Part shown: positions 1 to 64,000 of the stretch, one piece after another
How positions within the stretch are numbered: the first letter of the stretch is position 1
How the letters are laid out: every line of letters begins with the position of its first letter
Assembly (NCBI RefSeq): GCF_020405225.1
Contig: NZ_CP084472.1
Location: forward strand, 1,302,001 to 1,366,000
DNA from: Natrinema sp. DC36
Lineage (GTDB): Archaea; Halobacteriota; Halobacteria; Halobacteriales; Natrialbaceae
Direction of reading: 5' to 3'
DNA length: 64,000 bases
Translations under genes and position numbers: made by a program
Notes under the pieces: generated by a model
Databases searched by the model: none
Seen by the model: only the letters and a program-made list of their open reading frames with translations
What the model was told of the DNA's origin: nothing

Positions 1-1
1 G

Positions 2-583
2 GAGGCGACGGCGATCCACACCACCTACCCCGAGTACCTCCGGGACGATCTGCGGGACCGCATCTTCCACGAGGACGAGAACCCGTTCCTCGCCGAGGAG
101 TTCAACCACATCGACGCCGGCGAGGAGGAACGACAGGAGGTCGCCGACGGCGAGCCCTGTATCATCCTCTCGACCTCGGGGATGGTCACCGGCGGCCCGA
201 TCATGTCCTGGCTCGGCCACATCGGCCCCGATCCGGACTCGTCGCTCGTCTTCGTCGGCTACCAGGCCCAGGGGACCCTCGGTCGACGCATCCAGAACGG
301 CTGGGACGAAATCCCGACGAGCGAGGTCGGCTCCATGGGTGGCGGCGACGGCCGCGGCACTCTCTCGCTGAACATGGATATCGAAACCGTCGACGGCTTC
401 TCCGGCCACGCCGACCGCGCCGGCCTCGAGAACTTCGTCAAAACGATGAATCCACGCCCCGAGAAAGTGCTCTGCGTCCACGGCGACGAACGCTCCACGC
501 AGGACCTCTCCTCGGCGCTCTACCACGACTACGACATGCGAACCTTCGCGCCGAAGAACCTCGAGACCTTCCGCTTCCTCTAA
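2..583 (+). CDS. fttA: FttA/aCPSF1 beta-CASP ribonuclease, C-terminal part (5' truncated)
   Basis: Open from the left edge in frame 2 and ending at TAA 581-583; 193 residues are visible. They carry the end of a metallo-beta-lactamase/beta-CASP nuclease: LSTSGMVTGGP, FSGHADR (metal or phosphate-binding His) and CVHGDER (beta-CASP motif C His). The archaeal CPSF73-like protein aCPSF1 (FttA) combines KH domains with this fold and acts as the general transcription terminator by 3' cleavage of nascent RNA. The KH and HxHxDH parts lie outside the window, so a KH-less aCPSF2 cannot be fully excluded, though the C-terminal sequence matches the aCPSF1 type better. It ends against a cluster of perfect hairpins and is convergent with bluB. 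Confidence 0.88.
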   Translation, partial: EATAIHTTYPEYLRDDLRDRIFHEDENPFLAEEFNHIDAGEEERQEVADGEPCIILSTSGMVTGGPIMSWLGHIGPDPDSSLVFVGYQAQGTLGRRIQNGWDEIPTSEVGSMGGGDGRGTLSLNMDIETVDGFSGHADRAGLENFVKTMNPRPEKVLCVHGDERSTQDLSSALYHDYDMRTFAPKNLETFRFL

Positions 584-594
584 AGAAAGCCCTC

Positions 595-616
595 GCGATC
601 GCTTGGCAGCGATCGC
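595..616 (+). terminator. Hairpin followed by T-run after the FttA gene
   Basis: GCGATCGC at 595-602 and again at 609-616 form an 8-bp perfect stem with a 6-nt loop, starting 11 bp after the stop codon and followed by a run of four T at 622-626. The position and shape fit a terminator for the upstream gene, although archaeal termination usually relies on the T-run more than the stem. Confidence 0.5.
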
Positions 617-649
617 TCGCCCTTTTCATTTCCACCAGGCGCCGCTAGA

Positions 650-677
650 GCGCGGCGCGCGGATCCGCGCGCCGCGC
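650..677. repeat. 28-bp perfect GC palindrome
   Basis: Positions 650-677 are perfectly self-complementary around the centre at 663/664 (GGA/TCC core with GCGC-rich arms). It is flanked by CCACC at about 632 and GGTGG at about 680. It lies between convergent genes, so it may act as a bidirectional terminator or simply extrude as a cruciform. No coding signal is seen here. Confidence 0.7.
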
Positions 678-701
678 CAGGTGGCCTGCCCTTCCCCGTG
701 A

Positions 702-739
702 CTCGAGCGCGCGCCTCCTGATCGAGGCGCGCGCTCGAG
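702..739. repeat. 16-bp perfect inverted repeat
   Basis: CTCGAGCGCGCGCCTC at 702-717 and its exact reverse complement at 724-739 leave a 6-nt loop (CTGATC). This is the third hairpin in the 240-bp gap between the convergent FttA and bluB genes. Its role is unknown; it would be a strong hairpin in transcripts of either strand. Confidence 0.7.
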
Positions 740-822
740 CCGGCCACTATGCATGATCGATCCGTGTAACAGACGCGAGGAATTCAGCTAGTACAGAACC
801 GGTGAATAAGAGCAGACGGCCG

Positions 823-1521
823 TCAACTGCTGTCCGGCGAGCCGACCGCTTCGCCGTCGGTCTCGGTCGACTCGTCGGCGTCCCATCGCTCCTCGTGGAC
901 GAGCGGTTCTACCTCGAGTCGATCGCGCCAGCCCTCCCGCTGGAGGACCGGCTCCTCGGGGAAGCCGTCCTCGGGATAGCCCAGACAGAGGTACGCGACC
1001 GGCTCGACGTGCGGTGGAATCCCGAGCGCCTCCCGGACCTCGTACGGGTAGAGGACGCTCACCCAGCCGACGCCGACGCCCTCCGCTCGAGCGGCCAGCC
1101 AGAGGTTCTGCACCGCGAGACAGGTCGAGTACACGTCGGTCTGCGTCATCGAACTGCGGCCCAGAACGTGGGGCGCGCCGCGGGTCGGATCGCAGGTCAC
1201 GCAGACGTTGATCGGAGACTCGCGGATCCCCTCGAGCTTCAGCGCGGCGAACTCGCTTTTTTGTGGCTCCTCGTAGCCCTCACGGGCGGCCGCGATGGCG
1301 CGCTCCGCGATTTCGGCGATGTCGGCCTTCGTCCCGTCGTCGCCGACGACGACGAGATCCCACGGTTGCGAAAAGCCGACGCTCGGGGCGTGGTGTGCGG
1401 CCCGAATCAGTCGCTCGAGGATCTCGTCCGGAATCGGTTCATCGCGAAACCGCCGGATATCGCGTCGGGCGTAGATCGTCTTGTACACCGCATCCCGCTC
1501 CGCCTCCGTGAATGCAACCAT
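823..1521 (-). CDS. bluB: 5,6-dimethylbenzimidazole synthase (nitroreductase fold)
   Basis: 232 residues. BluB uses FMNH2 and O2 to make 5,6-dimethylbenzimidazole, the lower ligand of vitamin B12. Visible signatures are RRDIRRFRDEPIP near the N-terminus, AAHHAPSVGFSQPW (about residues 41-54), LKLEGIRESPI, YSTCLAVQNLWLAARAEGVG and VGWVSVLYP, the pattern that separates BluB from other nitroreductases. The last 20 or so residues form an acidic tail, common in haloarchaea. No other cobalamin gene is adjacent, so it stands alone here. A different nitroreductase function is possible but less likely given the full motif set. Confidence 0.85.
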   Translation of the reverse strand: MVAFTEAERDAVYKTIYARRDIRRFRDEPIPDEILERLIRAAHHAPSVGFSQPWDLVVVGDDGTKADIAEIAERAIAAAREGYEEPQKSEFAALKLEGIRESPINVCVTCDPTRGAPHVLGRSSMTQTDVYSTCLAVQNLWLAARAEGVGVGWVSVLYPYEVREALGIPPHVEPVAYLCLGYPEDGFPEEPVLQREGWRDRLEVEPLVHEERWDADESTETDGEAVGSPDSS

Positions 1522-1626
1522 TGATTCATCTATGAAAGAACGGTTGTTTAAAACCGCTGACTGGCCCTCGGGATGCGAACTCGAGTCCGGTGAACGGCGA
1601 CGGCTGCCGCTCGATCGGCCGGCCGC

Positions 1627-2544
1627 TTACTCGGGTGCGTCCGCCGGGTCGACGACCTCGCCCGTCGCGGGATAGACTCCCACCTGATCGCAGATATCGG
1701 CCATCGGACAGGCGTCGGGATCCTCGAGACAGGCCGGTTTCCGCGCTGTGCAGTACTCGCGACCGAACTGGATCGTCGCCGTGTGACCGAAGCCGCACTT
1801 CGCCGCGGGCACGTCGCGCTCGAGGACGGCCCGAACCCCCTCGTGGTCCGCGTCCGGCGGGGCGATCCCTATGCGGCGATAGATCCGGTGGACATGCGTG
1901 TCGACGGGAAAAACGCCGCCGCGACCGCCCGCGAAGAGCAGGACGCAATCGGCGGTCTTCGGGCCGACGCCGCGGACCTCGAGCAGCGTCTCGCGCACCG
2001 TTTCGGGGTCCTCGTCCTTGACGAACGCATCGAATTCCGCTGCGGAGCCGAACGTCTCCACGACCCACGCCGCGGTGTCGATGAGCGTTTCGGACTTCTG
2101 GTTGTACAACCCCGCACCGCTGATCGTTTCGGCGAGAATCGACTGCTCGGCGCCCGCGAGCGATTCGGCGAGGTCGACATCCTCGGCTCCCAGTTGCCCG
2201 CTCACGGCTTCGCCGTTCGCATCATCGAGCCCCTCACGTCGTTTGCGCCTCGCACCGCTCGAACTGTCTGCATCGCGTTGCGACGCACTGCCCTCATACC
2301 GTTCGAGTAGCGCGTCGTGGGCCGGCTGACTCGCCTTGTCGCTGGTGTTCTGACTCAGAATTGTCCGGACGAGGCAGGTGAATGCGTCCTGTCCACCGTA
2401 CGTTTTCTGCCAGTAGCGCTCGCCCAGCCGGTCGACGACGCGTTCCGCGCGCGTGTCTGCCGTCGCGGGATCGAACTCCGCGGCCGCGCCGCCACCCTCC
2501 CTGCCGCCGCTGATGTTCACGGTCGGCTCCGGATCGTCGCTCAT
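1627..2544 (-). CDS. nth: Endonuclease III-like DNA glycosylase/AP lyase
   Basis: 305 residues from the ATG at 2544, chosen over an ATG nine codons upstream because the sequence then starts MSDDPEP. It excises oxidised pyrimidines and cleaves the abasic site. The helix-hairpin-helix EVRGVGPKTADC holds the catalytic Lys at about residue 196, and FPVDTHVHR holds the catalytic Asp at about 215. The C-terminal 4Fe-4S cysteines are at about 265, 272, 279 and 285; the C-X6-C-X6-C-X5-C spacing is wider in the middle than the usual C-X6-C-X2-C-X5-C. Residues of about 86-122 form a charged insertion (QRDADSSSGARRKRREG...) between helices of the glycosylase domain, probably a disordered loop. Confidence 0.9.
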   Translation of the reverse strand: MSDDPEPTVNISGGREGGGAAAEFDPATADTRAERVVDRLGERYWQKTYGGQDAFTCLVRTILSQNTSDKASQPAHDALLERYEGSASQRDADSSSGARRKRREGLDDANGEAVSGQLGAEDVDLAESLAGAEQSILAETISGAGLYNQKSETLIDTAAWVVETFGSAAEFDAFVKDEDPETVRETLLEVRGVGPKTADCVLLFAGGRGGVFPVDTHVHRIYRRIGIAPPDADHEGVRAVLERDVPAAKCGFGHTATIQFGREYCTARKPACLEDPDACPMADICDQVGVYPATGEVVDPADAPE

Positions 2545-2626
2545 AGCCGTCCGTTCGGACTCGGCGACCAAAACCGCGACGGAGCGGTCGGACTCGAGTC
2601 CGTTGATTCCGTACTACTGCCGGCGA

Positions 2627-3040
2627 TCACTCGACGGAGATCGTCACCGTTGCCTCGGCCCCGTCCGCCAGCGCGGCGACGAGGTCGCGGTCGAATCCCT
2701 CGGCCGCGAACTCGGCACCGAGCACAATCGTTCGGTCGTCGACGTAGTCGCTCGTCCGGCCGACCGCGCTGCGCTCGCTGGTGAACTCGAGGGCCGGATC
2801 GCCGTGTCCCGTCACGGAGTCCGCGTGGCCGTCGGCCTCGACGGTGACCGTGATCGTCGCATCGGCGTCCCGGCAGGCCGCGACGAAGTCGGGATCGAAA
2901 TCCGCCGGCGCGCGGTCGGCCTCGATCGCGAGGATACAGTCGCCGGCAGCGGTGAGAAAGTCGTCCGTCGTCACTTCGAAGGTGCTCGCGTGCTCGGCGC
3001 TGACGTTCTCGTGGCCGCGAGCGTGGATTACCTCGTCCAT
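2627..3040 (-). CDS. DUF371 family protein
   Basis: 137 residues. The opening (IHARGHENVSAEHASTFEVT), the GDCILAIEAD segment around residue 55 and the late GHGDPAL match the archaeal DUF371 family, whose function is not known. It is a compact beta-rich acidic protein with no signal peptide or membrane segment. It sits 82 bp upstream of nth on the same strand (nth follows in transcription), so the two could be cotranscribed, but nothing in the sequence links the functions. Confidence 0.7.
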   Translation of the reverse strand: MDEVIHARGHENVSAEHASTFEVTTDDFLTAAGDCILAIEADRAPADFDPDFVAACRDADATITVTVEADGHADSVTGHGDPALEFTSERSAVGRTSDYVDDRTIVLGAEFAAEGFDRDLVAALADGAEATVTISVE

Positions 3041-3100
3041 GGAAGGCGGTTCGGTGCCGGCCGGAAAACGGGATCGAATCGGTGCGGTGGCGGTGGTGGA

Positions 3101-3475
3101 TTACGGTCGCGACGTGGATCGGTACCCCGACCGGAATTCGCGGACGCCCGCACCGAGGGCGTTTCCGAGGACGACGACGAACAGGATCGCGACGAGCCCG
3201 CCGCTCCACTCGGCGTGCAGAGAGCCCGTCCCGATGCCCGCGACCGCGACGAACGCCGCACCGGCGGCCGCGAGACAGGCCAGCCCCAGTCGGAGCCGCG
3301 AGCCGGTTCGACGCGATAGCAGGTACTGGGGGAGCCCGACGCCGACGGCTAGATAGATTACGATTCCGACCGGCGTGACGCCGAGCACGGCCGGGCTCTG
3401 GGTGATCGCGCTAACGACGCCGGCGAGCAAGAACGCGAGCGTCACACTCGCTCCGACGACGCGAACATCGCTCAT
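3101..3475 (-). CDS. Small membrane protein, unknown function
   Basis: 124 residues with about four hydrophobic segments: VTLAFLLAGVVSAI, VGIVIYLAVGVGLP, LGLACLAAAGAAFVAV and LVAILFVVVLGNALGA. Upstream of the ATG on the minus strand lies an AT-rich box (GATGTATTTTTG, about 3497-3507) at leaderless-promoter distance, which supports the start. It is not recognised as any named family. It precedes the DUF371 gene by 60 bp in the same direction. Confidence 0.7.
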   Translation of the reverse strand: MSDVRVVGASVTLAFLLAGVVSAITQSPAVLGVTPVGIVIYLAVGVGLPQYLLSRRTGSRLRLGLACLAAAGAAFVAVAGIGTGSLHAEWSGGLVAILFVVVLGNALGAGVREFRSGYRSTSRP

Positions 3476-3540
3476 ACTATTCGATAGGCAACGAACAAAA
3501 ATACATCTTCCGTCTGTTCAGCGAATTGATGGAACGGCGG

Positions 3541-4884
3541 TCAAGCGAGACTCGTGCCGTCGAAATCACCGCGACTGTACTCGATTTCCATCAGATCGAG
3601 GATCGTCGGCGTGATGTCGAACAGATCGGCGTCCTCGATCGTCGCGTCCGGGCTGTCGATGTACAGCGACGTATCGTCGAAGCTGTGCATCCCGTTGCGC
3701 GGCCCCGTAGTGAATATCTCGGAGTCGCCCTTGAAGCCGGATTTGAGATCGAAGCCGTTGTTCGGAATCGCGACTAGATCGGGTGCGATGTCGGCGTGAT
3801 CGCCGCGGAAGGCTTCCTCCTTCTCGACGACGCGGTCGACAACCTTGTTGCCGTTTGGCCCCTCGAGCGCCTCGAGATCGGCTTTGAGCTCGTCGCGGAC
3901 CGCGTCGTACTCGTCCTGTGGGACGGAGCCGCGGGGTTCGCGGCCCTCGAGGTTGATGTAGAACCGACCCGGGATGAACGAGTACGCTTTCGCGTCGTCG
4001 GCGATGTCGCCCAGCTCTTCGGGCTCGTCGGTCCCAAAGGAGAGCCAGCCCTCCTCCCGGAGCCACTCGTTGAAGTGGACCTCGTAGTCGAGGCTGGTAA
4101 AGCCGTGATCGGAGGCGACGATCAGGGTGACGTCTTCCGGCAGCGAATCGCGCAGGCGGCCGATGTAGTCGTCGACCTTCCTGTAGAACTCGATAAACTC
4201 GTCCTTGTACTCGCCGTCGCGCTCGTAGTCCTTGAACAGGAAGTGGTTGACCCGATCGGTCGTCATGAAGACGCCGAAGAACAGGTCCCAGTCGTCCTCC
4301 TCGATATAGTGCTGGAAGGCCTCGTACTGCGCGTCGACCGTCGCGTGGGCGTCCTCGATGAACTCGGATTTGTCGTCCTGATGGCCGAGTTTCGGATTGA
4401 CGTCGATCCGGTAGTCGAGCGTCTCGAGGTAGTCGCGGACGTCGTCGGGATAGGCCGCCTTGTCGAGGCCGGGCGAGAGGAAACCCGAGACCATCCGCTG
4501 GACGTCGCGCTGAGGCGGGAAGGTGACGGGGACGTTCATCACCGTCGCCTTGCGGCCGTTCTCCTGGACGCGGTCCCAGACGCGGTCGGCCTGGACGTCG
4601 CGGCCCATCGGGACGTAGGTGTCGTAGGTGCCGACCTCGCGGTCCTGAAAGCCGTACACTCCCGTCTCACCTGGGTTCACGCCGGTCGTCAGCGACGGCC
4701 AGCAGGCGCTGGATTCCGGCGGAACGATGCTCGAGATCTCCTCGGCGGTTCCGTTCTCGGCGATCGCAGCGAAGTTCGGGAACAGTTCCTCGTTCTCCGA
4801 GAGGAGACTATACGGCACGCCGTCGACCCCGATAAATGCGACACGGGGGTCGCCGTCGCCCCGTAGTCGGTCGAACAGACCCAT
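3541..4884 (-). CDS. Alkaline-phosphatase-superfamily phosphodiesterase/nucleotide pyrophosphatase-like
   Basis: 447 residues from the ATG at 4884 (MGLFDRLRG); the upstream in-frame ATG adds only nine residues. The metal site of type I phosphodiesterases/nucleotide pyrophosphatases can be followed: FIGVDGVPYSL (Asp), PPESSACWPSLTTG (nucleophile Ser/Thr region and the GxNPGxxG motif), TTDRVNHFLF (Asp, His), VASDHGFTSL (Asp, His) and GMHSFDDTS (His). No signal peptide is seen, so a cytoplasmic enzyme is likely. The substrate cannot be told from sequence; haloarchaea carry several paralogues, some near sugar or lipid genes, but nothing here points to one. Confidence 0.75.
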   Translation of the reverse strand: MGLFDRLRGDGDPRVAFIGVDGVPYSLLSENEELFPNFAAIAENGTAEEISSIVPPESSACWPSLTTGVNPGETGVYGFQDREVGTYDTYVPMGRDVQADRVWDRVQENGRKATVMNVPVTFPPQRDVQRMVSGFLSPGLDKAAYPDDVRDYLETLDYRIDVNPKLGHQDDKSEFIEDAHATVDAQYEAFQHYIEEDDWDLFFGVFMTTDRVNHFLFKDYERDGEYKDEFIEFYRKVDDYIGRLRDSLPEDVTLIVASDHGFTSLDYEVHFNEWLREEGWLSFGTDEPEELGDIADDAKAYSFIPGRFYINLEGREPRGSVPQDEYDAVRDELKADLEALEGPNGNKVVDRVVEKEEAFRGDHADIAPDLVAIPNNGFDLKSGFKGDSEIFTTGPRNGMHSFDDTSLYIDSPDATIEDADLFDITPTILDLMEIEYSRGDFDGTSLA

Positions 4885-5010
4885 GGGCGGACGTAGTCCG
4901 ACCGGATACAAGAAGCTTCGTTTCGAGACAGTGTTTTGCGAATGGCTGACACTCCGTTCGCTGAACCGATGGACGGCTGTGGGAAATCCGGTAGTCAGCC
5001 GCCGGGGATG

Positions 5011-5056
5011 TCAGTGATCGGTAGTGACACAGGGGATCGTGGCAGACGATCACTGA
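5011..5056. repeat. 10-bp inverted repeat downstream of a small gene
   Basis: TCAGTGATCG at 5011-5020 and CGATCACTGA at 5047-5056 are exact reverse complements 26 bp apart. They lie about 20 bp past the stop codon of the small minus-strand gene at 5075, so a transcript terminator hairpin is the simplest reading. Confidence 0.4.
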
Positions 5057-5074
5057 ACCGGGACAGGGAAATCG

Positions 5075-5209
5075 TCACTCCTCGCGTCCACTCGAGTCTT
5101 CGGGGTCGAAGTTAGTCGGAACGACCGTCGGATGGGCCATGCCGGCGGCGGCCTCGACTGCCTCGTCGGCCGAGGGAGACGTTCGCGCGGCGGAGTTGGA
5201 TGCTGCCAT
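5075..5209 (-). CDS. 44-residue acidic small protein
   Basis: The reading frame is open further upstream, but the ATG at 5209 (MAASNSAARTSPSADE) lies 29-36 bp below a clear AT box (minus-strand AATTTTAT, 5238-5245), fitting leaderless transcription. The product ends GMAHPTVVPTNFDPEDSS, with several acidic residues and no Cys or membrane segment. It resembles short uncharacterised haloarchaeal proteins; its function is unknown. An alternative start at MSMGNF would add 16 residues but would run through the promoter box. Confidence 0.5.
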   Translation of the reverse strand: MAASNSAARTSPSADEAVEAAAGMAHPTVVPTNFDPEDSSGREE

Positions 5210-5237
5210 ACACGGAATAGTAACGTCAGGAGCGGGG

Positions 5238-5245
5238 ATAAAATT
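5238..5245 (-). promoter_or_regulatory. TATA box of the small gene at 5075-5209
   Basis: Minus-strand AATTTTAT stands out in GC-rich surroundings and is placed correctly for transcription starting at or just before the ATG at 5209. It decides the start of the short gene. Confidence 0.5.
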
Positions 5246-5457
5246 ACCCATGCTCATAATGCATGTGCCGACCGGCCGCGGATTACTCTCGGGAATCAGC
5301 GGGCGTATCGTCGCTACCCGGTCGGTTCGTAATTCTCGACTCAATCGTCTCCCTCGGTCCTGTATTCCGAATTGATGGCCGTCTCCGAGACTCCCTCTCA
5401 GCGTCCCGCGAGAAAAAACGGATCGCAACGCAGATCGCACTGCAGTTCGGTCCGTCG

Positions 5458-5988
5458 CTAGAAGTTCTCGTCGTAGAGATCCTGGGCGTGTTCGATCGCG
5501 TCGTAGGCCGCCTGTTTGTCCTCCCAGCCCTGCGTCTCGACTTCCTTGCCCTCCTCGAGGTTCTTGTACGTCGAGAAGAACTCGTCGATCTCGTCGAGTT
5601 CCTGTTGTGGGATGTCGTCGAGGTCCTGGATGTGGTCGTAGCGCGGGTCCTCGCTCGGGACGGCGATGACCTTGTCGTCCTGCTCGCCGTCATCGTCCAT
5701 CTTCATCAGCGCGACGGGACGGGCCTCGATAACGCACCCGGGGAACGTCGCGTCTTCGACGAGGACGAGCACGTCGAAGGGGTCCTCGTCGTCGTAATAG
5801 GACTGCGGGATGAAGCCGTAGTCGCTCGGATAGTGGACGTTGCTGTGCAGCACGCGATCGAGGACGACGCCCGGAACGTCCTTGTCGTACTCGTACTTGT
5901 TTCGCTCGCCCTTGAGACACTCCACGACGGCGTAGATCTCTTCTGGCGGATTCGGTCCGGTCTCGAGGTCTTCCCAGAGGTTGACCAT
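5458..5988 (-). CDS. ppa: Inorganic pyrophosphatase (family I)
   Basis: 176 residues, the normal length for soluble class I pyrophosphatase. It hydrolyses pyrophosphate to phosphate and pulls nucleic acid, protein and activation reactions forward. Motifs: ERNKYEYDKD (substrate-binding Lys/Tyr), VHYPSDYGFIPQ, and the metal-binding signature DEDPFDVLVL (Asp cluster at about residues 67-72), followed by DDKVIAVP and DEIDEFFSTYKNLE. A minus-strand AT box at 6011-6020 sits 24-32 bp from the ATG, consistent with leaderless expression. It is transcribed alone and divergently from the PadR gene. Confidence 0.96.
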   Translation of the reverse strand: MVNLWEDLETGPNPPEEIYAVVECLKGERNKYEYDKDVPGVVLDRVLHSNVHYPSDYGFIPQSYYDDEDPFDVLVLVEDATFPGCVIEARPVALMKMDDDGEQDDKVIAVPSEDPRYDHIQDLDDIPQQELDEIDEFFSTYKNLEEGKEVETQGWEDKQAAYDAIEHAQDLYDENF

Positions 5989-6123
5989 GTATCTGAGAGT
6001 TCACGGTCGATCAAAAAGTACTTTCGTAATCGAGTGTCATCATCTACGTGACGGTTGCCAGATATCGAAGAGACACGAATCAAGCACATGCATCCGTATC
6101 CGGCGGTGTCGTGGCCGGTAGCA

Positions 6124-6135
6124 GGTTGTACAACC
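6124..6135. promoter_or_regulatory. 12-bp perfect palindrome in the ppa/padR divergent region
   Basis: GGTTGTACAACC is a perfect palindrome, extended by GC on each side with one mismatch (GCaGGTTGTACAACCgGC). It lies 28 bp upstream of the TATA box of the PadR gene. PadR regulators bind palindromes as dimers, so this is a candidate operator, for itself or ppa. Confidence 0.35.
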
Positions 6136-6163
6136 GGCTGATACGAAGGGATAGTTGACAAGT

Positions 6164-6171
6164 CTTAAATA
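6164..6171 (+). promoter_or_regulatory. TATA box of the PadR gene
   Basis: CTTAAATA 23-30 bp upstream of the ATG at 6194 indicates a leaderless transcript and selects this ATG over one 39 bp upstream, which would precede the box. Confidence 0.6.
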
Positions 6172-6193
6172 CTCTGGTAACATTTGCACACGT

Positions 6194-6553
6194 ATGTCAG
6201 AGGCACAATCAATCACCGGCGAACAGAGTATTGCACGCGAACTCACCGCCTTCCAGAACAACATCCTCGTCATCCTCGCCAAGGAGCCAATGTACGGTCT
6301 GGCGATCAAACGAGAGCTCGAGGACTACTACGGGACGGAAGTAAACCACGGGCGGCTCTACCCCAACCTCGACGAGCTCGTCGATCTGGGTCTGGTCGAG
6401 AAGAGCGAACTCGACAAGCGAACGAACCAGTACTCGCTGACCGACGACGGCTACGACGCCGTCCTCGACGGCATCCAGTGGTCCCTCTCGAAGGTCGTCA
6501 CGGGCGACGACCGCGCCGACGAGATCCGCGACATCGTCGAGAACAGCTACTAG
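6194..6553 (+). CDS. PadR-family transcriptional regulator
   Basis: 119 residues. PadR proteins are winged-helix dimers that repress their own or neighbouring genes, often in stress or efflux responses. Visible core: ARELTAFQNNILVILAKEPMYGLAIKRELE..., then EVNHGRLYPNLDELVDLGLVEKSELDKRTNQYSLTDDGY, the typical recognition helix and wing. The C-terminal dimerisation helix is short, as in small PadR-s1 members. Its stop overlaps that of the convergent rnhA-operon gene by 4 bp (6550-6553). The ligand and targets are unknown. Confidence 0.88.
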   Translation: MSEAQSITGEQSIARELTAFQNNILVILAKEPMYGLAIKRELEDYYGTEVNHGRLYPNLDELVDLGLVEKSELDKRTNQYSLTDDGYDAVLDGIQWSLSKVVTGDDRADEIRDIVENSY

Positions 6554-7185
6554 AACTGGCGCTTCGGGACCGGCTCGGTTGCCGTCTCGAAGACGAGTTC
6601 GATCGACTCCGCCAACACATTTTGCTGTTTTTCGGTTGGCCAAGCGTTCCTGACGACGTACTCTGACTGAAACTCCGCGAGTTCGTCGCCCGTCAGTTCA
6701 TCCATCGGCTTCGCGTAGTGATTGCCCGCGAAATCGGCCAGCATCGCCGCGTTGTCGCCGTGCACGTCGCCGTGATCCGCTCTGACCGCCGCGACGAGGT
6801 CGCGGTTGTGCTCGTCGACTGCCTCCCAGTCGTCCGGATTCTCGGTTCCCTCGAGCGGAATCTCGACCGCACGGTCGATGTCCTCGATGCGATCGGTTCG
6901 GATGACGCCGTCCTCGTGCCACTCCTCGGGATGGAGTACCAGGACATCGTCGCCGTCATCGTCACGGATGCGTGACGTGAAATCGTGTTCGTCGAGAAGC
7001 TCGTCGCGTCGGCTCTCGTAGGCCTCGATCTCGTTTTCGTCGACCGCAGTGCGCTCGAGGCGGGTCAGTCGTTCGACTTCGTCGACGGCCTCTCTGGGAA
7101 GTTCCATGTCGTTCGGAGCATCGGGACCGTCTCCGCCCTGCTGGTCGCCCGCACCGTCGGCGTCGGCTGCGTTCGAATCGGTCAT
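6550..7185 (-). CDS. Haloarchaeal 'rnhA operon' protein, unknown function
   Basis: 211 residues from the ATG at 7185 (MTDSNAADADG). Very acidic, with a disordered N-terminus, then a helical region (ELPREAVDEVERLTRLERTAVDENEIEAYESRRDELL, over several segments) and a compact domain with VLHPEEWHEDGV and a C-terminal EYVVRNAWPTEKQ. Proteins of this kind are commonly found next to rnhA in haloarchaea. Here the spacing to rnhA is 487 bp because a structured repeat lies between, so cotranscription may be disturbed. No catalytic motif is recognised. Confidence 0.75.
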   Translation of the reverse strand: MTDSNAADADGAGDQQGGDGPDAPNDMELPREAVDEVERLTRLERTAVDENEIEAYESRRDELLDEHDFTSRIRDDDGDDVLVLHPEEWHEDGVIRTDRIEDIDRAVEIPLEGTENPDDWEAVDEHNRDLVAAVRADHGDVHGDNAAMLADFAGNHYAKPMDELTGDELAEFQSEYVVRNAWPTEKQQNVLAESIELVFETATEPVPKRQF

Positions 7186-7301
7186 GGGGGAGCGTACGCA
7201 CTCGAATGGTTTTCCCCTTGCTGATTCACTCCGAGCGAGCGCGGTGAAGAGCCAGTTGTTGACTGAGCAGGGTGTTCGGTAGTGAGTTCGATGAACGACG
7301 T

Positions 7302-7619
7302 GTCCTGCTATCGTGGCAACAGGGAATCGCCACGCCCTCCCCAGCCGATTTCTCCTCACGGACGCTTCGCGTCCGTTCGGATGGTTCGCGGGACCGTCGG
7401 TCCCGCGCTAACGCTCGTTCACTTCGTTCTCTCGCTCATCCACTGGAAGACGCAAAGCGTCTTCCAAGCAGTCACTCGCTACACTCGTGACGACCTCGCA
7501 CGACTTCGGACCGCGGGTCACCGGTGGTTCGCGGCTCCCTGCGGTCACCGCTCACATTATCGAGGCCTTCACTTCGTTCAGGCCTCGCAGTTCACCGCGG
7601 CCCAGCGCGCGCCACCGCA
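7302..7619. repeat. Structured dispersed repeat, copy A
   Basis: 318 bp, largely identical in unpaired segments to 55767-56125. It is built of consecutive hairpins: 7312-7317/7329-7334 (CGTGGC/GCCACG), 7358-7365/7369-7376 (ACGGACGC/GCGTCCGT), 7387-7395/7399-7407 (CGCGGGACC/GGTCCCGCG), 7444-7453/7457-7466 (TGGAAGACGC/GCGTCTTCCA), 7471-7475/7487-7491 (GTCAC/GTGAC) and 7561-7568/7580-7587 (CGAGGCCT/AGGCCTCG). Between the copies several stems differ by compensating changes. No conserved reading frame survives both copies. It occupies most of the 487-bp gap between rnhA and the gene that follows it. Identity as RNA gene, MITE or REP-like element is undecided. Confidence 0.8.
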
Positions 7620-7672
7620 CTCTGGACGGTCGGTCCGGAATGAGAAACGTACCTGCTCTGACTTGAGCGATC

Positions 7673-8266
7673 CTAGGCCTGATCCAGCGCCTCGTTCACG
7701 AGGCCGTCCGCGCGGTCGTTGGCCTCTCGAGGGACGTACTCGAGGGTCCACTCGTCGAACGAGCGGAGGAGTTCGTGGACGGTCACGCGCTTCTCGCGGA
7801 GTTCCGGGTTGTTGGTGTCGTACTCGCCGCGGACCTGCTTGACGATGAGTTCGGAGTCGCCGCGGACGTGAACCTCGTCGTAGTCGTAGTCGCGCGCGGC
7901 CTCGAGCGCCGCGATCAGCGCCTCGTACTCGGCCTGGTTGTTCGTGGCCGTCCCGATCGTTTCGCCGTCCTCGGCGACGATTCCGTCGCCGGTGACGATC
8001 ACCCAGCCGATTCCGGCGGGACCGGGATTGCCACGGGAGCCGCCGTCGAAGTAGACGTGAGCGCGCCCGCCGTTCTCGCGGAGCAGCGCCTCGATATCTC
8101 GCGGGTCCGACCCCTGAATCACGACCTTGTCGTCGTAGGCGACGGCCGTGGCACCGCCGCGGCTCGCTCGCCAGCGCTCGTGGTCAGTGTTTCCCGAGTC
8201 GACGGCGACGCCCGCCTCCTCGAGTCGTTCGCGGGCCGCCTCGACGTCGCACTCGATGACCGGCAT
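7673..8266 (-). CDS. rnhA: Ribonuclease HI
   Basis: 197 residues from the ATG at 8266 (MPVIECDVEA); the frame is open upstream but that part has no family similarity. RNase HI removes RNA from RNA-DNA hybrids. The four catalytic acids are visible: Asp at about 74 in VYFDGGSRGNPGP, Glu at about 113 in NNQAEYEAL, Asp at about 137 in VRGDSELIV and Asp at about 187 in DRADGLVNEAL. The first 65 residues are an extra N-terminal domain seen in haloarchaeal homologues. A minus-strand AT box near 8290 (GCTTTATCC) gives a leaderless start. It is divergent from tfb. Confidence 0.95.
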   Translation of the reverse strand: MPVIECDVEAARERLEEAGVAVDSGNTDHERWRASRGGATAVAYDDKVVIQGSDPRDIEALLRENGGRAHVYFDGGSRGNPGPAGIGWVIVTGDGIVAEDGETIGTATNNQAEYEALIAALEAARDYDYDEVHVRGDSELIVKQVRGEYDTNNPELREKRVTVHELLRSFDEWTLEYVPREANDRADGLVNEALDQA

Positions 8267-8393
8267 TCGTCTCCGTGATCGGCCAGAATCGGATAAAGCT
8301 TTTCCGGTTCCGTTTCGTAAAACTCGAGAGTGAACGCTCGTATCGACTGTTTTCGAGCGATACTGAGCAACGGGTGGAACGACCTCCCAAATC

Positions 8394-8401
8394 TTTATAT
8401 A
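8394..8401 (+). promoter_or_regulatory. TATA box of tfb
   Basis: TTTATATA 28-35 bp upstream of the tfb ATG at 8429. A second AT-rich stretch (CTATAAAAG, about 8415-8424) lies between it and the ATG, too close to serve the same start. Confidence 0.55.
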
Positions 8402-8428
8402 CCATAATGAGACTACTATAAAAGTGCG

Positions 8429-9391
8429 ATGACACGGTCCACCCGCCAGCGGGAGCGAACGCGCGAGACGGACGAGACCGAGGAACAAGAGGGGGAACGT
8501 GCCTGCCCCGAGTGTGAATCGGACAATCTCGTCAAGGACTCCGACCGGGGAGAGCTCATCTGCGAAGACTGTGGGCTCGTCGTGGAGGAGGAACAGATCG
8601 ACCCAGGCCCGGAGTGGCGGGCGTTCAATCACCAGGAACGGCAGGAAAAGTCCCGCGTCGGTGCGCCGACGACCCAGACGATGCACGACAAGGGGCTGAC
8701 GACGACGATCGACTGGAAAGATAAGGACGCCTACGGCCGCTCGATTTCTTCGAAAAAACGCAGCCAGATGCACCGGTTGCGCAAGTGGCAGGAACGCATT
8801 CGAACCAAAGACGCCGGCGAGCGGAACCTCCAGTTCGCGCTCAGCGAGATCGATCGGATGGCATCCGCGCTCGGCGTCCCGCGCTCGGTTCGGGAGGTCG
8901 CGTCGGTCATCTATCGGCGCGCGCTCAAAGAAGACCTCATCCGCGGACGATCGATCGAAGGGGTCGCGACGTCCGCGCTGTACGCCGCCTGTCGCAAGGA
9001 AGGGATCCCGCGAAGCCTCGAGGAGATCTCGGAAGTCTCGCGCGTCGAACGCAAAGAAATCGGTCGCACGTATCGATACATCTCGCAGGAACTCGGCCTC
9101 GAGATGCGTCCCGTCGACCCGAAAAAGTACGTCCCGCGCTTCTGTTCTGAACTCGAACTGTCCGAAGAGGTCCAGACCAAGGCCAACGAAATCATCGAGA
9201 AGACGGCCGAAGAAGGACTGCTCTCGGGCAAGTCACCGACGGGGTACGCCGCGGCCGCGATCTACGCCGCGTCCCTACTCTGCAACGAGAAGAAGACCCA
9301 ACGCGAGGTCGCCGACGTCGCACAGGTGACCGAGGTGACGATCCGGAACCGCTATCAGGAGCAGATCGAAGCGATGGGCATTCACGGGTAG
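8429..9391 (+). CDS. tfb: Transcription initiation factor IIB (TFB)
   Basis: 320 residues. TFB bridges TBP-bound promoter DNA and RNA polymerase. The N-terminal zinc ribbon has Cys at 26, 29, 45 and 48 (CPEC...CEDCG); the B-finger/linker follows ([21 protein letters not shown], in pieces), then two cyclin-like repeats, the first starting near [18 protein letters not shown] and the second near [17 protein letters not shown], ending with the DNA-binding [18 protein letters not shown]. Haloarchaea have several TFBs; which paralogue this is cannot be read from the window. A 34-residue charged N-terminal arm precedes the ribbon. Confidence 0.97.
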
Positions 9392-9462
9392 TCGAAGGAG
9401 AACTCGATATTCACTCTCGATTTTATTGCGTCGCGTATTCGATCCAGCGACCGCGTCCTCGG

Positions 9463-10122
9463 CTAGTCGTCCTTGCCGACGCTGATGACCTGCAAGAGCG
9501 AGTAGACGGGAACACCCTCGAGTTCCTCGAGGCCCTGTTTGTCCGCGATGACGACGCAGGCGAGCGGTTTACCGCCCTCGGCGCGGATCGCCTCGATCGT
9601 CTCGCGCATGGTGGTGCCGCTGGTAATGGTATCGTCGACGACGTAACATTCCCGATCGCGGATACCGGCGAAATTCCTGGAGAAGGTGCCGCCGAGTTCC
9701 TCGATGTCGCCTTCTTCCCACTGGTGTTTCGCGGGGGTGTAGGTTCCGAGGTCCGTCTCGAGTTCGCGGGCGACCAGCGTCGCGATGGGGCCGCCGGCTT
9801 TCTCGATGCCGATCGTCAGATCCACGTCTTCGCCGTGTTTGGCGAGCATGTCGGCCATCGCGGAGGCGATGGCGCTCATCCGTTTGCTGTCCCGGCCGAT
9901 CGCAGACCAGTCGACGTGGATGTCCTGTGGGCCGCTCGCACCGGGGGTTTCGTCGGTTCGCTGGGGCGGTTGTTCGGTCGCCTGTGGGGTCGTTCCGCTG
10001 CGCTCGACGAGCCAGCTCGCGGTCTCTCGGGAGACGTTCAGCTCGTCCGCGATTTCGCCCTTCGAGAGACCTCGGGCCGCGAGCTCGGCCGCGCTCTCGA
10101 TTAAGTCGTCGACGTTTTTCAT
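9463..10122 (-). CDS. gfcR: GfcR, PRTase-type transcriptional regulator of sugar catabolism
   Basis: 219 residues: an N-terminal helix-turn-helix (residues of about 18-40, LSKGEIADELNVSRETASWLV), an acidic Pro-rich linker, then an orotate-phosphoribosyltransferase-like domain with the PRPP motif CYVVDDTITSGTT (Asp163/164). The family is often labelled PyrE-like, but in Haloferax the homologue GfcR activates glucose and fructose degradation genes. Its ATG overlaps the gdh stop by 4 bp (10119-10122, ATGA), so the two are translationally coupled. A role controlling the Entner-Doudoroff-type pathway follows from family and neighbour. Confidence 0.88.
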   Translation of the reverse strand: MKNVDDLIESAAELAARGLSKGEIADELNVSRETASWLVERSGTTPQATEQPPQRTDETPGASGPQDIHVDWSAIGRDSKRMSAIASAMADMLAKHGEDVDLTIGIEKAGGPIATLVARELETDLGTYTPAKHQWEEGDIEELGGTFSRNFAGIRDRECYVVDDTITSGTTMRETIEAIRAEGGKPLACVVIADKQGLEELEGVPVYSLLQVISVGKDD

Positions 10123-11243
10123 ATAGATGCGAATTCGACCGCCGTTTTTATAGTCGTGTCGTCATCCTCCCCCACCGTCGATGCGTGTCCAGCTGCCGGG
10201 ACGCGCGCGGTCGCTGCCGGGAACGCCAGATCGACGGCTTCGAGGCCGTAGACACCGGTGACAATCGACTCGAGTACCCAGTCGGGAAGGCCCGAGAGCG
10301 TCTCGATTGCCCGCTCGAAGTGACGGCGGTTGGAGTTGACGCTGCCGACCAGCGCTTTGTTGTGCAACACGAGTTCGCGGTGGAGTCGGCCGCCGTCGAC
10401 CTCGAACGACCAGTCGCTGGGAACGCCGAGTAGGGCGGCGACGCCGTTGGGGGCGAGCGCGTCGATCGATTCGAAGGCGTGTTTCGCGTAGCCGGTCGCT
10501 TCGTAGACGATGTCCATCGGCTCGTACGCGCCAGCGATCTCGGAGACCGGCGTCTCGCGGGAGTCGATGTAGGTCGCGCCGAGTCGCTCCACGATGTCGA
10601 TCGTCGGGTGTGGCCGATCATTCCGGCCGAGACAGTAGACTCGCTCGTAGTCGAGCGTCTCCGCGAACATCGCGGCGGTCAACAGCCCCAGCGAGCCGGT
10701 GCCGAGGACGAGCGCGGATTCGGGCCGCCAGTCGAACGCCGAGCGCGTCGCGCGAGCGTGTTCGATCGCCTTTTCGGTAATGCTGATCGGCTCCACCAGA
10801 AAGCCCCACGGAGCCAGTTCGGCGGAAATCGGAACGAGACAATCGGCCGGACTCGTGACGTACTCCGCCATGAATCCGTGTGCGCCGACGATGCCGCGTT
10901 CGACGTACTCGCCGTCGGGGGCCATGTCCGGCTCGCCGGCCTCGAAGTAGTCGTTCGTCTCGACGCCCGCGGGCGGTCGGCGAACCGTCGGGACGACGCA
11001 CTGGCCCTCCTCGAGGTCGGTTCCGTTCGCGTCTTCGACGACGCCGACGGCCTCGTGTCCGAGGATCAGCCGGTCGTCCCCGTCCGGAACGCCACCGTGG
11101 CTCCCTTCGATGACCTCGTAATCGGTCCCGTCGACGCCGACGCGACAGACCCGCACGAGCGCTTCGCCGGGAGCGGGTTCCGGAACGGGTCGGTCGACGA
11201 CCGCCGGGATACCCGCCCCGGGCTGGACTGCGATGGCTTTCAT
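10119..11243 (-). CDS. gdh: Glucose 1-dehydrogenase (haloarchaeal MDR type)
   Basis: 374 residues. Oxidises glucose to gluconolactone with NAD(P)+, the first step of the semiphosphorylative Entner-Doudoroff pathway. Zinc-site residues: GVDGTDYEVIEG (Asp at about 38 replaces the usual Cys, as in Haloferax GDH), LGHEAVG (His/Glu at about 63-64) and VEPISITEKA (Glu at about 150). The Rossmann motif LGTGSLGLLTA and the following GRNDRPHPT loop suggest NADP preference. A minus-strand AT box at 11270-11278 lies 27-35 bp above the ATG. gfcR follows with a 4-bp overlap; a KDG/KDPG-aldolase-like gene lies 2.8 kb away on the other strand. Confidence 0.92.
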   Translation of the reverse strand: MKAIAVQPGAGIPAVVDRPVPEPAPGEALVRVCRVGVDGTDYEVIEGSHGGVPDGDDRLILGHEAVGVVEDANGTDLEEGQCVVPTVRRPPAGVETNDYFEAGEPDMAPDGEYVERGIVGAHGFMAEYVTSPADCLVPISAELAPWGFLVEPISITEKAIEHARATRSAFDWRPESALVLGTGSLGLLTAAMFAETLDYERVYCLGRNDRPHPTIDIVERLGATYIDSRETPVSEIAGAYEPMDIVYEATGYAKHAFESIDALAPNGVAALLGVPSDWSFEVDGGRLHRELVLHNKALVGSVNSNRRHFERAIETLSGLPDWVLESIVTGVYGLEAVDLAFPAATARVPAAGHASTVGEDDDTTIKTAVEFASI

Positions 11244-11269
11244 TGGCTCCCGGTAGGAACCGTGACGTT

Positions 11270-11278
11270 AAATATTTA
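11270..11278 (-). promoter_or_regulatory. TATA box of gdh-gfcR
   Basis: AAATATTTA, symmetric and AT-rich in GC-rich DNA, sits 27-35 bp upstream of the gdh ATG and fits a near-leaderless operon promoter. Confidence 0.55.
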
Positions 11279-11361
11279 TTCCTAATCGAGTAAATATCGG
11301 TGTGTTCGGATATCGGAGACGTGGGACCGTCCGGCCGGGATCGATCGGGCGGCGAACTGAC

Positions 11362-11520
11362 TGCGACCGAAGCGACCGGAACGACCGCGACCGGAACTAC
11401 TGCGACCAAAACTACTGCGACCAAAACTACTGCGACCGAAACAACTGCGACCGAAACAACTGCGACCGAAACAACTGCGACCGAAACAACTGCGACCGAA
11501 ACAACTGCGACCGGAAACGG
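11362..11520 (+). repeat. 15-bp tandem repeat between gdh and a HAD gene
   Basis: The core 11386-11505 is eight 15-bp units in perfect register; five are TGCGACCGAAACAAC (11431-11505), two are TGCGACCAAAACTAC and one is a variant (CGCGACCGGAACTAC). Degenerate units extend to 11362 and 11520. The length of 15 keeps all frames open on both strands, so several spurious reading frames cross it. It lies in the 306-bp gap between the divergent gdh and HAD genes, starting 84 bp past the gdh TATA box and ending 30 bp before the HAD start. No TATA-like sequence occurs inside it. Confidence 0.85.
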
Positions 11521-11549
11521 TTTTCCGTCCGCCCATGCCTGTAGTCCAC

Positions 11550-12860
11550 ATGGAACGGTACGATCTCGTCTATCGGCTCTACGACGAGCACGACACGGCG
11601 ACGCTGCGGGAGTACCAGGAGTTCGTCGACGTCTTCCCGGCGGTCGACTCCAGAGTCGCGCTCGAGCACTGGCAGGAGGCGACCGAGGAACTCGAGGCTC
11701 GCAAGGACGAGATCCGGTCGGCGTTCGCGGCCGGCGAGACGTTCGCGGAGATCGCCGCCCGCGCGACCCGGGACCAGGCCTTCACCGCGCTCGACCTCGA
11801 GGCGAAGTACGGCCGCGCGGTGAACGTCCTCGTGCTCGACGTCGACGAGACGCTGCGCTCCGCCGGCGGAACGGACAACGAGATCCCCCGGGAGACGCTG
11901 CACCTCCTGACGGAGTTCCACGAGGCCGGCGTCCCGATCGTCATCTGTACGGGCCAGACCTTAGAGAACGTCAAGGGGTTCGCGATTCAGGGGCTGGGCA
12001 GCGAGATCGTCCACTCGGGGAACCTCTCGATCGTCTACGAGGCGGGAACGGGCGTGTTCACGCCGGGCCACGGCGCGGACACGAAGCAGTTGCTCTACGA
12101 GGACCTCGACGAGTCCATTCGGACCGTCTTCGACGACATCCGATCGCGCGTCCTCCCCGAGGCGCCCGAGAGACTCCGGCGGGGCTGTCACCTCCAGGGC
12201 AACGAGTTCAACGTCACGATGAAGCCCAACTACGAAACCGGGTCCGCGGAGGCTCGCGACATTATCGACGAGGCACTGGTCTATCTTATCGATCTGCTCG
12301 CCGACGCCGTCGGACGGATGCTCGAGGACGCGACGACGGAGGTAAACGGTGAGAATGGGGAATCAGCCACCGGTGGCGAAAGTGAGCTGACACCCGGCGA
12401 CGAAACGATCACCGACTGGACCCGCGCCTTCTACGCCGGGCAGGACCCCGAGATCAGGTCGGTCCTCGAGGGCGAAGGGGCGTACCCCGATCTGGCGGTC
12501 GACGACGTCCCCGACCGGGTCGCAGCGACCCTCGAGCGGATCGACGTCGCCTACTACGAGGCCGATGCGGCCGAAATCGGTAGCCTCGAGCTGAACAAGG
12601 TGGTGGGCGTCGAACGCGCGCTCGACGTGCTCGGAGTCGAGGACCCCTTCGCGCTCGTGATGGGCGACTCCAAGAGCGATCTGCGCGTGATGGAGTGGGT
12701 CGCCGACACCGACGCCGGGATCGCGGCCGCCCCGGAACACGCCTCTCAGGAGACCTTCCAGCACGTTCTCGAAACGGACGAACTCGTCTTCGATCGCGGG
12801 AAGAGCGTCGACGTGCTCCGGACGGTGTACGCGCTCAATCGGCTGGCCCGTCTCGGGTGA
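11550..12860 (+). CDS. HAD-superfamily hydrolase with N-terminal helical extension
   Basis: 436 residues from the ATG at 11550 (MERYDLVYRLYD); an ATG five codons earlier is possible. HAD phosphatase motifs: I, LVLDVDETLRSAG (nucleophile Asp at about 95); II, VICTGQT; III, LNKVVGVERAL (Lys); IV, VMGDSKSDLRVME. Mobile cap insertions lie between motifs II and III, including an acidic disordered stretch (NGENGESATGGE). The first 85 or so residues are helical and not part of the usual phosphatase. The order resembles Cof/sucrose-phosphatase types, but the substrate is unknown. It lies directly after the 15-bp repeat array. Confidence 0.75.
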   Translation: MERYDLVYRLYDEHDTATLREYQEFVDVFPAVDSRVALEHWQEATEELEARKDEIRSAFAAGETFAEIAARATRDQAFTALDLEAKYGRAVNVLVLDVDETLRSAGGTDNEIPRETLHLLTEFHEAGVPIVICTGQTLENVKGFAIQGLGSEIVHSGNLSIVYEAGTGVFTPGHGADTKQLLYEDLDESIRTVFDDIRSRVLPEAPERLRRGCHLQGNEFNVTMKPNYETGSAEARDIIDEALVYLIDLLADAVGRMLEDATTEVNGENGESATGGESELTPGDETITDWTRAFYAGQDPEIRSVLEGEGAYPDLAVDDVPDRVAATLERIDVAYYEADAAEIGSLELNKVVGVERALDVLGVEDPFALVMGDSKSDLRVMEWVADTDAGIAAAPEHASQETFQHVLETDELVFDRGKSVDVLRTVYALNRLARLG

Positions 12861-13236
12861 TCGATCGCTCCCGTTTCGCGCGTGCAGTGTCACCCGATCC
12901 GAACTGCCATCGGTTCGGAATTGCGGTCCGATCGATACCGTCGGAATTCCGGTTCCGTCACGCGATTCTGACCGTCGTCAGGTCCGACTCACTCCCTTAA
13001 ACGGCCGGAATACAAAGGCCCGCTCATCAAGCGTATCCGAGTCGTTTCTTCTCCCAGCACGATCCGAGCGAGCGTGCTGTCGACGGCGGCCTTACAGCCG
13101 CTACGGGCGAGGCGTTCGCGACGGACACCGAGCGGATCGGCTTGATACTCCGGAGACGTATCGAGTCCCGACACTGCCACGACAGCGGCGCCGTTCACCG
13201 ACCGGACTCGAGCCAGCGATACGAGGTGACCCACCA
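12861..13236 (+). other. 376-bp gap; possible long leader of the HTH-10 gene
   Basis: No credible gene. CTTAAA at 12996-13001 is the best TATA-like box; transcription from it would start near 13025 and give a leader of about 210 nt. A ribosome-binding-like GAGGTGA precedes the ATG at 13237 by 8 bp, which fits a leadered rather than leaderless message. A minus-strand frame across the region is basic and looks like a shadow. Confidence 0.35.
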
Positions 13237-13917
13237 ATGACGACGATCGCAGAACTTTCGCTTTCGACGGACGAGTTCGCACTCGCAGAGACCCTTCAGC
13301 AACTACCGGCCCTCGACGTCCGCGTCGAAAGCGTCGTCGCGGAGGGGCCGACCCGGACCGTCCCGCTCGTCTGGTTTTCCAACGTCGACCGCGACGACCT
13401 CGAGACGGCTCTCGAATCGGATCCGACCGTCGCCGAGTACCGACGGCTGCTCGAGAGCACCGAGGACGGCGAACTGTTCTATCGCCTGGAGTACGCGGCG
13501 ACCGTCGAGTCCGTCTGTCAGTGCGTCTACACCGACGGCGGGACGGTCCTCGACGCGCAGGTGACCGACGGCCAGTGGACGCTTCGGCTCCTCTTTCCCC
13601 ACCGCGAGGAGCTCTCGGACGCCGTCTCGGCCATCGAGGACTGCGGCGTCCGGGTCGATGTCAGACGCATGGTCGAGGCCGGTCAGGACGAGGAACTCGA
13701 GACGACGGCGGCCTTGACCGAGCCCCAGCAGGAGGCGATCGCCGAGGCGTATCGGCAGGGCTACTACGACGTCCCGCGCGAAATCTCGCTCGAGGAGCTC
13801 GCGAACGAACTCGACATCTCTCATCAGGCGCTCTCCGAGCGGCTCCGTCGGGCGAACCGCGTCCTCGCGGGCGAGCAGTTGGACAGCCCGTCGGGCGAGA
13901 TGGCGACGCCAGACTGA
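13237..13917 (+). CDS. Bat-type HTH-10 transcriptional regulator
   Basis: 226 residues. The C-terminal part (LTEPQQEAIAEAYRQGYYDVPREISLEELANELDISHQALSERLRRAN, in segments, about residues 160-210) is the HTH-10 domain of bacterio-opsin activator relatives, very abundant in haloarchaea. The N-terminal 150 residues form the matching sensor-like fold without a recognised PAS or GAF domain. GAGGTGA ahead of the ATG supports the start. It is not next to any opsin or carotenoid gene, so its target is unknown. A T6 run at 14001-14006 follows 84 bp downstream. Confidence 0.85.
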   Translation: MTTIAELSLSTDEFALAETLQQLPALDVRVESVVAEGPTRTVPLVWFSNVDRDDLETALESDPTVAEYRRLLESTEDGELFYRLEYAATVESVCQCVYTDGGTVLDAQVTDGQWTLRLLFPHREELSDAVSAIEDCGVRVDVRRMVEAGQDEELETTAALTEPQQEAIAEAYRQGYYDVPREISLEELANELDISHQALSERLRRANRVLAGEQLDSPSGEMATPD

Positions 13918-14000
13918 CGCTCGAGGTCGGCGGGCGTCGTTCGATCAGGTCTAGCGACCGGTGACTGTTCGAGTTGCCGACCGATTCACGACGGCAGGCG

Positions 14001-14006
14001 TTTTTT
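14001..14006 (+). terminator. Oligo-T terminator after the HTH-10 gene
   Basis: Six consecutive T after a GC-rich stretch (CAGGCG), between two same-strand genes, fit an archaeal intrinsic terminator. The next gene starts 26 bp later, so the same stretch could alternatively be an upstream promoter element for it. Confidence 0.35.
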
Positions 14007-14031
14007 GACCGTCCCCGACGGAGTGGCCTGC

Positions 14032-14943
14032 ATGTCGAATCACGATCCCGGCGCCGCAGACCCGCTCTCGCTTCGCGGCGTCGTTCCGCCGACCGTCACC
14101 GCGTTTCGGGAGGACGAGTCCGTCGATTACGAGACGACGGCTTCACACGCCCGGTTCGTCGTCGATCGCGGGGTACACGGCGTCTTTCCGCTCGGAACCA
14201 ACGGCGAGTTCCCGCTGCTCTCGGGCCCGGAGCGCGACCGGATCGTCGAGGCGGTCGTCGACGAAGTCGGTGACGACGTGCCGGTCATCGCCGGCGTCGG
14301 CGCTCCCAGTACCTATCGGACGGTCGCCCACGCCGAACACGCCGAATCCGTCGGCGCGGACGGCATCGTCGTCGTGACGCCGTACTACTATCCGCTGGAC
14401 CACGACGGTGCCCTCGAGCACTATCGCCGGGTTGCCGAGGCCGTCGACTTACCAGTCTATCTCTACCACATCCCGAGCAAGACCGGCAACGAGCTATCGC
14501 TCGAGACGCTGGCTGACCTCGCGGAAATCGACAACCTCGCGGGCGTCAAGGACTCGAGCAAGGACGTGCCGTGGCTCGCGCAGGCGATCGACGCCCACCC
14601 CGACCTGACCTTCCTCGCGGGGTCGGACTCGCTGCTTTTCACCGGACTCGAGATCGGCTGCTCGGGACTCGTCAGCGCCGTCGCGAACGCGTTCCCGGAA
14701 CTCGTCGTGGATTGTTACGAGGCCTACGACGCGGACGACGAGGAGCGAGCGCGCGAACTCCAGAGCAAAATATTCCGCGTTCGGGACGCGTTCAAGACCG
14801 GCGGCGCGTACATGTCCGGCGTCAAGACGGCACTCCGGATGCGGGACTTCGACGCCGGCCCGTTGCGGAGCCCGCTTCGGCTGAAGGACGACGACTCCGC
14901 ACGGGAGATGCGCTCCCAGCTCGAAAAAATAGACGTCCTCTGA
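14032..14943 (+). CDS. DapA-family aldolase, probable KDG/KDPG aldolase
   Basis: 303 residues from the ATG at 14032 (MSNHDPGA). The (beta/alpha)8 N-acetylneuraminate lyase/DHDPS fold is clear: PLGTNGEFPLL, IAGVGAPSTYRTVAHAEHA, VTPYYYPLDHDG, catalytic Tyr in LPVYLYHIPSKTG and Schiff-base Lys in LAGVKDSSKD (about residue 170). KDG/KDPG aldolases and dihydrodipicolinate synthases are close relatives. The nearby gdh-gfcR pair favours the aldolase cleaving 2-keto-3-deoxy-(6-phospho)gluconate, and no lysine gene is near, but substrate assignment by sequence alone is uncertain. Confidence 0.7.
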   Translation: MSNHDPGAADPLSLRGVVPPTVTAFREDESVDYETTASHARFVVDRGVHGVFPLGTNGEFPLLSGPERDRIVEAVVDEVGDDVPVIAGVGAPSTYRTVAHAEHAESVGADGIVVVTPYYYPLDHDGALEHYRRVAEAVDLPVYLYHIPSKTGNELSLETLADLAEIDNLAGVKDSSKDVPWLAQAIDAHPDLTFLAGSDSLLFTGLEIGCSGLVSAVANAFPELVVDCYEAYDADDEERARELQSKIFRVRDAFKTGGAYMSGVKTALRMRDFDAGPLRSPLRLKDDDSAREMRSQLEKIDVL

Positions 14944-14955
14944 GGTGGACGGCGG

Positions 14956-16113
14956 CTACAGGAGCGACCGCGTCCGAACGGTTCCGCTCAATACCAGCGT
15001 TCGCCCGTTCTCGTCAATCGAGGAATCTTGGAGGGTCGCCCAGCGATCGCTGACGTCGCGGTTGGAGTCGACGTGGTCGCTGAGGGCGTCCGCGTTCGCG
15101 TCGCTCTCGCTGTCGTAGAGGAACACCTCGGTGAATTCGGACGTGTCGCCGTCGAACTCGTAGGTGGTCGCCGTCCCCGTTAGCCCTCGTTCCCAGTCAT
15201 CGAACTGGTCTTCGATGCGGTCTTCGATCTCCTGGCGCTGCCGGTCGGGAATGTTGTCGGGGTCGCCGTACTGGCGCTCGAGTTCAGTCTCGACGGTTCG
15301 AGGCGCGTGAACGCTCCCGTTGGACATGTGTCTGGCGCTGAATTCGCCCAGCATCGCCCCGCCGTCGTCCGTCTCGGACCACCGTCCGCTCGCGCTCGCG
15401 TTTGCGTCGATGGCCGCTTCGACGGCGCCGACCGCATCGAGGTAGCTCCCACCGTTGGCCTGGACGACGTACCCCTCACTGACACCGAAGGCCCAGTTCT
15501 CGATCGCGTACAACTCGTATCCTTCGTGGTCTCCCTCGCTCGAGAGTTCGTCGTCCTCGGTGTACTCGTCGTCGACCCAGTCCTGCAGATTCTCCTCGAT
15601 AGACGCGGGATCGAAGGAGCCGGCGAGGAATCCGTACTCGATCGACGACTCCACCGTCTCCGTTTGGGTCGTCGTTCCGTCCCAGGTCTGTCGCGTGTAG
15701 CTCACCTCGAACTCCCAGGTAACGGTCTGGGAGAGGTCCCAGTCGAGGTCGGTCGCGGCAACGCCGGCCCTGCTCCGATGAGCCGCACCCCTCTCGAGGG
15801 GCCAGTATACAACGAGTTCCTCCTCGTGCTCGAAGACCGCGTCGGGAACGACGGCGTTGAACCGCCGATCGGTCTCCTCCGATGAGTCGACCGTTCCATC
15901 GGTGTACTGCTCGGTCAGCGCTTCCGTGTCGAGAAGGTCGGTAACTGCCGGCGCGGTGAGCCAGTTTCCGACCGGCGGCCCGGAACTCCCGTCTTCCTCG
16001 TCGCCGAGGAACGGGAGGCTTCCCGTACAGCCGGCCAATCCCGCGGAACTGACCGCGGCCAATCCTGCGCTACCGCTTCGAAGAAGCGTTCGCCGTGAAA
16101 TATCCTCTCCCAT
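14956..16113 (-). CDS. Tat-exported lipoprotein, unknown function
   Basis: 385 residues from the ATG at 16113 (MGEDISRRTLLRSGS). The twin-arginine motif SRRTLLR and the lipobox LAGC (Cys at about 30) mark a Tat-exported lipid-anchored protein. The mature part starts with an acidic Gly/Ser linker and continues as a mostly beta, Trp/Tyr-rich domain with no recognised catalytic signature. The frame is open 48 codons upstream of the chosen ATG without a signal, so the Tat motif decides the start. Convergent with the aldolase gene, 12 bp apart. Confidence 0.8.
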   Translation of the reverse strand: MGEDISRRTLLRSGSAGLAAVSSAGLAGCTGSLPFLGDEEDGSSGPPVGNWLTAPAVTDLLDTEALTEQYTDGTVDSSEETDRRFNAVVPDAVFEHEEELVVYWPLERGAAHRSRAGVAATDLDWDLSQTVTWEFEVSYTRQTWDGTTTQTETVESSIEYGFLAGSFDPASIEENLQDWVDDEYTEDDELSSEGDHEGYELYAIENWAFGVSEGYVVQANGGSYLDAVGAVEAAIDANASASGRWSETDDGGAMLGEFSARHMSNGSVHAPRTVETELERQYGDPDNIPDRQRQEIEDRIEDQFDDWERGLTGTATTYEFDGDTSEFTEVFLYDSESDANADALSDHVDSNRDVSDRWATLQDSSIDENGRTLVLSGTVRTRSLL

Positions 16114-16235
16114 CCTTCTTGAGGAGACAGTATCTATATATAGTATTTCTGGCTGATGGACATATTTGCGTTCCAGAAGGAAAGTCGGCGAACACCGTCG
16201 TATCGCGGCCCTCCCGTTCGGCGGGATCGCGAGGC

Positions 16236-16319
16236 TATAGTAGTCACTGAAAGTCAATACACACCTGATCGCGTGACAGCGATGCGACCAGCGTGTGAAT
16301 CGTTTCAGTGACTACTATA
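16236..16319. mobile_element. 84-bp MITE-like hairpin element
   Basis: The ends TATAGTAGTCACTGAAA (16236-16252) and TTTCAGTGACTACTATA (16303-16319) are perfect 17-bp inverted repeats. The interior continues the fold: CACAC/GTGTG and CTGATCGC/GCGACCAG (7 of 8 pairs). Nearly the whole element is one long hairpin with a loop of about 11 nt. No reading frame is present and no obvious target duplication is seen. It lies in the 374-bp gap upstream of the divergent Tat lipoprotein and acyl-CoA dehydrogenase genes. The rest of the gap (16320-16487) shows only short GACTCGAGGCG direct repeats. Confidence 0.65.
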
Positions 16320-16487
16320 CCGCCGGATCGGCGACTCCAACTCGAACGTAGCGTCCACGAGAACGGACTCGTAGCAGACTCGAGGCGGACTCGAGGCGGA
16401 CTCATTCCGTCTCACGGCCGAGGGATGGCCGCGGCGCAGGCCGCTCCGACGTGAGTTCCTTTGTGTGACGACCTCGTGGGTGGGGGT

Positions 16488-17612
16488 ATGACGCTCACCG
16501 ACGAACAGGCGGCGATCCGGGAGACCGTCCGAGAGTTCGCCAGCGAAGAGATTCGGCCGACAGCGCTCGAGGCTGACAGGGAGCAGGAGTTCCCCGAAGC
16601 CGTCTGGGACGGCCTCGCCGACCTCGATCTGACGGGGCTAACGGTCCCCGAGGAGTACGGCGGCTACGAGGCGGATCCGGTGACGGCCGCCGTGGTCAAC
16701 GAGGAAGTCGCGTATGGGATGCTCTCGGTCGCGACGGCGCTGTCGGTCCACTCGCTCGCGACCTCCTGTCTCGCCGAGTTCGGGAGCGAGGAGCAGCAGG
16801 AACGTTGGCTGCCCGAGATGGCCGACGGGCGGCCGGTCGGTGCCTTCGCGCTCTCGGAGCCACACGCGGGCTCGAATCCGGCGGAGATGTCGACGGAAGC
16901 GAGACGCAAGGGCGACGAATACGTCATCAACGGCGAAAAGCAGTGGATCACGAACGGCGAGCGCGCGGGCGTTTACGTCCTCTTCGCGAAGACCGATCGC
17001 GACGATCCGTCGACGGTGACGCAGTTTCTCGTTCCGGCCGACGTGGACGGCCTCTCGGTTGGCGAAAAAGAGGACAAACTCGGTCTGCGCGCGAGCGACA
17101 CCACCAGCCTGACCTTCGACGACGTTCGGATTCCGGCTGAAAACCGGTTGACTGAGGAGGGGAAGGGGCTCTCGGCCGCGTTTCACATCCTCACCGGCGG
17201 TCGAATCGCCATCGCCGCCCAGTCCGTCGGCCTCGCACAGTGTGCGCTCGACGAGGCGCTGGCCTACAGCCAGGAGCGCGACCAGTTCGGCGGCCCCATT
17301 TCGGACATTCAGACGATCCGGCACAAACTCGCCGAGATGGCAACCAAAATTCGGGCCGCGCGCCTGCTGACTCGAGACGCCGCCCGAAAGCGAGCGGCCG
17401 GCGGCGCGGCGCTCGAGGCGAGCATGGCGAAGTACTTCGCGAGCGAGGCGGCGATGTTCGTGACGAACGAGGCGGTCCAGATTCACGGCGGCTACGGCTA
17501 CGTAACCGAGGGCGAGGTCGAGCGGCTCTATCGCGACGCGAAGATCACCGAAATATACGAGGGGACGACGGAGATCCAGAAGACGGTGATCGCTCGGGAA
17601 CTGCTCGAGTAA
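16488..17612 (+). CDS. Acyl-CoA dehydrogenase
   Basis: 374 residues from the ATG at 16488 (MTLTDEQAAIRETVREFA). FAD-dependent alpha,beta-dehydrogenation of acyl-CoA thioesters. Signatures: FALSEPHAGSNPAEM and QWITNGERAGVYVLFAK (substrate/FAD binding), DRDQFGGPISDIQTI-type segment, QIHGGYGYVTE, and catalytic Glu in IYEGTTEIQ (about residue 358). Short-chain acyl-CoA dehydrogenases have this Glu position, but the chain-length or branched-acyl specificity cannot be set. An electron-transfer flavoprotein is not encoded nearby. Confidence 0.93.
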   Translation: MTLTDEQAAIRETVREFASEEIRPTALEADREQEFPEAVWDGLADLDLTGLTVPEEYGGYEADPVTAAVVNEEVAYGMLSVATALSVHSLATSCLAEFGSEEQQERWLPEMADGRPVGAFALSEPHAGSNPAEMSTEARRKGDEYVINGEKQWITNGERAGVYVLFAKTDRDDPSTVTQFLVPADVDGLSVGEKEDKLGLRASDTTSLTFDDVRIPAENRLTEEGKGLSAAFHILTGGRIAIAAQSVGLAQCALDEALAYSQERDQFGGPISDIQTIRHKLAEMATKIRAARLLTRDAARKRAAGGAALEASMAKYFASEAAMFVTNEAVQIHGGYGYVTEGEVERLYRDAKITEIYEGTTEIQKTVIARELLE

Positions 17613-17667
17613 CCTAACTGTGGATCAGCGCGACAGTTCTTTTATGCTTTGGAGGGGCACATTCAAT

Positions 17668-18084
17668 ATGAATGACAGCCGATCGAACAGTTCACTCACG
17701 AGCGATTCGGACGGGGCATCAGGGGCGCTCCGTGAACTCCTGTATACGGCCGTACTGACGCTGCTTCTCCTCGTTCCAACTCACGCTCGAGAAATCGTCT
17801 CGATCGAAGCAACGGCCGCGGCCGTCGGGAGCGGAACGCTCATCGGAGCGATCGTGACTCTCACGCTGGAGGACGCGCAGCTCGGCTTCGAGAGCGACGT
17901 GGTGACGACGATCGTGGGGATGGTGGGACTCGGAGTAGTGGCGGTTCTCCTCTGGATCGTGCTCCCGGCGGCGTACATCGGGACGTTCGTGCATTTCGCC
18001 ATCGCGTTCATGTGGGGTTCGTCACTGATAGCCGTCGTTCGCCACGTGATCTGGCCCCGGATCGGTGCCTCGAGTTTCGACTAA
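17668..18084 (+). CDS. Small membrane protein, unknown function
   Basis: 138 residues from the ATG at 17668 (MNDSRSNSS); a CTTTTATG box about 25-30 bp upstream supports this start over an ATG 16 codons earlier. A polar, acidic N-terminus is followed by about four hydrophobic segments, among them ELLYTAVLTLLLLVP, GSGTLIGAIVTLTL, VGMVGLGVVAVLLWIV and FAIAFMWGSSLIAVV. No family was recognised. It stands between acyl-CoA dehydrogenase and a HAD hydrolase on the same strand, with its own promoter. Confidence 0.7.
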   Translation: MNDSRSNSSLTSDSDGASGALRELLYTAVLTLLLLVPTHAREIVSIEATAAAVGSGTLIGAIVTLTLEDAQLGFESDVVTTIVGMVGLGVVAVLLWIVLPAAYIGTFVHFAIAFMWGSSLIAVVRHVIWPRIGASSFD

Positions 18085-18135
18085 GTCGAGATAACGACCG
18101 AAGCCACTAATCGTCCGTCACACCTAACGGGAGGT

Positions 18136-18675
18136 ATGACCGCCTACGAGGCTATCGTCTACGATCTGGACGGGACGCTCGTCGATCTCGACGTCGACTG
18201 GGACGCCGTCGCCGTCGACGTCCGCGAAGTGTACGCTTCCGCGAACGTCGAACCGCCGAGCGACGGGCTCTGGGACATGCTCGAGGTCGCCGACGACGCG
18301 GGGCTGGCCGACGAGGTGGAGGCCGCTATCGCGGCCCACGAACACGACGGGGCGCGGACCTCCGCTCGGCTCGCCCACGCGGACGAACTACTCGAGCGGT
18401 CGCTGCCGGCGGGCGTCTGTTCGCTCAATTGCGAGCGAGCGTGTCGGATCGCGCTCGACGAGCACGCGCTCGACGACGCGGTCGATGCCGTCGTCGGTCG
18501 CGATACGGTCGACACGTGGAAACCGGATCCGGAACCGTTGCTCGCGACGGTTCGAGCGCTCGAGGTCGAGCCGGCGGCGGCGCTATTCATCGGTGATTCC
18601 GCACGCGATCGACACGCTGCAGAACGGGCGGGAATGGACTTCGAGTACGTCGGCGAGGGGCCATCGGGCGTGTGA
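18136..18675 (+). CDS. HAD-superfamily hydrolase (phosphoglycolate-phosphatase-like)
   Basis: 179 residues. Motif I YDLDGTLVDLDVDW (nucleophile Asp at about 10), motif III Lys in TWKPDPEPLL and motif IV FIGDSARDRHAAERAGM are all present, with a small helical cap. It is shorter than typical Gph proteins (about 220). The substrate is unknown. The start at 18136 follows closely after a short gap and gives the expected beta-strand just before motif I. Confidence 0.8.
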   Translation: MTAYEAIVYDLDGTLVDLDVDWDAVAVDVREVYASANVEPPSDGLWDMLEVADDAGLADEVEAAIAAHEHDGARTSARLAHADELLERSLPAGVCSLNCERACRIALDEHALDDAVDAVVGRDTVDTWKPDPEPLLATVRALEVEPAAALFIGDSARDRHAAERAGMDFEYVGEGPSGV

Positions 18676-18705
18676 GCGTTCGGCTCGAGAAGCGACTCGA
18701 GCCCG

Positions 18706-18939
18706 TTACGTCTGCGTCCGCTTCGCGTAGGCGAAGACGACGATCGACGTGACTAACCAGACGGGCGCACCGACTCGGATCGCGAACTCGACCCGGTCGG
18801 CCCACGTCGGAAGGGGCGCCGCCGTCGACAGCAGGACGACGACCGGCGCGCCGACCAGGATGGTGGCGACGAACGTCGTCTGCATCACCCAGCCGTAATC
18901 GACGCCGTCGGGCGAGGTCGTTTCGACGGGTTCTGGCAC
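18706..18939 (-). CDS. 77-residue two-helix membrane protein with GTG start
   Basis: The frame is open far upstream, but a CTTAAG box at 18964-18969 lies about 25-30 bp above the GTG at 18937-18939, giving a leaderless start with (M)PEPVETTSPDGVDYG. Two transmembrane helices follow: QTTFVATILVGAPVVVLLS and APVWLVTSIVVFAYA, with AKRTQT at the C-terminus. It is similar in layout to short uncharacterised haloarchaeal membrane proteins. It is divergent from panB. Confidence 0.65.
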   Translation of the reverse strand: MPEPVETTSPDGVDYGWVMQTTFVATILVGAPVVVLLSTAAPLPTWADRVEFAIRVGAPVWLVTSIVVFAYAKRTQT

Positions 18940-19054
18940 GCGTGAGTATGGCAACCGAGACCCCTTAAGCGCCGCGAATGCGGCCCCAGCGGACGCTCGA
19001 CCGTCACCGACGGAAGAACAACGCAGTTTAGTTCTCGGCGGCCAAGCTATGGGT

Positions 19055-19867
19055 ATGCCTACCGTGCGGGATCTCAGAGCGAAGGCCGGTGCAGAGCCGA
19101 TCACGATGCTGACGGCGTACGACGCGCCGACGGCGGCGGTCGTCGACGAGGCCGGCGTCGACATCATCCTCGTCGGCGACAGCCTCGGAAACACCAATCT
19201 GGGGTACGAGACGACGCTCCCGGTTACCGTCGATGACATGGCTCGCCACACCGACGCGGTCGCCCGCGCGACCGACGACGCCCTCGTCGTCGCCGACATG
19301 CCGTTCCTCTCGATCGGGGTCGACGAGGCGGCGAGCGTCGAGAACGCGGGCCGGATGCTCAAGGAGGCCGACGCTCACGCGGTCAAACTCGAGTGCGGGC
19401 CTCACACCGTCGACCTCACGGAGAAGTTGGTCCAGCTCGGGATTCCGGTGATGGCCCACCTCGGACTGACGCCCCAGCACGTCAACCAGTACGGCGGCTA
19501 TCCGCGGCAGGGGACGGATCGGGAAGGAGCCGAGCGCATCCTGGAACTGGCCGAGGCTCACGAGGACGCCGGTGCGTTCTCGCTCGTCCTCGAGCACGTC
19601 CCGTCCAACCTCGCGGCCGACGTGACCGCGGCGCTGGACATCCCGACGATCGGGATCGGTGCCGGCCCGGACTGCGACGGACAGGTGCTCGTCGTCGACG
19701 ACGCGATCGGCCTCAGCGAGTGGTCGCCCTCCTTCTCGAAACGGTTCGGGAACGTCCGCGAGGAGATGGAATCCGCGGTCGGGGAGTACGTCTCGGCGGT
19801 CGAGTCCGGCGAGTTCCCCGCCGACGAACACAGTCACGAAGAGAGCGATCTCGAGGACATTTACTGA
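19055..19867 (+). CDS. panB: 3-methyl-2-oxobutanoate hydroxymethyltransferase (ketopantoate synthase)
   Basis: 270 residues from the ATG at 19055; an ATG two codons earlier is possible, but an AT box near 19023-19031 places a leaderless start at the second. PanB adds a hydroxymethyl group from methylenetetrahydrofolate to ketoisovalerate, toward pantothenate and CoA. Motifs: MLTAYDAPTAAVVDEAG, ILVGDSLGN (metal Asp), DMPFLSIG, KLECG (Lys/Glu), GHLGLTPQ-like AHLGLTPQHVNQYGG, and IGIGAGPDCDGQVLV. Length and motifs are complete. No other pantothenate gene is near. Confidence 0.94.
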   Translation: MPTVRDLRAKAGAEPITMLTAYDAPTAAVVDEAGVDIILVGDSLGNTNLGYETTLPVTVDDMARHTDAVARATDDALVVADMPFLSIGVDEAASVENAGRMLKEADAHAVKLECGPHTVDLTEKLVQLGIPVMAHLGLTPQHVNQYGGYPRQGTDREGAERILELAEAHEDAGAFSLVLEHVPSNLAADVTAALDIPTIGIGAGPDCDGQVLVVDDAIGLSEWSPSFSKRFGNVREEMESAVGEYVSAVESGEFPADEHSHEESDLEDIY

Positions 19868-19908
19868 TCCGTCGCCGCCTCGGCCCGATGGCTGCCTCGA
19901 GCCGATTC

Positions 19909-20706
19909 TCAGTACCAGTCTCGATTTCGGTCACCGTCGATCTCGGACAGGAAGTCGTCGACGACCGTATTGAACGCGGACGGCCGTTCGATCATCGCCA
20001 GGTGTGCGGCGTCCTCGATCTCGGCGAGTCCGGCCTCGTCGATTTCGTCGGCGAGGTACTCGTGAAACCACGGCGGTGTCAACTGGTCGTACTCTCCGTA
20101 CACCGCGAGCGTGGGAGTGTCGATCTCGCCGACGCGATCGCGGACGTCGAACTCGTGGCAGGTCAGAAAGTCCCGGCGCGTGACCGCCTGGCCGGTGTCG
20201 TCCATCCGGTTCATCGATCGCTCGCGAAGGCCCGAGTCGGGATCGTGAAAGAGCCGATCCGGCCCGTGGAGGAATTCGACTGCGCGTTCGAAATCGGACC
20301 GTAGCCACGCCAGGAGATCCTCGAGCACGCCGAGTCGAGCGCCGGTCCCCGTCAGGACGGCCGCCGCGGGATCGAACTCGCGCTCGAGCAGGATCTGGAG
20401 GACGACGGCACCGCCGAGGGAGTTGCCGACGAGGACCGCCGCGTCGGTCGCCTCGACGACGGCCAGCGCGTCGTCGGCGTAGGCCGACAGCGTCGAGTAC
20501 CCCGCGCTGGCGTCGATGTCATCCGACTCACCGTGGCCGCTGAGATCGACCGTGACGAGCGGCGCGTGGTCCGCGAGCGGTCGCTGCCCGTCCCAGACGT
20601 CGTGGGACCCGCCGCTCCCGTGGATACAACAGATGGGCGGTCCGTCGCTGCCCCGGTCGACGACGTCGTATGCCGTCTCCCGACCGTGATGTGCTACCGT
20701 TTCCAT
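19909..20706 (-). CDS. Alpha/beta hydrolase
   Basis: 265 residues from the ATG at 20706 (METVAHHGRETAYDV). The oxyanion segment IHGSGGSHDVWDG, the nucleophile elbow VGNSLGGAV (Ser at about 98) and a late DAAHLAMIERP (catalytic His) mark the alpha/beta-hydrolase fold; an acid in VYGEYDQLTPP is placed as expected. The substrate is unknown: carboxylesterase, lactonase or C-C hydrolase are all possible. The frame is open upstream of this ATG, but the fold begins here. Confidence 0.82.
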   Translation of the reverse strand: METVAHHGRETAYDVVDRGSDGPPICCIHGSGGSHDVWDGQRPLADHAPLVTVDLSGHGESDDIDASAGYSTLSAYADDALAVVEATDAAVLVGNSLGGAVVLQILLEREFDPAAAVLTGTGARLGVLEDLLAWLRSDFERAVEFLHGPDRLFHDPDSGLRERSMNRMDDTGQAVTRRDFLTCHEFDVRDRVGEIDTPTLAVYGEYDQLTPPWFHEYLADEIDEAGLAEIEDAAHLAMIERPSAFNTVVDDFLSEIDGDRNRDWY

Positions 20707-20904
20707 ACGCGATAGCACACCGGGGACGGGTATAAAGACTCGATTCGGCGTCGACCGGAGCACGCCAGCAACGAAAATATGTCCGTTCCGAACCAATCGA
20801 GTGCTGTCATCCCGATAGCGTGACCGAAGGGGATCGCACTGTGAACTACGAACAATCGGTTTCCCATCCGATACGCTGCCCTCATGCGGTCTATCGGCGA
20901 AATG

Positions 20905-20912
20905 CTTATATA
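20905..20912 (+). promoter_or_regulatory. TATA box of the Hsp20-like/cdc48 operon
   Basis: CTTATATA is 32-39 bp upstream of the ATG at 20944, allowing a leader of only a few nucleotides. It is the only good box before the two-gene operon. Confidence 0.6.
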
Positions 20913-20943
20913 GTAGCAGCACTTACCTTGGGTTAGTTAAAGC

Positions 20944-21192
20944 ATGACTCTCGAACAATTCACCCCCGAAGAGGGGCAGGTGGCTCGCCGGTACGAATAC
21001 GACGATAGCACGGTGATGGCCGTCGACTTCGGTACCGAAGAGGCCGACGCCTCGGTCGATGTCGTCGACGACACGGTTATCGTCGTCCTCGCCGACGATC
21101 AGTACGAAATCGAACTTCCCGACACGACCGAGAATCCGCACACGTTTATCAAAAACGGCGTGCTCACTGTCGAACTGGAGGAGGAACGATGA
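20944..21192 (+). CDS. Small Hsp20-like acidic protein coupled to cdc48
   Basis: 82 residues. The second half, [21 protein letters not shown] and then [14 protein letters not shown], has the strand pattern and the terminal NGVLTV motif of alpha-crystallin (small heat-shock) domains, though the N-terminal strands are shortened. It overlaps the cdc48 start by 4 bp (ATGA at 21189-21192), so translation is coupled and a 1:1 partnership is plausible. The family is haloarchaeal and uncharacterised to my knowledge; an adaptor or substrate-presenting role for Cdc48 is inference. Confidence 0.75.
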
Positions 21193-23450
21193 AACTTACC
21201 GTCAAACCACTCAAACAGAAGGACGCCGGTCGCGGACTGGCCGCGATCGACCGCGTCTCCATGAACGAACTCGACCTCGAGAACGGGGACTACATCGTCA
21301 TCAAGGGCAAGGACGAGGCACAGGCTGTCGCTCGCGTCTGGCCCGGCTACCCCGAAGACGAGGGGCGCGGAATCGTCCGAATCGACGGCCGCCTGCGCCA
21401 GGAGGCCGACGTCGGGATCGATGACAACGTCACTATCGAACCCGCCGACGTCAAACCCGCCAAATCGGTCACCGTGGCATTGCCACAGAACCTGCGAATC
21501 CGCGGCGACATCGGGCCGCTCGTCCGCGACAAACTGAGCGGACAGGCCGTCACCGAGGGCCAGACGGTACCGTTCTCGCTCTCGTTCGGGCCCATGGCCA
21601 GCTCCGGCCAGTCGGTCCCGCTGAAGATCGCGAGCACCTCGCCGTCGGGCACCGTCGTCATCACGGACTCGACGAGTATCGAGATCTCCGAGACGCCCGC
21701 CGAACAGGTACAGTCCGGCACCGGGACGTCCGCGGAGGGTGTTCCGAACGTCGCCTACGAGGACATCGGCGGTCTGGACGACGAACTCGACCAGGTCCGC
21801 GAGATGATCGAACTGCCGATGCGCCACCCCGAGCTGTTCCAACAGCTGGGCATCGAGCCGCCGAAAGGCGTCCTCCTGCACGGCCCGCCGGGCACGGGGA
21901 AGACCCTGATGGCGAAGGCCGTCGCTAACGAGATCGACGCCCACTTCGAGACGATCTCCGGCCCGGAGATCATGTCGAAGTACTACGGCGAGAGCGAAGA
22001 GAAGCTCCGGGAGGTCTTCGAGGACGCCGAGGAGAACGCTCCCGCGATCGTCTTCATCGACGAACTCGATTCCATCGCCGCCAAACGCGAAGAGGCCGGC
22101 GGTGACGTCGAACGACGCGTCGTCGCCCAACTGCTCAGCCTGATGGACGGCCTCGAGGAACGGGGTCGCGTCACGGTCATCGCCGCGACCAACCGCGTCG
22201 ACGCGATCGACCCCGCGCTCCGGCGCGGCGGTCGCTTCGACCGCGAGATCGAGATCGGCGTCCCCGACAAGGAGGGCCGCAAGGAGATCCTGCAGGTCCA
22301 CACCCGCGGGATGCCCCTCGACGAGGGGATCGACCTCGATCAATACGCCGAGAACACGCACGGCTTCGTCGGCGCCGACCTCGAGTCGCTGGCCCGCGAG
22401 AGCGCGATGAACGCGCTCCGTCGCATCCGCCCCGAACTCGATCTCGAGTCCGAGGAGATCGACGCCGACATCCTCGAGTCACTCGAAGTGACCGAGCGGG
22501 ACCTCAAGGACGCGCTCAAGGGCATCCAACCCTCGGCGATGCGCGAGGTCTTCGTCGAAGTCCCCGACGTCACCTGGAACGACGTCGGCGGACTGGGCGA
22601 GACCAAAGAGCAACTGCGCGAGACGATCCAGTGGCCGCTCGACTACCCCGAGGTGTTCGAGCAGATGGACATGCAGGCCGCCAAGGGCGTCCTCATGTAC
22701 GGCCCGCCGGGCACGGGGAAGACCCTGCTCGCGAAGGCCGTCGCCAACGAGGCCCAGTCGAACTTCATCTCGATCAAGGGCCCCGAACTGCTGAACAAGT
22801 ACGTCGGGGAGTCCGAGAAGGGCGTCCGCGAGGTCTTCGAGAAGGCGCGGTCGAACGCACCGACCGTGATCTTCTTCGACGAGATCGATTCGATCGCGGG
22901 CGAACGCGGTCAGCGTCAGGGTGACTCCGGCGTCGGCGAACGCGTCGTCTCCCAGCTCCTGACGGAGCTCGACGGGCTCGAGGAACTCGAGGACGTCGTC
23001 GTGATCGCCACGACCAACCGACCGGACCTGATCGACAGCGCCCTGCTCCGTCCCGGACGACTCGATCGCCACGTCCACGTGCCGGTCCCCGACGAGGACG
23101 CTCGCAAGGCGATCTTCGAGGTCCACACCCGCGACAAGCCGCTGGCCGACTCGGTCGACCTCGAGTGGCTCGCCGGGCGGACGGAGGGATACGTCGGTGC
23201 CGACATCGAAGCGGTCTGCCGCGAGGCCTCGATGGCCGCTAGCCGCGAGTTCATCAACTCGGTCGACCCCGAGGAGATGGCCGACACGATCGGGAACGTC
23301 CGCATCAGTCGCGACCACTTCGAGCACGCCCTCGACGAGGTCAACCCGAGCGTCGCCCCCGAAACCCGGGAGCAATACGAGGATCTCGAAGAGGAGTTCC
23401 AGCAGGCCGAACCGGGCCAAGACGAACAGCTCGGCCGCACCTTCCAGTAA
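21189..23450 (+). CDS. cdc48: CDC48/VAT-type AAA+ ATPase
   Basis: 753 residues. Unfolds protein substrates, usually feeding the proteasome. Order: N-terminal double-psi barrel and four-stranded barrel (about 1-185), D1 with Walker A GPPGTGKT (about residue 232) and Walker [11 protein letters not shown]2 with Walker A GPPGTGKT (about 505) and Walker [12 protein letters not shown], arginine-finger regions in both, and an acidic C-terminal tail ([16 protein letters not shown]). Haloarchaea have several Cdc48 paralogues; this one is distinguished by translational coupling to the Hsp20-like gene before it. Confidence 0.96.
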
Positions 23451-23636
23451 GGTCGACGGCCCCAGCCGTCGTTCGGTCCGCGAATAGCAATTCTTCTTTG
23501 CGAGTAATCGTCCCCGCTTGCAGTCGGTGATCGCCGGTCATCGTCTGCACGGCGGTCAGCGACTGGCAGCGTACCACGAGGTGCCTACATATTCCGTTCG
23601 CTCGTAGCTCTCCTAGCGGAACGCGAGCCGATTACA

Positions 23637-24023
23637 ATGCATCAATCCAAAGAGGAACTGACGGTCGTTATGGAAACGCCGGACGCGAAAATCCAACATC
23701 AGGCGGGGTTCGGGGCGGCAACCGAATACGATGGCCTGGCCGCAGAACACTTCCGCGTGAGCGCGGGAACCGATCTCACGCCCCTGTTGGAGGGACTTCA
23801 GGAGGACACGTGCCAGTGTCCCCACTGGGGGTACGTGATAGACGGAGCGATCTCCGTTCGGTATGCCGATGATTCGGAGGAGGTCGACGAAGCCGGAGAT
23901 CTCGTTTACTGGCCGCCGGGCCACACGCTCTGGGTGGACGAAGACACGGAGTTCATCCTGTTTAGCCCGCACGAAGAGCACACGGCGGTCTTCGAGCATA
24001 TGGCGGCTAAGATGGACGAATAA
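23637..24023 (+). CDS. Cupin-fold protein
   Basis: 128 residues. The segment CPHWGYVIDGAISVRYAD followed by GDLVYWPPGHTLWVDED and FILFSPHEEH has the two short cupin motifs with His and Glu/Asp ligands for a possible metal. The first 60 residues form the leading strands. Function is not assignable; small cupins serve as isomerases, dioxygenases or sensors. A zinc-ribbon gene starts 2 bp after its stop, so the two are one operon. An internal ATG 11 codons in is an alternative start. Confidence 0.7.
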   Translation: MHQSKEELTVVMETPDAKIQHQAGFGAATEYDGLAAEHFRVSAGTDLTPLLEGLQEDTCQCPHWGYVIDGAISVRYADDSEEVDEAGDLVYWPPGHTLWVDEDTEFILFSPHEEHTAVFEHMAAKMDE

Positions 24024-24025
24024 CG

Positions 24026-24208
24026 ATGGCGATACCGCAACACCGGGAGACGGCGACGATACCGTGTCCGTACTGCGAGCGGGAAACGACCGTCTCGGTT
24101 CCCGATGAGGATGTCGAGCTGGAAGTGAGACGGTCCGTCGCACTCTACGGCGACCATACGACCGTCGAGTGTTCAGCCGATCACGAGTTCTGGGTGTACT
24201 TCTGCTGA
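24026..24208 (+). CDS. 60-residue zinc-ribbon-like small protein
   Basis: Contains IPCPYCERETTVSV near the N-terminus and VECSADHEFWVYFC at the end: a CPxC knuckle plus two further Cys (and a His) suited to bind one zinc. It begins 2 bp after the cupin stop. Haloarchaea encode many such micro zinc-finger proteins. No function is known for this one. Confidence 0.65.
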   Translation: MAIPQHRETATIPCPYCERETTVSVPDEDVELEVRRSVALYGDHTTVECSADHEFWVYFC

Positions 24209-24728
24209 CGGTCAACAGGCGTGCAGTCACTCCGTTTTCAGGACGCGTCCCGAACTACTCCGAATTACTGCACCGACGAAGTCACCCCTCCGAGCAGTAT
24301 CACTCCTCGCAGGTTTCGCATCAGACGGTGGATCCCTTTGGTTGACCGGCGGTGTCCGTTTCGAACACACAGATTGCGAGTCGCCACTCGAGGACGTACC
24401 GAAACCACGTCACGACCCCGTGACCGCGTTCGCCGGCCCAGATCCCGGTTTCGGACGTCTCGCTCGGGACCAGACCGTCCGTCAGCGCGCTCAACACGAG
24501 CGTCTCCCGATCGGCGAGCAGCAGTCGGCCGAGCGATCGATCCGACCCCGGTGACGTATCGACTGATTGCTAGGTATTTTTGAGAGGGGGTACGTCGACC
24601 GAACTCTCCTATTCAAGGCCAAGTTTCGAGGTAACTACTCGAGTACCACTGGCAATGGGTGGACCACTGATCGACCGAAATTCCGCGACCGATGACCGAC
24701 GGGTGCGCTGCGGGAGGGAACGCAGATA
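24209..24728. other. 520-bp gap with one coding-like minus-strand segment
   Basis: Between the zinc-ribbon gene and the HalOD1 gene no complete gene with a normal start is evident. The stretch 24321-24569 has coding character on the minus strand (listed separately). The remainder is unstructured apart from a TATTTTT run at 24576-24582. Confidence 0.4.
24321..24569 (-). pseudogene. Coding-like remnant or small gene without clear start
   Basis: Minus-strand frame open from after TAG at 24572-24570 down to TGA at 24323-24321. The codons have haloarchaeal GC3 character and the last 60 or so residues look protein-like (LVLSALTDGLVPSE..., VVTWFRYVLEWRLAICVFETD). There is no ATG in the frame; the first GTG is at about 24497, inside the conserved-looking part. 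It could be a 5'-truncated gene or a short gene using an unusual start. No family recognised. Confidence 0.3.
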
Positions 24729-25055
24729 ATGTCCGGTCCAGATCGTGACCCTGCGGACGATGACCGGCCGGTGCTCGCCGAACGCACCTATGACGAGGGG
24801 ACGCCGCCCAGTATCGCGGCCGTCTACGCGATCTCGGCCGCCCTCGATACCGATCCGATCGATTGTACGACCGAACTGGGATTCACGCTGTACGATCACG
24901 TCGACCCGGAGGCCCTCGATCGGCTCGTTACTCGGACCGAACGCGCCGGCGATGTCACCGTCGAACTCTCGCTGGGCGAGTACCTGCTTCGGATCACGAA
25001 CAGCGGACACGTGCGCGTTTTCGGGCCGAGCGAATCCTCCGAGTCGGTTCGATGA
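24729..25055 (+). CDS. HalOD1 output-domain protein
   Basis: 108 residues. The central pattern PSIAAVYAISAALDTDPIDCTTELGFTLYDHVDPEALDRL (in pieces) followed by VTVELSLGEYLLRITNSGHVRVF matches the HalOD1 domain, a small haloarchaeal output module found alone or attached to receiver domains. Its biochemical role is not settled. It is a single gene here, convergent with the peroxiredoxin. Confidence 0.8.
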   Translation: MSGPDRDPADDDRPVLAERTYDEGTPPSIAAVYAISAALDTDPIDCTTELGFTLYDHVDPEALDRLVTRTERAGDVTVELSLGEYLLRITNSGHVRVFGPSESSESVR

Positions 25056-25090
25056 GACGATAGCACGACCGGCGGCACGACCGATTCCGT

Positions 25091-25564
25091 TCAGTGCGTG
25101 ACGTCGACCGGCTCGAGATCTGCCAGTACCTCGTCTGCGTGGCCGTCTGGGGAGACCCCTTCGTACACCGCTTCGATCCGTCCGTCCGAATCCACGAGGT
25201 AGGTGTTCCGGAAGACGCCGTCGAAGGTGTTGCCGAACATCCGTTTCTCGCCGTAGGAGTCATACAGCGTCGCGACTTCGCCGAGCTCGTCGGACAGCAG
25301 ATCGAACTCGAGGTCGTAGTCGGCCGCGAATTCCGTGAGGTCGTCGACCGGATCGTCGCTGATCCCGACGACCGCGGCGTCCCGGTCCGCGAGTTGCGAG
25401 AGCGCGTCGTTGAACCCGCAGGCCTCGGTCGTACAGCCGTCCGTGTTGGCACGAGGGTAGAAGTAGACGACGAGTCGCTGCCCCTCGAAATCGGAGCGTC
25501 TGACCGTCTCGCCGTGTTGGTTAAGCAGTTCGAACTCCGGTGCCTCGTCGCCGACATCGAGCAT
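25091..25564 (-). CDS. bcp: Peroxiredoxin (BCP/PrxQ type)
   Basis: 157 residues. Thiol-dependent reduction of peroxides. The peroxidatic Cys44 in YPRANTDGCTTEACG is followed by a second Cys five residues later (Cys49), the PrxQ/BCP atypical 2-Cys arrangement. The usual Pro-X3-T-X2-C motif is changed to PRANTDGC, keeping Pro and Thr. The C-terminal part carries FRNTYLVDSDGRIEAVYEGV. Cytoplasmic; thioredoxin is the likely reductant. Monocistronic, next to the HalOD1 gene. Confidence 0.92.
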   Translation of the reverse strand: MLDVGDEAPEFELLNQHGETVRRSDFEGQRLVVYFYPRANTDGCTTEACGFNDALSQLADRDAAVVGISDDPVDDLTEFAADYDLEFDLLSDELGEVATLYDSYGEKRMFGNTFDGVFRNTYLVDSDGRIEAVYEGVSPDGHADEVLADLEPVDVTH

Positions 25565-25672
25565 GCACGGGAGTTAGCGAGCGCTAATGTATGCATTGCG
25601 ATTTCACACCGTGATCCGCGAGGCGCGAGTCGTCGAGACGAAGCCGATCATCACAGTGGGCTCGAGGAGCGC

Positions 25673-26584
25673 TCACTCGAGGCGCTCGGCCGCCTCCCGA
25701 TCGATGAGGGGGGCGGCATTTTGCTCCGGGAGCGTGACGACGTCATCGCTGCTCAGTGTATACTCGCGGTCGTCGACGCCGAGAATGTCGCCGATATCAC
25801 TGGTGATTCTGACGGTCGTGCGATCGACGTCGTCGGCCTGCCCGTCGGCCCCTGACTCCGCTGTCGGCCCTCCTGTTTCCGAATCGGTGTCGACGGCCGA
25901 ATCGGGACCGGCCGCGGACTGCTCCGGCCGGGCGTCCGTCGGATCCGGAGCGTCGTTCTCATCGGTTCGGTCCGCCTCCCCGGCCGGTGGACCATCTCCG
26001 CCCAGCCCCTCTCCGCCCATGACGTCCGCGGGGGAGACACCGCCAGAGTCGTCCGTTCCCGGATCCACGTCGGCGGCGGGACCGGTGGATGACTGTTCTC
26101 CGGGCTGGTCCGCCGGATCGCCGGACTCACCGGCCGGTGTCGGTCCGGCATCGGTCGCCACGGGCGCGTCGGTCCCCGAACCGGCTGCGTCGCCTTCGAC
26201 GCCCTCGAGGACGTCCAGGACGCGCGTCTTGTTCGAGCCGATTCGGTCGACGAGATCGTCGAAGAGGTCGGCCTCTTCCGCCGTCAGCCCGTCGTCGTCG
26301 GCCGCCATTCCGGCCGCGGCGAGGCTGGCCTGCTTGACGAGTTTTCCCATCCGTCGCTCGTAGATCGCCTCGACGACGTCCTTGGCGGTCTCGATCTCGT
26401 CTGTCAGCCGGCCGACCTCGGGCGCGGAAAAGGGGTCGTCGGACTGCTCGGCGGCGCGATCGCGTTCGTCCTCGAGGTCGGCGATGTAGTCGCCGACCTC
26501 CTGGTAGAACGAGGGGCGCAGATTCTGGAGGCTATCCTTCTGACGCTCCTTGCTCTGGACCGAACGCAACTCGTCTAGATTCAT
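25673..26584 (-). CDS. Archaeal GINS subunit (Gins51/Gins15 type)
   Basis: 303 residues. The N-terminal A domain (MNLDELRSVQSKERQKDSLQ..., with FYQEVGDYIADLEDERD) and a C-terminal B domain (TTVRITSDIGDILGVDDREYTLSSDDVVTLPEQNAAPLI in pieces) are joined by an acidic, Gly/Pro-rich disordered linker of about 100 residues. GINS bridges MCM helicase and primase/polymerase at the replication fork. Its ATG overlaps the priS stop by 4 bp, a pairing typical of archaea and strong support for the assignment. The long linker is a haloarchaeal feature. Confidence 0.88.
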   Translation of the reverse strand: MNLDELRSVQSKERQKDSLQNLRPSFYQEVGDYIADLEDERDRAAEQSDDPFSAPEVGRLTDEIETAKDVVEAIYERRMGKLVKQASLAAAGMAADDDGLTAEEADLFDDLVDRIGSNKTRVLDVLEGVEGDAAGSGTDAPVATDAGPTPAGESGDPADQPGEQSSTGPAADVDPGTDDSGGVSPADVMGGEGLGGDGPPAGEADRTDENDAPDPTDARPEQSAAGPDSAVDTDSETGGPTAESGADGQADDVDRTTVRITSDIGDILGVDDREYTLSSDDVVTLPEQNAAPLIDREAAERLE

Positions 26585-27756
26585 TCTTTCTCCTTCTCGG
26601 CGCGGCCGCGTGCCATCAGGAACACGGCAACGTACTCGGGTAGTGACTGGTCTCCCTCCGAGACCGTAAAGCTATCCCCACCGAGTTCGATTTCGCCGCC
26701 GTCAGTGACGTCGACGGTGATCTCGTGGCCCGTGAACGTCTCGGGGACGGCGTCGACGAGCGGATCGAAGTCTGTGATCTCGTCGCGCTCGAGGCGGACC
26801 GTTTTCAGCCCGCTCCCGCCGTGGAGGCTCCCGGGCAGGCGAATGAGGCGGTTGGTGTCGGTGGTGACCGGCTCGTCGATGGGCGCGTTGTCCCGCTCGA
26901 CGGCCCGACTCGCGAACCGTTCGGCCAACTGTGCGACTGCAGTGTGGACGGTCACGTTACCGGCCTCGAGCTGCTCCCGATTGTTGCGGGCCGCGTTCAG
27001 CGTGGCTGCCGCCTTCCCCTCGCCGATGCCGTCGAACTCCCGTAGGCGCTCGAGGGCGGCGTCGTCCTCTAACGCCAGTAGCTCGTCGACGAACTCCATG
27101 AAGTGGGCGTGCGTCCGGGCCCCCCAGCCACCCTCGATCCGGAGCGTGCGGCGTTCGGTCGGCGTCTTTCGCCCGAGTCCCGCGACGGTCTCGGTCTCAA
27201 TCAGTTCGTCGTACTCGAGGCCGATGCCGCGGACGTAGTCGACGATTTCGCGCCGGTGTTCCCGCTCTAAGTGCAGGACGTTCTCGTCGCGGACGTGAAC
27301 GTGATAGCCGCGGCCGCCCGAAAAGACGATCTCGAGGTCCTCGAACGCGAAGTCGTCCTCGAGGAACTCGAGCAGTCGAAACAGGGCGTCCTTACACTTC
27401 GCGAGCATCTCGGCGTACGTGTCTTCGCCGAGCGTCACGCTCGGCAAGTGGTCGGCGTCGAGATCGAAGACGAGATCGGCCGACTGCCAGTCCTTCTCGC
27501 TCATCGAGCCCGCGCCGGGATCCCGAAATCGCCCCGCGGAGAAATACACGTGTCGCGGGCGCTTTCGGACGAGAAACTCCGAAAGATCGCCCAACTCGAG
27601 GAGCGAACGGTGGCGGACCATCGTCGTATCGGGGCCGTCCGTCCAGGGGATGAACCCCCACTCGCGTTCGTTGGCCGCGGGCGGCGGCGTGATCTCCGTT
27701 CGCCGGTAGTGATCGCGGAATCGCCCCCGAAGATAGGCCCTCGTTCGCTCCTCCAT
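26581..27756 (-). CDS. priS: DNA primase small (catalytic) subunit
   Basis: 391 residues from the ATG at 27756 (MEERTRAYLRGRF); an upstream ATG adds 18 poorly fitting residues. Synthesises RNA/DNA primers with PriL (not in the window). The metal-binding acids are Asp98 and Asp100 in LVFDLDADHLP; FSGGRGYHVHV (about residue 155) is the nucleotide-binding SGGRGxH motif typical of PriS. RLPGSLHGGSGLKT is the later conserved motif. It is coupled with the GINS gene by ATGA overlap, a replisome operon. Confidence 0.95.
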   Translation of the reverse strand: MEERTRAYLRGRFRDHYRRTEITPPPAANEREWGFIPWTDGPDTTMVRHRSLLELGDLSEFLVRKRPRHVYFSAGRFRDPGAGSMSEKDWQSADLVFDLDADHLPSVTLGEDTYAEMLAKCKDALFRLLEFLEDDFAFEDLEIVFSGGRGYHVHVRDENVLHLEREHRREIVDYVRGIGLEYDELIETETVAGLGRKTPTERRTLRIEGGWGARTHAHFMEFVDELLALEDDAALERLREFDGIGEGKAAATLNAARNNREQLEAGNVTVHTAVAQLAERFASRAVERDNAPIDEPVTTDTNRLIRLPGSLHGGSGLKTVRLERDEITDFDPLVDAVPETFTGHEITVDVTDGGEIELGGDSFTVSEGDQSLPEYVAVFLMARGRAEKEKE

Positions 27757-27878
27757 ACGCTTCGAGTAGTCGTCGGTGGGGGTGTATAATCCTGCCGAAT
27801 GAAGCGGCAATCGAGCCTGCGTGAACGGCGAGTAAAAACCGAACGCAAACCGGGTCTCGTTTGCAACCGGTCCGCTCG

Positions 27879-28361
27879 TTACCGCCGAATCAGGTCGGAA
27901 ATCCGATCGGCGATTCCGACGTCCGAGCCGAGTTTCAGGTAGTAGGCGTCGCCGCCGTCCTCGTAATAGTCGTCGATCCGCCGTTTAATCTCGAAGCCGA
28001 GGTACTCGTAGAACTGTAACGCGTTTTCGTTGCTCGTCCGGGCGTGACACGTGATCGTATCGTGGTCCTCCGCGACGTGGGCGACGAGTCGTTTGCCGAC
28101 GCCCTGGCCGCGGAATTCGGGGGCCACGGCCAGAAAGAGAATGTACCCGTCGCGTCGAACGGCGGCGAATCCGACGAGATCGCTGTCTTGGACGTAACAG
28201 TGTACCTTCGACCGGCGATACGCATCAGTGAAGAAGTCGTACCGCTGTTTGAGCACATCCTCCTGACGATTGATCTCCTCCTTTAGCTGCCAGGCTTCGT
28301 CGACGTAATCGTCGCTCCCCGGGGCGACGACGCGACTGTCGATGTTGACGCTCACTATCAC
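27879..28361 (-). CDS. GNAT N-acetyltransferase
   Basis: 160 residues. The acetyl-CoA binding loop VAPEFRGQGVGKRLV (R/Q-x-x-G-x-G/A) and the closing segment NENALQFYEYLGFEIKRRI are diagnostic of the GNAT fold. The N-terminal half (VDEAWQLKEEINRQEDVLKQRYDFF) is helical. The substrate could be a protein N-terminus (RimI-like) or a small amine. An AT-rich stretch (TTATATTGA on the minus strand, about 28376-28384) lies upstream of the ATG. Confidence 0.8.
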   Translation of the reverse strand: MIVSVNIDSRVVAPGSDDYVDEAWQLKEEINRQEDVLKQRYDFFTDAYRRSKVHCYVQDSDLVGFAAVRRDGYILFLAVAPEFRGQGVGKRLVAHVAEDHDTITCHARTSNENALQFYEYLGFEIKRRIDDYYEDGGDAYYLKLGSDVGIADRISDLIRR

Positions 28362-28533
28362 AGCCTACCATCGTCGTCAATATAATTCCACCGGCAGTCA
28401 ACGCTCCGGAACGTCAGACGGCAACGTACTCGCCGGCAGTTTCTCCTGAACGTGACTTTCGACAAGAAGAAACTGCGGGCGATGCGCCCGAAACGACGGA
28501 CATAGGGGGCCGGCCGCAAAATCCCGATTCGAC

Positions 28534-28965
28534 ATGGGATTCGAACTCCGCGATCATACGGCCGATATCGCGGTCTCGGCGACCGGCGAGTCGCTCGAGG
28601 CGGTTTTCGGCTCGGTAGCCGACGGTCTCGCGGCAGCCTCGTGCGACGAGATTCCGGACGAGGCCGGCGATCGGTTTTCGGTGACCGTGACCGCCGAGAA
28701 CCGCGAGGCGCTGTTGTTCGATTTCCTCGACGAACTGATCTACCTGCGGGACACGCGAGTGGAACTCCCCGTCGACCATCGCGTCGAGTCGATCGAACTC
28801 ACCGAGTCGTCCGACGGTTCCGAGGCGTTCCGTCTCGAGGCCAGCGCACGCGGAATTCCGCTCTCTGCGGTCGACGCTCGAGAAGTGAAGGCCGTGACGT
28901 ATTCGGAGATGCGCCTCGAGCGAACCGACGACCGCTGGGAAGCCTACGTCGTCTTCGACGTCTAA
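28534..28965 (+). CDS. Archease
   Basis: 143 residues. Archease activates the tRNA ligase RtcB, allowing multiple turnovers and broadening NTP use. Motifs: the opening GFELRDHTADIAV (metal-binding Asp), LLFDFLDELIYLRDT and AREVKAVTYSEMRLERT, and a terminal Asp in VVFDV. It precedes rtcB by 117 bp on the same strand, which is its expected functional partner. Confidence 0.93.
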   Translation: MGFELRDHTADIAVSATGESLEAVFGSVADGLAAASCDEIPDEAGDRFSVTVTAENREALLFDFLDELIYLRDTRVELPVDHRVESIELTESSDGSEAFRLEASARGIPLSAVDAREVKAVTYSEMRLERTDDRWEAYVVFDV

Positions 28966-29082
28966 CTGGTCCGCTGCTCCGGCGACGCGAGAACCGACTG
29001 TCAGGCGGACCCCGATCCGGAAACCCGCAATTCGCGACGCGGGAGACGAATAGTTTTCGTCGTTGCGGTCCGAGTTTCGCGT

Positions 29083-30549
29083 ATGACCACGTTTGACGCG
29101 AACGGCATCACGCTCGAGCGGGTGCGCGAGTACGTCTGGGAGATTCCCCAGGAGGGCGACATGCGCGTCCCGGCGCGGGTACTGGCGAGCGAAGCGCTGC
29201 TCGAGGAGATTCAGGAAGACAAGTCCCTCGAGCAGATCAAAAACACGACGCACCTGCCGGGAATTACCAACCACGCGATCTGTATGCCCGACACCCATCA
29301 GGGGTACGGCTTCCCGGTCGGTGGGGTGGGTGCCCTCGACGCCGAAAACGGCTGCATTTCGCCGGGAGCGGTCGGCTATGACATCAATTGCGGCGTCCGG
29401 ATGATGCGGACGAACCTGACTTACGACGAGGTACGGGGCCACGAGGAGGAGCTCGTCGACTCCCTCTTCGCCAATATCCCGTCAGGTCTCGGCGGCGGCG
29501 GAATCGTCGAAGCCGGCGTCGAGACGATCGACGAAATCCTCGCCCGCGGCGTCGACTGGGCGCTCGAGAACGGCCACGCCGTCGAAGCGGACCTGCTCCA
29601 CTGCGAGGATGAGGGGATGCGCGAGGGGGCCGATCCCGAGAAGGTAAGCCAGAAGGCCAAGGACCGCGGGAAGAACCAGATCGGCTCGCTGGGCTCGGGG
29701 AACCACTTCCTCGAGGTCCAGCGAGTGACCGACGTCTTCGATTCGGGCGTGGGCGAGGCCTACGGACTCGAGGAGGACCAGATCGTCGTGTTGATCCACT
29801 GTGGCTCCCGCGGACTGGGCCATCAGACCTGCAACGACTACCTGCGGAAGATCGAGCAGCAACACAAGGGGCTGCTGGACCAGTTGCCCGACAAGGAACT
29901 CGCGGCCGCGCCCGCGGGATCACAGCTCGCCGAGGACTACTACGGCGCGATGAACGCGGCGATCAACTTCGCGTGGGTCAACCGGCAGCTGATCATGCAC
30001 CGCACGCGGCAGGTCTTCGAGCGCGTCTTCGATCGATCCTGGGAGTCGATGGAGATGGAGCTACTCTACGACGTGGCCCACAATATCGCGAAGAAGGAGA
30101 CGCACACGGTGAACGACGACGGCGACGAACGCGAACTCTACGTCCACCGCAAGGGGGCCACGCGGGCGTTCCCAGCCGGCCACCCCGAGGTTCCAGCAGC
30201 CTATCGGGACGTCGGCCAACCGGTGATCATCCCCGGGAGCATGGGCGCGGGCAGCTACGTCCTCCGGGGCGGCGAGAACTCGATGGAGCTGACCTTCGGC
30301 TCGACCGCTCACGGTGCGGGTCGGTTGATGAGCCGCACGCAGGCCAAAAACGAGTTCTGGGGCGGCGACGTCCAGCAGGACCTCGAGGACCAGCAGGCGA
30401 TCTACGTCAAGGCCCAGTCCGGCGCGACGATCGCCGAGGAAGCGCCGGGCGTCTACAAGGACGTCGACGAGGTCGTCCGGGTCTCCGACGAACTCGGCAT
30501 CGGCGACAAAGTTGCGCGGACGTTCCCCGTGTGTAACATCAAGGGCTGA
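29083..30549 (+). CDS. rtcB: RNA-splicing ligase RtcB
   Basis: 488 residues. Joins 2',3'-cyclic phosphate and 5'-OH ends of tRNA halves after intron removal, using GTP and Mn2+. Signatures: PDTHQGYGFPVGG, GYDINCGVRMMRTNL (Mn-binding Asp/Cys), GSLGSGNHFLEVQ (Asn/His), LIHCGSRGLGHQ and, near the end, the guanylylated His region (AHGAGRLMSRTQAK). No intein is present, unlike in several archaeal relatives. ATG at 29083 is preceded by a plausible AT box (GAATAGTTTTCG, about 29049-29060). Confidence 0.97.
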   Translation: MTTFDANGITLERVREYVWEIPQEGDMRVPARVLASEALLEEIQEDKSLEQIKNTTHLPGITNHAICMPDTHQGYGFPVGGVGALDAENGCISPGAVGYDINCGVRMMRTNLTYDEVRGHEEELVDSLFANIPSGLGGGGIVEAGVETIDEILARGVDWALENGHAVEADLLHCEDEGMREGADPEKVSQKAKDRGKNQIGSLGSGNHFLEVQRVTDVFDSGVGEAYGLEEDQIVVLIHCGSRGLGHQTCNDYLRKIEQQHKGLLDQLPDKELAAAPAGSQLAEDYYGAMNAAINFAWVNRQLIMHRTRQVFERVFDRSWESMEMELLYDVAHNIAKKETHTVNDDGDERELYVHRKGATRAFPAGHPEVPAAYRDVGQPVIIPGSMGAGSYVLRGGENSMELTFGSTAHGAGRLMSRTQAKNEFWGGDVQQDLEDQQAIYVKAQSGATIAEEAPGVYKDVDEVVRVSDELGIGDKVARTFPVCNIKG

Positions 30550-30613
30550 TTGGGTTACACCGTCTACGTCGGACAAGCAGAAGAGTCACATATTCCTATT
30601 GAATACTTGGGAT

Positions 30614-30838
30614 ATGCGCGTCAGTGCCGACGACGGGTGTCTCCCTCTCCCGAAATCGATTCGGGAACGGTTCGGTGAGGAATTCGAACTCATCGAGCGT
30701 AGCGACCGACTGATCCTCGTCCCAATTCCAGACGATCCGCTCGAGGCACTTCGAGACGAGGCCGCTGCGAGCGAGAAAACAGCGGCACAACTCGAGGAGA
30801 GCGCACTGAAAGAGGCGCTCGAAGAAGCTGGCGAGTGA
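30614..30838 (+). CDS. AbrB/MazE-like antitoxin-type DNA-binding protein
   Basis: 74 residues from the ATG at 30614. The first 45 residues (VSADDGCLPLPKSIRERFG..., FELIERSDRLILVP) form the swapped-hairpin AbrB fold; the rest is an acidic helix (AASEKTAAQLEESALKEALEEAGE). VapB- and MazE-type antitoxins look like this, but no PIN or MazF toxin gene is adjacent, so it is an orphan. The frame runs through upstream sequence from the rtcB tail; the start is chosen by the domain and an AT-rich upstream stretch (ATATTCCTATTGAATA, about 30593-30606). Confidence 0.72.
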   Translation: MRVSADDGCLPLPKSIRERFGEEFELIERSDRLILVPIPDDPLEALRDEAAASEKTAAQLEESALKEALEEAGE

Positions 30839-30933
30839 AACACTGAAACCGAGTTCGATTGAATTGGATTGCGACGGCGACGCTGACCGGGTCGAATGAG
30901 AAGAACGAAACTCTCTGTCGGTGCGCTCGATTG

Positions 30934-31161
30934 CTACTTTACGCGGAACGGACTCTCGTCGTCCTCGTCCGTTTCGCGACCGTCATCGTTGTCCTCGCTC
31001 TCGTACGGCTTCCGCGCCGTGATCGTCACGGTCGCTTCGGGGTCGTCCTCGTCGGCCCACGGACTGTCGTAGGCCGAAATCTCGAGATCGGTCACGTCCC
31101 ATCCCTCCTCCTCGACGAGTTCCACGAGCCGGCGCTGGTCCGCGAGCATGTCCTCGTCCAT
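30934..31161 (-). CDS. Short haloarchaeal hypothetical protein
   Basis: 75 residues. The N-terminus MDEDMLADQRRLVELVEEEGWDVT is amphipathic helix, then two strands (LEISAYDSPWADEDDPEATVTITARKP in pieces) and an acidic tail ending SPFRVK. The composition is typical of halophilic proteins and GC3 is high, supporting real coding. No function is known. It is divergent from moaA. Confidence 0.6.
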   Translation of the reverse strand: MDEDMLADQRRLVELVEEEGWDVTDLEISAYDSPWADEDDPEATVTITARKPYESEDNDDGRETDEDDESPFRVK

Positions 31162-31386
31162 AGCGTCTCGTTCGAGCGTCGGAGAGGTATGTCTTCCGTC
31201 GGAAGGTGGGAGGTCTCGCTCTGGGGGACACCCGACCGTTTGATTTCGCGGCCCCGATGAACCGAGGGGGACTCTCGAGTCGAACGGCGTCTCACTCCCT
31301 CGTTGACAGTATCTAGAAACCGAAATCGGTTACGAGCCGCCGAAATCCCCGGCGCGTTTAAGCGGATCCGGCTGCAACTCAGTGTC

Positions 31387-32376
31387 ATGCTCACCGACGA
31401 ATTCGGGCGGGAGGTTTCCGGGGTTCGCGTCTCTCTCACCGATCGGTGTAACTTCGACTGCGTCTACTGTCACAACGAGGGGCTCGGGGACACTCGCGGA
31501 CCGATGGATCCGCAGGACGACGAGATGTCGACCGACGACGTCGTCCGCTTTCTCGAGGTCGCCGCCGAGTTCGACGTCGACGCGGTCAAGTTCACCGGTG
31601 GAGAGCCGATGCTGCGACAGGACCTGGAGGAAATTATCGCACGGACGCCCGATCAGATGGAGGTTTCGCTGACCACGAACGGCACGTTCCTCCCCGGCCG
31701 CGCCGAGGCGCTCGTGGACGCCGGCCTCGAGCGGGTCAACGTCTCGCAGGACGCGCTCGATCCCGAGGATTTCGCCGCGGTGACGAAGAGCGGAGCCTAC
31801 GACAAAGTCCTCGAAGGCGTCGAAGCGGCGCTCGAGGCGGGTCTGGATCCGGTCAAGCTCAACATGGTCGTTTTCGAGCACACCGCGGGGTACGTGCCGG
31901 AGATGGTCGATCACGTCGCCGAGAACGAGGGACTACAGCTCCAGTTGATCGAGTACATGCCGGAGCTGACGGGGAAGCCGGAGTGGAACATCGACATCCA
32001 GCGGGTTCACGACTGGTTGGCCGAGCAGGCCGACGAAATCGAACACCGAGAGATGCACGACCGAAAGCGCTACTGGATCGGCGGCGAGGACGGGAGCGGC
32101 GGTGGCATGGTCGAGATCGTCGACCCCGTCGAGAACCCGACCTTCTGTGCGAACTGCCATCGGGTTCGGGTCACCCACGAGGGCTACCTGAAGGGCTGTC
32201 TCAACCGCAACGACGACCTCAAGTCGATGGGCGAGATGACCACGTCGGAGATCCGCGAGGCCTTTCGCGACACCGTCGCGAACCGGGTTCCCTACTACGG
32301 CGAGTACATGATCCAGAACGAGCAGGGACAGTGGGAGGTCAACGAGAAGTACATCGAAGAGTACGCCGGAGCCTGA
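31387..32376 (+). CDS. moaA: GTP 3',8-cyclase (MoaA)
   Basis: 329 residues from the ATG at 31387 ([12 protein letters not shown]). Radical-SAM enzyme for the first step of molybdopterin synthesis. The N-terminal 4Fe-4S ligands are Cys21, Cys25, Cys28 (CNFDCVYCH); the C-terminal cluster Cys appear in [29 protein letters not shown] binds SAM. The GTP-binding tail is at the end ([12 protein letters not shown]-like) but lacks the double-Gly MoaA C-terminus of bacteria, as in other archaea. A T5 run follows at 32394-32398. Confidence 0.95.
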
Positions 32377-32393
32377 TCTCACCCGCGTCTCCG

Positions 32394-32398
32394 TTTTT
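32394..32398 (+). terminator. Oligo-T run after moaA
   Basis: TTTTT 18 bp after the moaA stop, before the tRNA/ribosomal cluster, is in the right place for an archaeal T-rich terminator. Confidence 0.35.
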
Positions 32399-32586
32399 GT
32401 CACCTTCGTTCTGCCACCGACTCGAGTCGAATGGTGGGGACTTGAGCGCGATCAACGGTGGAATCGATTCGAACGAGGAGCGACCACCTTTCGTTGCCCT
32501 TAAGTAGTCGACGGGGGTAGGTCCGGGTGCAATACGTGTAGGGGAGTGATCCCCGAGTCCGAGAGGGCGATGATAGACGGAACGGT

Positions 32587-32669
32587 GTTGTGGTAGCCAA
32601 GCGGCCCAAGGCGCATGGTTGCTAACCATGTGGCGTCAAGCCTCCGGGGTTCAAATCCCCGCCACAACG
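32587..32669 (+). tRNA. tRNA-Ser (GCT anticodon)
   Basis: 83 nt class II tRNA. Acceptor GTTGTGG (32587-32593) pairs with CCACAAC (32662-32668), discriminator G at 32669, CCA not encoded. The anticodon arm CATGG-TTGCTAA-CCATG gives GCT (reads AGY). A long variable arm and T arm CGGGG-TTCAAAT-CCCCG are present. No intron is visible. It lies at the head of the rps13 cluster. Confidence 0.96.
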
Positions 32670-32681
32670 TCGGACACTTCG

Positions 32682-32699
32682 CTGGCGTTTTCCCGCCAG
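32682..32699 (+). terminator. Hairpin between tRNA-Ser and rps13
   Basis: CTGGCG (32682-32687) and CGCCAG (32694-32699) form a 6-bp stem with a TTTTCC loop, 13 bp after the tRNA. It may separate the tRNA from the ribosomal operon or serve as a processing or leader hairpin. Confidence 0.35.
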
Positions 32700-32741
32700 T
32701 CGATTTGCATCGCAGGCAGACCAGAGACAGATACACGATAC

Positions 32742-33278
32742 ATGAGCGCGGAAGAACCTCAAGAACAAGAAGACGACGAAGACCTCCGATACTTCGTCCG
32801 CATCGGACAAACGGACCTCGATGGGACGAAGTCCGTCGAGCGCTCGCTCTCGGAGATGAACGGGATCGGTCGCCGGACCGCCCGACTCATCGCCGAGGAA
32901 GCGGGCGTCGACCGAACCGCGACGTTCGGTCGACTCGACGACGACGTCATCGACGGCGTCATCGAGGCCGTGGAGAACTACGCCGACCAGGTCCCCGACT
33001 GGCTCAACAACCGTCAGGGCGACTTCTACAGCGGCGAAACGACCCACGAGATCGGGAACGATCTCCAGTTGACCCGACAGCACGACATCAACCGGATGAA
33101 GATGATCGACTCCTACAAGGGCTCTCGCCACAAGCGAGGCCAGAAGGTTCGCGGTCAGCGAACCAAGTCCACCGGCCGAACGGAGGGCACCATCGGAGTC
33201 AACGTCGAAGAGATCCGCGAAGAACAGGCCGAAGAGGCCGCAGCCGCCGAAGAAGAAGAAGAGGACGAGGGTGAATAA
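32742..33278 (+). CDS. rps13: 30S ribosomal protein S13
   Basis: 178 residues from the ATG at 32742. S13 fold ([22 protein letters not shown]..., [17 protein letters not shown]-terminal [20 protein letters not shown]) at the small-subunit head. Acidic N-terminal extension and an E-rich C-terminal tail ([19 protein letters not shown]) are haloarchaeal additions. First gene of the rps13-rps4-rps11-rpoD operon; rps4 begins on the last base of its stop (TAATG). Confidence 0.97.
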
Positions 33279-33802
33279 TGCCACTCGGCACTGACACCAA
33301 GCAATACGAGACGCCGAACCACCCCTACCAGGGTGAGCGCATTGCCTCCGAACACTCCCTCGTCGACCGCTACGGGCTCTCGAACAAAGAAGAGCTCTGG
33401 CGAGCGCAGTCCGAACTTCGCTCCTACCGGCGCGAGGCTCGAGAACTGCTCGGCCAGGCCCAGGACGACGAAACCGTCATCCGACGCTCCGAGGAGTTCC
33501 TCAACCGACTCAAACGCGTCGGCATCCTCAACGAGACGGACGAACTCGGCGACATCCTGTCGCTCGAGGTCGAGGACATCCTCGAGCGCCGACTCCAGAC
33601 GGTCGTCTACCGGACGGGACTGGCGAACACGCCCCAGCAGGCCCGCCAGTTCATCGTCCACGGCCACGTCGTGGTCGACGGGCAGCGCCACCTCGTTCCG
33701 TCCTACGTCGTCGACACCGACGAGGAGGATCTGGTGGCCTTCGACGAGAACAGTCCGCTCGCGGACGAACTCCACCCCGAACGCGCGGAGGGTAACCAAT
33801 GA
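33278..33802 (+). CDS. rps4: 30S ribosomal protein S4
   Basis: 174 residues. Primary 16S rRNA binder. The S4 RNA-binding domain is visible in [44 protein letters not shown] (in pieces, about residues 105-150). It starts within the rps13 stop (TAATG) and its stop is overlapped by the rps11 start (ATGA). Confidence 0.97.
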
Positions 33803-34188
33803 GCCAGAACGACGACAAATGGGGAATCGCCCACGTACACGCATCGTTCAACAACACCGTCATGACCGTGACCGACCTCACGGGCGCGGAGACGATCGCC
33901 AAGTCCTCCGGTGGGACGGCGGTCAAGCAAAACCGCGACGAAGCGTCGCCGTACGCGGCCATGCAGATGGCCGAGTCCGTCGCCGAAGAGGTCAAAGCGG
34001 CCGGTATCACGGGCCTCCACGTTCGCGTGCGCGGCCCCGGCGGCAACCTCCAGAAGTCCCCCGGTCCCGGCGCGCAGGCGACGATTCGCGCGCTCGCCCG
34101 CTCGGGCATCGAGATCGGGCGAATCGAGGACGTTACGCCGATCCCCCACGACGGATCGCGCGCACCGAAAGGCAAGGGCGGCTACTAG
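33799..34188 (+). CDS. rps11: 30S ribosomal protein S11
   Basis: 129 residues. S11/uS11 with [46 protein letters not shown] and the conserved end [15 protein letters not shown]. It starts in the rps4 stop and is followed after 3 bp by rpoD. Confidence 0.98.
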
Positions 34189-34191
34189 ACC

Positions 34192-34941
34192 ATGACAGAG
34201 GAGTACGACGTCGAGTTCGTCGAACGCGAGGATCGTGAGGCACGGTTCCTCGTTCGCGGCGTAACGCCCGCGTTCGCTAACGGCATCCGCCGCGCGATGG
34301 TCGCCGACGTACCCACGATGGCGATCGACACCGTCCGGTTCGTCGAGAACTCGTCGGTCATGTTCGACGAGCAACTCGCGCTCCGACTCGGGCTCGTCCC
34401 GCTGACGACCCCGCCGGTCGGCGAGTTCACCGAGGACGACACCGTTACGCTCTCGATCGACGTCGAAGGGCCGGCGACCGCCTACTCCGGCGATCTCGTC
34501 TCGAGCGACGACCTCGTCCAACCCGCGGACGATAACATCCCGATCATCGATCTCAATGACGGCCAGCGTCTCGAGGCCGAGGCCGATACCATCATCGACC
34601 GCGGGAAAAACCACGCCAAGCATCAGGGCGGGGTCGCGGTCGGGTACCGGCACCTCCAGCGCGTGGCGGTCGACGGTGATCTTCCCGAGTTCGAGGACGA
34701 AGAGAGCCGGATTATCCGCGGCGTCATCGAAGACGACGGCGAACTCGTGTCGACGAGCGAGTTCGACCACGACCTCTCGAATCGCTACCCGGGCAAGGAG
34801 GTCCGGGTCGAGGACGTGCCGAACGCCTTCGTCTTCCACGTGGAGACCGACGGCTCGTTCCCCATCGAGGAGCTCGTGACGCGAGCAGCGGAGACGCTCG
34901 CCGAACGCGCGACCGAACTCGAAGACGCAGTACAGCTATAG
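34192..34941 (+). CDS. rpoD: RNA polymerase subunit D
   Basis: 249 residues. Counterpart of the bacterial alpha/eukaryotic Rpb3 assembly platform. [33 protein letters not shown] is the assembly-domain signature and [16 protein letters not shown] follows. The Fe-S cysteines found in some archaeal RpoD are absent. Located in the standard archaeal order after rps11; a tRNA-Leu gene follows 130 bp later. Confidence 0.97.
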
Positions 34942-35070
34942 ATATGAACCGACGCCCCCGACCCGATCAAGGAACGCCGTTCGCCGACGCCGTGAGCGAC
35001 GAGACCGGCGATCGCGTTCCTGCTGGAATCGAAAGGGGTTTGAAGGGGCGACGGGTAGACGGAAGTGCGA

Positions 35071-35155
35071 GCAGGGATAGCCAAGTTAGGCCAACGGCGC
35101 AGCGTTCAGGGCGCTGTCTCGTAGGAGTCCGCAGGTTCAAATCCTGCTCCCTGCA
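35071..35155 (+). tRNA. tRNA-Leu (CAG anticodon)
   Basis: 85 nt class II tRNA. Acceptor GCAGGGA (35071-35077) pairs with TCCCTGC (35148-35154), discriminator A, CCA not encoded. The anticodon arm CAGCG-TTCAGGG-CGCTG gives CAG. The variable arm is long and the T arm is GCAGG-TTCAAAT-CCTGC. No intron. Placed between rpoD and rpl18e. Confidence 0.96.
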
Positions 35156-35242
35156 TCACTTCTCTAAACTCGATTCCACCGTCGACGGCGCAGTATCCCG
35201 CGCCGCCGACGTGCCGGCAGTTGCAGTATTTGGAGGAAACCA

Positions 35243-35596
35243 ATGAGTAGCAAGACTAATCCGAGGCTCAACGATCTCATCGCCGAGCTGAAGTCGACGT
35301 CCCGCGAAACGGACGCCGACGTCTGGCGAGACGTTGCGGATCGACTCGAGAAGCCCCGACGCACCCACGCTGAGGTAAATCTGGGCCGCATCGAGCGGTA
35401 CGCACGCGAAGAAGAGACTGTCGTCGTTCCCGGCAAAGTGCTGGGATCCGGCGCACTACAGAAGAACGTCACCGTCGCCGCCGTCAAGTTCTCTTCGTCC
35501 GCAGAGACGAAGATCGACCAGGTCGGTGATCCGGTACCGCTCGAGCAAGTGCTCGAAGAGAACCCCGACGGATCGGATGTCCGGGTGATTCGATGA
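35243..35596 (+). CDS. rpl18e: 50S ribosomal protein L18e
   Basis: 117 residues. [19 protein letters not shown] at the start and [24 protein letters not shown] in the middle identify L18e (related to bacterial L15). A GGAGG sequence 6 bp before the ATG is a true Shine-Dalgarno site, consistent with a leadered message after tRNA-Leu. Overlaps rpl13 by ATGA. Confidence 0.96.
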
Positions 35597-36042
35597 GTCT
35601 CGCAGAGTTCGACGCAGATCTCGTCGTCGACGCACAGGACTGTATTCTCGGTCGGGTCGCGAGCGAGGTCGCCCAGCGCGCGCTGGACGGCGATCGCGTC
35701 GCGATCGTCAACGCCGAGGACGCGGTCATCACCGGCGACGAGGAAGACATCTTCGAGACGTACCGCACGCGGCTGCAGCTGGGTTCGGACCGCGGACCCT
35801 ACTACCCCAAGCGACCGGACACGATCTTCAAGCGGTCCGTTCGCGGGATGCTGCCGTACAAGAAAACCCGTGGCCGCGAGGCACTCGACAGCGTCCGCGT
35901 CTACGTCGGCAACCCCTACGAGGACGACGACGATCACGAGACGGAAGTGCTCGAGGGGACGTCGCTGGATCGGCTGTCGAACATCCGCTTCGTCCACCTA
36001 CGCGAAGTGTCCGAACAGTTAGGTGCTAACGTCACATGGTAA
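35593..36042 (+). CDS. rpl13: 50S ribosomal protein L13
   Basis: 149 residues. [21 protein letters not shown] and later [18 protein letters not shown] are uL13 signatures. Start overlaps the L18e stop by 4 bp; the end overlaps the rps9 start by 7 bp. Confidence 0.96.
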
Positions 36043-36434
36043 CCAACACGAGTGGCAAGAAAAAGACGGCCGTCGCCCGCGCCACGGTGCGCGAGGGTGA
36101 GGGTCGCGTTCGAATCAATTCGCAACCGGTCGAACTGGTCGAACCGGAGACGTCCCGACTCAAGATGCTCGAGCCGTTCCGCATCGTCGGCGACGACCTG
36201 CGCGGCGAGATGGACATCGATGTCCGCGTCGAAGGTGGCGGTATCAGCGGACAGGCAGACGCCGTCCGTACCGCCGTCGCACGCGGGATCGTCCAGCACT
36301 CGAACGACGCCGAACTCCGCGACGCGTTCATGGAGTTCGACCGTTCGCTGCTGGTCAACGACGTTCGCCAGTCCGAACCGAAGAAGTGGGGCGGCCCGGG
36401 CGCTCGGGCGCGCTACCAGAAATCCTACCGCTAA
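36036..36434 (+). CDS. rps9: 30S ribosomal protein S9
   Basis: 132 residues. uS9: [29 protein letters not shown] at the start and the conserved Lys/Arg-rich end [17 protein letters not shown], whose final Arg contacts P-site tRNA. It begins 7 bp inside rpl13. Confidence 0.97.
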
Positions 36435-36446
36435 GGTGATTCAAGT

Positions 36447-36641
36447 ATGATGGTACCGGTCCGGTGTTTCACCTGTGGCAACGTCGTCGCCGAACACTGG
36501 GAAGCGTTCGACGAGCGAGCGAACGAGGGCGACGAGGATCCCGAGAAGGTCCTCGACGAACTCGGCGTCGAGCGCTACTGCTGTCGGCGCATGCTCGTCA
36601 GTCACAAGGACCTCGTCGACATCGTCTCCCCGTACCAGTAA
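36447..36641 (+). CDS. rpoN: RNA polymerase subunit N
   Basis: 64 residues (63 if the second Met is used). Zinc-binding small subunit equal to Rpb10. [17 protein letters not shown] gives the first Cys pair and [12 protein letters not shown] the second. Followed 2 bp later by rpoK. Standard archaeal gene order. Confidence 0.97.
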
Positions 36642-36643
36642 CA

Positions 36644-36829
36644 ATGCAACAACAACAGCACAACCGCTACGAGAAGGCACGCATCCTCGGCGCTCGAGCG
36701 CTGCAGGTCTCCTACGGTGCGCCGGTGTTGATCGAGACGGAGCAGACCCAACCGATCCTCATCGCCGCAGAGGAGTACGACGCCGGTGTGTTGCCCTTTA
36801 CCGTCAAGCGGGGGTACGACCGGAAATGA
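36644..36829 (+). CDS. rpoK: RNA polymerase subunit K
   Basis: 61 residues from the ATG at 36644. Equivalent to bacterial omega/Rpb6: [23 protein letters not shown] is the conserved core, where the polymerase assembly contact lies. The stop overlaps the enolase start (ATGA). Confidence 0.95.
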
Positions 36830-38031
36830 CGCTCATCACCGACATCCGGCTGCGTCGGATCCTCGACTCGCGAGGGAACCCGACGGTCGAGGCGGATGTC
36901 GTGACCGAGAGTGGCGGCTTCGGCCGTGCCGCGGCACCTAGCGGGGCCAGCACGGGCGAGTACGAAGCCGTCGAACGACCCCCGGGCGAGGCGATCGCTG
37001 CGGCTCGGGAACGCGCCGTTCCCCGGCTCGTCGGCGAGATCTACGCGGGCAACCAGCGCGATGTCGATGCCGCGCTCCACGCTGCCGACGGCACGGACGA
37101 CTTCTCGGAGATCGGCGCAAACAGCGCGGTCGCGATCTCGATGGCCGCTGCGAAAGCCGGTGCCGACGTGCTCGGTGCACCGCTCTTTCAGCACCTCGGT
37201 GGTACGTTCCGCGGCGAGGGCTTCCCGATTCCGCTCGGTAACGTCGTTGGCGGCGGCGAACACGCCGCCGACGCGACCGACATTCAGGAGTTCCTGGCCG
37301 CACCCGTCGGCGCACCGAGCGTCGAAGATGCGGTCTTCGCGAACGCGGCCGTCCACGCCGCCGTCGCCGAACTGCTCGAGGAACGCGGCGTTCCCTGCGG
37401 CAAGGGCGACGAGGGCGCGTGGGCACCGTCGATCGACGACGGCGGGGCCTTCGAAATCGTCGCCGAGGCGGTCTCGCTGGTCCAAGACGAGGTCGGCTTC
37501 AATATCGGCTTCGGGCTGGACGTCGCCGGTGCTGAACTGTACGATTCCGAGTCGGAAACGTACGAGTACAGCGACCGGAGCCGCGATACGGACGAGCAGA
37601 TCGCGTACATCGCCGACCTCGTCGAGGAGTACGACCTCGTCTACGTCGAGGATCCTCTCGACGAGGACGATTACGACGCCTTCGCCGACCTCACGGACGA
37701 AGTCGGCGACCAGACGCTGATCTGCGGTGACGACCTGTTCGTCACCAACACCGACCGACTCATCGAGGGGATCGACCGCGGCGCGGCCAACAGCATCCTG
37801 ATCAAGCCGAACCAGATCGGGACGCTGTCGGACGCGTTCGACGCGATCGAACTCGCGACGGAGAACGGTTACGACTCGGTCGTCTCCCACCGGTCGGGCG
37901 AGACCGAAGACGCGACGATCGCACACCTCGCCGTTGCGACCGACGCTCCCTTCATCAAGACGGGAACCGTCGGCGGCGAGCGAACCGCAAAGCTCAACGA
38001 GCTCATTCGAATCGCAGACGACGCGACATGA
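36826..38031 (+). CDS. eno: Enolase
   Basis: 401 residues. Converts 2-phosphoglycerate to phosphoenolpyruvate. [17 protein letters not shown] at the N-terminus, [11 protein letters not shown], catalytic Glu/Lys region, [13 protein letters not shown] (metal Glu/Asp) and [20 protein letters not shown] with Lys of the active site, then [17 protein letters not shown]. Coupled to rpoK and rps2 by ATGA overlaps. Location between rpoK and rps2 is standard in haloarchaea. Confidence 0.97.
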
Positions 38032-38837
38032 CAGAAAACGACGCAACCCAGGAAGGGCTCGACGCCGCCGAGGAGGAAATCGACGAGGAGCCAGCCGAAG
38101 GGGCTGGCCCCGCCGCCGAGGAGGATGTCGAGCCAGTAGACGAACAGCCCGCCGACGCCGAGGGAGCCCCCGCGGCCGACGCAGAACCAGCCGACGACGA
38201 CGCCGAGGAAGAAGACGCCGGTCCGACCCTCGACGACGATGTCATGCCCGACGAAGAGGCGGACCTGTTGATCCCCGTCGAGGACTACCTCGGCGCTGGC
38301 GTCCACATCGGGACCCAACAGAAGACCGAGGACATGGGTCGGTTCATCCACCGCGTTCGAACCGACGGTCTCTACGTGCTCGACGTCTCGAAGACCGACG
38401 GCCGCATCCGCACGGCCGCGGACTTCCTCGCGAACTACGACCCGGAGCAGATCCTGGTCACCTCGAGCCGTCAGTACGGTCGGTTCCCGGCCGAGAAGTT
38501 CGCCGATGCCGTGGGCGCTCGCGCCCGTACCGGTCGCTTCATCCCGGGCACGCTGACGAACCCGAAGTACGACGGCTACATCGAGCCGGACGTGCTGGTC
38601 GTCACCGACCCGATCGGCGACGCGCAGGCCGTCAAGGAAGCCATCACGGTCGGCATCCCGGTCATCGCGATGTGTGACTCGAACAACCAGGTCAGTAACG
38701 TCGACCTCGTCGTCCCGACGAACAACAAGGGTCGAAAGGCCCTTTCGGTCGTCTACTGGCTCCTCGCCAACGAGGTCCTCGATCGACGCGGTGCCGAACC
38801 GTCCTACTCGCTCGAGGACTTCGAAAGCACGGTCTAA
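38028..38837 (+). CDS. rps2: 30S ribosomal protein S2
   Basis: 269 residues. The uS2 core begins near residue 75 ([25 protein letters not shown]) and includes [22 protein letters not shown]. The first 75 residues form an acidic, low-complexity extension ([20 protein letters not shown]...), a haloarchaeal addition of unclear use. Ends the ribosomal/enolase operon. Confidence 0.95.
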
Positions 38838-39053
38838 CGCTGTAGATATCGACGCTGTTCGTTTTCTCGCCGACTATCGCTCGAGCGCGATCTCCGAGAG
38901 TGTGGCGACGGACTGTCACTACGCTCGAACGGCGTGTGATCGATGAGACTTCTTCTGGGCAACTCGACGGGCACTCCCCGTCGGCGTTCGGACCACTTCA
39001 AAGAAGTCAACTGTATGACAAGACTTATACACAACTGGTAGAAAAAAGTGACA

Positions 39054-39494
39054 ATGTCCTCGGCACCCTCCGACCGGGACTGGCGAGCCGTCGTCGCGGC
39101 CGTGATGGTCGTCGGCGCGCTTCTCGTTGCCGGCTGTTCCGATACGAGTAAGGAGTACAGTTCGACGATCAGCGACCCGTCGACCGGTGACGTGATCGAC
39201 AACGTCTCCGTCGAGACCATCGACCAGCAAAACGGCGCTCGCTTCGACGTGGACTACTCCATCGACGCGACCGCGAACGAGACCTACTCCCTCGTCGTGT
39301 ACGAGCGCCGGAACGACTCGTTCGAATGGGACGGGACCTACAGCCTCGATCCGAACAGGTATCACACCGAATTCTCCGTCGGGTCGCCGCTCCCGGACGA
39401 ACCAGACCCGACGTATCAGATCCGGGTCGAACGCGGGGCAAACGCGACCGTCATCGACGCCATCACGGTGACGATCGACGCGAACCGCTCCTGA
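39054..39494 (+). CDS. Small exported lipoprotein
   Basis: 146 residues from the ATG at 39054 (MSSAPSDRDW). A hydrophobic segment AAVMVVGALLVAGCSD ends in a lipobox (LVAGC, Cys at about 28). CTTATAC about 30 bp upstream supports leaderless transcription. The mature part is a beta-rich domain with NVSVETIDQQNGARFDVDYSIDA and two or more N-glycosylation sequons (NVS, NET, NDS). Unknown function. It lies between rps2 and the ThiR gene. Confidence 0.65.
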   Translation: MSSAPSDRDWRAVVAAVMVVGALLVAGCSDTSKEYSSTISDPSTGDVIDNVSVETIDQQNGARFDVDYSIDATANETYSLVVYERRNDSFEWDGTYSLDPNRYHTEFSVGSPLPDEPDPTYQIRVERGANATVIDAITVTIDANRS

Positions 39495-39518
39495 GCGTCC
39501 GAGGATGGCTCGAGAGTT

Positions 39519-40445
39519 TCACGACGAAGACGCCGCATCCAGCACCGCCTCGATCAGTTCGGCGGCGTCGGTGGCCGTCGCACCGAAGACGTAGGTCGCG
39601 GGTTCGATCCCGAACGCGCCCCGATGGTATGCGACGCGGGGAACCTCGCCGCGGTCCGCGAACCGATTTCGGAGGTGGTCCCCCCGGTCCTCGTAGTCGG
39701 CATCGAACTCGAGCGGATCGATCCCCGTCGCCGCCGCGGCCTCGAGTACGTCGTCGTCGGTGGCGACGTTGATCGCGCCGCGAACGGACGGATCGGCGTC
39801 GTTGGCGGCGAGTATCGCCGTCGAAACGTGTTTCGAGGCGCCGAACTCGGGGTTGGCCGGAATTTCGATCCGGCCGCCTATCGCGTAGATCCGGCCGGGA
39901 ACCGCGGCGACATCGGTCTCGTCGCGCGGCTCGGGCAAGCACATGCCGACGTTCGTCCCGACGTTCGGGACGGAGTCGGCCATACCGGGGATCGAGGCGA
40001 GCGTCCGCGCGGCGGTGCGGACGTTCGCGAGAACGTCCCGTTCGGCACGGACGTCGGGATCGACCCCGCGGACGCAGAGGTCGCAGCTGAGTCCCTGCAG
40101 CTCCGGCATCGCTTCTTCGTGAAGTTCGCAGATTGGGCCCCGGTCCTCGAGGCTCCGGACCAGCGAGAGGAGTTCGGCGAGCGCGTCGTAGGCGTCCAGC
40201 TCGCCGCCGGCCAGTCCGTCCGCGATGTGATCGACGGTGGCGACGGTTTCGGGGTCGTCGCGAAATCGATCGTCACCGCCGCCGGTACCGGTGATGTACT
40301 TGCTGACCGCGGCCTGGGTCACGCCGAGTTCGGCGGCGATCTCCTGTTGTGTCATCCCGCGGTCGGCGAGTCGGGTGGCTAACATCGCCCGCACGGTCGG
40401 TAGGAACCGTTCGACGACGAGCTCACTCGGGAGAACGAGCGACAT
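39519..40445 (-). CDS. ThiR-type regulator (HTH plus ThiN domain)
   Basis: 308 residues from the ATG at 40445 (MSLVLPSEL). An N-terminal helix-turn-helix (GMTQQEIAAELGVTQAAVSKYITG, about 31-54), a helical middle with a CxLC segment (about residues 112-118), and a C-terminal ThiN (thiamine-phosphate synthase-like) domain (NVGTNVGMCLPEPRDETDVAAVPGR in pieces; GASKHVSTAILAA). In archaea such proteins repress thiamine genes in response to thiamine phosphates. It stands alone here, divergent from mvk with a MITE-like hairpin in the gap. Confidence 0.82.
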   Translation of the reverse strand: MSLVLPSELVVERFLPTVRAMLATRLADRGMTQQEIAAELGVTQAAVSKYITGTGGGDDRFRDDPETVATVDHIADGLAGGELDAYDALAELLSLVRSLEDRGPICELHEEAMPELQGLSCDLCVRGVDPDVRAERDVLANVRTAARTLASIPGMADSVPNVGTNVGMCLPEPRDETDVAAVPGRIYAIGGRIEIPANPEFGASKHVSTAILAANDADPSVRGAINVATDDDVLEAAAATGIDPLEFDADYEDRGDHLRNRFADRGEVPRVAYHRGAFGIEPATYVFGATATDAAELIEAVLDAASSS

Positions 40446-40504
40446 ACGACCGACGTTCGACTGCAGGGGCATAAGTCCGACTCCGATCGAACGGTCGACG
40501 GCTC

Positions 40505-40586
40505 ATACGGTCTGCTGTAAGTCATTTCCGGCGCGACCGTGATCCGGCCTGTGGTCGCACCGGTACATCGTTACAGCAGACCGTAT
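40505..40586. mobile_element. 82-bp MITE-like hairpin element
   Basis: ATACGGTCTGCTGTAA at 40505-40520 and TTACAGCAGACCGTAT at 40571-40586 are perfect 16-bp inverted repeats. Inside, CCGGCGCGACC and GGTCGCACCGG pair at 10 of 11 positions, leaving a loop of about 14 nt. No coding potential. It lies in the 202-bp gap between the divergent ThiR and mvk genes, so it sits in both promoter regions; the mvk AT box (GGTATTACTTG, about 40617) lies outside. Ends differ from the element at 16236. Confidence 0.65.
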
Positions 40587-40647
40587 CACCGCGGACGACA
40601 GCGACGACACAGACAGGTATTACTTGTCCTCGGACGAACGGCCGGGC

Positions 40648-41634
40648 ATGACACTCTCGAGCGCTCCCGGGAAGGTGTACCTGTTCGGGGAGCACGCGGT
40701 CGTTTACGGCGAGCCCGCCGTCCCGTGTGCGATCGAACGGCGGGCACGGGTCGGCGTGCAACGACGCGACGACGGCAAGCTCCGCGTTCAGGCGGACGAT
40801 CTCAGTCTGGACGGATTCACGGTCGAGTACGACGGGACGACGGAGGCCGGACCCGACATCGACGTCTCGGAATCGCTCGTCAGCGCGGCGATGGGGTACG
40901 TCGACGGCGCGATCGAACAGGTCCGCGAGGTCACCGGCGAGGACGACGCCGGCTTCGACGTGACGATCGAGAGCGACATCCCGCTGGGTGCGGGGCTCGG
41001 CTCCTCGGCGGCCGTCGTCGTCGCCGCGATCGACGCCGCGACTCGAGAACTCGGCGTCACCCTCGAGCCCGCCGAACTCGCCGAGCGGGCCTATCAGACG
41101 GAGTCCCGGGTTCAGGACGGCCAGGCCTCCCGGGCCGACACGTTCTGTTCCGCGACCGGCGGTGCGGTCCGCGTCGAGGGCGAGGACTGTCGCACGCTCG
41201 AGGCACCCGATCTGCCGATCGTGATCGGATTCGACGGCGGCGCGGGGGATACCGGGCAGCTGGTCGCGGGCGTTCGAGATCTCCGCGCGGAGTACGATTT
41301 CGCGGCCGACACGGTCGAAGCGATCGGCGATATCGTCCGGAAGGGCGAGGAAGCGCTCGCCGACGGCGACATCGAGGAGCTCGGGCGGCTGATGGACTTC
41401 AATCACGGCCTGCTCTCCGCGTTGGGCGTCTCCTCGCGCTCGCTCGATACGATGGTCTGGGCGGCCCGCGACGCGGGCGCACACGGCGCGAAGCTGACCG
41501 GTGCCGGCGGCGGCGGCTGCATCGTCGCGCTGGATCCGACGCCCGAGACCGAAACGGCCCTCTCCTTTACACCGGGATGTGAGGAGGCGTTCCGCGCTGA
41601 ACTCGCCGACGAGGGGGTGACGCGGCTCGAATGA
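40648..41634 (+). CDS. mvk: Mevalonate kinase
   Basis: 328 residues from the ATG at 40648 (MTLSSAPGKVYLFGEHAVVYG). Phosphorylates mevalonate for archaeal lipid synthesis. GHMP-kinase motifs: the opening PGKVYLFGEHAVVYGEPAV, IPLGAGLGSSAAVVVA (ATP loop) and KLTGAGGGGCIVAL near the C-terminus. An ATGA overlap joins it to ipk. It normally belongs next to rps2; here a lipoprotein, ThiR and a MITE intervene. Confidence 0.96.
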   Translation: MTLSSAPGKVYLFGEHAVVYGEPAVPCAIERRARVGVQRRDDGKLRVQADDLSLDGFTVEYDGTTEAGPDIDVSESLVSAAMGYVDGAIEQVREVTGEDDAGFDVTIESDIPLGAGLGSSAAVVVAAIDAATRELGVTLEPAELAERAYQTESRVQDGQASRADTFCSATGGAVRVEGEDCRTLEAPDLPIVIGFDGGAGDTGQLVAGVRDLRAEYDFAADTVEAIGDIVRKGEEALADGDIEELGRLMDFNHGLLSALGVSSRSLDTMVWAARDAGAHGAKLTGAGGGGCIVALDPTPETETALSFTPGCEEAFRAELADEGVTRLE

Positions 41635-42371
41635 TCGTCCTGAAACTCGGCGGGAGCGTCATCACCGAGAAGGATCGTGCGGAGACGCTCGACGGCGACG
41701 CGCTCGAGCGAGCGGCGGACGCCATCGCGGCGGCGCTCGAGGCGGGGCTCGACGACCTCGTCGTCGTCCACGGCGGTGGGAGCTTCGGCCACTACAACGC
41801 CAGCGAACACGGCGTCAGTACGACCGAAGGAACGCACGATGCGAGCGCAGTGCTGGACATCCACGGGGCGATGAAAACGCTGAACCAGTTCGTTCTGACT
41901 CGACTTCTCGAGCGGGATGTCAACGCGGTCCCGGTCCATCCGTTTTCGGCGGCGCATCGCGATCGCGAGGGGCAACTCGAGTTGGCAACGGATCAGATCG
42001 AAACGATGCTCGAGGAGGGGTTCGTTCCCGTCCTCCACGGTGACGTGATCGCCCACGCCGGCGCGGGTGCGACGGTGATCAGCGGCGACGAGCTCGTGGC
42101 GGTACTCGCCCGCGATCTCGCCGCGGATCGGGTCGGCCTCTGTTCGACAGTTCCCGGCGTACTGGACGAAGACGACGCGGTGATCGACCGGATCGACGAC
42201 TTCGACGCGGTGGCTGCGGTGCTCGGAGCTAGCGAGGCGACCGACGTGACCGGCGGGATGGCCGGAAAGGTCCGAACGTTGCTGGATCTCGAGGCCGAAG
42301 CGTCGATTTTCGGCCTCGACGCGCTCGAGTCGTTCCTCGACGGTGCGAATCCGGGGACGACGATCGACTGA
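41631..42371 (+). CDS. ipk: Isopentenyl phosphate kinase
   Basis: 246 residues. Amino-acid-kinase fold converting isopentenyl phosphate to isopentenyl diphosphate in the archaeal mevalonate pathway. LKLGGSVITEKD (ATP), HGGGSFGHYNASEHGV with the substrate His, and DVTGGMAGKVRTLLDL near the end. It begins within the mvk stop. Confidence 0.95.
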   Translation: MIVLKLGGSVITEKDRAETLDGDALERAADAIAAALEAGLDDLVVVHGGGSFGHYNASEHGVSTTEGTHDASAVLDIHGAMKTLNQFVLTRLLERDVNAVPVHPFSAAHRDREGQLELATDQIETMLEEGFVPVLHGDVIAHAGAGATVISGDELVAVLARDLAADRVGLCSTVPGVLDEDDAVIDRIDDFDAVAAVLGASEATDVTGGMAGKVRTLLDLEAEASIFGLDALESFLDGANPGTTID

Positions 42372-42403
42372 ATTCGGACGCAACGGAGAGCTGACAGACG
42401 ATT

Positions 42404-43936
42404 TTAACGGGTCCAGAATCCGCCGGTGAACATGACGAGCACGGGGATAATCTCCAATCGACCGATCCACATGAGGAAGATCATCAAGAGCTTCGAGAGG
42501 ATCGGGAAGTCGGTGTAACTACCGAAGGGGCCGAGGAACCCGAAGCCGGGGCCGATGTTTCCGATCGTCGCGAGGCTGGCGCTGAACGCCTCGAGCGGGG
42601 TTTCCACGAGGTGATTGGCGTCGAGCGCGATGAGCAGGGTGGCGATGGCGAAGATCAGGAGGTACAGAAAGGTGAAGCCGAGCACGCCGCGAATCGCGTC
42701 CTCGTCGACGACGTTGCCACCGAGGCGGATCGGTCGAACGGCCTCGGGATGGGAGGCCGTAAACAGCTCCCGCCGCAGGATCTTGAACACGATTAGCCAC
42801 CGGACGACCTTGACGCCGCCGCCGGTCGATCCGGCACAGCCGCCGACGAGCATCGCGAAGAGGAGCACGATTTTACCCGTCGAGGTCCATTCGACGAAGT
42901 CGCTGGTCGCGTAGCCGGTCGAAGTCAGCAGCGACGCGATCTGGAAGGCGCTCTGACGCAGCGAGTTCTCGAAGACACCGTCCGTCACGCCGCCGAGATC
43001 TGCCAGTGCCGGGGCACCACCGGTATAGAGAATGCCAGTGAGCACGGCCGTCAATGCCACGATCGCACCGATGTAGGCACGAAACTCGGAGTTGCGGACG
43101 AAGCGCTGTCGCTCGCCGCTGAAGACGTGCCAAAACAGAGCGAAGTTGGTGCCGGCGATAATCATGAACGGGATGGCGGTCCACTGAACGACCGCGGAGA
43201 ACGCCGCGACGCTGTCGGCCTCGGGCGAGAAACCGCCCGTGGGAAGCGTCGTGAACCCGTGGGCGATGGCATTGTAAAGGCCCATGTTGGGAGCCATCCC
43301 GGCGAGGTGGAAGCCGTAGAGAATGGCGATGTAAACGATGGTGAACGCGAAGTAGACGAGCCAGAGAATGCGTGCCGTCTCGGCGATTCGCGGCGTGAGT
43401 TTCTGTAGCTGCGGTCCCGGTGCTTCAGACTCGACGAGCTGTGCGCCGCTGACCGCGAGCTCCGGCAAGATCGCGACCATCAGGACGATGATACCCATCC
43501 CGCCGAGCCACTGGGTCAGTTGCCGCCACATCATTATCGCGTGTGAGTGGCGGTCGGTCGAAATCTCCCCGAGAACCGTCGCCCCGGTCGTCGTGAACCC
43601 GGACATCGACTCGAACAAGGCGTTGACGGGGTGGGCGAGCGTCGATTCGGTCCCCCAACCCGCGAGCACGTACGGCACCGCACCGATGATCGCCACTGCC
43701 AGCCACGTGATCGCGACGAACAGCATCGCCTCCCGGACCTGCAGGTCCGGATCGGGACTGAGCCGCTCGAGGCCGTGGCCGACGGCGATCGTGAGGGCGA
43801 TCGTCGCGACGAACGGGAAGACGGGATCGTTGTAGATGAGCGCCACGATGAGCGGAATCACCAGTGGGACGGCGAGATATTTGAGGACGATCCCGACGAG
43901 GGCGAAACTGGCGCGCCAGTCAGTTCGGAGCCGCAT
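42404..43936 (-). CDS. trkH: TrkH-family potassium transporter, membrane subunit
   Basis: 510 residues from the ATG at 43936 (MRLRTDWRASFALVG). Four pore loops with selectivity-filter glycines are seen (ESMSGFTTTGATVLG, HGFTTLPTGGFSPEAD, LTSTGYATSDFVEW, NIGPGFGFLG). About ten hydrophobic helices. It acts with a cytosolic TrkA. Convergent with ipk and divergent from the small membrane gene, and the first gene of the K+ block. K+ import at high salt is expected for a salt-in halophile. Confidence 0.93.
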   Translation of the reverse strand: MRLRTDWRASFALVGIVLKYLAVPLVIPLIVALIYNDPVFPFVATIALTIAVGHGLERLSPDPDLQVREAMLFVAITWLAVAIIGAVPYVLAGWGTESTLAHPVNALFESMSGFTTTGATVLGEISTDRHSHAIMMWRQLTQWLGGMGIIVLMVAILPELAVSGAQLVESEAPGPQLQKLTPRIAETARILWLVYFAFTIVYIAILYGFHLAGMAPNMGLYNAIAHGFTTLPTGGFSPEADSVAAFSAVVQWTAIPFMIIAGTNFALFWHVFSGERQRFVRNSEFRAYIGAIVALTAVLTGILYTGGAPALADLGGVTDGVFENSLRQSAFQIASLLTSTGYATSDFVEWTSTGKIVLLFAMLVGGCAGSTGGGVKVVRWLIVFKILRRELFTASHPEAVRPIRLGGNVVDEDAIRGVLGFTFLYLLIFAIATLLIALDANHLVETPLEAFSASLATIGNIGPGFGFLGPFGSYTDFPILSKLLMIFLMWIGRLEIIPVLVMFTGGFWTR

Positions 43937-44070
43937 CGAACACCCCAGTTGCGCAGTCACGTCTGGACACAGTATCTAATGGCATTTTGATTGGATCGTA
44001 TTAATCCATCGTAAGACGCTACGCAACGCTGATCCGAGGAATTATATACAAATTGTGCGTATAGTTACCT

Positions 44071-44316
44071 ATGAGCGTTCGGTTACCGAGCGTTCGTCAT
44101 CCACACTCGTTTTACGACGTATTCGGCGTCGTCATCACTGCGGTGGCGATCACAGCCATCGTTCTCGCCGTTTGGTACGGATCGATCATTCGGTTAGAAA
44201 TAGCCGTTTTCATGACGATCGTCTTCCTGTGGGCTGGCTGGGCGATCGAACGAATTCTGGCGGAATCCAGAGAACGATCGAGACGGCGACAGCGGCGGCG
44301 GCCACCGTGGAAATGA
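44071..44316 (+). CDS. Small membrane protein in the K+ block
   Basis: 81 residues. Two hydrophobic helices (VFGVVITAVAITAIVLAVWYG and EIAVFMTIVFLWAGWAIERIL) and a strongly basic C-terminus (RERSRRRQRRRPPWK). TTATATAC about 25-30 bp upstream makes it a leaderless gene. No family recognised; position between trkH and trkA suggests a transporter accessory role, by context only. Confidence 0.65.
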   Translation: MSVRLPSVRHPHSFYDVFGVVITAVAITAIVLAVWYGSIIRLEIAVFMTIVFLWAGWAIERILAESRERSRRRQRRRPPWK

Positions 44317-44462
44317 ATATCCCCGCGAGAACGTCCCCGTCATCCGTAATTCGGCATCGACGGGCGATCGACGGACGCTTCGCTCCCGTCACGAGATAAC
44401 GAGGGACGGTCGAGGTCACTGAAACGATATATTTTCAATGGCCAGGCAAGAACACCGACGCA

Positions 44463-45149
44463 ATGTATATCGTCATCGTCGGTGCGGGCGATATCGGGAT
44501 GCCGCTCATCGACATCGCGACCCGGTCGGGAAACGAGGTCGTCGTCATCGAAAACGATCCCGAACGAGCGGACGAGATCGCCGGTGAATACGACTGTCTG
44601 GTTCTCAACGACGATGCGACGGCCCACAACGCGCTGATGGATGCTGGAATCGAGAACGCGGACGCCATGATCAGTACGACCGACCGGGACGCGACCAACA
44701 TCATGGTCTGTCTGCTCGCGCAGGAACACGAAGTCCCCAATATCGTTTCGGTCGTTCACGACCCCCAGCACATGAACGTGTTCAGCCAGATCGGCGTTAA
44801 CACGATGGAAAATCCCCAGGAGCTCATCGCCGAGTACCTCTACCGATCGGTGGCTCGCCCGGCGATCGTCGACTACATGCGAATCGGAGAGGAAGCGGAG
44901 GTGTTCGAGATCCGCGTCACGGAAAACGCGCCGATCGACGGGAAGAACCTCATCGAGGCGGCGAACGAAGACCTCCTCCCCGAGGACGTCCTGATCGTTG
45001 CTATCGAACGCGAAGGGGAAGATCCGCCGATTACGCCGCGGGGGAATACGCGTATCGAGGCCGACGATTTACTCACTGTGTATTCGGCATTTGGGGCAGA
45101 ACCGTCGCTCACGGACGTGTTCGGCCATCCAGAAGACCAGTTACGATGA
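44463..45149 (+). CDS. trkA: TrkA-family K+ uptake regulatory subunit (single module)
   Basis: 228 residues: one RCK-N Rossmann module (MYIVIVGAGDIGMPLIDIA, with acidic VIENDPERADEIA binding NAD(H)) followed by a TrkA-C/RCK-C domain (EVFEIRVTENAPIDGKNL, about residue 145 on). Only half the length of the canonical two-module TrkA, so it would work as a dimer of dimers. AT box GATATATTTTC lies near 44426. Next gene, trkH, follows 127 bp later. Confidence 0.9.
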   Translation: MYIVIVGAGDIGMPLIDIATRSGNEVVVIENDPERADEIAGEYDCLVLNDDATAHNALMDAGIENADAMISTTDRDATNIMVCLLAQEHEVPNIVSVVHDPQHMNVFSQIGVNTMENPQELIAEYLYRSVARPAIVDYMRIGEEAEVFEIRVTENAPIDGKNLIEAANEDLLPEDVLIVAIEREGEDPPITPRGNTRIEADDLLTVYSAFGAEPSLTDVFGHPEDQLR

Positions 45150-45276
45150 CGACTGAATCGAGCGAACGACGGCTCCGTAACCGTCGGTCACACCGGTCGG
45201 TATCGGATGCCAGAATTCGACTGTACCGGCAGGATTTCAACGCGTATATGGCCCCGGGTCGGGCAGTGAGCGACAC

Positions 45277-46827
45277 ATGAACGAGGCGATAGAAACGATC
45301 GGTCGAGACCTGGGGCGAATTCTCGAGGCGCTGGCCGGCCTGATGTTCGTCTCCCTTCTCATTCCGATCGTCTGGCGCGAATACTACGCGATTCCTGCAC
45401 TGATCGTCTCCGGATTGGTTCCGTTGGCCATCGGTTATTTCTTCACGACTAGATTTCGAGAGGCGACCAAACCCGGGAAGCTACACGGGATGATCATCGC
45501 CGCGGCAGGGTGGTTCTGCGTCGCGGTCTTCGGGTCGTTGCCCTTCTATTTCATCGCGTGGACCGTCGAGTTCTCGCCGACGCTCATGGAGACACCCTCC
45601 CAGACGACGACGCTCGCGGCGTTTACCGATCCGCTCAACGCGCTGTTCGAGAGCATGAGCGGCTTTACCGGCACGGGGCTGACGATGACCGACAACGAGG
45701 AGGTCCTGCCACGGACCCTCCAGTGGTGGCGTTCGTTCATCGAGTGGATCGGCGGCGTGGGCGTGATCGTCCTTACGACGGCGATTCTCGCGCGTCCCGG
45801 GAGCGGTTCGTTGACCCTGTACGAGAGCGAGGCCCGCTCGGAACGGATCCATCCGAGCATCGTCTCTACCGTCCAGACGATCTGGTGGATCTTCATCCTC
45901 TTTACGTTCGTCTCAATCTTGCTCCTCTGGACCGTCGGAATGCCGATCTGGGGTGCGATCAACCACGGGATGACGGGTCTGGCAACCGGCGGGTTCTCGA
46001 TCACCGACAACTCGATCGCCACCTACGACAGTGCGGCTATCGACTTTGCGCTGCTGCCAGTCATGCTGCTCGGCAGTATCGCGTTCCCGATCCACTATCT
46101 CATTCTGCAGGGCGATCTGCGTAACCTCTACGCAGACCTGCAGACCCGGTGGGTGTTCATTTACATGAGCCTCGGAACGCTCGCTCTCACCGCATTAGTG
46201 TACGTCGGCGACACGTACGATTCCCTGTTCACGGCGTTCCGATACGGATCGTTCCAGTTCGTCTCTGCCGCCACCTGTGCCGGTTTCCAGACCGCCGTCG
46301 ACTCGACCAACGTGGCACTGGGAAGCTGGACGGCTCAGGCCCAGCTCACCGTGACGTTCGGCATGATCGTCGGCGGTGCAGCCGGATCGACGGTCGGCGG
46401 AATCAAGCTGATCCGGGCTCTCACGCTGTTAAAGGGGATCAGGTTCCGGATTTCGGACGTGTTCTACCCCGAAACGGCCGTCCGACGGCTGAAAATCAAC
46501 GGTCGTCGCCTCAACGAACGAGAGATGCGCCAAGAGTTCGAGGAAGCAGCGATCATCGCGTTCCTCTGGTTCGTCTTCCTCGGTATCGGCACGTTCGTTC
46601 TCCTCTTGTTACTCCCGGAGGGAGCGTACACGCTCGAGAACGTTATTTTCGAAGTCGCCAGCGCACAGGGGAACGTCGGTCTCTCCGCGGGGATCACCGG
46701 TCCGAAATCGCTACCGACGCTCGGTAAGATCATGTTCCTCTTTAACATGTGGATCGGTCGCCTCGAGATTATTCCGGTCCTCGTGACGGTGCGAGCGGTC
46801 TTCCGCCGCGGAGGGATCTACCGATGA
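45277..46827 (+). CDS. trkH: TrkH-family potassium transporter, membrane subunit
   Basis: 516 residues. Similar pore-loop set (ESMSGFTGTGLTMTD, HGMTGLATGGFSITD, SAATCAGFQTAVDS, QGNVGLSAGITG) and membrane helices. It differs in detail from the trkH at 42404, so the two are not a recent duplicate. GCGTATATGG about 30 bp upstream is the promoter. Stop overlaps the next small gene by ATGA. Confidence 0.93.
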   Translation: MNEAIETIGRDLGRILEALAGLMFVSLLIPIVWREYYAIPALIVSGLVPLAIGYFFTTRFREATKPGKLHGMIIAAAGWFCVAVFGSLPFYFIAWTVEFSPTLMETPSQTTTLAAFTDPLNALFESMSGFTGTGLTMTDNEEVLPRTLQWWRSFIEWIGGVGVIVLTTAILARPGSGSLTLYESEARSERIHPSIVSTVQTIWWIFILFTFVSILLLWTVGMPIWGAINHGMTGLATGGFSITDNSIATYDSAAIDFALLPVMLLGSIAFPIHYLILQGDLRNLYADLQTRWVFIYMSLGTLALTALVYVGDTYDSLFTAFRYGSFQFVSAATCAGFQTAVDSTNVALGSWTAQAQLTVTFGMIVGGAAGSTVGGIKLIRALTLLKGIRFRISDVFYPETAVRRLKINGRRLNEREMRQEFEEAAIIAFLWFVFLGIGTFVLLLLLPEGAYTLENVIFEVASAQGNVGLSAGITGPKSLPTLGKIMFLFNMWIGRLEIIPVLVTVRAVFRRGGIYR

Positions 46828-47027
46828 GGGCCAGCAACCTCCCGATCGTCGGTGAGCTGCTCGAATCGGGTGCCGAAGATCGGGTCTTCGATTCGCTCTT
46901 GCTCGTCGGCCCGCTTCTGATCCTCTTCATCGCCCTCGTTGGACGATCGACCCTTACTACCGGACTCGCACTCTCCTATGTCGTTTTCTTCACCGCATAC
47001 GTCCTCTACCGCGGTGTCCGCGGCTAA
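46824..47027 (+). CDS. 67-residue membrane protein coupled to trkH
   Basis: Begins at ATG 46824 within the trkH stop (ATGA). MRASNLPIVGELLESGAEDRVFDS then two helices, LLLVGPLLILFIALVG and GLALSYVVFFTAYVLYRG. Its coupling suggests a small partner of the transporter; no family recognised. It lies convergent with the long TrkA. Confidence 0.65.
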   Translation: MRASNLPIVGELLESGAEDRVFDSLLLVGPLLILFIALVGRSTLTTGLALSYVVFFTAYVLYRGVRG

Positions 47028-47078
47028 GGGCCGTTCGACTGCCTTCGGAAGGGAGAACTCGAGCGATTACCTCGACTC

Positions 47079-48410
47079 CTATATCAGTTCGATGACCTCG
47101 TCGAGAGCGTCCGCGGCGACGAAGATGATCACGTGGTCGCCGGACTGAACGACCGTCTCGCCGCGCGGCGTGATGTGCTCACCGTCCCGCGAGATGGCAC
47201 CGATGACGACGCCCTCCGGGAGGTCGTTCGTCGCATCGACGATCTCTCGGCCGACGAGAACGCTCTCCGGGCCGACCTCGATCTCGATGACCTCCGCGCG
47301 ATCGTGCTCGAGCATCGCTATCTTCTCGGTGTTGTCCGTCCGGGTGAACCGGATGATTTCCTCCGCGGTTTCCTCTCGAGGATTGATCGCGACGTCGACG
47401 CCGACGGTCTCGAAGAGGTCGGCGTACTGGGGGTTCTCGATGATCGCGACGGTACGGTCGACGCCGAGGCGGTCGGCGAGCAGGGAGACGAGGAGGTTCT
47501 TCTCGTCGCTGTCGAGGGCGGCGATCACGACGTCGGCCTCGCCGACGTGCTCGCGGGCGAGGAACTCCTGATTGGTCGCGTCGCTCTCCATGACCATCGT
47601 GTTCGGGAGCGACTCGGCGACCTCGCGAGCCCGTTCGTGATCGCGTTCGATCAGCCGCGGACGAAAGCCGTGATCCTCGAACTCCCGGGCGGTCTGAAAT
47701 CCGATCTCGCTGGCACCGACGATGACGACTTCCTCCGCTTCCTCGGGCGTCATAGCGACTTCGTTGGCGAAGTCGTTGATCGAAGTTGGACTCCCGATCA
47801 CGACGACCCGATCCCCGGCCTGAATAACGGTGTCACCTCTGGTGACGACCATCTCGTCGTCCCGGAAGATCGCGGCGAACGTGAGCGAATCGTAACAGTC
47901 AGCTTCCCTGACGGTCCGATCTGCGATCGGGCTGTCCACCGGGATGTCGAACTCGGCCATGCGAATGAGCCCGCCAGCGAACGTATCGACGTCGTGCGCG
48001 CTCGGCAGTCCCGAAATCCGGAAGATCGCCTGGGCGGTCAAGAGGTCGGTACAGACCATGAAATCGACGCCGAAGGCCCCCTTCGAGCCCTGCCACGTCT
48101 CGAGCAACGTCCGGCGACGCACTCGTGCGATGGTAAAGACGTCGCCCGCAGCTTTCGCCGCGCCGCAGACGACCGCGTTCGTCTCGTCGTTGTCGGTACA
48201 GGCGATGACGAGACCCGCCTGCTCGAGTCCGGCCTCGCGCAGCGTCTCGAGGTCGGTTCCGTCACCGCGGATCGTGAGCACGTCGAGCGAGTACGTGAGT
48301 TCCTCGGTGACGTCGCCGTCGCGATCGACCAGGGCAACGTCGTGGGTGTCCTCCAGGTTGGCGGCGATCGATCGACCGACTTCGCCGGCCCCGACGATGA
48401 TTACGTACAC
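47079..48410 (-). CDS. trkA: TrkA-family K+ uptake regulatory subunit (double module), GTG start
   Basis: 443 residues from a GTG at 48408-48410, (M)YVIIVGAGEVGRSIAANLED. GGAGG lies 6-7 bp upstream, a Shine-Dalgarno site supporting this start over an ATG 47 codons earlier. Two tandem modules: RCK-N (VGAGEVG), RCK-C (about 140-220), RCK-N (VIVGASEIGFQTA, about 231), RCK-C (EVIEIEVGPESVLVGREIV). Binds nucleotide to gate TrkH. It is convergent with the second trkH operon and divergent from rnj. Confidence 0.9.
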   Translation of the reverse strand: MYVIIVGAGEVGRSIAANLEDTHDVALVDRDGDVTEELTYSLDVLTIRGDGTDLETLREAGLEQAGLVIACTDNDETNAVVCGAAKAAGDVFTIARVRRRTLLETWQGSKGAFGVDFMVCTDLLTAQAIFRISGLPSAHDVDTFAGGLIRMAEFDIPVDSPIADRTVREADCYDSLTFAAIFRDDEMVVTRGDTVIQAGDRVVVIGSPTSINDFANEVAMTPEEAEEVVIVGASEIGFQTAREFEDHGFRPRLIERDHERAREVAESLPNTMVMESDATNQEFLAREHVGEADVVIAALDSDEKNLLVSLLADRLGVDRTVAIIENPQYADLFETVGVDVAINPREETAEEIIRFTRTDNTEKIAMLEHDRAEVIEIEVGPESVLVGREIVDATNDLPEGVVIGAISRDGEHITPRGETVVQSGDHVIIFVAADALDEVIELI

Positions 48411-48560
48411 GACGGTCCCTCCGAAATCATAGTTATTGGGATCCGTTTCGAGGCGACGGGGAAATGGATTTCGGTGCCTGAAAGCGCCTGCCAGTTCCCC
48501 GGAAGGTGCCCTCAGTGGGCGGTAGGGGCGATGCGACGACGGGCGAGCCAACCCACTGCG

Positions 48561-48774
48561 TTTTTAACACCCGGCCGTGTAGGAGGCACTAGCGAAACCC
48601 GCGGGCAAGTGCGTTCGGGGCTTGCGATGTCGCGAGCTATCGAAGACGGAACCGCCGTCGCACCGAGCGCATAGCGGGATGGCCGACGTGCTGTAAGACG
48701 CCGGGGCCGTACAACCGGGAGTCCGCGGACCGTTTCGACGAGAGTCCAGGCAGCGACTTTCAGTACGAGGAACC
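48561..48774 (+). promoter_or_regulatory. Promoter and long structured leader of rnj
   Basis: TTTTTAAC at 48561-48568 is a good TATA box, 207 bp before the rnj ATG. Transcription from it would start near 48590 and make a leader of about 185 nt. The leader has strong local stems: GCTTGC/GCGAGC with a 6-nt loop at about 48619-48636, and GACGG/CCGTC at about 48644-48658. No reading frame in it looks coding. It may be a regulated 5'UTR or include an independent small RNA. Confidence 0.45.
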
Positions 48775-50127
48775 ATGGAAATCGAAATCGCAACCATCGG
48801 CGGCTACGAAGAAGTCGGACGGCAGATGACTGCCGTCCGCGCAGGCGACGACGTCGTCATTTTCGACATGGGGCTGAACCTCTCGCAGGTTCTGATCCAC
48901 GACAACGTCGAAACCGAACGGATGCACAGTCTCGACCTGATCGATATGGGCGCGATCCCCGACGATCGGGTCATGAGCGACCTCGAGGGCGACGTGAAGG
49001 CTATCGTGCCGACACACGGCCACCTCGACCACATCGGTGCCATCTCGAAGCTGGCCCACCGGTACAACGCGCCGGTCGTCGCGTCGCCCTTTACGATCGA
49101 GCTGGTCAAACAGCAGATCGAGGGTGAACAGAAGTTCGGCGTCGAAAACGATCTCGTCAAGATGGAGGCCGGCGAGACGATGTCGATCGGCGACTCCGGC
49201 AAGGTCGACCTCGAGTTCGTCAACGTCACGCACTCGATCATCGACGCGATCAACCCCGTTCTCCACACGCCCGAAGGTGCGATCGTCTACGGGCTCGACA
49301 AGCGCATGGATCACACGCCGGTCATCGGCGATCCGATCGACATGGAGCGCTTCCGCGAGATCGGTCGCGAGGGCGAGGGGGTCCTCTGTTACATCGAGGA
49401 CTGTACCAACGCGAACAAGAAGGGTCGAACACCCTCCGAGAACGTTGCCCGTGAACACCTCCGGGACGTGCTCTACAGCATGGAGGACTACGACGGCGGC
49501 ATCGTCGCCACCACCTTCTCGAGCCACATCGCTCGCGTGAAGTCGCTGGTGGAGTTCGCCGACGACATCGGCCGCCAGCCCGTGTTGCTGGGTCGGTCGA
49601 TGGAGAAGTATTCGGGCACCGCAGAACGGCTCGACTTCATCGACTTCCCCTCCGATCTGGGGATGTTCGGCCACCGAAAGTCCGTCGACCGCACGTTCAA
49701 GCGGATTATGAACGATGGCAAGGGCGACTACCTGCCGATCGTCACCGGCCACCAGGGCGAGCCTCGCGCGATGCTCACCCGGATGGCCCGCGGCGAGACG
49801 CCGTACGAACTGGAAGACGGCGACAAGGTCGTCTTCTCCGCCCGCGTGATTCCGGAGCCGACCAACGAGGGCCAGCGCTACCAGGCCGAGAAACTGCTCG
49901 GCATGCAGGGCGCGCGGGTCTACGACGACATCCACGTCTCGGGCCACCTCAATCAGGAGGGTCACTACGAGATGCTCGACGCACTACAACCGCAGAACAT
50001 CATCCCAGCCCACCAGGACATGAGCGGCTTCTCGAGCTACGTCAATCTCTGTGAGGGCGAGGGATACAAGATGGGACGAGACCTCCACGTCACGCGCAAC
50101 GGGAACCTCATCCAATTAGTCGACTGA
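48775..50127 (+). CDS. rnj: RNase J-type beta-CASP ribonuclease
   Basis: 450 residues. 5'-3' exonuclease of the metallo-beta-lactamase family. The metal site THGHLDHIG covers His81-His86; further motifs are [12 protein letters not shown] (about residue 243), IVTGHQGEP and [14 protein letters not shown] near the C-terminus, then PAHQD. No KH domain, so it is distinct from FttA at the left edge. Next gene idsA starts 1 bp after its stop. Long leader upstream. Confidence 0.95.
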
Positions 50128-50128
50128 T

Positions 50129-51181
50129 ATGACGAGTCCCGAGGCACGCGAAGAGGCGGTGCTCGAGGCGGTCCGGCAGCGCCGCGAGCTGGTCAACGAC
50201 GCGATTCCCGAGGAGCTACCGATCCAGCGGCCCGAACGGCTCTACGAGGCATCCAGATACCTGCTGGACGCGGGCGGCAAGCGGCTCCGCCCGACCGTCC
50301 TCCTGACGACGGCGGAGGCGCTGACCGACACCGAGCCGCTCTCGGCGGAGTACCGGTCGTTCCCTCCGCTCGACGAGAGCGGTCCGGTCGACATGATGGC
50401 CGCCGCAGTCAGCGTCGAGGTCATCCAGTCGTTCACCCTGATCCACGACGACATCATGGACGACGACGACCTTCGCCGCGGCGTCCCAGCTGTTCACAAG
50501 GCGTACGACCTCGAGACGGCCATTCTCGCTGGAGATACGCTCTACTCGAAGGCCTTCGAGATCATGCTCGAGACGGGAGCGAAGTCCGACCGCATCGTCG
50601 ATGCGCTCTCCGTCCTCGCCACCACCTGCACGGACATCTGCGAGGGCCAGTCGCTGGACGTCACCTTCGAGCAGCGCACCGACGTCACCCCCGACGAGTA
50701 CCTGGAGATGGTCGAACAGAAGACGGCCGTTTTGTACGCGGCTTCGGCCTGTCTTCCGGCAATCTTGCTCGGGGCCGACGACGAAACGATCGACGAACTC
50801 TACGGCTACGGACTCGACATCGGCCGCGCATTCCAGATTCAGGACGACGTGCTCGATCTGACGGTCCCCAGCGAGGAACTCGGCAAACAGCGAGGGAGCG
50901 ACCTCGTCGAGAACAAACAGACGTTGATCACCGTCCACGCTCGCAAGCAGGGCGTCGACATCGACGGACTGGTCGACACCGATGACGTCGACGCGGTCAC
51001 GGAGGCCGAGATCGACGAGGCGGTCGCCGAACTCGAGGCGGCAGGCTCGATCGCTTACGCGAACGAAACCGCCCAAGAACTGGTCGAGCGGGGGAAGGAT
51101 CGACTCGAGGTCGTGCCGGACAATGAGGCCCGTGAACTCCTCTGTGAAATCGCCCATTATCTGATCGAACGCGGCTACTGA
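50129..51181 (+). CDS. idsA: Geranylgeranyl (farnesyl) diphosphate synthase
   Basis: 350 residues. Condenses isopentenyl diphosphate to C15/C20 chains for archaeal ether lipids and carotenoids. First Asp-rich motif LIHDDIMDDDDLRRG (about 107-121), second FQIQDDVLDLT, and GGKRLRPTVLL near residue 48. It starts right after the rnj stop, so rnj-idsA form one operon; gltX follows after an exported lipoprotein gene. Confidence 0.95.
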   Translation: MTSPEAREEAVLEAVRQRRELVNDAIPEELPIQRPERLYEASRYLLDAGGKRLRPTVLLTTAEALTDTEPLSAEYRSFPPLDESGPVDMMAAAVSVEVIQSFTLIHDDIMDDDDLRRGVPAVHKAYDLETAILAGDTLYSKAFEIMLETGAKSDRIVDALSVLATTCTDICEGQSLDVTFEQRTDVTPDEYLEMVEQKTAVLYAASACLPAILLGADDETIDELYGYGLDIGRAFQIQDDVLDLTVPSEELGKQRGSDLVENKQTLITVHARKQGVDIDGLVDTDDVDAVTEAEIDEAVAELEAAGSIAYANETAQELVERGKDRLEVVPDNEARELLCEIAHYLIERGY

Positions 51182-51343
51182 ACGAAGCCGCGGCCCTGTT
51201 TCGCGGATTTTCTGCGTACTCATCGCTCGAGTCGTGTTTCGTGCGCTTCCCGCTCGAGCCGGGCGGAACGGGTCCGTTCTCGGCCGAACTCAGTGTTCGA
51301 TATCGTCCGGGTCTTTTTGCGGGTCCCACACCGAGCGGAGGAC

Positions 51344-52129
51344 ATGACTGTCGACGCCCCCGACGTAACTACCGGACCCTCCTCTCGACGACGGTTTCTC
51401 GGCGCGGCCGCGACCGTCGGCACGACCGCAGTCGCTGGCTGTGTCGGATCGCTACTCGATACGTCCGATTCGAACGAGATCGAACCCGAAGAGCCCAGCG
51501 AGCCCCGAAAGGGGACGCCCGGCGAGTTCTACACGCTCGTCGAGCGAAACGACATCCCGGTCGAATCGCTCCGGTGGGACGGCTCGGATCTGGTCCTCCG
51601 ATATGACTCGAGTGCCTCGACCGAATCGGAATCGACGACGGAGATCGAGGTCATCACGACCGTCTACAACGAGAACCTCGTGAAAAACGACGCCGAGGTC
51701 GACATGCTCTACGCGGAGGTCACGGAGCCGTTCGACGGGCAGGCCTACGGCTGGGGCGTCAAGACCGAGTGGTGCAAGCAGTATAATGCGGCCGTCGCCG
51801 ACAGCGAGGGCGGCGACAACGAGACCGGCAGTGATGACGATGGGTCGACCGATTCGGAGGGCGACACCGAGGAGTCCGACGGCTCCAACGAAACCGAAAG
51901 CGACGGTAACAGTACCGACACAACTGATAGTGACGGTAACAGTACCGACACAACTGATAGTGACGGTAACAGTACCGACACAACTGATAGTGACGGTAAC
52001 AGTACCGACACAACTGATAGTGACGCCAGCGGTACCGAGGATGGCACGTCCTCGGTGAGCCGGGCCGCGATGGTCCTCATGAGCAACGTCCTCAACACGC
52101 GGGTGTACGAGGACGACGTCGAGAACTGA
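51344..52129 (+). CDS. Tat lipoprotein with repeated Ser/Thr/Asn-rich linker
   Basis: 261 residues from the ATG at 51344 (MTVDAPDVTTGPSS). SSRRRFLGAAATVG is a twin-arginine motif and AVAGC the lipobox (Cys at about 36). A folded N-terminal domain (FYTLVERNDIPVESLRWDGSDLVLRYDS in pieces) is followed by an acidic linker with a 30-bp tandem repeat (51901-52020) coding SDGNSTDTTD four times; each unit carries an N-S-T sequon. A short hydrophobic C-terminal segment (SRAAMVLMSNVLNTRVYED) ends it. Function unknown. Confidence 0.8.
   Translation: MTVDAPDVTTGPSSRRRFLGAAATVGTTAVAGCVGSLLDTSDSNEIEPEEPSEPRKGTPGEFYTLVERNDIPVESLRWDGSDLVLRYDSSASTESESTTEIEVITTVYNENLVKNDAEVDMLYAEVTEPFDGQAYGWGVKTEWCKQYNAAVADSEGGDNETGSDDDGSTDSEGDTEESDGSNETESDGNSTDTTDSDGNSTDTTDSDGNSTDTTDSDGNSTDTTDSDASGTEDGTSSVSRAAMVLMSNVLNTRVYEDDVEN
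51901..52020 (+). repeat. 30-bp tandem repeat, four units, in a lipoprotein gene
   Basis: Units at 51901-51930, 51931-51960, 51961-51990 and 51991-52020 are identical except for the first base of unit 1 (C for T). The unit begins TGACGGTAACAGTACCGACA and encodes a decapeptide with an N-S-T sequon. Because 30 is a multiple of 3, copy-number change would keep the frame. The identity at synonymous sites points to recent expansion or ongoing homogenisation. Confidence 0.95.
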
Positions 52130-52242
52130 GCCGAAACCGGATCGGCGGCCCACGAATGCCGGATCCGAAGACCTGACCGGACCGAACCGGACGAGACGGC
52201 GAATCGCGAAGGTTTTGGGACGGGCGCGACTACCGCCCGGTA

Positions 52243-53964
52243 ATGAACGACGAGTTACGCGAGCGCGTCGAACGCGAGGTCGAAAAACACGCGCTGTTGA
52301 ACGCCGTCAAACACGAGAGCGACGCCGACGTCGGTGCCATCATGGGGCCGCTGATGGGCGACAACCCCGAGTTTCGCGAGCACGGCGACGAGATTCCGGG
52401 CATCGCCGGCGGCGTCGTGGGTCGAATGAACGACCTCGACTACGAGGACAAACGCGAACGGCTCGAGGAACTCGCACCCGAGGAACTCGCCGAAATCGAG
52501 GCCGAGGAGGAGGAAGACGAACACGACCTGCCGGAGCTGCCGAAGGCGGACGACGACGAGATCCGGATGCGGTGTGCACCGAATCCGAACGGCCCGTGGC
52601 ACGTCGGCCACGCCCGGATGCCCGCCGTCATCGGCACCTACCGCGAGCGCTACGACGGCTGGTTCTGCGTGCGCTTCGACGACACCGATCCCGAGACCAA
52701 GCGGCCGGATCTCGAGGCTTACGACGCGATCCTCGAGGACCTCGACTACCTCGGCTTCGAGCCGGACGCGACCTACAGGGCGAGCGACCGCCTCGAGACT
52801 TACTACGACCACGCCCGCGACCTGATCGAGATGGGCGGGGCCTACACCTGCTCGTGTTCGGGCGAGGCGTTCTCGGACCTGAAGAACTCGGCCGAAGCCT
52901 GTCCCCACCGCGACAAGGACGCTGAAACAGTCCTCGAGGAGTTCGAGGCCATGCTCGAAGGCGAGTACAGCAGCGGCGAGATGGTCCTGCGGGTCAAGAC
53001 CGACATCGAACACAAGAACCCGGCGCTGCGCGATTGGGTCGCCTTCCGGATGATCGACACGCCACACCCCCGCGAGGAGGCCAGCGACTACCGCTGCTGG
53101 CCGATGCTCGACTTCCAGTCGGGGGTCGACGACCACCTGCTCGAGATCACGCACATCATCCGCGGGATCGACCTGCAGGATTCGGCCAAACGACAGCAGT
53201 TCGTCTACGACTACTTCGGCTGGGATTACCCCGAGGTCATCCACTGGGGCCACGTCCAACTCGACGACTACGACGTGAAGATGAGCACGTCGACGATTTC
53301 GGCGCTGATCGACGATGACGAACTCGACGGCTGGGACGACCCGCGTGCGCCGACGCTGCAGAGCCTTCGCCGGCGCGGCATCCGCGGCGAAGCCATCGTC
53401 GAGGCGATGACCGGGCTCGGCACCTCGACCACCGATGTCGATCTCGCGATGAGTTCGATCTACGCAAACAACCGCGACCTGATCGACGAGGAGACCGACC
53501 GCCGATTCCTCGTTCGCGACGGCAACCAGATCCCCCTCGGCGGGAGCCCGCCCGAGGTGGGGACGCCGCCGCTCCATCCCAACCACGAGGAGCGCGGCGT
53601 TCGCGAGATCCCCGTCGGCGATTCGGTCATGCTCGAGCCCGACGACCTCCCCGGGCGCGAGGAGCGCATCTGGCTCAAGGGGCTGGGATGTTTCCAGTTC
53701 ACCCGCGACGTCCTCCAGTATACGGGCGAGGACATCGAGGTCGTCCGCGAGGGCGACGTGGACGTCGTCCACTGGGTGCCGGCCGACGAGCGCGTCCCCG
53801 TCCGCATGCGGACGATGGAGGGCGACGTTCGGGGGCACGCGGAACCGGGCGTCGGCGATCTCGAGAGCGACGAGATGGTGCAGTTCGAACGGGTTGGGTT
53901 CGCGAGAATTGATCGGCACGACGAGGAGGACGAGGAGACGGTCGCGTACTACGCGCATCCCTGA
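52243..53964 (+). CDS. gltX: Glutamyl-tRNA synthetase (archaeal, probably non-discriminating)
   Basis: 573 residues. Charges tRNA-Glu, and in archaea also tRNA-Gln, which GatDE then amidates. The HIGH-like motif is HVGH at 120-123 in CAPNPNGPWHVGHARMP; KMSKS-like KMSTS is at about residue 346 (YDVKMSTSTIS). The first 100 residues are an N-terminal helical extension of archaeal GluRS. Typical length. It is at the end of the isoprenoid/rnj region, separated from idsA by the lipoprotein. Confidence 0.96.
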   Translation: MNDELRERVEREVEKHALLNAVKHESDADVGAIMGPLMGDNPEFREHGDEIPGIAGGVVGRMNDLDYEDKRERLEELAPEELAEIEAEEEEDEHDLPELPKADDDEIRMRCAPNPNGPWHVGHARMPAVIGTYRERYDGWFCVRFDDTDPETKRPDLEAYDAILEDLDYLGFEPDATYRASDRLETYYDHARDLIEMGGAYTCSCSGEAFSDLKNSAEACPHRDKDAETVLEEFEAMLEGEYSSGEMVLRVKTDIEHKNPALRDWVAFRMIDTPHPREEASDYRCWPMLDFQSGVDDHLLEITHIIRGIDLQDSAKRQQFVYDYFGWDYPEVIHWGHVQLDDYDVKMSTSTISALIDDDELDGWDDPRAPTLQSLRRRGIRGEAIVEAMTGLGTSTTDVDLAMSSIYANNRDLIDEETDRRFLVRDGNQIPLGGSPPEVGTPPLHPNHEERGVREIPVGDSVMLEPDDLPGREERIWLKGLGCFQFTRDVLQYTGEDIEVVREGDVDVVHWVPADERVPVRMRTMEGDVRGHAEPGVGDLESDEMVQFERVGFARIDRHDEEDEETVAYYAHP

Positions 53965-54044
53965 ACGGGTCCGTCGCTCGTCGAGCGACCGCCCCCGAAC
54001 CGATCGGTTCCCGTTTTGGTGCTCTCACATCGAAAGTCGGCGGA

Positions 54045-54215
54045 TTACCCTTCCTCGAGCAGATCGTCGCCCCGCTCGGGATCCGGATCGGCCACGACGC
54101 CGTCCTGACGCCCCAGCACGCGAGCGTGGGCGGCGCAGACGAGTCGGTTCTCGTCCCAGGGGATATGCAACTCGACCGCGGCGGGGCGCTCGCAGTCGGC
54201 CTCGGCGCAATTCAT
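54045..54215 (-). CDS. 56-residue zinc-finger-like small protein
   Basis: ATG at 54215 to TAA at 54045-54047. Sequence begins MNCAEADCERPAAVELH and continues DENRLVCAAHARVLG: two Cys four positions apart (CAEADC), then C and H (CAAH), enough to bind one zinc. The remainder is acidic (PDPERGDDLLEEG). Short, halophilic composition and good GC3 support a real gene. It is convergent with gltX and 45 bp from the DUF456 gene upstream of it on the same strand. Confidence 0.6.
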   Translation of the reverse strand: MNCAEADCERPAAVELHIPWDENRLVCAAHARVLGRQDGVVADPDPERGDDLLEEG

Positions 54216-54259
54216 CTAGTCGTGTCAACGACACCCACGGCTTCAGTGTTTCCCCGGGA

Positions 54260-54745
54260 TTACAGGAGGAAGACGGCCGCGAGGAATCCGAGCAAGATTG
54301 ATACCGTCAGCAGGACCTGCACCGCCGTCGACGCGAGGACGCCGATCGTCGTATAGACCGCCGATCGCGTGCTCCCCTCGAGTTCGCCGTTGCGAACGAA
54401 CTCGAGGACGAAGACGGTGCCGAAGAGGCCGACCAACAGTCCCAGCGGGCCGGTGACGATCATGAGGACGATACCGACGATAGCCGCGGCTGCGGTCGTC
54501 AGCCAGGACGCGCCGCCGGCCCGGGCGGCGATCGAGCCGCCGAAGAAATCGACGAGCGTCGTGATAACGGCGATGAAGATGAGGACGGCGAAGGTGAGAA
54601 CGCTCAGTTCCTCGAGTCCGGCACCCCACCAGTAGACGCCGAGTCCGGCGAGCGAAAGGAGGCCGCTCGGGACCATCGGGACGGCGGCTCCGACGATGGC
54701 ACCCACGAGCAACGCGACCGCGACGACGGTGACGACGTCGACCAT
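54260..54745 (-). CDS. DUF456 family membrane protein
   Basis: 161 residues from the ATG at 54745 (MVDVVTVVAVALLVG); the upstream ATG would add nine residues. DUF456 proteins have Gly-rich hydrophobic helices with the pattern PMVPSGLLSLAGLGVYWW, VDFFGGSIAARAGGASW and GPLGLLVGLFGTVFVLEFVRNG, all seen here. Five or so helices. Function unknown. Cotranscription with the small zinc protein is possible. Confidence 0.82.
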   Translation of the reverse strand: MVDVVTVVAVALLVGAIVGAAVPMVPSGLLSLAGLGVYWWGAGLEELSVLTFAVLIFIAVITTLVDFFGGSIAARAGGASWLTTAAAAIVGIVLMIVTGPLGLLVGLFGTVFVLEFVRNGELEGSTRSAVYTTIGVLASTAVQVLLTVSILLGFLAAVFLL

Positions 54746-54927
54746 ACCGGCGGTGACAACGGACCGCAACAAAGGCGTACTGCCTTCGGTACTGGTATGT
54801 CAGTTACTCAAACGATTTCACGGGTCCACGGGGTGCCAGCGGAGTCGGTCGTTGGGAGCCGGTCGTCGGGAGTCGGTTGTGGGCAGACAGCGAACAGTAT
54901 ACGTATCGAGGACCGAACGTGTGGGAT

Positions 54928-55668
54928 ATGACCCACCAACGCGGAGCCATCATCGTCGGGGCGTCGTCGGGTATCGGCGAGGCGCTGGCCCGTCGACTCG
55001 CTGACGACGGCTACGAGATCGGCATGGCGGCCCGGCGAACGGAACGGATGCAGCGGATCGGCGCGGACCTCCCGACGAAATCGTACGTCGCGACGATGGA
55101 CGTCACCGCGACCGAGGACGCTCGAGCGGGCTTTTTCGAACTCGCCGAGGCGATGCCGTCGGTCGACCTCGTCGTCATCAGCGCCGGGACCGCGGCCCGC
55201 AATCGCGACCTCGAGTGGGAACCCGAGGAGCGAACGATCGACGTCAACGTCCGGGGCTGTACGGCCGTCGCGACGGCCGCGATGGAATACTTCGAGCGCA
55301 ACCCGGACCACGCGAGCGAGGCGGACGGCCACCTCGTGGGACTTTCCTCAGTCGCGGCTCACGTCGGCAATGACGACGCACCGGCGTACAACGCCTCGAA
55401 GGCGTTCGTGTCGACTTACCTCGAGGGGCTGCGGTACCGACAAACCGACCGCGACGCCGACGTGACGATCACGACCATCGAACCGGGGTTCGTCGACACC
55501 GAGCTCTCGATGGGCGGGTTCTGGGAGTGTTCGCCCGAGACGGCGGCCGAACAGATCGCTCGAGCGATAGCGAAGAAACGAACCCACGCCTACGTCACTC
55601 GGCGCTGGCGAGCTATTGCGTGGGTTCTCGATCTGGCTCCGGAACGGCTGCTTCGACGGCTGTTGTGA
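54928..55668 (+). CDS. Short-chain dehydrogenase/reductase
   Basis: 246 residues from the ATG at 54928 (MTHQRGAIIVGASSG). GASSGIGEALARRLA is the TGxxxGIG cofactor motif; the catalytic Ser lies in HLVGLSSVAAHVG and Tyr/Lys in APAYNASKAFVS (YxxxK). The Arg-Arg after strand 2 (MAARRTERM) suggests NADP. The substrate is unknown; closest general shape is SDR of lipid or small-molecule type. Convergent with tmcA, with repeat copy B between. Confidence 0.88.
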   Translation: MTHQRGAIIVGASSGIGEALARRLADDGYEIGMAARRTERMQRIGADLPTKSYVATMDVTATEDARAGFFELAEAMPSVDLVVISAGTAARNRDLEWEPEERTIDVNVRGCTAVATAAMEYFERNPDHASEADGHLVGLSSVAAHVGNDDAPAYNASKAFVSTYLEGLRYRQTDRDADVTITTIEPGFVDTELSMGGFWECSPETAAEQIARAIAKKRTHAYVTRRWRAIAWVLDLAPERLLRRLL

Positions 55669-55766
55669 GACCGACGCTCGAGGCATTGTGAGTTCGATGC
55701 TCGAGGCGCGTTCAGTGTCCCAGTGAATAGACCAGTGGGTTCTGATAGGATTATGGGCGACGAAGC

Positions 55767-56125
55767 GTCCTGCTATCGTGGCAACAGGGAATCGCCACAC
55801 CCTCCCCAGCCGATTTCTACTCACGGGCGCTGCGAGGCGGTGAAACCGCCTCGACGGTCGCGGCGCGTAGCGCCGCGCTCTGCCCGTTCGTATGGTTCGC
55901 GGAACCTTCGGTTCCGCGCTAACGCTCAGTCACTTCGTTCCTTCGCTCATCCACTGTCAGAGCAAGCTCTGACAAGCCTTCGCTCACGAGTTCGCGAAGA
56001 CCTCGCACGGCTTCGAGCCGCGGTTCACAGTGGTTCGCGGTTCCCTGCGGTCACTGCTCACACCATCGAGGCCCTCACTTCGTTCAGGCCTCGCAGTTCA
56101 CCGCGGCACAGCGTGCGCCACCGCA
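55767..56125. repeat. Structured dispersed repeat, copy B
   Basis: 359 bp. Same order of hairpins as copy A (7302-7619), with stems at 55778-55782/55794-55798 (GTGGC/GCCAC), 55898-55906/55910-55918 (CGCGGAACC/GGTTCCGCG), 55955-55963/55966-55974 (TGTCAGAGC/GCTCTGACA), 55978-55983/55994-55999 (CTTCGC/GCGAAG) and 56067-56073/56087-56093 (CGAGGCC/GGCCTCG). Where copy A has one hairpin at 7358-7376, this copy has GGGC/GCCC closing two inserted perfect hairpins (55834-55852 and 55859-55877). It fills the 546-bp gap between the convergent SDR and tmcA genes. No coding function is proposed. Confidence 0.8.
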
Positions 56126-56214
56126 TGGCAGTTGATCAGTTTGGTGCGATACGACGGTACGGTATATTGAGCGTCTCCCCTCCGTTTCTCTCATCGATCG
56201 CAGCGGGATCGAAA

Positions 56215-58515
56215 TCACGCATCGTCAAATCGCTCCCGAACCTCGAGCGCCGCGTCCGTCCCGTACTGATCGACGAGCGGACGGAACGCGTCGCCGAGCG
56301 CCCGCATACACTGTCCCGAGGAGTGGTACTCGAGCCGTTCGGCGATGCTCTCCGCGTCCCGTCCCTGGAGGACGCGCGAGACGAGCAGTCGTTCCTCGCG
56401 ACCGGTCAGGTCGACGGTAGCGGGGTCGTCGACGAAATACCGCACGACGAGGCGTCTGAACGGGCCGGGATCGACGTCGAACAGGCCCGGTCCGTAGGCG
56501 GCACCCGCGACGACGCGCCACTCGTGGTCGGTCAGCGCGAGCGGCGGTCCGGCGTCGTCGACGCTTCCGAGCACCGCGCGGGCGATATCGGGCTCGAGGT
56601 CCTCGAGTGCGTCCGAACTGAGCGCAGCGAACCGCCGGACGAACCAGTCAGCGTGGCGGTCGCGTAACGCCCGGCCCGCGTCGCTGGTCGGCGCGAGCAT
56701 GAGCACGGAGTACTCGCCGCTGGCGGCGTTGCGCGTCGTGGAGACGTGGACCGTCCGGTAGCCGTTCTCGCGCCAGAACTCGAGGAGGCCGGGGGTCGCG
56801 CCGAAGCCGGTCCCGAGCCAGTCGATTGCGGCGTCGTCGCCACCCTCGCTGCGATCTCGACCGTCGTTCTCAGCGCTTTCGGTAAACTCCTCGCGAACGC
56901 GCTCGAGCAACCGTGAGCCGAGCCCCCGCGAGCGCGCTGTGTGGTGGGTCGCGATGCGGACGATGCGGAGTCCCGCCGGCTCGCTCGCCGCCTCGTCCCG
57001 AAGCTGACTCGTCAGGATGTCGGGCAGCATGTTTCCGCGGACGCGGCCGCCCTCGTACATCATCGCGCGGGTCTCCGCCGGAAGGTCCCCCTCGCGTGCG
57101 AGCAGCGCGACGCTGACGACGCGACCGTCGTGGGTGAGCGCGCGGGCCTCGAGGTTCGGCGCGTCGAGCAATCGAGCGAGGTCGTTCGGCTCGGTCCGGT
57201 AGTGTGCGAGGACGAGCAGCCCGAAGGCTTCCCGAAGCAGGCGTTCGTCCGCGAGCAGGTTCTCGGGCTCGAGTCGCCGGTAGTCGACGGTCTCGGGTGC
57301 GGCGTCGGCCACGAGCGGCTCGACCGGTGGGCGGGCGTCGAGCAACAGCGCACGGAAGGCCCACACCTCGATCGGATCGCCCGCCGCGTACCGGATGGGT
57401 TCCACGAGCGTGCAGTCGGTAACGGCGTGGTCGCTCTCGGCGAGCCGATCCCGGAATCGGACCGAGAACCCCCGACCGGCTCCCTCGTAGCCGTGAATCG
57501 TCGTGGCGAACGCGATGCGATCGGCCGTCAGTAGCGACTCGAGGGTGGCGACCGGGAGCGCAGCGGCTTCGTCGACGACGACGACGTCCGCCGACTCGAG
57601 TTCCGCGATCGCGTCGGGGGGCTCGCGGAATTCGACCGAGCCACCGACACCCGTCTCGATTCGGCGAGGTTCAACGGTCGTGGTATCGTCCTCGAGGCGT
57701 TCGCAGAGTTCGCCCGCTCGGTCGAACAGTTCCGACGTGTTACGCGCTGCGGGAGCGGTTACCAGGACGTCCTCGCCGGCGATAGCAAATGCGCCCGCGG
57801 CCAAGCCCGCCGCGCTGGACTTGCCGCGGCCGCGGTCGGCCTCGAGGACGACGGCCTGCCCCCGTTCGAACAGCGACTCGAACGCGGCGACGGCATGGGC
57901 CTGATCCGCCGTGAGACAGGCCTCGTAGGCGGCAGCCGGAAACCGGTGGTCCGGAGGCGTAGTCGGCGTCTTCGGTGCCAGCCGCGGGGCCGGGTCGGTC
58001 AATCCGTCGACCTCGAGCCGATCACTATCAAGGTCGACGATGGCGATCCCGCGGTGTTCCCGCAGCGTCTCGACGAGACGGCGTCTGAACCGACCGGTAA
58101 CGTCGTCCAGTTCGAACGGCGGGACGGCGAGGGAAGCGTCGAATCCGTCGCGGCGGTCCGGCCACGCCTCGAGCGGCGGGGTGAGCAAGAAAAGAAGTCC
58201 CCCGCCGTCGACCGCGCCGACGACTTTCCCGAGCGCGTTCGGCTGAAGTTCCTCGTGAGCGTCGATAGCGATTACGTCCCGCGTGGTCCCGAGGAGGTCA
58301 CCCGCGTTGACTTGCGGAATCCGTTCGCAGCGAAGTCGGTCGTCGGGACCGACGAGCGTCGTCTCGGTGATCCCGACCGGGAGCGTATCGAGGATCGACT
58401 CGAGCGCGTCGTACCCCCGCTCGCGATCGCCCGCGAGCACCAGCAGCCGTCGTTCGTTCGCCCGTGTCGCCTCCTCGGCGAGCGACTCGGCGAGTCCGAC
58501 GAGATCGACGTTCAT
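56215..58515 (-). CDS. tmcA: tRNA(Met) cytidine acetyltransferase
   Basis: 766 residues from the ATG at 58515 (MNVDLVGLAESLAEEA); a further 35 upstream codons are poor. Acetylates cytidine (ac4C) in tRNA and, in some archaea, many other RNAs. Order: DUF1726 N-terminal domain, helicase-like domain with Walker A EADRGRGKSS (about residue 225-234) and VVDEAAALP, GNAT domain (HHTARSRGLGSRLLERV as acetyl-CoA loop), and a C-terminal tRNA-binding domain. Full length. Confidence 0.93.
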   Translation of the reverse strand: MNVDLVGLAESLAEEATRANERRLLVLAGDRERGYDALESILDTLPVGITETTLVGPDDRLRCERIPQVNAGDLLGTTRDVIAIDAHEELQPNALGKVVGAVDGGGLLFLLTPPLEAWPDRRDGFDASLAVPPFELDDVTGRFRRRLVETLREHRGIAIVDLDSDRLEVDGLTDPAPRLAPKTPTTPPDHRFPAAAYEACLTADQAHAVAAFESLFERGQAVVLEADRGRGKSSAAGLAAGAFAIAGEDVLVTAPAARNTSELFDRAGELCERLEDDTTTVEPRRIETGVGGSVEFREPPDAIAELESADVVVVDEAAALPVATLESLLTADRIAFATTIHGYEGAGRGFSVRFRDRLAESDHAVTDCTLVEPIRYAAGDPIEVWAFRALLLDARPPVEPLVADAAPETVDYRRLEPENLLADERLLREAFGLLVLAHYRTEPNDLARLLDAPNLEARALTHDGRVVSVALLAREGDLPAETRAMMYEGGRVRGNMLPDILTSQLRDEAASEPAGLRIVRIATHHTARSRGLGSRLLERVREEFTESAENDGRDRSEGGDDAAIDWLGTGFGATPGLLEFWRENGYRTVHVSTTRNAASGEYSVLMLAPTSDAGRALRDRHADWFVRRFAALSSDALEDLEPDIARAVLGSVDDAGPPLALTDHEWRVVAGAAYGPGLFDVDPGPFRRLVVRYFVDDPATVDLTGREERLLVSRVLQGRDAESIAERLEYHSSGQCMRALGDAFRPLVDQYGTDAALEVRERFDDA

Positions 58516-58673
58516 GCGTTCGGCTTGGTGCCTCGGGAGTAATAGGCTCCGACCCGGGACGGCCAGCCGTGTGGTTGTCAGTTTAGATTGATGTACGGAC
58601 GTTTGCAGTGGAGGATTCACGAGGTCGAACGATCCGTGCGGTGGCGTCCCACAGCCTCACGTGTTTGAACACG

Positions 58674-58681
58674 CTTTTAAG
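58674..58681 (+). promoter_or_regulatory. TATA box of the rpl7ae operon
   Basis: CTTTTAAG, 150 bp before the rpl7ae ATG, with a GC-rich spacer to a predicted start near 58706. It implies an untranslated leader of about 125 nt, unlike the mostly leaderless genes around it. Confidence 0.5.
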
Positions 58682-58705
58682 GGGGGCAGCGCTATTCGAG
58701 TGTAC

Positions 58706-58830
58706 ACCCTACGCGGGGTTGATGATGCTCCTAGCTTCACAGGACTTCCGCCGGGATCCGCCCGGCACGGGTACCCAGTGCCCGGACGGCAGGGGAGCGC
58801 GAGCCCACGTGTAGGAGAGGTGAACAACCA
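58706..58830 (+). promoter_or_regulatory. Structured leader of rpl7ae, possible kink-turn
   Basis: Stem CCTAC/GTAGG (58708-58712 with 58811-58815), stem GGG/CCC (58715-58717 with 58804-58806), then an asymmetric internal loop GTTGATGAT (58718-58726) opposite GCGAG (58799-58803), then stem GCTCC/GGAGC (58727-58731 with 58794-58798), and inner hairpins (GCCGGG/CCCGGC at 58750-58766). Tandem GA on both strands of the internal loop is K-turn-like, the motif bound by L7Ae. It ends with GGAGAGGTG, a ribosome-binding site. L7Ae autoregulation through a leader K-turn is known in other archaea. Confidence 0.5.
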
Positions 58831-59193
58831 ATGTCAGTTTACGTAACTACGGACATCCCAGCCGACCTCGCCGACGACGCCCTTGAGGCGCTCGAGGTCG
58901 CACGAGACACCGGTCGAGTAAAGAAAGGAACGAACGAAACGACGAAGGCGATCGAGCGCGGCAACGCCGAGCTCGTCTACGTCGCCGAAGACGTCTCCCC
59001 CGAGGAGATCGTCATGCATCTCCCTGAACTCGCAGACGAGAAGGGTATTCCTGTCGTCTTTATCGAGACGCAGGACGACGTCGGCCACGCCGCCGGCCTC
59101 GAGGTCGGCTCGGCCGCCGCGGCGATCGTCGACGCCGGCGAAGCCGAAGACGACGTCGAGGACATCGCCGACAAGGTCGAGGACCTCGACTGA
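58831..59193 (+). CDS. rpl7ae: Ribosomal protein L7Ae
   Basis: 120 residues. Binds K-turns in rRNA, box C/D and H/ACA RNAs and RNase P. The core [39 protein letters not shown] (in pieces) and the [12 protein letters not shown] segment are characteristic. Acidic C-terminus. First gene of rpl7ae-rps28e-rpl24e-ndk, preceded by a structured leader. Confidence 0.97.
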
Positions 59194-59204
59194 GGTGATC
59201 AGAG

Positions 59205-59429
59205 ATGAGCGCTGAAGAGGAAGAAAGCGGCTCTACGCCCGCCGAGGTCATCGAGGTCGTCGGTAAGACCGGCATGCACGGCGAAGCCATGCAGGTCAAG
59301 TGCCGGATCAAGGAGGGCGAGAATCAGGGACGAATCATCACCCGAAACTGCCTCGGGCCGGTCCGCGAAGGGGACGTACTCCAGCTTCGCGAGACCGCTC
59401 GTGAGGCGGACTCCATCGGAGGACAATAA
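59205..59429 (+). CDS. rps28e: 30S ribosomal protein S28e
   Basis: 74 residues. [24 protein letters not shown] and the conserved end [22 protein letters not shown] identify eS28. It begins 11 bp after rpl7ae and is followed 3 bp later by rpl24e. Confidence 0.97.
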
Positions 59430-59432
59430 CCA

Positions 59433-59813
59433 ATGGTCGAGAAACGTACCTGCGACTACACTGGCGAAGAGATCGAACCCGGCACGGGCATTATGTACGT
59501 CCAGACGAACGGTACCGTGCTCCACTTCGTCGACTCCAAGGCGGAGAAAAACTTCAAGCTCGGGCGCGAACCGCGCGACCTCGAGTGGACCGAAGACGGT
59601 CGTCGCGGCAAGGGTCCCACGCAGGAAGACGCACCTGCCGACGAGGAGGCCGAGCAGGTTCCAGCCGACGAAGACGAGGACCTCGAGACGGAAGCCGACG
59701 ACGAAGCGGCGGCGGACGTGCCCGCTGGGGACGAAGCCGACGACGAAACCGAGGAGACCGACGCCGAAGCCGAGGAAACCGACGCTGAAGAGACCGAGGC
59801 CGAGGAAGCATGA
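59433..59813 (+). CDS. rpl24e: 50S ribosomal protein L24e with long acidic tail
   Basis: 126 residues. The zinc-binding L24e domain covers the first 62 (EKRTCDYTGEEIEPGTGIMYV, VDSKAEKNFKLGREPRDLEWT). The remaining 60 or so are almost entirely Glu/Asp/Ala with Thr (ADEEAEQVPADEDED...), about as long as the domain. Normal archaeal L24e ends near residue 60. The tail is a haloarchaeal low-complexity extension. Stop overlaps the ndk start (ATGA). Confidence 0.95.
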   Translation: MVEKRTCDYTGEEIEPGTGIMYVQTNGTVLHFVDSKAEKNFKLGREPRDLEWTEDGRRGKGPTQEDAPADEEAEQVPADEDEDLETEADDEAAADVPAGDEADDETEETDAEAEETDAEETEAEEA

Positions 59814-60274
59814 GCGATCACGAGCGTACGTTCGTGATGGTCAAGCCCGACGCGTTCGCACGCGGACTCGTGGGAACTGTCGTCTCTCGACTCGAGGACC
59901 GCGGGCTCAAGCTCGTCGGTATCAAAGTCGAAACGATGCCCCGCGAGCGGGCGGAAGAACACTACGGCGAACACGAGGACAAGCCGTTCTACGACGACCT
60001 CGTCGACTTCATCACCTCGGGGCCGGTCGTCCCGATGGTCTGGGAGGGACAGGACGCGACTCGACAGGTCCGCCAGATGATCGGTGAGACCGATCCGCTC
60101 GAGGCCGCTCCTGGAACGATTCGAGGCGACTACGCGCTCGATCTCGGTCGGAACGTCGTTCACGCCGCAGACCACGAGGACGAGGGTGCGAACGAGCGCG
60201 AAATCGGGATCCACTTCGACGACGACGAGTTGATCGACTACGATCAACACGACGCCGAGTGGCTCTACGAGTAA
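59810..60274 (+). CDS. ndk: Nucleoside diphosphate kinase
   Basis: 154 residues. Balances NTP pools via a phospho-His intermediate. ERTFVMVKPDAFARGLVG at the start and the active-site His in GRNVVHAADH (about residue 121) are clear, with TDPLEAAPGTIRGDYA before it. Begins within the rpl24e stop. Typical length and standard place after rpl24e. Confidence 0.97.
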   Translation: MSDHERTFVMVKPDAFARGLVGTVVSRLEDRGLKLVGIKVETMPRERAEEHYGEHEDKPFYDDLVDFITSGPVVPMVWEGQDATRQVRQMIGETDPLEAAPGTIRGDYALDLGRNVVHAADHEDEGANEREIGIHFDDDELIDYDQHDAEWLYE

Positions 60275-60428
60275 CCGGTCTCGATCGGTCGACGAGTCCT
60301 GATCGTGTCGGTCCGCTCAACTGAATGTGCTCCGACCGATCGGTGACTGCCATCGTTCGGTGACGGTCGAAACGTGTATCAGCAGATCCCGTTCCGTCAT
60401 CATTCCTATTATCCTATTATGAAAAAAT

Positions 60429-60445
60429 GATGTATTTAATACATC
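60429..60445. promoter_or_regulatory. AT-rich palindrome upstream of an HTH gene
   Basis: GATGTATTTAATACATC is a perfect inverted repeat (8-bp arms, one central base) in a stretch from 60405 to 60457 that is far more AT-rich than the genome. Upstream lie two direct CCTATTAT copies (60406-60413 and 60413-60420 region). It is 122 bp before the HTH gene start and probably contains a promoter or operator. Confidence 0.4.
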
Positions 60446-60567
60446 TATTTTTCTAGGTAGACGTAACATCTAATGTGTCGGCTGTAGTAGAGGCCCATGG
60501 TGGTTTCGAATGGTAACACACGGTAGGTGGTTCGTGGATGCGTGAAACGAAGGGAGAGGCGACAGCA

Positions 60568-60957
60568 ATGGCGCCGGACGCGACACCGTCGCTGGATCTC
60601 GTTTTCGATCTCCTCTCCGACAGCCGACGGCGATACGCGCTGTACTATCTGAACGATCAGCCGGACGGCGTCGCGACGATCGAAAAGCTCACGAAGAACG
60701 TTATCGCCCTCGAACGATCGACTGGCACCGACGAGGAGATGACGGCTAAGACGGGGACGGTATCCGGTCACGATCCGGAGGACGGCTCGGCGGACCAACG
60801 AGCGAGCGTGCGAATGGAACTCCAGCACATCCACCTTCCGAAACTCGAGGATGCGGGAATCCTAGAGCACGATACACGGAGCGAGACGGTACGTTACTGG
60901 AGCCAGCCGTCGGTCGAGGAGTGGCTCGAGCATGCAGAGCACAAGGAAACGGCGTAG
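60568..60957 (+). CDS. Winged-helix regulator-like small protein
   Basis: 129 residues from the ATG at 60568 (MAPDATPSLDLVFDLL). The pattern LDLVFDLLSDSRRRYALYYL... and HIHLPKLEDAGILEHDTRSETVRYW is the haloarchaeal DNA-binding helix-wing family related to ArsR-like HTH. A middle acidic insertion separates the halves. Targets unknown. It precedes sod by 216 bp on the same strand; an AT-rich palindrome lies upstream. Confidence 0.78.
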   Translation: MAPDATPSLDLVFDLLSDSRRRYALYYLNDQPDGVATIEKLTKNVIALERSTGTDEEMTAKTGTVSGHDPEDGSADQRASVRMELQHIHLPKLEDAGILEHDTRSETVRYWSQPSVEEWLEHAEHKETA

Positions 60958-61173
60958 TCGCGGGGATACCGAACTGACCGGCAGCCACGAACGACAACTG
61001 GGGGAGTGGGCAGCCACCGATCGCTGAAAGCTTTAATAACCCATTCGTTGTGAATCGACTGAGGTGTCGGTAAATCGCACGACGCAGAGGCCGTCGGTCG
61101 ATGAGGTGTGATATCGTCTCACTCCTCAAAACTTAACAGGCGAGATACCGATACAAAACGTGAGGTGCATACT

Positions 61174-61776
61174 ATGGCTGATCACGAACTTCCACCGCTT
61201 CCGTACGATTACGACGCACTCGAACCGGCACTGTCCGAACAGGTACTGACCTGGCATCACGACACCCACCATCAGGGCTACGTAAACGGCCTGAACTCCG
61301 CCGAGGAGACCCTCGCGGAAAACCGCGAAGAGGGCGACTTCGGCTCCACGCCTGGAGCCCTCAAGAACGTCACCCACAACGGCTGTGGACACTATCTCCA
61401 CACGCTGTTCTGGGAGAACATGTCCCCGAACGGCGGCGGCGAGCCGGAGGGTGACCTCGCCGACCGCATCGAGGAGGACTTCGGTTCCTACGAGGGCTGG
61501 AAGGGCGAGTTCGAGGCCGCCGCCGGTGCCGCCGGTGGCTGGGCACTGCTCGTGTACGACCCGGTTTCCAAGCAGCTTCGCAACGTCGCGGTCGACAAGC
61601 ACGACCAGGGTGCACTCTGGGGCTCTCACCCCATCCTCGCGCTGGACGTCTGGGAACACTCCTACTACTACGACTACGGACCGGACCGCGGAGACTTCAT
61701 CGACGCCTTCTTCGACGTCGTCAACTGGGAGAAGGCCGAAGAGGAGTACCAGACCTGTCTCGGCCACTTCGAGTAG
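61174..61776 (+). CDS. sod: Superoxide dismutase (Mn/Fe family)
   Basis: 200 residues from the ATG at 61174 (MADHELPPLPYDYDALEPAL). Converts superoxide to H2O2. Metal ligands: His in TWHHDTHHQGYVNGLN, His in GHYLHTLFW, Asp and His in DVWEHSYYYDYG. AT box (ACTTAAC) at about 61131-61137 and GAGGTG 10 bp before the ATG indicate a short leader. Whether Mn or Fe is used cannot be read from sequence; haloarchaeal SODs are generally Mn. Confidence 0.96.
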   Translation: MADHELPPLPYDYDALEPALSEQVLTWHHDTHHQGYVNGLNSAEETLAENREEGDFGSTPGALKNVTHNGCGHYLHTLFWENMSPNGGGEPEGDLADRIEEDFGSYEGWKGEFEAAAGAAGGWALLVYDPVSKQLRNVAVDKHDQGALWGSHPILALDVWEHSYYYDYGPDRGDFIDAFFDVVNWEKAEEEYQTCLGHFE

Positions 61777-61965
61777 GGCAGTCGGCCAGAAGACGAGCCA
61801 GTCAACCCGGAATTTTCTCGGTGAACAGTGACCGACAGCGGTCGCTCTCCGTCGAGCAGCTCGTTCGAGTCCCGCAGCCCGTCAGATTCTCGCGACCGCC
61901 TGCCCCGCACGTCCTGTGAGTGACTACCATCGTTTAACTTCGTGCGGGACGATCTCACATCCCAC

Positions 61966-64000
61966 ATGGTCGCCGAGGATCGCAGCATCGGTACGACGGT
62001 CGAGGATCGAGACCGAAAGCGATGGGGATCGGCGCTCGAGACGGAACGAGAACCCGAAACGGCCCTCGCGGCCGACCTTCGGGCCGCCTGCGACGGCGAC
62101 GTGCGATTCGACGAGTACACGCGTGTCCTCTACGCGACGGACGGCAGCATCTACGGCGCACAGCCCGCGGGCGTCGTCTTCCCGCGAGACACTGCCGACG
62201 TTCGCGCAGCGATGCGTGTTGCGGCCGACCACGACGCGCCAGTTCTGCCGCGCGGAGCCGGCTCGTCGCTCGCGGGGCAGGCCGTCGGCCCGGGCTGTGT
62301 CGTCCTCGATCTGTCGCGACACATGGACGACGTCCGGCGTATCGACCCTGACGAGCGGACCGCCGTCGTCCAGCCCGGCGTCGTACAGGACGATCTCGAC
62401 GCCGCGCTCGAGCCCCACGGCCTCAAATTCCCTCCGGATCCGGCCTCCTCGAACCGGGCCACGATCGGCGGCGGGATCGGAAACAACTCGACGGGCGCAC
62501 ACTCGGTGCGCTACGGTATCACGGACGCCTCCGTCGAGGAGTGCGAAGTCGTCCTCGCCGACGGCTCCCTGATCCGGACTCGAGACGTCGTCCTCGACGG
62601 ACCGAAGTGGGAGCGAATCGTCTCGAAAGACGACCGCGAGGCCGCGATCTACCGGACGGTACGAGCGCTCGTCGAGGACAACGCGGAGGAGATCGAGGCG
62701 CGGTATCCGAAGCTCAAACGCAGCGTCAGCGGGTACAATTTGCAGAAAGTGATCCGCACCGAACCGGCGGGCGAGGCGGCCGTCGACGCCTCGGAAACCG
62801 GAGCGAGCGACGCCCGCGAGGGGAGCGACAGGATCATCAACCTCTCTAAACTGCTCGTGGGGGCCGAAGGGACGCTCGGCGTCGTCGTCGAAGCGACGCT
62901 GTCGCTGGTGACCCGACCGGATGAGACCGCGCTCACCGTCTGCTGTTACGACGATCTGCTCGAGGCGCTGGCTGCCGTTCCCGAAGCCCTCGAACGTCGG
63001 GCCAGCGCGGTGGAACTGATGGACCGGGAGGTGTTCCGGCTGGCCGCCGAGTCGGCGGAGTACGCAGAGTACGCCGAACCGATTCCCCAGGGGACCGAAG
63101 CGGCGCTGATGCTCGAGTTCGACTCCGAGGTCGTCGACGACCTCCCGAAAGCGATCGCTGGAGCGACGACCCGGCTTGTGAACGACGGAGCGGCGTTCGA
63201 CTCGCTCGAGGCGTTTGCCCCCGCGGAGCAGGACCGACTCTGGAAGCTTCGGAAGGCCGCGATTCCGCTGTTGATGAGCATGGAGGGCGATCCGAAGCCG
63301 TACCCCTTCGTCGAGGACGCGTCCGTCCCGCCCGAGGAACTCGCCGAGTACGTCGCGGGATTTCAGGAGATCCTCGAGGCCCACGACACCACGGCGGCGT
63401 ACTTCGCACACGCGGGAGTCGGCACGCTCCACATCCGGCCGGTCCTGAACCTCAAGGAGGGAAGCGACGTCGAGAAGATGCGCGCGATCGCCGACGACGT
63501 CACCGACCTCGTCTCCGAGCACAACGGTTCCTTTTCCGGGGAGCACGGCGACGGCCTCGCGCGGACGGAGTTCAACCCGAAGCTGTACGGCCCCGACCTC
63601 TGGACTGCCTTTCAGGACCTCAAGGCTGCCTTCGACCCGGACTGGCGAATGAACCCCGGCAAGGTCGTCTACCGGGAAGAGGATCCGACGGACATCCGCG
63701 AACACCTGCGATACGGCCCGGACTACGCCTCTCTCGAGCCGCGGACGACCCTCGACTTCGACGACGAAGGCGGCTTCTCGCACCTCGTCGAACTCTGTAA
63801 CGGCTGTGGCACCTGCCGGCAGACCGACGGCGACGTGATGTGTCCCACGTATCGGGCGACCGAGGAGGAGATCGCGACGACGCGCGGGCGGGCCAACCTG
63901 CTCCGGGCGGCCATCAGCGGCGAGATCGAGCCAGAGGAGCTGTACGGCGAGCGGTTCCAGGAGGAGGTGCTCGACCTCTGTATCGGCTGCAAGGGATGTC
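61966..64000 (+). CDS. FAD/Fe-S oxidoreductase (GlcD/Dld-type with CCG-like part), 3' truncated
   Basis: At least 678 residues, open to the right edge. An FAD-binding PCMH domain (VLPRGAGSSLAGQAVGPG, about residue 90; IGGGIGNNSTGAHSVRYG, about 170), the C-terminal oxidase cap (GEHGDGLARTEF, about 525), then a 4Fe-4S region (CNGCGTC...CP, CIGCKGC near the end). Fusions of GlcD-type flavoprotein with ferredoxin-like and CCG domains oxidise glycolate or D-lactate. Full proteins of this kind are about 1000 residues, so a third or so is missing. The ATG at 61966 gives the first conserved residues; none upstream is better. Confidence 0.88.
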   Translation, partial: MVAEDRSIGTTVEDRDRKRWGSALETEREPETALAADLRAACDGDVRFDEYTRVLYATDGSIYGAQPAGVVFPRDTADVRAAMRVAADHDAPVLPRGAGSSLAGQAVGPGCVVLDLSRHMDDVRRIDPDERTAVVQPGVVQDDLDAALEPHGLKFPPDPASSNRATIGGGIGNNSTGAHSVRYGITDASVEECEVVLADGSLIRTRDVVLDGPKWERIVSKDDREAAIYRTVRALVEDNAEEIEARYPKLKRSVSGYNLQKVIRTEPAGEAAVDASETGASDAREGSDRIINLSKLLVGAEGTLGVVVEATLSLVTRPDETALTVCCYDDLLEALAAVPEALERRASAVELMDREVFRLAAESAEYAEYAEPIPQGTEAALMLEFDSEVVDDLPKAIAGATTRLVNDGAAFDSLEAFAPAEQDRLWKLRKAAIPLLMSMEGDPKPYPFVEDASVPPEELAEYVAGFQEILEAHDTTAAYFAHAGVGTLHIRPVLNLKEGSDVEKMRAIADDVTDLVSEHNGSFSGEHGDGLARTEFNPKLYGPDLWTAFQDLKAAFDPDWRMNPGKVVYREEDPTDIREHLRYGPDYASLEPRTTLDFDDEGGFSHLVELCNGCGTCRQTDGDVMCPTYRATEEEIATTRGRANLLRAAISGEIEPEELYGERFQEEVLDLCIGCKGC

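Follow-up and report, generated by a model that had tools for sequence, protein, structure and literature searches.

The nearest described systems are the PATEs and SMRs of Haloquadratum walsbyi and the bacterial REPs, and the repeat analysed here lacks the transposase links of these systems that we tested. PATEs are haloarchaeal, short, non-coding and palindromic, occur in many copies without evident terminal inverted repeats, and contain smaller nested repeats, SMR-A elements being inserted in PATE palindromes (PMC3119063). Our repeat resembles them in all these respects. However, PATE ends are related to IS605-type transposons, whereas we found here no Y1 transposase and no core-bearing TnpB gene, but replacement of the interior at fixed sites and signatures of recombination; the two are set apart by description and transposase links, not by sequence comparison. 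The REP, BIME and REPIN sequences of bacteria, accompanied by RAYT, are also extragenic, hairpin-forming and mosaic in composition, with about 100 copies (PMC2817692, PMC3116915). They have a size of 20-40 nt, as against 120-370 nt between the cores of our repeat, which in addition shows a multi-helix frame with class-wide covariation and no RAYT-type gene; its preference for convergent sites is a feature from the present study.

In integron attC sites, conserved boxes flank a variable hairpin, which folds on one strand. The same arrangement is seen in our repeat, but no gene-cassette array and no attC boxes were recognised, and it is the hairpin itself that is exchanged. The structured RNAs of Rfam share a covarying multi-stem architecture with it. 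Yet no family matches at gathering or relaxed thresholds and the best sub-threshold match is at chance level (E=0.24), so that membership in Rfam was rejected; the first-pass annotation had likewise recognised no named element. No published description of this repeat was found in the open-licence literature.

The window analysed is a stretch of 64,000 nt on the 4.11-Mb chromosome of a Natrinema-related haloarchaeon, whose genome (G000) comprises 5.10 Mb in 7 contigs. Two copies of a dispersed repeat had been noted in it, copy A at 7302-7619 and copy B at 55767-56125, and both are present in the sequence with the common stretches and stems quoted for them. The repeat is far more numerous than that: its 22-nt 5' core GCCACRCCCTCCCCARCCGATT has 99 matches in the genome with up to 3 mismatches and none for the reversed-pattern control, which excludes chance, and the 3' core has about 98 (control, 14). 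All 99 copies are chromosomal and none lies on the other six contigs (p about 5e-10 versus random placement over all contigs). Along the chromosome the copies are unevenly spread, with 29 of 99 below 2.1 Mb (p about 1e-5). In a sample of 242 haloarchaeal genomes, 88 contain the 5' core when up to 2 mismatches are allowed; they represent 36 of 73 genera, and the number per genome runs from 0 to 93. When 84,980 species genomes were scanned for the pattern, at least 120 stretches were returned, and among the matches listed all are haloarchaeal. Spread by plasmids or viruses was rejected because carriage there is almost nil: a single record among 72,556 in the plasmid collection, a 987-kb replicon, and one contig in the viral collection.

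As the first-pass annotation had stated, no reading frame survives. Interior lengths are even over the modulo-3 classes (33/25/28), and no copy lies inside a gene predicted by our simple codon-usage script, of which single calls may be wrong. By the same predictions 40 copies lie between convergent, 42 between tandem and 16 between divergent genes; convergent sites are enriched, since they make up 40 of 98 gaps with the element but 34 of 224 element-free intergenic gaps (p=1.3e-6). Some copies lie head to head in pairs, their 5' cores about 80-150 bp from each other (L010, L111, L060, L040 and L203; in our genome at C1:2821644/2821795 and others), and at least one such pair is kept between two species (L010/L111).

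Comparison of the copies revealed a fixed frame holding exchangeable parts. In the orientation of the first-pass annotation, the order is an outer arm of about 45 nt, the 5' core, a stem H1 closed by helix P1, an ATCC...CTCGC linker, a second stem H2, the 3' core and an outer arm of about 50 nt. The element is thus wider than the box drawn earlier, arms adding about 45 nt on each side. Both arms are weakly conserved (identity between random copies about 0.59). Upstream of the core the arm is genus-specific in Halorussus (e.g. CCGCACAGCACCGCAACCGCGG), Haladaptatus and Natronococcus loci, which suggests concerted evolution within lineages. The frame consists of the two cores and the two stem bases, P1 and P2, and encloses an interior of 60-310 nt of nested hairpin cassettes. 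In minimal copies the interior measures about 60-70 nt; the extra length of the others comes from cassettes placed in H1, the linker and H2.

Copy A is located downstream of an rnhA-like gene on the minus strand, and its counterpart in N. thermotolerans adjoins a gene annotated as rnhA operon protein. We assigned its features, and those of copy B, to the minus strand. Its outer 5' arm (7256-7301) is of the Natrinema type, conservation in copies of this genome starting about 50 nt before the core, and its 5' core (7302-7350; GTCCTGCTATCGTGGCAACAGGGAATC and GCCACGCCCTCCCCAGCCGATT) is common to several genera and reads AATCGGCTGGGGAGGGCGTGGC... on the structured strand. Stem H1 (7347-7440) is closed by P1 (GAT at 7347-7349, ATC at 7438-7440) and contains an inserted double-hairpin cassette (about 7351-7412) with the closing triplet TCC/GGA and a second hairpin at 7387-7395/7399-7407. 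The middle cassette (7442-7493) belongs to the GGAAGACGC class, as defined by comparison of 86 copies of this genome, and forms hairpins at 7444-7453/7457-7466 and 7471-7475/7487-7491; minimal copies hold only ATCCCTCGC at this position. It is followed by H2 (7510-7602; ACCGCGG ... ACCGCGG) with an inserted cassette CACCGGTGG...GGCCTCGCAGTTC, by the 3' core CAGCGCGCGCCACCGCA (7603-7619), which forms P2 by pairing with CTCGC[AG]C, a stretch that follows the middle cassette, and by the outer 3' arm (7620-7668), delimited on the conservation profile as weakly conserved. Copy B, whose flanking genes appear convergent from our reading of the sequence, has the same plan: a 5' core at 55767-55815 (GCCACACCCTCCCCAGCCGATT at 55794-55815), an interior at 55816-56108 with a long double-hairpin cassette in H1 (closing triplet TAC/GTA), a middle cassette of the GTCAGAGC class and a cassette in H2, and a 3' core CAGCGTGCGCCACCGCA at 56109-56125.

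To the proposal that stems change by compensation, the collected genomic copies gave a divided answer. We aligned 63 minimal copies from several genera on a structure set by hand: 92.4% of stem cells are paired, against 75.7% after shuffling, with 220 doubly changed paired cells against 81. The covariation score is 0.469, while slid versions reach at most 0.098; shuffling loses the relatedness between copies and sliding keeps it, and copies within one genome exchange sequence and so are not independent. As in a structured RNA, covariation thus exceeds both the shuffled and the slid controls. Compensatory changes are found in P1, which changes from GAT/ATC to GAC/GTC, in the module closing triplets, which covary three ways (TGC/GCA, TCC/GGA or TAC/GTA in 43 of 49 cases), in H1, in H2, whose pairs show up to 6 pair types, and in P2, which is 99.4% paired. 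On the reverse complement H1 forms a ladder, with tandem GA/GA mismatches at steps 1, 3 and 5 and covarying complementary dinucleotides at steps 2, 4 and 6 (118, 119 and 91 perfect, against shuffle means of 51, 29 and 25). Stem 3, in contrast, does not follow the stepwise compensation first proposed: TGGAAGACGC and TGTCAGAGC belong to two discrete classes of cassette, both recurring in many copies, and one class has been exchanged for the other.

The folded strand is the minus strand, opposite to the one written in the first-pass annotation. This is supported by the compensatory changes, in which wobbles are G.U on that strand. On the given strand, the third pair of P1 is T-A in 170 cases, C-G in 24, C.A in 8 and T.G in 4 (Fisher p about 1e-20, relatedness ignored), and its C.A is U.G on the minus strand. 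Similarly, one-sided changes in P2 give 38 G.U cells on the minus strand and 2 unpaired cells, every standard one-sided change being a G.U there. Folding energy was dropped as an argument: the minus strand is the stronger in 135 of 135 cases, but shuffles give -15.3 of the -17.6 kcal/mol, so that the asymmetry is mostly base composition. RNAalifold favours an alternative pairing of 5' GCGCGCGC with 3' GGGYGUGGC. The minus-strand core AATCGGYTGGGGAGGGYGTGGC (e.g. window 7329-7350) has G tracts that resemble a two-layer G-quadruplex, with variable Y positions between them. The element may act as RNA or as single-stranded DNA.

We searched the flanks of sites A and B in 29 genomes of the genus. 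Site A is occupied, with differing interiors, in G018, G021, G001, G006, G007, G008, G010 and G013; it is broken in G015, reduced to a remnant in G014 and G118, and absent in the others. At site B, G018 has the element, G005 a truncated form and several genomes a 3' remnant. At site A the core is kept across species whose intergenic flanks no longer align, and the kept cores at sites A and B are not an ascertainment effect, since these copies were found through their flanks. In G015, the site A element (L250) is interrupted by about 1 kb, apparently, by eye, with an acetyltransferase-like gene. Over 32 orthologous pairs, identity is 0.88 in the 5' core, 0.95 in the 3' core and 0.51 in the interior, compared with 0.84, 0.93 and 0.51 for non-orthologous pairs; many of the 32 have one copy from the set of named loci fetched by exact core, among which core invariance is partly by construction. 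Interiors at the same locus in sister species are therefore no more alike than those of random copies. In L190 and L117 the flanks and 5' halves are nearly identical, whereas the interiors differ. Elsewhere, a copy of our genome (L301:17048-17506) has as counterparts 9-10 kb of other DNA in G021 and G015 and about 86 bp in G010, which suggests that sites of this type are variable spots.

Conversely, interiors are shared between copies whose arms are unrelated. Three pairs within the genome (L062/L039, L064/L065 and copy B, L036, with L031) have interiors 96, 96 and 90% identical and arm identities of 0.54-0.75, near the background; in a fourth (L029/L063; interior 0.92) the arms are also alike (0.76 and 0.82). 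The nearest relative found for the interior of copy B lies at C1:130711-131081, with 90% identity over 293 nt and unrelated arms. The middle cassette that copy X carries is identical in copy Y, 8 kb from it, and is missing in the G018 orthologue e2. Crossing-over between copies was also seen. In region L302, 3.2-11.4 kb of our genome are inverted relative to G018; both breakpoints of this 8-kb inversion lie in oppositely oriented copies, and both alignments overlap by about 76 bp at the 5' core, a shared stretch to which the crossover was mapped. Where the junction is readable in G021, G010 and G015 it matches that of G018, so the inversion is most simply the derived state in our genome. It is the only one found in the regions compared, one other cluster (L303) being collinear. 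Near-identical interiors with non-homologous flanks within one genome, together with crossover between copies, are the marks of a repeat driven by gene conversion. Gene conversion as the cause of interior turnover is thus well supported, though inferred, and the stem 3 contrast between copies A and B most likely reflects whole-cassette exchange by recombination. As first proposed, the element is dispersed, structured and non-coding, with real covariation, but the unlike stems of A and B are mainly whole-cassette replacements, not products of stem-by-stem selection. On balance, and with modest confidence, we favour a REP-like, strand-structured, chromosomal intergenic repeat that is reshuffled by ectopic homologous recombination and gene conversion.

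A rival explanation is that the minus strand is transcribed into a functional family of structured RNAs, regulatory or protein-binding in role, which is maintained at many loci and tolerates the cassettes as expansion segments. Strand-specific G.U wobble and multi-helix covariation across genera, the near-invariance of AATCGGYTGGGGAGGGYGTGGC on the minus strand and the persistence of the site A core speak for such a family. However, tandem copies show no orientation bias to their flanking genes (23 vs 19), and no conserved promoter-like block was seen by eye upstream in the conservation profiles, which together argue against an RNA element borne on mRNAs. Moreover, within a single genus some species have 0 copies and others up to about 99, and copies have been deleted at orthologous sites, so that we consider this explanation possible but unlikely.

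Slightly more doubtful still is that a transposase acting in trans moves the repeat as a non-autonomous element of PATE/IS605 or MITE type, the cassettes then being small mobile hairpins of other kinds inserted in a nested fashion. The high number of copies, their patchy occurrence, palindromic content and lack of coding capacity agree with this, PATEs and SMRs of comparable properties are described in Haloquadratum (PMC3119063), and similar double-hairpin cassettes are found at different positions within the frame when copies of our genome are compared. The REP/MITE-type candidate named at first is right as to a high-copy, extragenic, palindromic repeat. But the whole genome has no match to PF01797, the controls being detected, so the Y1 (HUH) transposase, including the REP-associated type, was rejected as mobiliser, and IS200/REP-type mobility would be left without a visible enzyme. 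TnpB elements were rejected as parents: ten of the 11 TnpB matches lie on other contigs, and neither core is found within about 1.5 kb of any. In about 0.52 Mb of this genome, none of the cassette types searched for occurs outside the element, seeming outside matches of two palindromic types being the same sites on the other strand. No terminal inverted repeats were recognised, and the consensus of the arms shows no clear inverted repeat either. Sister-species sites without the element have decayed or remodelled intergenic DNA, so that neither a clean empty site nor a target duplication was recovered. The near absence from plasmid and virus collections also counts against such an element. Finally, it is improbable that the repeat is a chromosome-organising or recombination-initiating site, in which hairpins and a G-rich core (a possible G-quadruplex in high K+) would stall forks or bind a protein and breaks would be repaired from other copies: chromosome-only placement, core G tracts of little variation, separated by variable Y positions, and the recombination signatures would fit, but several sister species have zero or few copies.

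For the REP-like repeat that we favour, the conserved cores would provide the short homology on which ectopic gene conversion and crossing-over act in recombination-proficient, typically polyploid cells, and cassettes would circulate among the roughly 100 copies as a result of this core-mediated exchange. Gene conversion is very efficient in polyploid haloarchaea, as established in Haloferax volcanii (PMC8223754, PMC11276520). More tentatively, the element may matter as folded single-stranded DNA exposed in replication or repair, like REP or IS605-type ends, and may be largely selfish or structural, tolerated mainly between convergent genes. Against this reading, only one inversion turned up in the regions compared, no clean empty site or target duplication shows the ends of the element, no Y1 transposase is present, and fast divergence of the arms from lack of constraint may mimic the signature of conversion. 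That covariation is strong across genera also suggests that selection is at work beyond a passive, selfish persistence.

A more far-reaching reading, which we regard as rather unlikely, is that of a docking site: class-wide in haloarchaea, a conserved frame folding as a single strand would let about 100 chromosomal loci exchange hairpin cassettes in a combinatorial way, and the frame itself, with its tandem G.A stems and G-rich core, would be selected to promote recombination. If so, these genomes would contain a built-in recombination network and not a passive repeat. The family is a large structured haloarchaeal repeat family absent from Rfam. Its one-strand covariation makes the question of RNA versus single-stranded DNA directly testable, and the family offers a natural way to read ectopic gene conversion and inversion in usually polyploid organisms.

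Follow-up and report, generated by a model that had tools for sequence, protein, structure and literature searches.

A covarying leader structure with a kink-turn core precedes the rpl7ae gene throughout most of the Halobacteriales

Background

The protein L7Ae plays a central part in ribosomes, in guide RNAs and in RNase P. To our knowledge, archaea have so far yielded few cis-regulatory RNAs. In the 64,000-nt stretch of the Natrinema sp. DC36 genome analysed here (the window), the gene for this protein, rpl7ae, follows a non-coding stretch that an earlier note had read as a leader of about 125 nt with a kink-turn-like (k-turn-like) internal loop and a stem ending at the ribosome-binding site. 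The question is whether this leader is a conserved RNA element through which L7Ae could limit its own synthesis.

Control of this kind has already been proposed for archaea, Haloferax volcanii included. The passages cited here of Daume et al. (2017; PMC5539422) describe binding of L7Ae to its own leader with repression in S. acidocaldarius, repression by UTRs from other archaea in reporter assays, a survey of 121 species, and tests of 50-bp pieces, with H. volcanii among them. High leader conservation is stated in those passages for the Sulfolobales only, and the legend to Fig. 5 refers to a Kt-b strand located farther upstream in the alignment. The cited sections of Huang and Lilley (2019; PMC6298567) report that L7Ae induces the A. 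fulgidus leader to fold, and describe a GAU bulge with tandem G:A in six other archaeal l7ae leaders. The literature searched, largely confined to papers outside subscription, yielded no structure for a haloarchaeal rpl7ae leader. What is new here is the structure, the covariation and the full-length form of the haloarchaeal element.

Results

Genomic setting and predicted transcript

The L7Ae encoded in the window aligns without gaps with chain 1s72_F of a solved 50S subunit, which we take to be H. marismortui L7Ae. Its gene heads an apparent operon, rpl7ae-rps28e-rpl24e-ndk (Table 1), with intergenic gaps of 11, 3 and -4 nt, and the order is kept elsewhere: at the loci of the comparative alignment A1 described below, S28e follows in 59/59 cases, L24e in 58/59 and NDK in 58/59. 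On the minus strand, a long divergent ORF (56215-58620), presumably related to tRNA(Met) cytidine acetyltransferase, shares with rpl7ae the intergenic region that holds the rpl7ae promoter.

In the window, a TTTTAA box lies 28 nt upstream of the motif TACA, at which the conserved block begins. Of 86 distinct leaders, 69 share this 28-nt spacing and 13 have 29 nt (82/86 together), the remainder being one case of 27 nt, one of 11 nt and two that could not be measured. From the fixed distance to the TATA box we infer that the leader is transcribed, with a predicted start at about A58704 and a predicted length of about 127 nt, close to the length given in the earlier note. Sequence identity is graded along the region, at 96% for the 5' part of the block, 93% for the promoter and 44% for DNA farther upstream within the genus (20 distinct leaders), and at 78%, 64% and 33%, respectively, in a wider set (94 distinct leaders).

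Table 1. Features of the rpl7ae locus, in window coordinates
Feature	Position	Strand	Basis or remark
TTTTAA, TATA-box-like, rpl7ae promoter	58675..58680	+	Sequence; TTTTA-TACA spacing
TACA, predicted transcription start region	58703..58706	+	A58704 in 59/59; start inferred
P1 5' strand CCUACGCG	58708..58715	+	Covariation
P2 (C-helix) 5' strand GGGU	58716..58719	+	Comparative pairing, RNAalifold
k-turn bulge UGAU	58720..58723	+	3 nt in L026, L082, L093
GA, bulged strand (1b, 2b)	58724..58725	+	59/59
P3 (NC-helix) 5' strand UGCUCCU	58726..58732	+	Comparative pairing
P3b 5' strand	58734..58736	+	Comparative pairing
Apical AGGA (AGGGA in other families)	58741..58744	+	AGG(G)A in 57/59 leaders
Variable inner hairpins	58745..58787	+	Missing or far longer in other genera
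P3b 3' strand	58788..58790	+	Comparative pairing
P3 3' strand GGGAGCG	58793..58799	+	Comparative pairing
GA, non-bulged strand (2n, 1n)	58801..58802	+	A 59/59, G 58/59
P2 3' strand GCCC	58803..58806	+	Comparative pairing, RNAalifold
P1 3' strand CGUGUAGG	58808..58815	+	Comparative pairing, RNAalifold
Shine-Dalgarno GAGGUGA	58817..58823	+	1 nt past P1
rpl7ae, ribosomal protein L7Ae (eL8)	58831..59193	+	TIGR03677, 172.5 bits (cut-off 134.6)
rps28e	59205..59429	+	Shares apparent operon with rpl7ae
rpl24e	59433..59813	+	Shares apparent operon with rpl7ae
ndk, nucleoside diphosphate kinase	59810..60274	+	Shares apparent operon with rpl7ae

Secondary structure and covariation

The leader consists of an outer helix P1 (8 bp), a second helix P2 (4 bp), a k-turn loop and the inner helix P3 with its extension P3b, each formed by the two strands of the same name in Table 1; A58807 is bulged between P1 and P2, and C58800 is unpaired. 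Beyond P3b lies an insert that ranges from a few nucleotides in Halorussus to more than 60 nt longer than that of the window in Natrialba. The predicted fold has an energy of -62.5 kcal/mol (z -3.85), a value reached by 0 of 200 shuffles. All the letters from which the earlier note built its fold could be located (GTTGATGAT at 58718-58726, GCGAG at 58799-58803, the pairs GCTCC/GGAGC and CCTAC/GTAGG, and GGAGAGG at 58814-58820). Its outer stem CCTAC/GTAGG exists but is longer than was drawn, comprising P1, the bulged A58807 and P2, and its internal loop does lie between two stems, except that G58803 is the last base of the C-helix and falls outside the loop.

Stems are easily drawn at high GC, and the pairing could in principle be a chance product of GC-rich sequence. 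A comparative alignment of rpl7ae leaders, which the earlier note had proposed as a check, addresses this point. The rpl7ae loci collected include a set of 110 that contains duplicates of the same genomes. Removal of identical leaders, of leaders longer than 160 nt and of those lacking a match to the motif left 77 leaders; alignment A1 holds 59 of these, after exclusion of 17 near-duplicates, mostly from the family of the window, and of L027. Standard pairs fill 95.8% of the 1289 cells of the structure in A1, and double changes occur in 12 of 22 pairs, with 78 double-change cells compared to 16.4 in shuffled alignments. None of 500 shuffles reached any of the observed covariation measures, and sliding the partner strand lowers standard pairing to 38-55.3%. 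RNAalifold, unprompted, returns the same helices (21 pairs, 12 of them with double changes). Because related sequences inflate counts of pair changes, compensatory events were also counted on a tree built from the coding sequences of rpl7ae. The structure shows 24 compensatory double changes; when the partner is slid by -2, -1, +1 and +2, the counts are 1, 3, 2 and 3, respectively.

The helices also covary in further leaders that had no part in building the covariance model described below, obtained from 43 of 50 sources that matched (L203 is cut off) and yielding 41 distinct rows, in which pairing is 93.7%, 16 of 22 pairs show double changes, and double-change cells number 98 compared to 20.5; this set is partially independent, since it includes some congeners of A1 leaders and L027, which had been seen before, and its alignment (A2), having been made by fitting to the model, is biased in favour of it. 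With covariation, fold energy, tree events and further leaders each compared with controls, chance pairing of GC-rich sequence is ruled out for practical purposes. The mark of an r-protein leader (r-leader), a 5' UTR fold that is conserved, covaries and goes with a ribosomal protein gene, is firmly supported.

Three other pairings were considered by eye and rejected. CUCCUA (58728-58733) with UAGGAG (58812-58817) fails in leaders in which P3 changes (L095, L025), and pairing of CUCCU with the apical AGGA fails in the same two leaders, where P3 changes yet AGGGA stays. Pairing of an apical UUCAC with GUGAA of the Shine-Dalgarno (SD) region is not kept across genera.

The kink-turn core

Between P2 and P3, the bulge reads UGAU, or GAU with an additional U, and is followed by G58724.A58802 and A58725.G58801, in line with the tandem G-A potential on both strands for which the earlier note called the loop K-turn-like. 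The triplet U-G-A (58723-58725) is invariant in all 59 A1 leaders and all 42 further leaders. Opposite, A58802 is found in 59/59 and G58801 in 58/59 A1 leaders and in 34/42 further leaders; the other 8/42 have A (L168, L169, L171, L172, L177, L200, L201 and L205). These eight all belong to family f12 and all carry a C near position -1b that can pair with G58803, so that the AA and the C may represent a linked change within the k-turn. The 3-nt bulge that had been proposed holds in some leaders but not in most. L026 (GGGU-CAU-GA facing GA-ACCC, U-A closing pair) and L082 and L093 (GGGC-UGU-GA facing GA-GCCC, C-G closing pair) are textbook 3-nt k-turns, and L210 (GGGU-GGU-GA facing GA-GCCC) keeps a 3-nt bulge with the letters of P3 entirely swapped; most leaders contain one extra U, giving a register with either a 4-nt bulge or GAU and a bulged U.

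Compared with known l7ae-leader k-turns, the element has the GAU bulge, of 3 or 4 nt, followed by tandem G-A and A-G pairs; it has a C-helix and an NC-helix flanking the loop; and it lies in the l7ae 5' UTR adjoining the SD. It departs from them in one respect, as the predicted fold is not a weak hairpin in the absence of protein, although this trait describes the first examples and may not define the family. In the features that can be examined computationally, assignment to the putative L7Ae-binding k-turn leaders is supported.

The loop also bears some likeness to Kt-15 of 23S rRNA, which we take to be an L7Ae site. In the window's genome this reads GGGC-AAU-GU facing GA-A-GCCC, to be compared with GGGU-(U)GAU-GA facing GA-GCCC in the leader, an apparent likeness that is short and local, with the strand order reversed. 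As the likeness is only local, we rejected the idea that the leader mimics 23S rRNA.

The UUGAUGA strand also resembles box C, and CUGA stands opposite in L077, L106 and L109, which makes it conceivable that the sequence serves chiefly as a processed small RNA or box C/D-like guide and precedes rpl7ae by accident. Consistent with a small RNA, the cited table of PMC5852579 lists HM9_V (27 nt, plus strand) and HM10_V (42 nt, minus strand) in the rpl7AE intergenic region of Haloferax mediterranei; they may represent pieces of the leader together with an antisense read, and a search of 15 genomes for a matching coordinate by which to place them on the leader found none. However, the two letters before GA on the D-like strand differ by genus (GC, GU, GA, CU, UC), no second C'/D' pair is seen by eye, long covarying helices join the strands in place of guides, and the covariance model described below matches through to the rpl7ae ATG. 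With one C-like strand and no conserved D strand, the leader does not qualify as a C/D sRNA, and we consider a small RNA or guide very unlikely.

Distribution

A covariance model of the leader (R1) was built so as to end at the rpl7ae ATG. At E <= 0.01 it has hits in 181 of 195 Halobacteriales genomes, including 155/157 of good quality and 61/66 genera, and the hits run to the end of the model. In the 5.1-Mb genome of the window there is one significant match, which is the one before rpl7ae (E 2.5e-45); the next have E values of 2.0 and 6.1. The Rfam 15 covariance models gave no match to the leader at gathering score, and none at E up to 1.

The 14 genomes without a match fall into several groups. 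Five show no rpl7ae (G019, G049, G059, G110, G196), and in G103 the gene starts 39 bases into its contig, so that the leader is cut. Five others (G026, G042, G054, G064, G028) have a compact k-turn instead, and the remaining three (G030, G045, G035) lack a clear match; of the latter, L027 (G030) scores 13.1 bits, L207 (G045) appears k-turn-like by eye but failed a generic k-turn scan, and L208 (G035) has no visible k-turn. The compact form is a canonical k-turn of about 30 nt, found right before the rpl7ae SD in 5/5 leaders of the deep-branching families f9 and f11 (L029, L030, L211, L212, L213). It has a C-helix and, beyond a bulge of 3 nt and the GA/GA pairs, an NC helix of 5 bp, for example CGU-AAU-GA-CGCGC-loop-GCGCG-GA-ACG, and is apparently a simpler form of the same element.

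In other families of the phylum, many leaders carry, upstream of the SD, UUGAUGA or a similar strand and then a small hairpin and GA. The generic scan detected a k-turn in 16/39 such outgroup leaders compared to 14.4% of shuffles, a moderate discrimination (39 of 40 leaders were scanned, no start having been found for L246), and in 95/107 of the long crown leaders compared to 39.7% of shuffles, which does not discriminate. Because the generic scan discriminates poorly, we relied on the covariance evidence.

Relation to the Shine-Dalgarno sequence

P1 ends 1 nt before the SD, in keeping with the outer stem that had been described as ending at the ribosome-binding site. The best SD-like stretch begins between 3 nt inside and 4 nt past P1 in 58/59 leaders, and in 28 leaders, the window among them, it stands at +1; none was found in L105. 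P1 is predicted to form alone in 58/59 leaders, P2 in 51 and P3 in 49. The apical AGG(G)A is kept in 36/42 further leaders in addition to those of A1, although the underlying helix and the sequence that follows both change freely.

Discussion

Proposed mechanism

We consider it highly probable that the 5' leader of rpl7ae-rps28e-rpl24e-ndk is an r-protein leader in which L7Ae, bound to the k-turn, blocks loading of the 30S subunit. L7Ae made beyond what its sites in rRNA and guide RNAs can take up would bind the leader k-turn (58720-58725 facing 58801-58802), the bound, kinked RNA would keep P1 closed against the SD 1 nt away, and loading of the 30S subunit would be sterically prevented, resulting in less L7Ae and perhaps less of the other operon products. 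L7Ae would very probably thereby shut off its own synthesis by sitting beside the landing site of the ribosome.

Several observations do not sit easily with such feedback by L7Ae. According to the cited part of PMC6298567, leaders of this type should be unstructured until L7Ae binds, whereas the haloarchaeal leader is predicted to be very stable, with P1 forming alone in nearly all cases; either folding is the default state and L7Ae locks it, or the fold in vivo is looser than predicted. Ion-driven folding of the leader loop is not clearly predicted by the rules of that paper for positions 3b/3n and -1b/-1n. Furthermore, the SD lies mainly outside P1, most leaders lack a clean 3-nt bulge, and the f12 leaders have AA for GA on one strand. 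Finally, H. volcanii is reported, in the cited part of PMC3986360, not to use an SD mechanism at 5' UTRs.

Given the predicted stability, one might suppose that L7Ae is not involved and that the leader is a constitutive structure that fixes the translation rate, or that it offers a standby site to which the apical AGG(G)A draws the 30S subunit. Formation of P1 without protein and retention of AGG(G)A in variable surroundings would both fit, but the G-A/A-G core of a k-turn, placed before the gene of a k-turn-binding protein, is among the best-conserved positions, and deep relatives have compact k-turns at the same place, features that a plain stem would not need. We therefore regard a leader acting without L7Ae as improbable. 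Feedback by L7Ae could also take a different form, which we put forward tentatively as a possible though doubtful variant: the hairpin might be pre-folded at high salt, with L7Ae clamping it, either by kinking the hairpin or by locking P1 against the SD, and AGG(G)A would be a second functional site. Under this clamp reading, AGG(G)A may, for example, provide standby for the 30S subunit or make a tertiary contact once the kink has brought it close, and the switching logic would be unlike that shown for A. fulgidus.

Relation to known elements

As we best read it, the element belongs with the known l7ae-leader k-turns, as a large, stably folded haloarchaeal variant that appears to be pre-folded. 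Unlike the archaeal k-turns of Daume et al. and of Huang and Lilley, this one is set within long helices that are stable and covary, and a variable insert is included. In the window, the distance between the two GA strands is 75 nt; in other genera it is smaller or much larger. Since the motif lies at -108 to -110 in Haloferax congeners, the 50-bp H. volcanii fragment of 2017 would lack the upstream strand. The haloarchaeal leaders are also highly conserved, a property that the cited passages of that study state for the Sulfolobales only.

As a structured haloarchaeal r-protein leader backed by covariation, the element resembles the Halobacteria S15 r-leader and the other archaeal r-leaders of Eckert and Weinberg (2020; PMC7247131), which concern a different protein and gene; the cited part of that paper gives four archaeal r-leaders, none for eL8, and eL8/L7Ae is absent from its Table 1. 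The k-turn in yeast L30e mRNA, as described in the cited sections of PMC6298567, is similar in that a protein of the L7Ae family exerts feedback through a k-turn in its own mRNA, but it is eukaryotic and acts on splicing as well as translation.

The element is kept across nearly the whole of an order that is genetically tractable, before the gene of a centrally important protein, and the compact form of the deep relatives together with the elaborate form of the others provides a series for direct comparison of the switching mechanism.

Other candidate sites

In Sulfolobus and Thermococcus, a k-turn regulates nop5 or has been proposed to do so. Haloarchaeal nop5, retrieved here together with fibrillarin, looks leaderless, unlike its counterparts in those genera: among 14 upstream stretches viewed by eye (15 of 30 loci, L254-L283), a TATA-like stretch stands about 25-30 nt before most starts, which argues against a k-turn leader there. 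With regard to a wider L7Ae regulon, the window's genome has no second significant R1 site. Elsewhere, one genome from the genus of G203 gave a second hit to the leader model, though a weak one (L299, G316:C58:56388-56507; E 5.9e-4, 21.6 bits).
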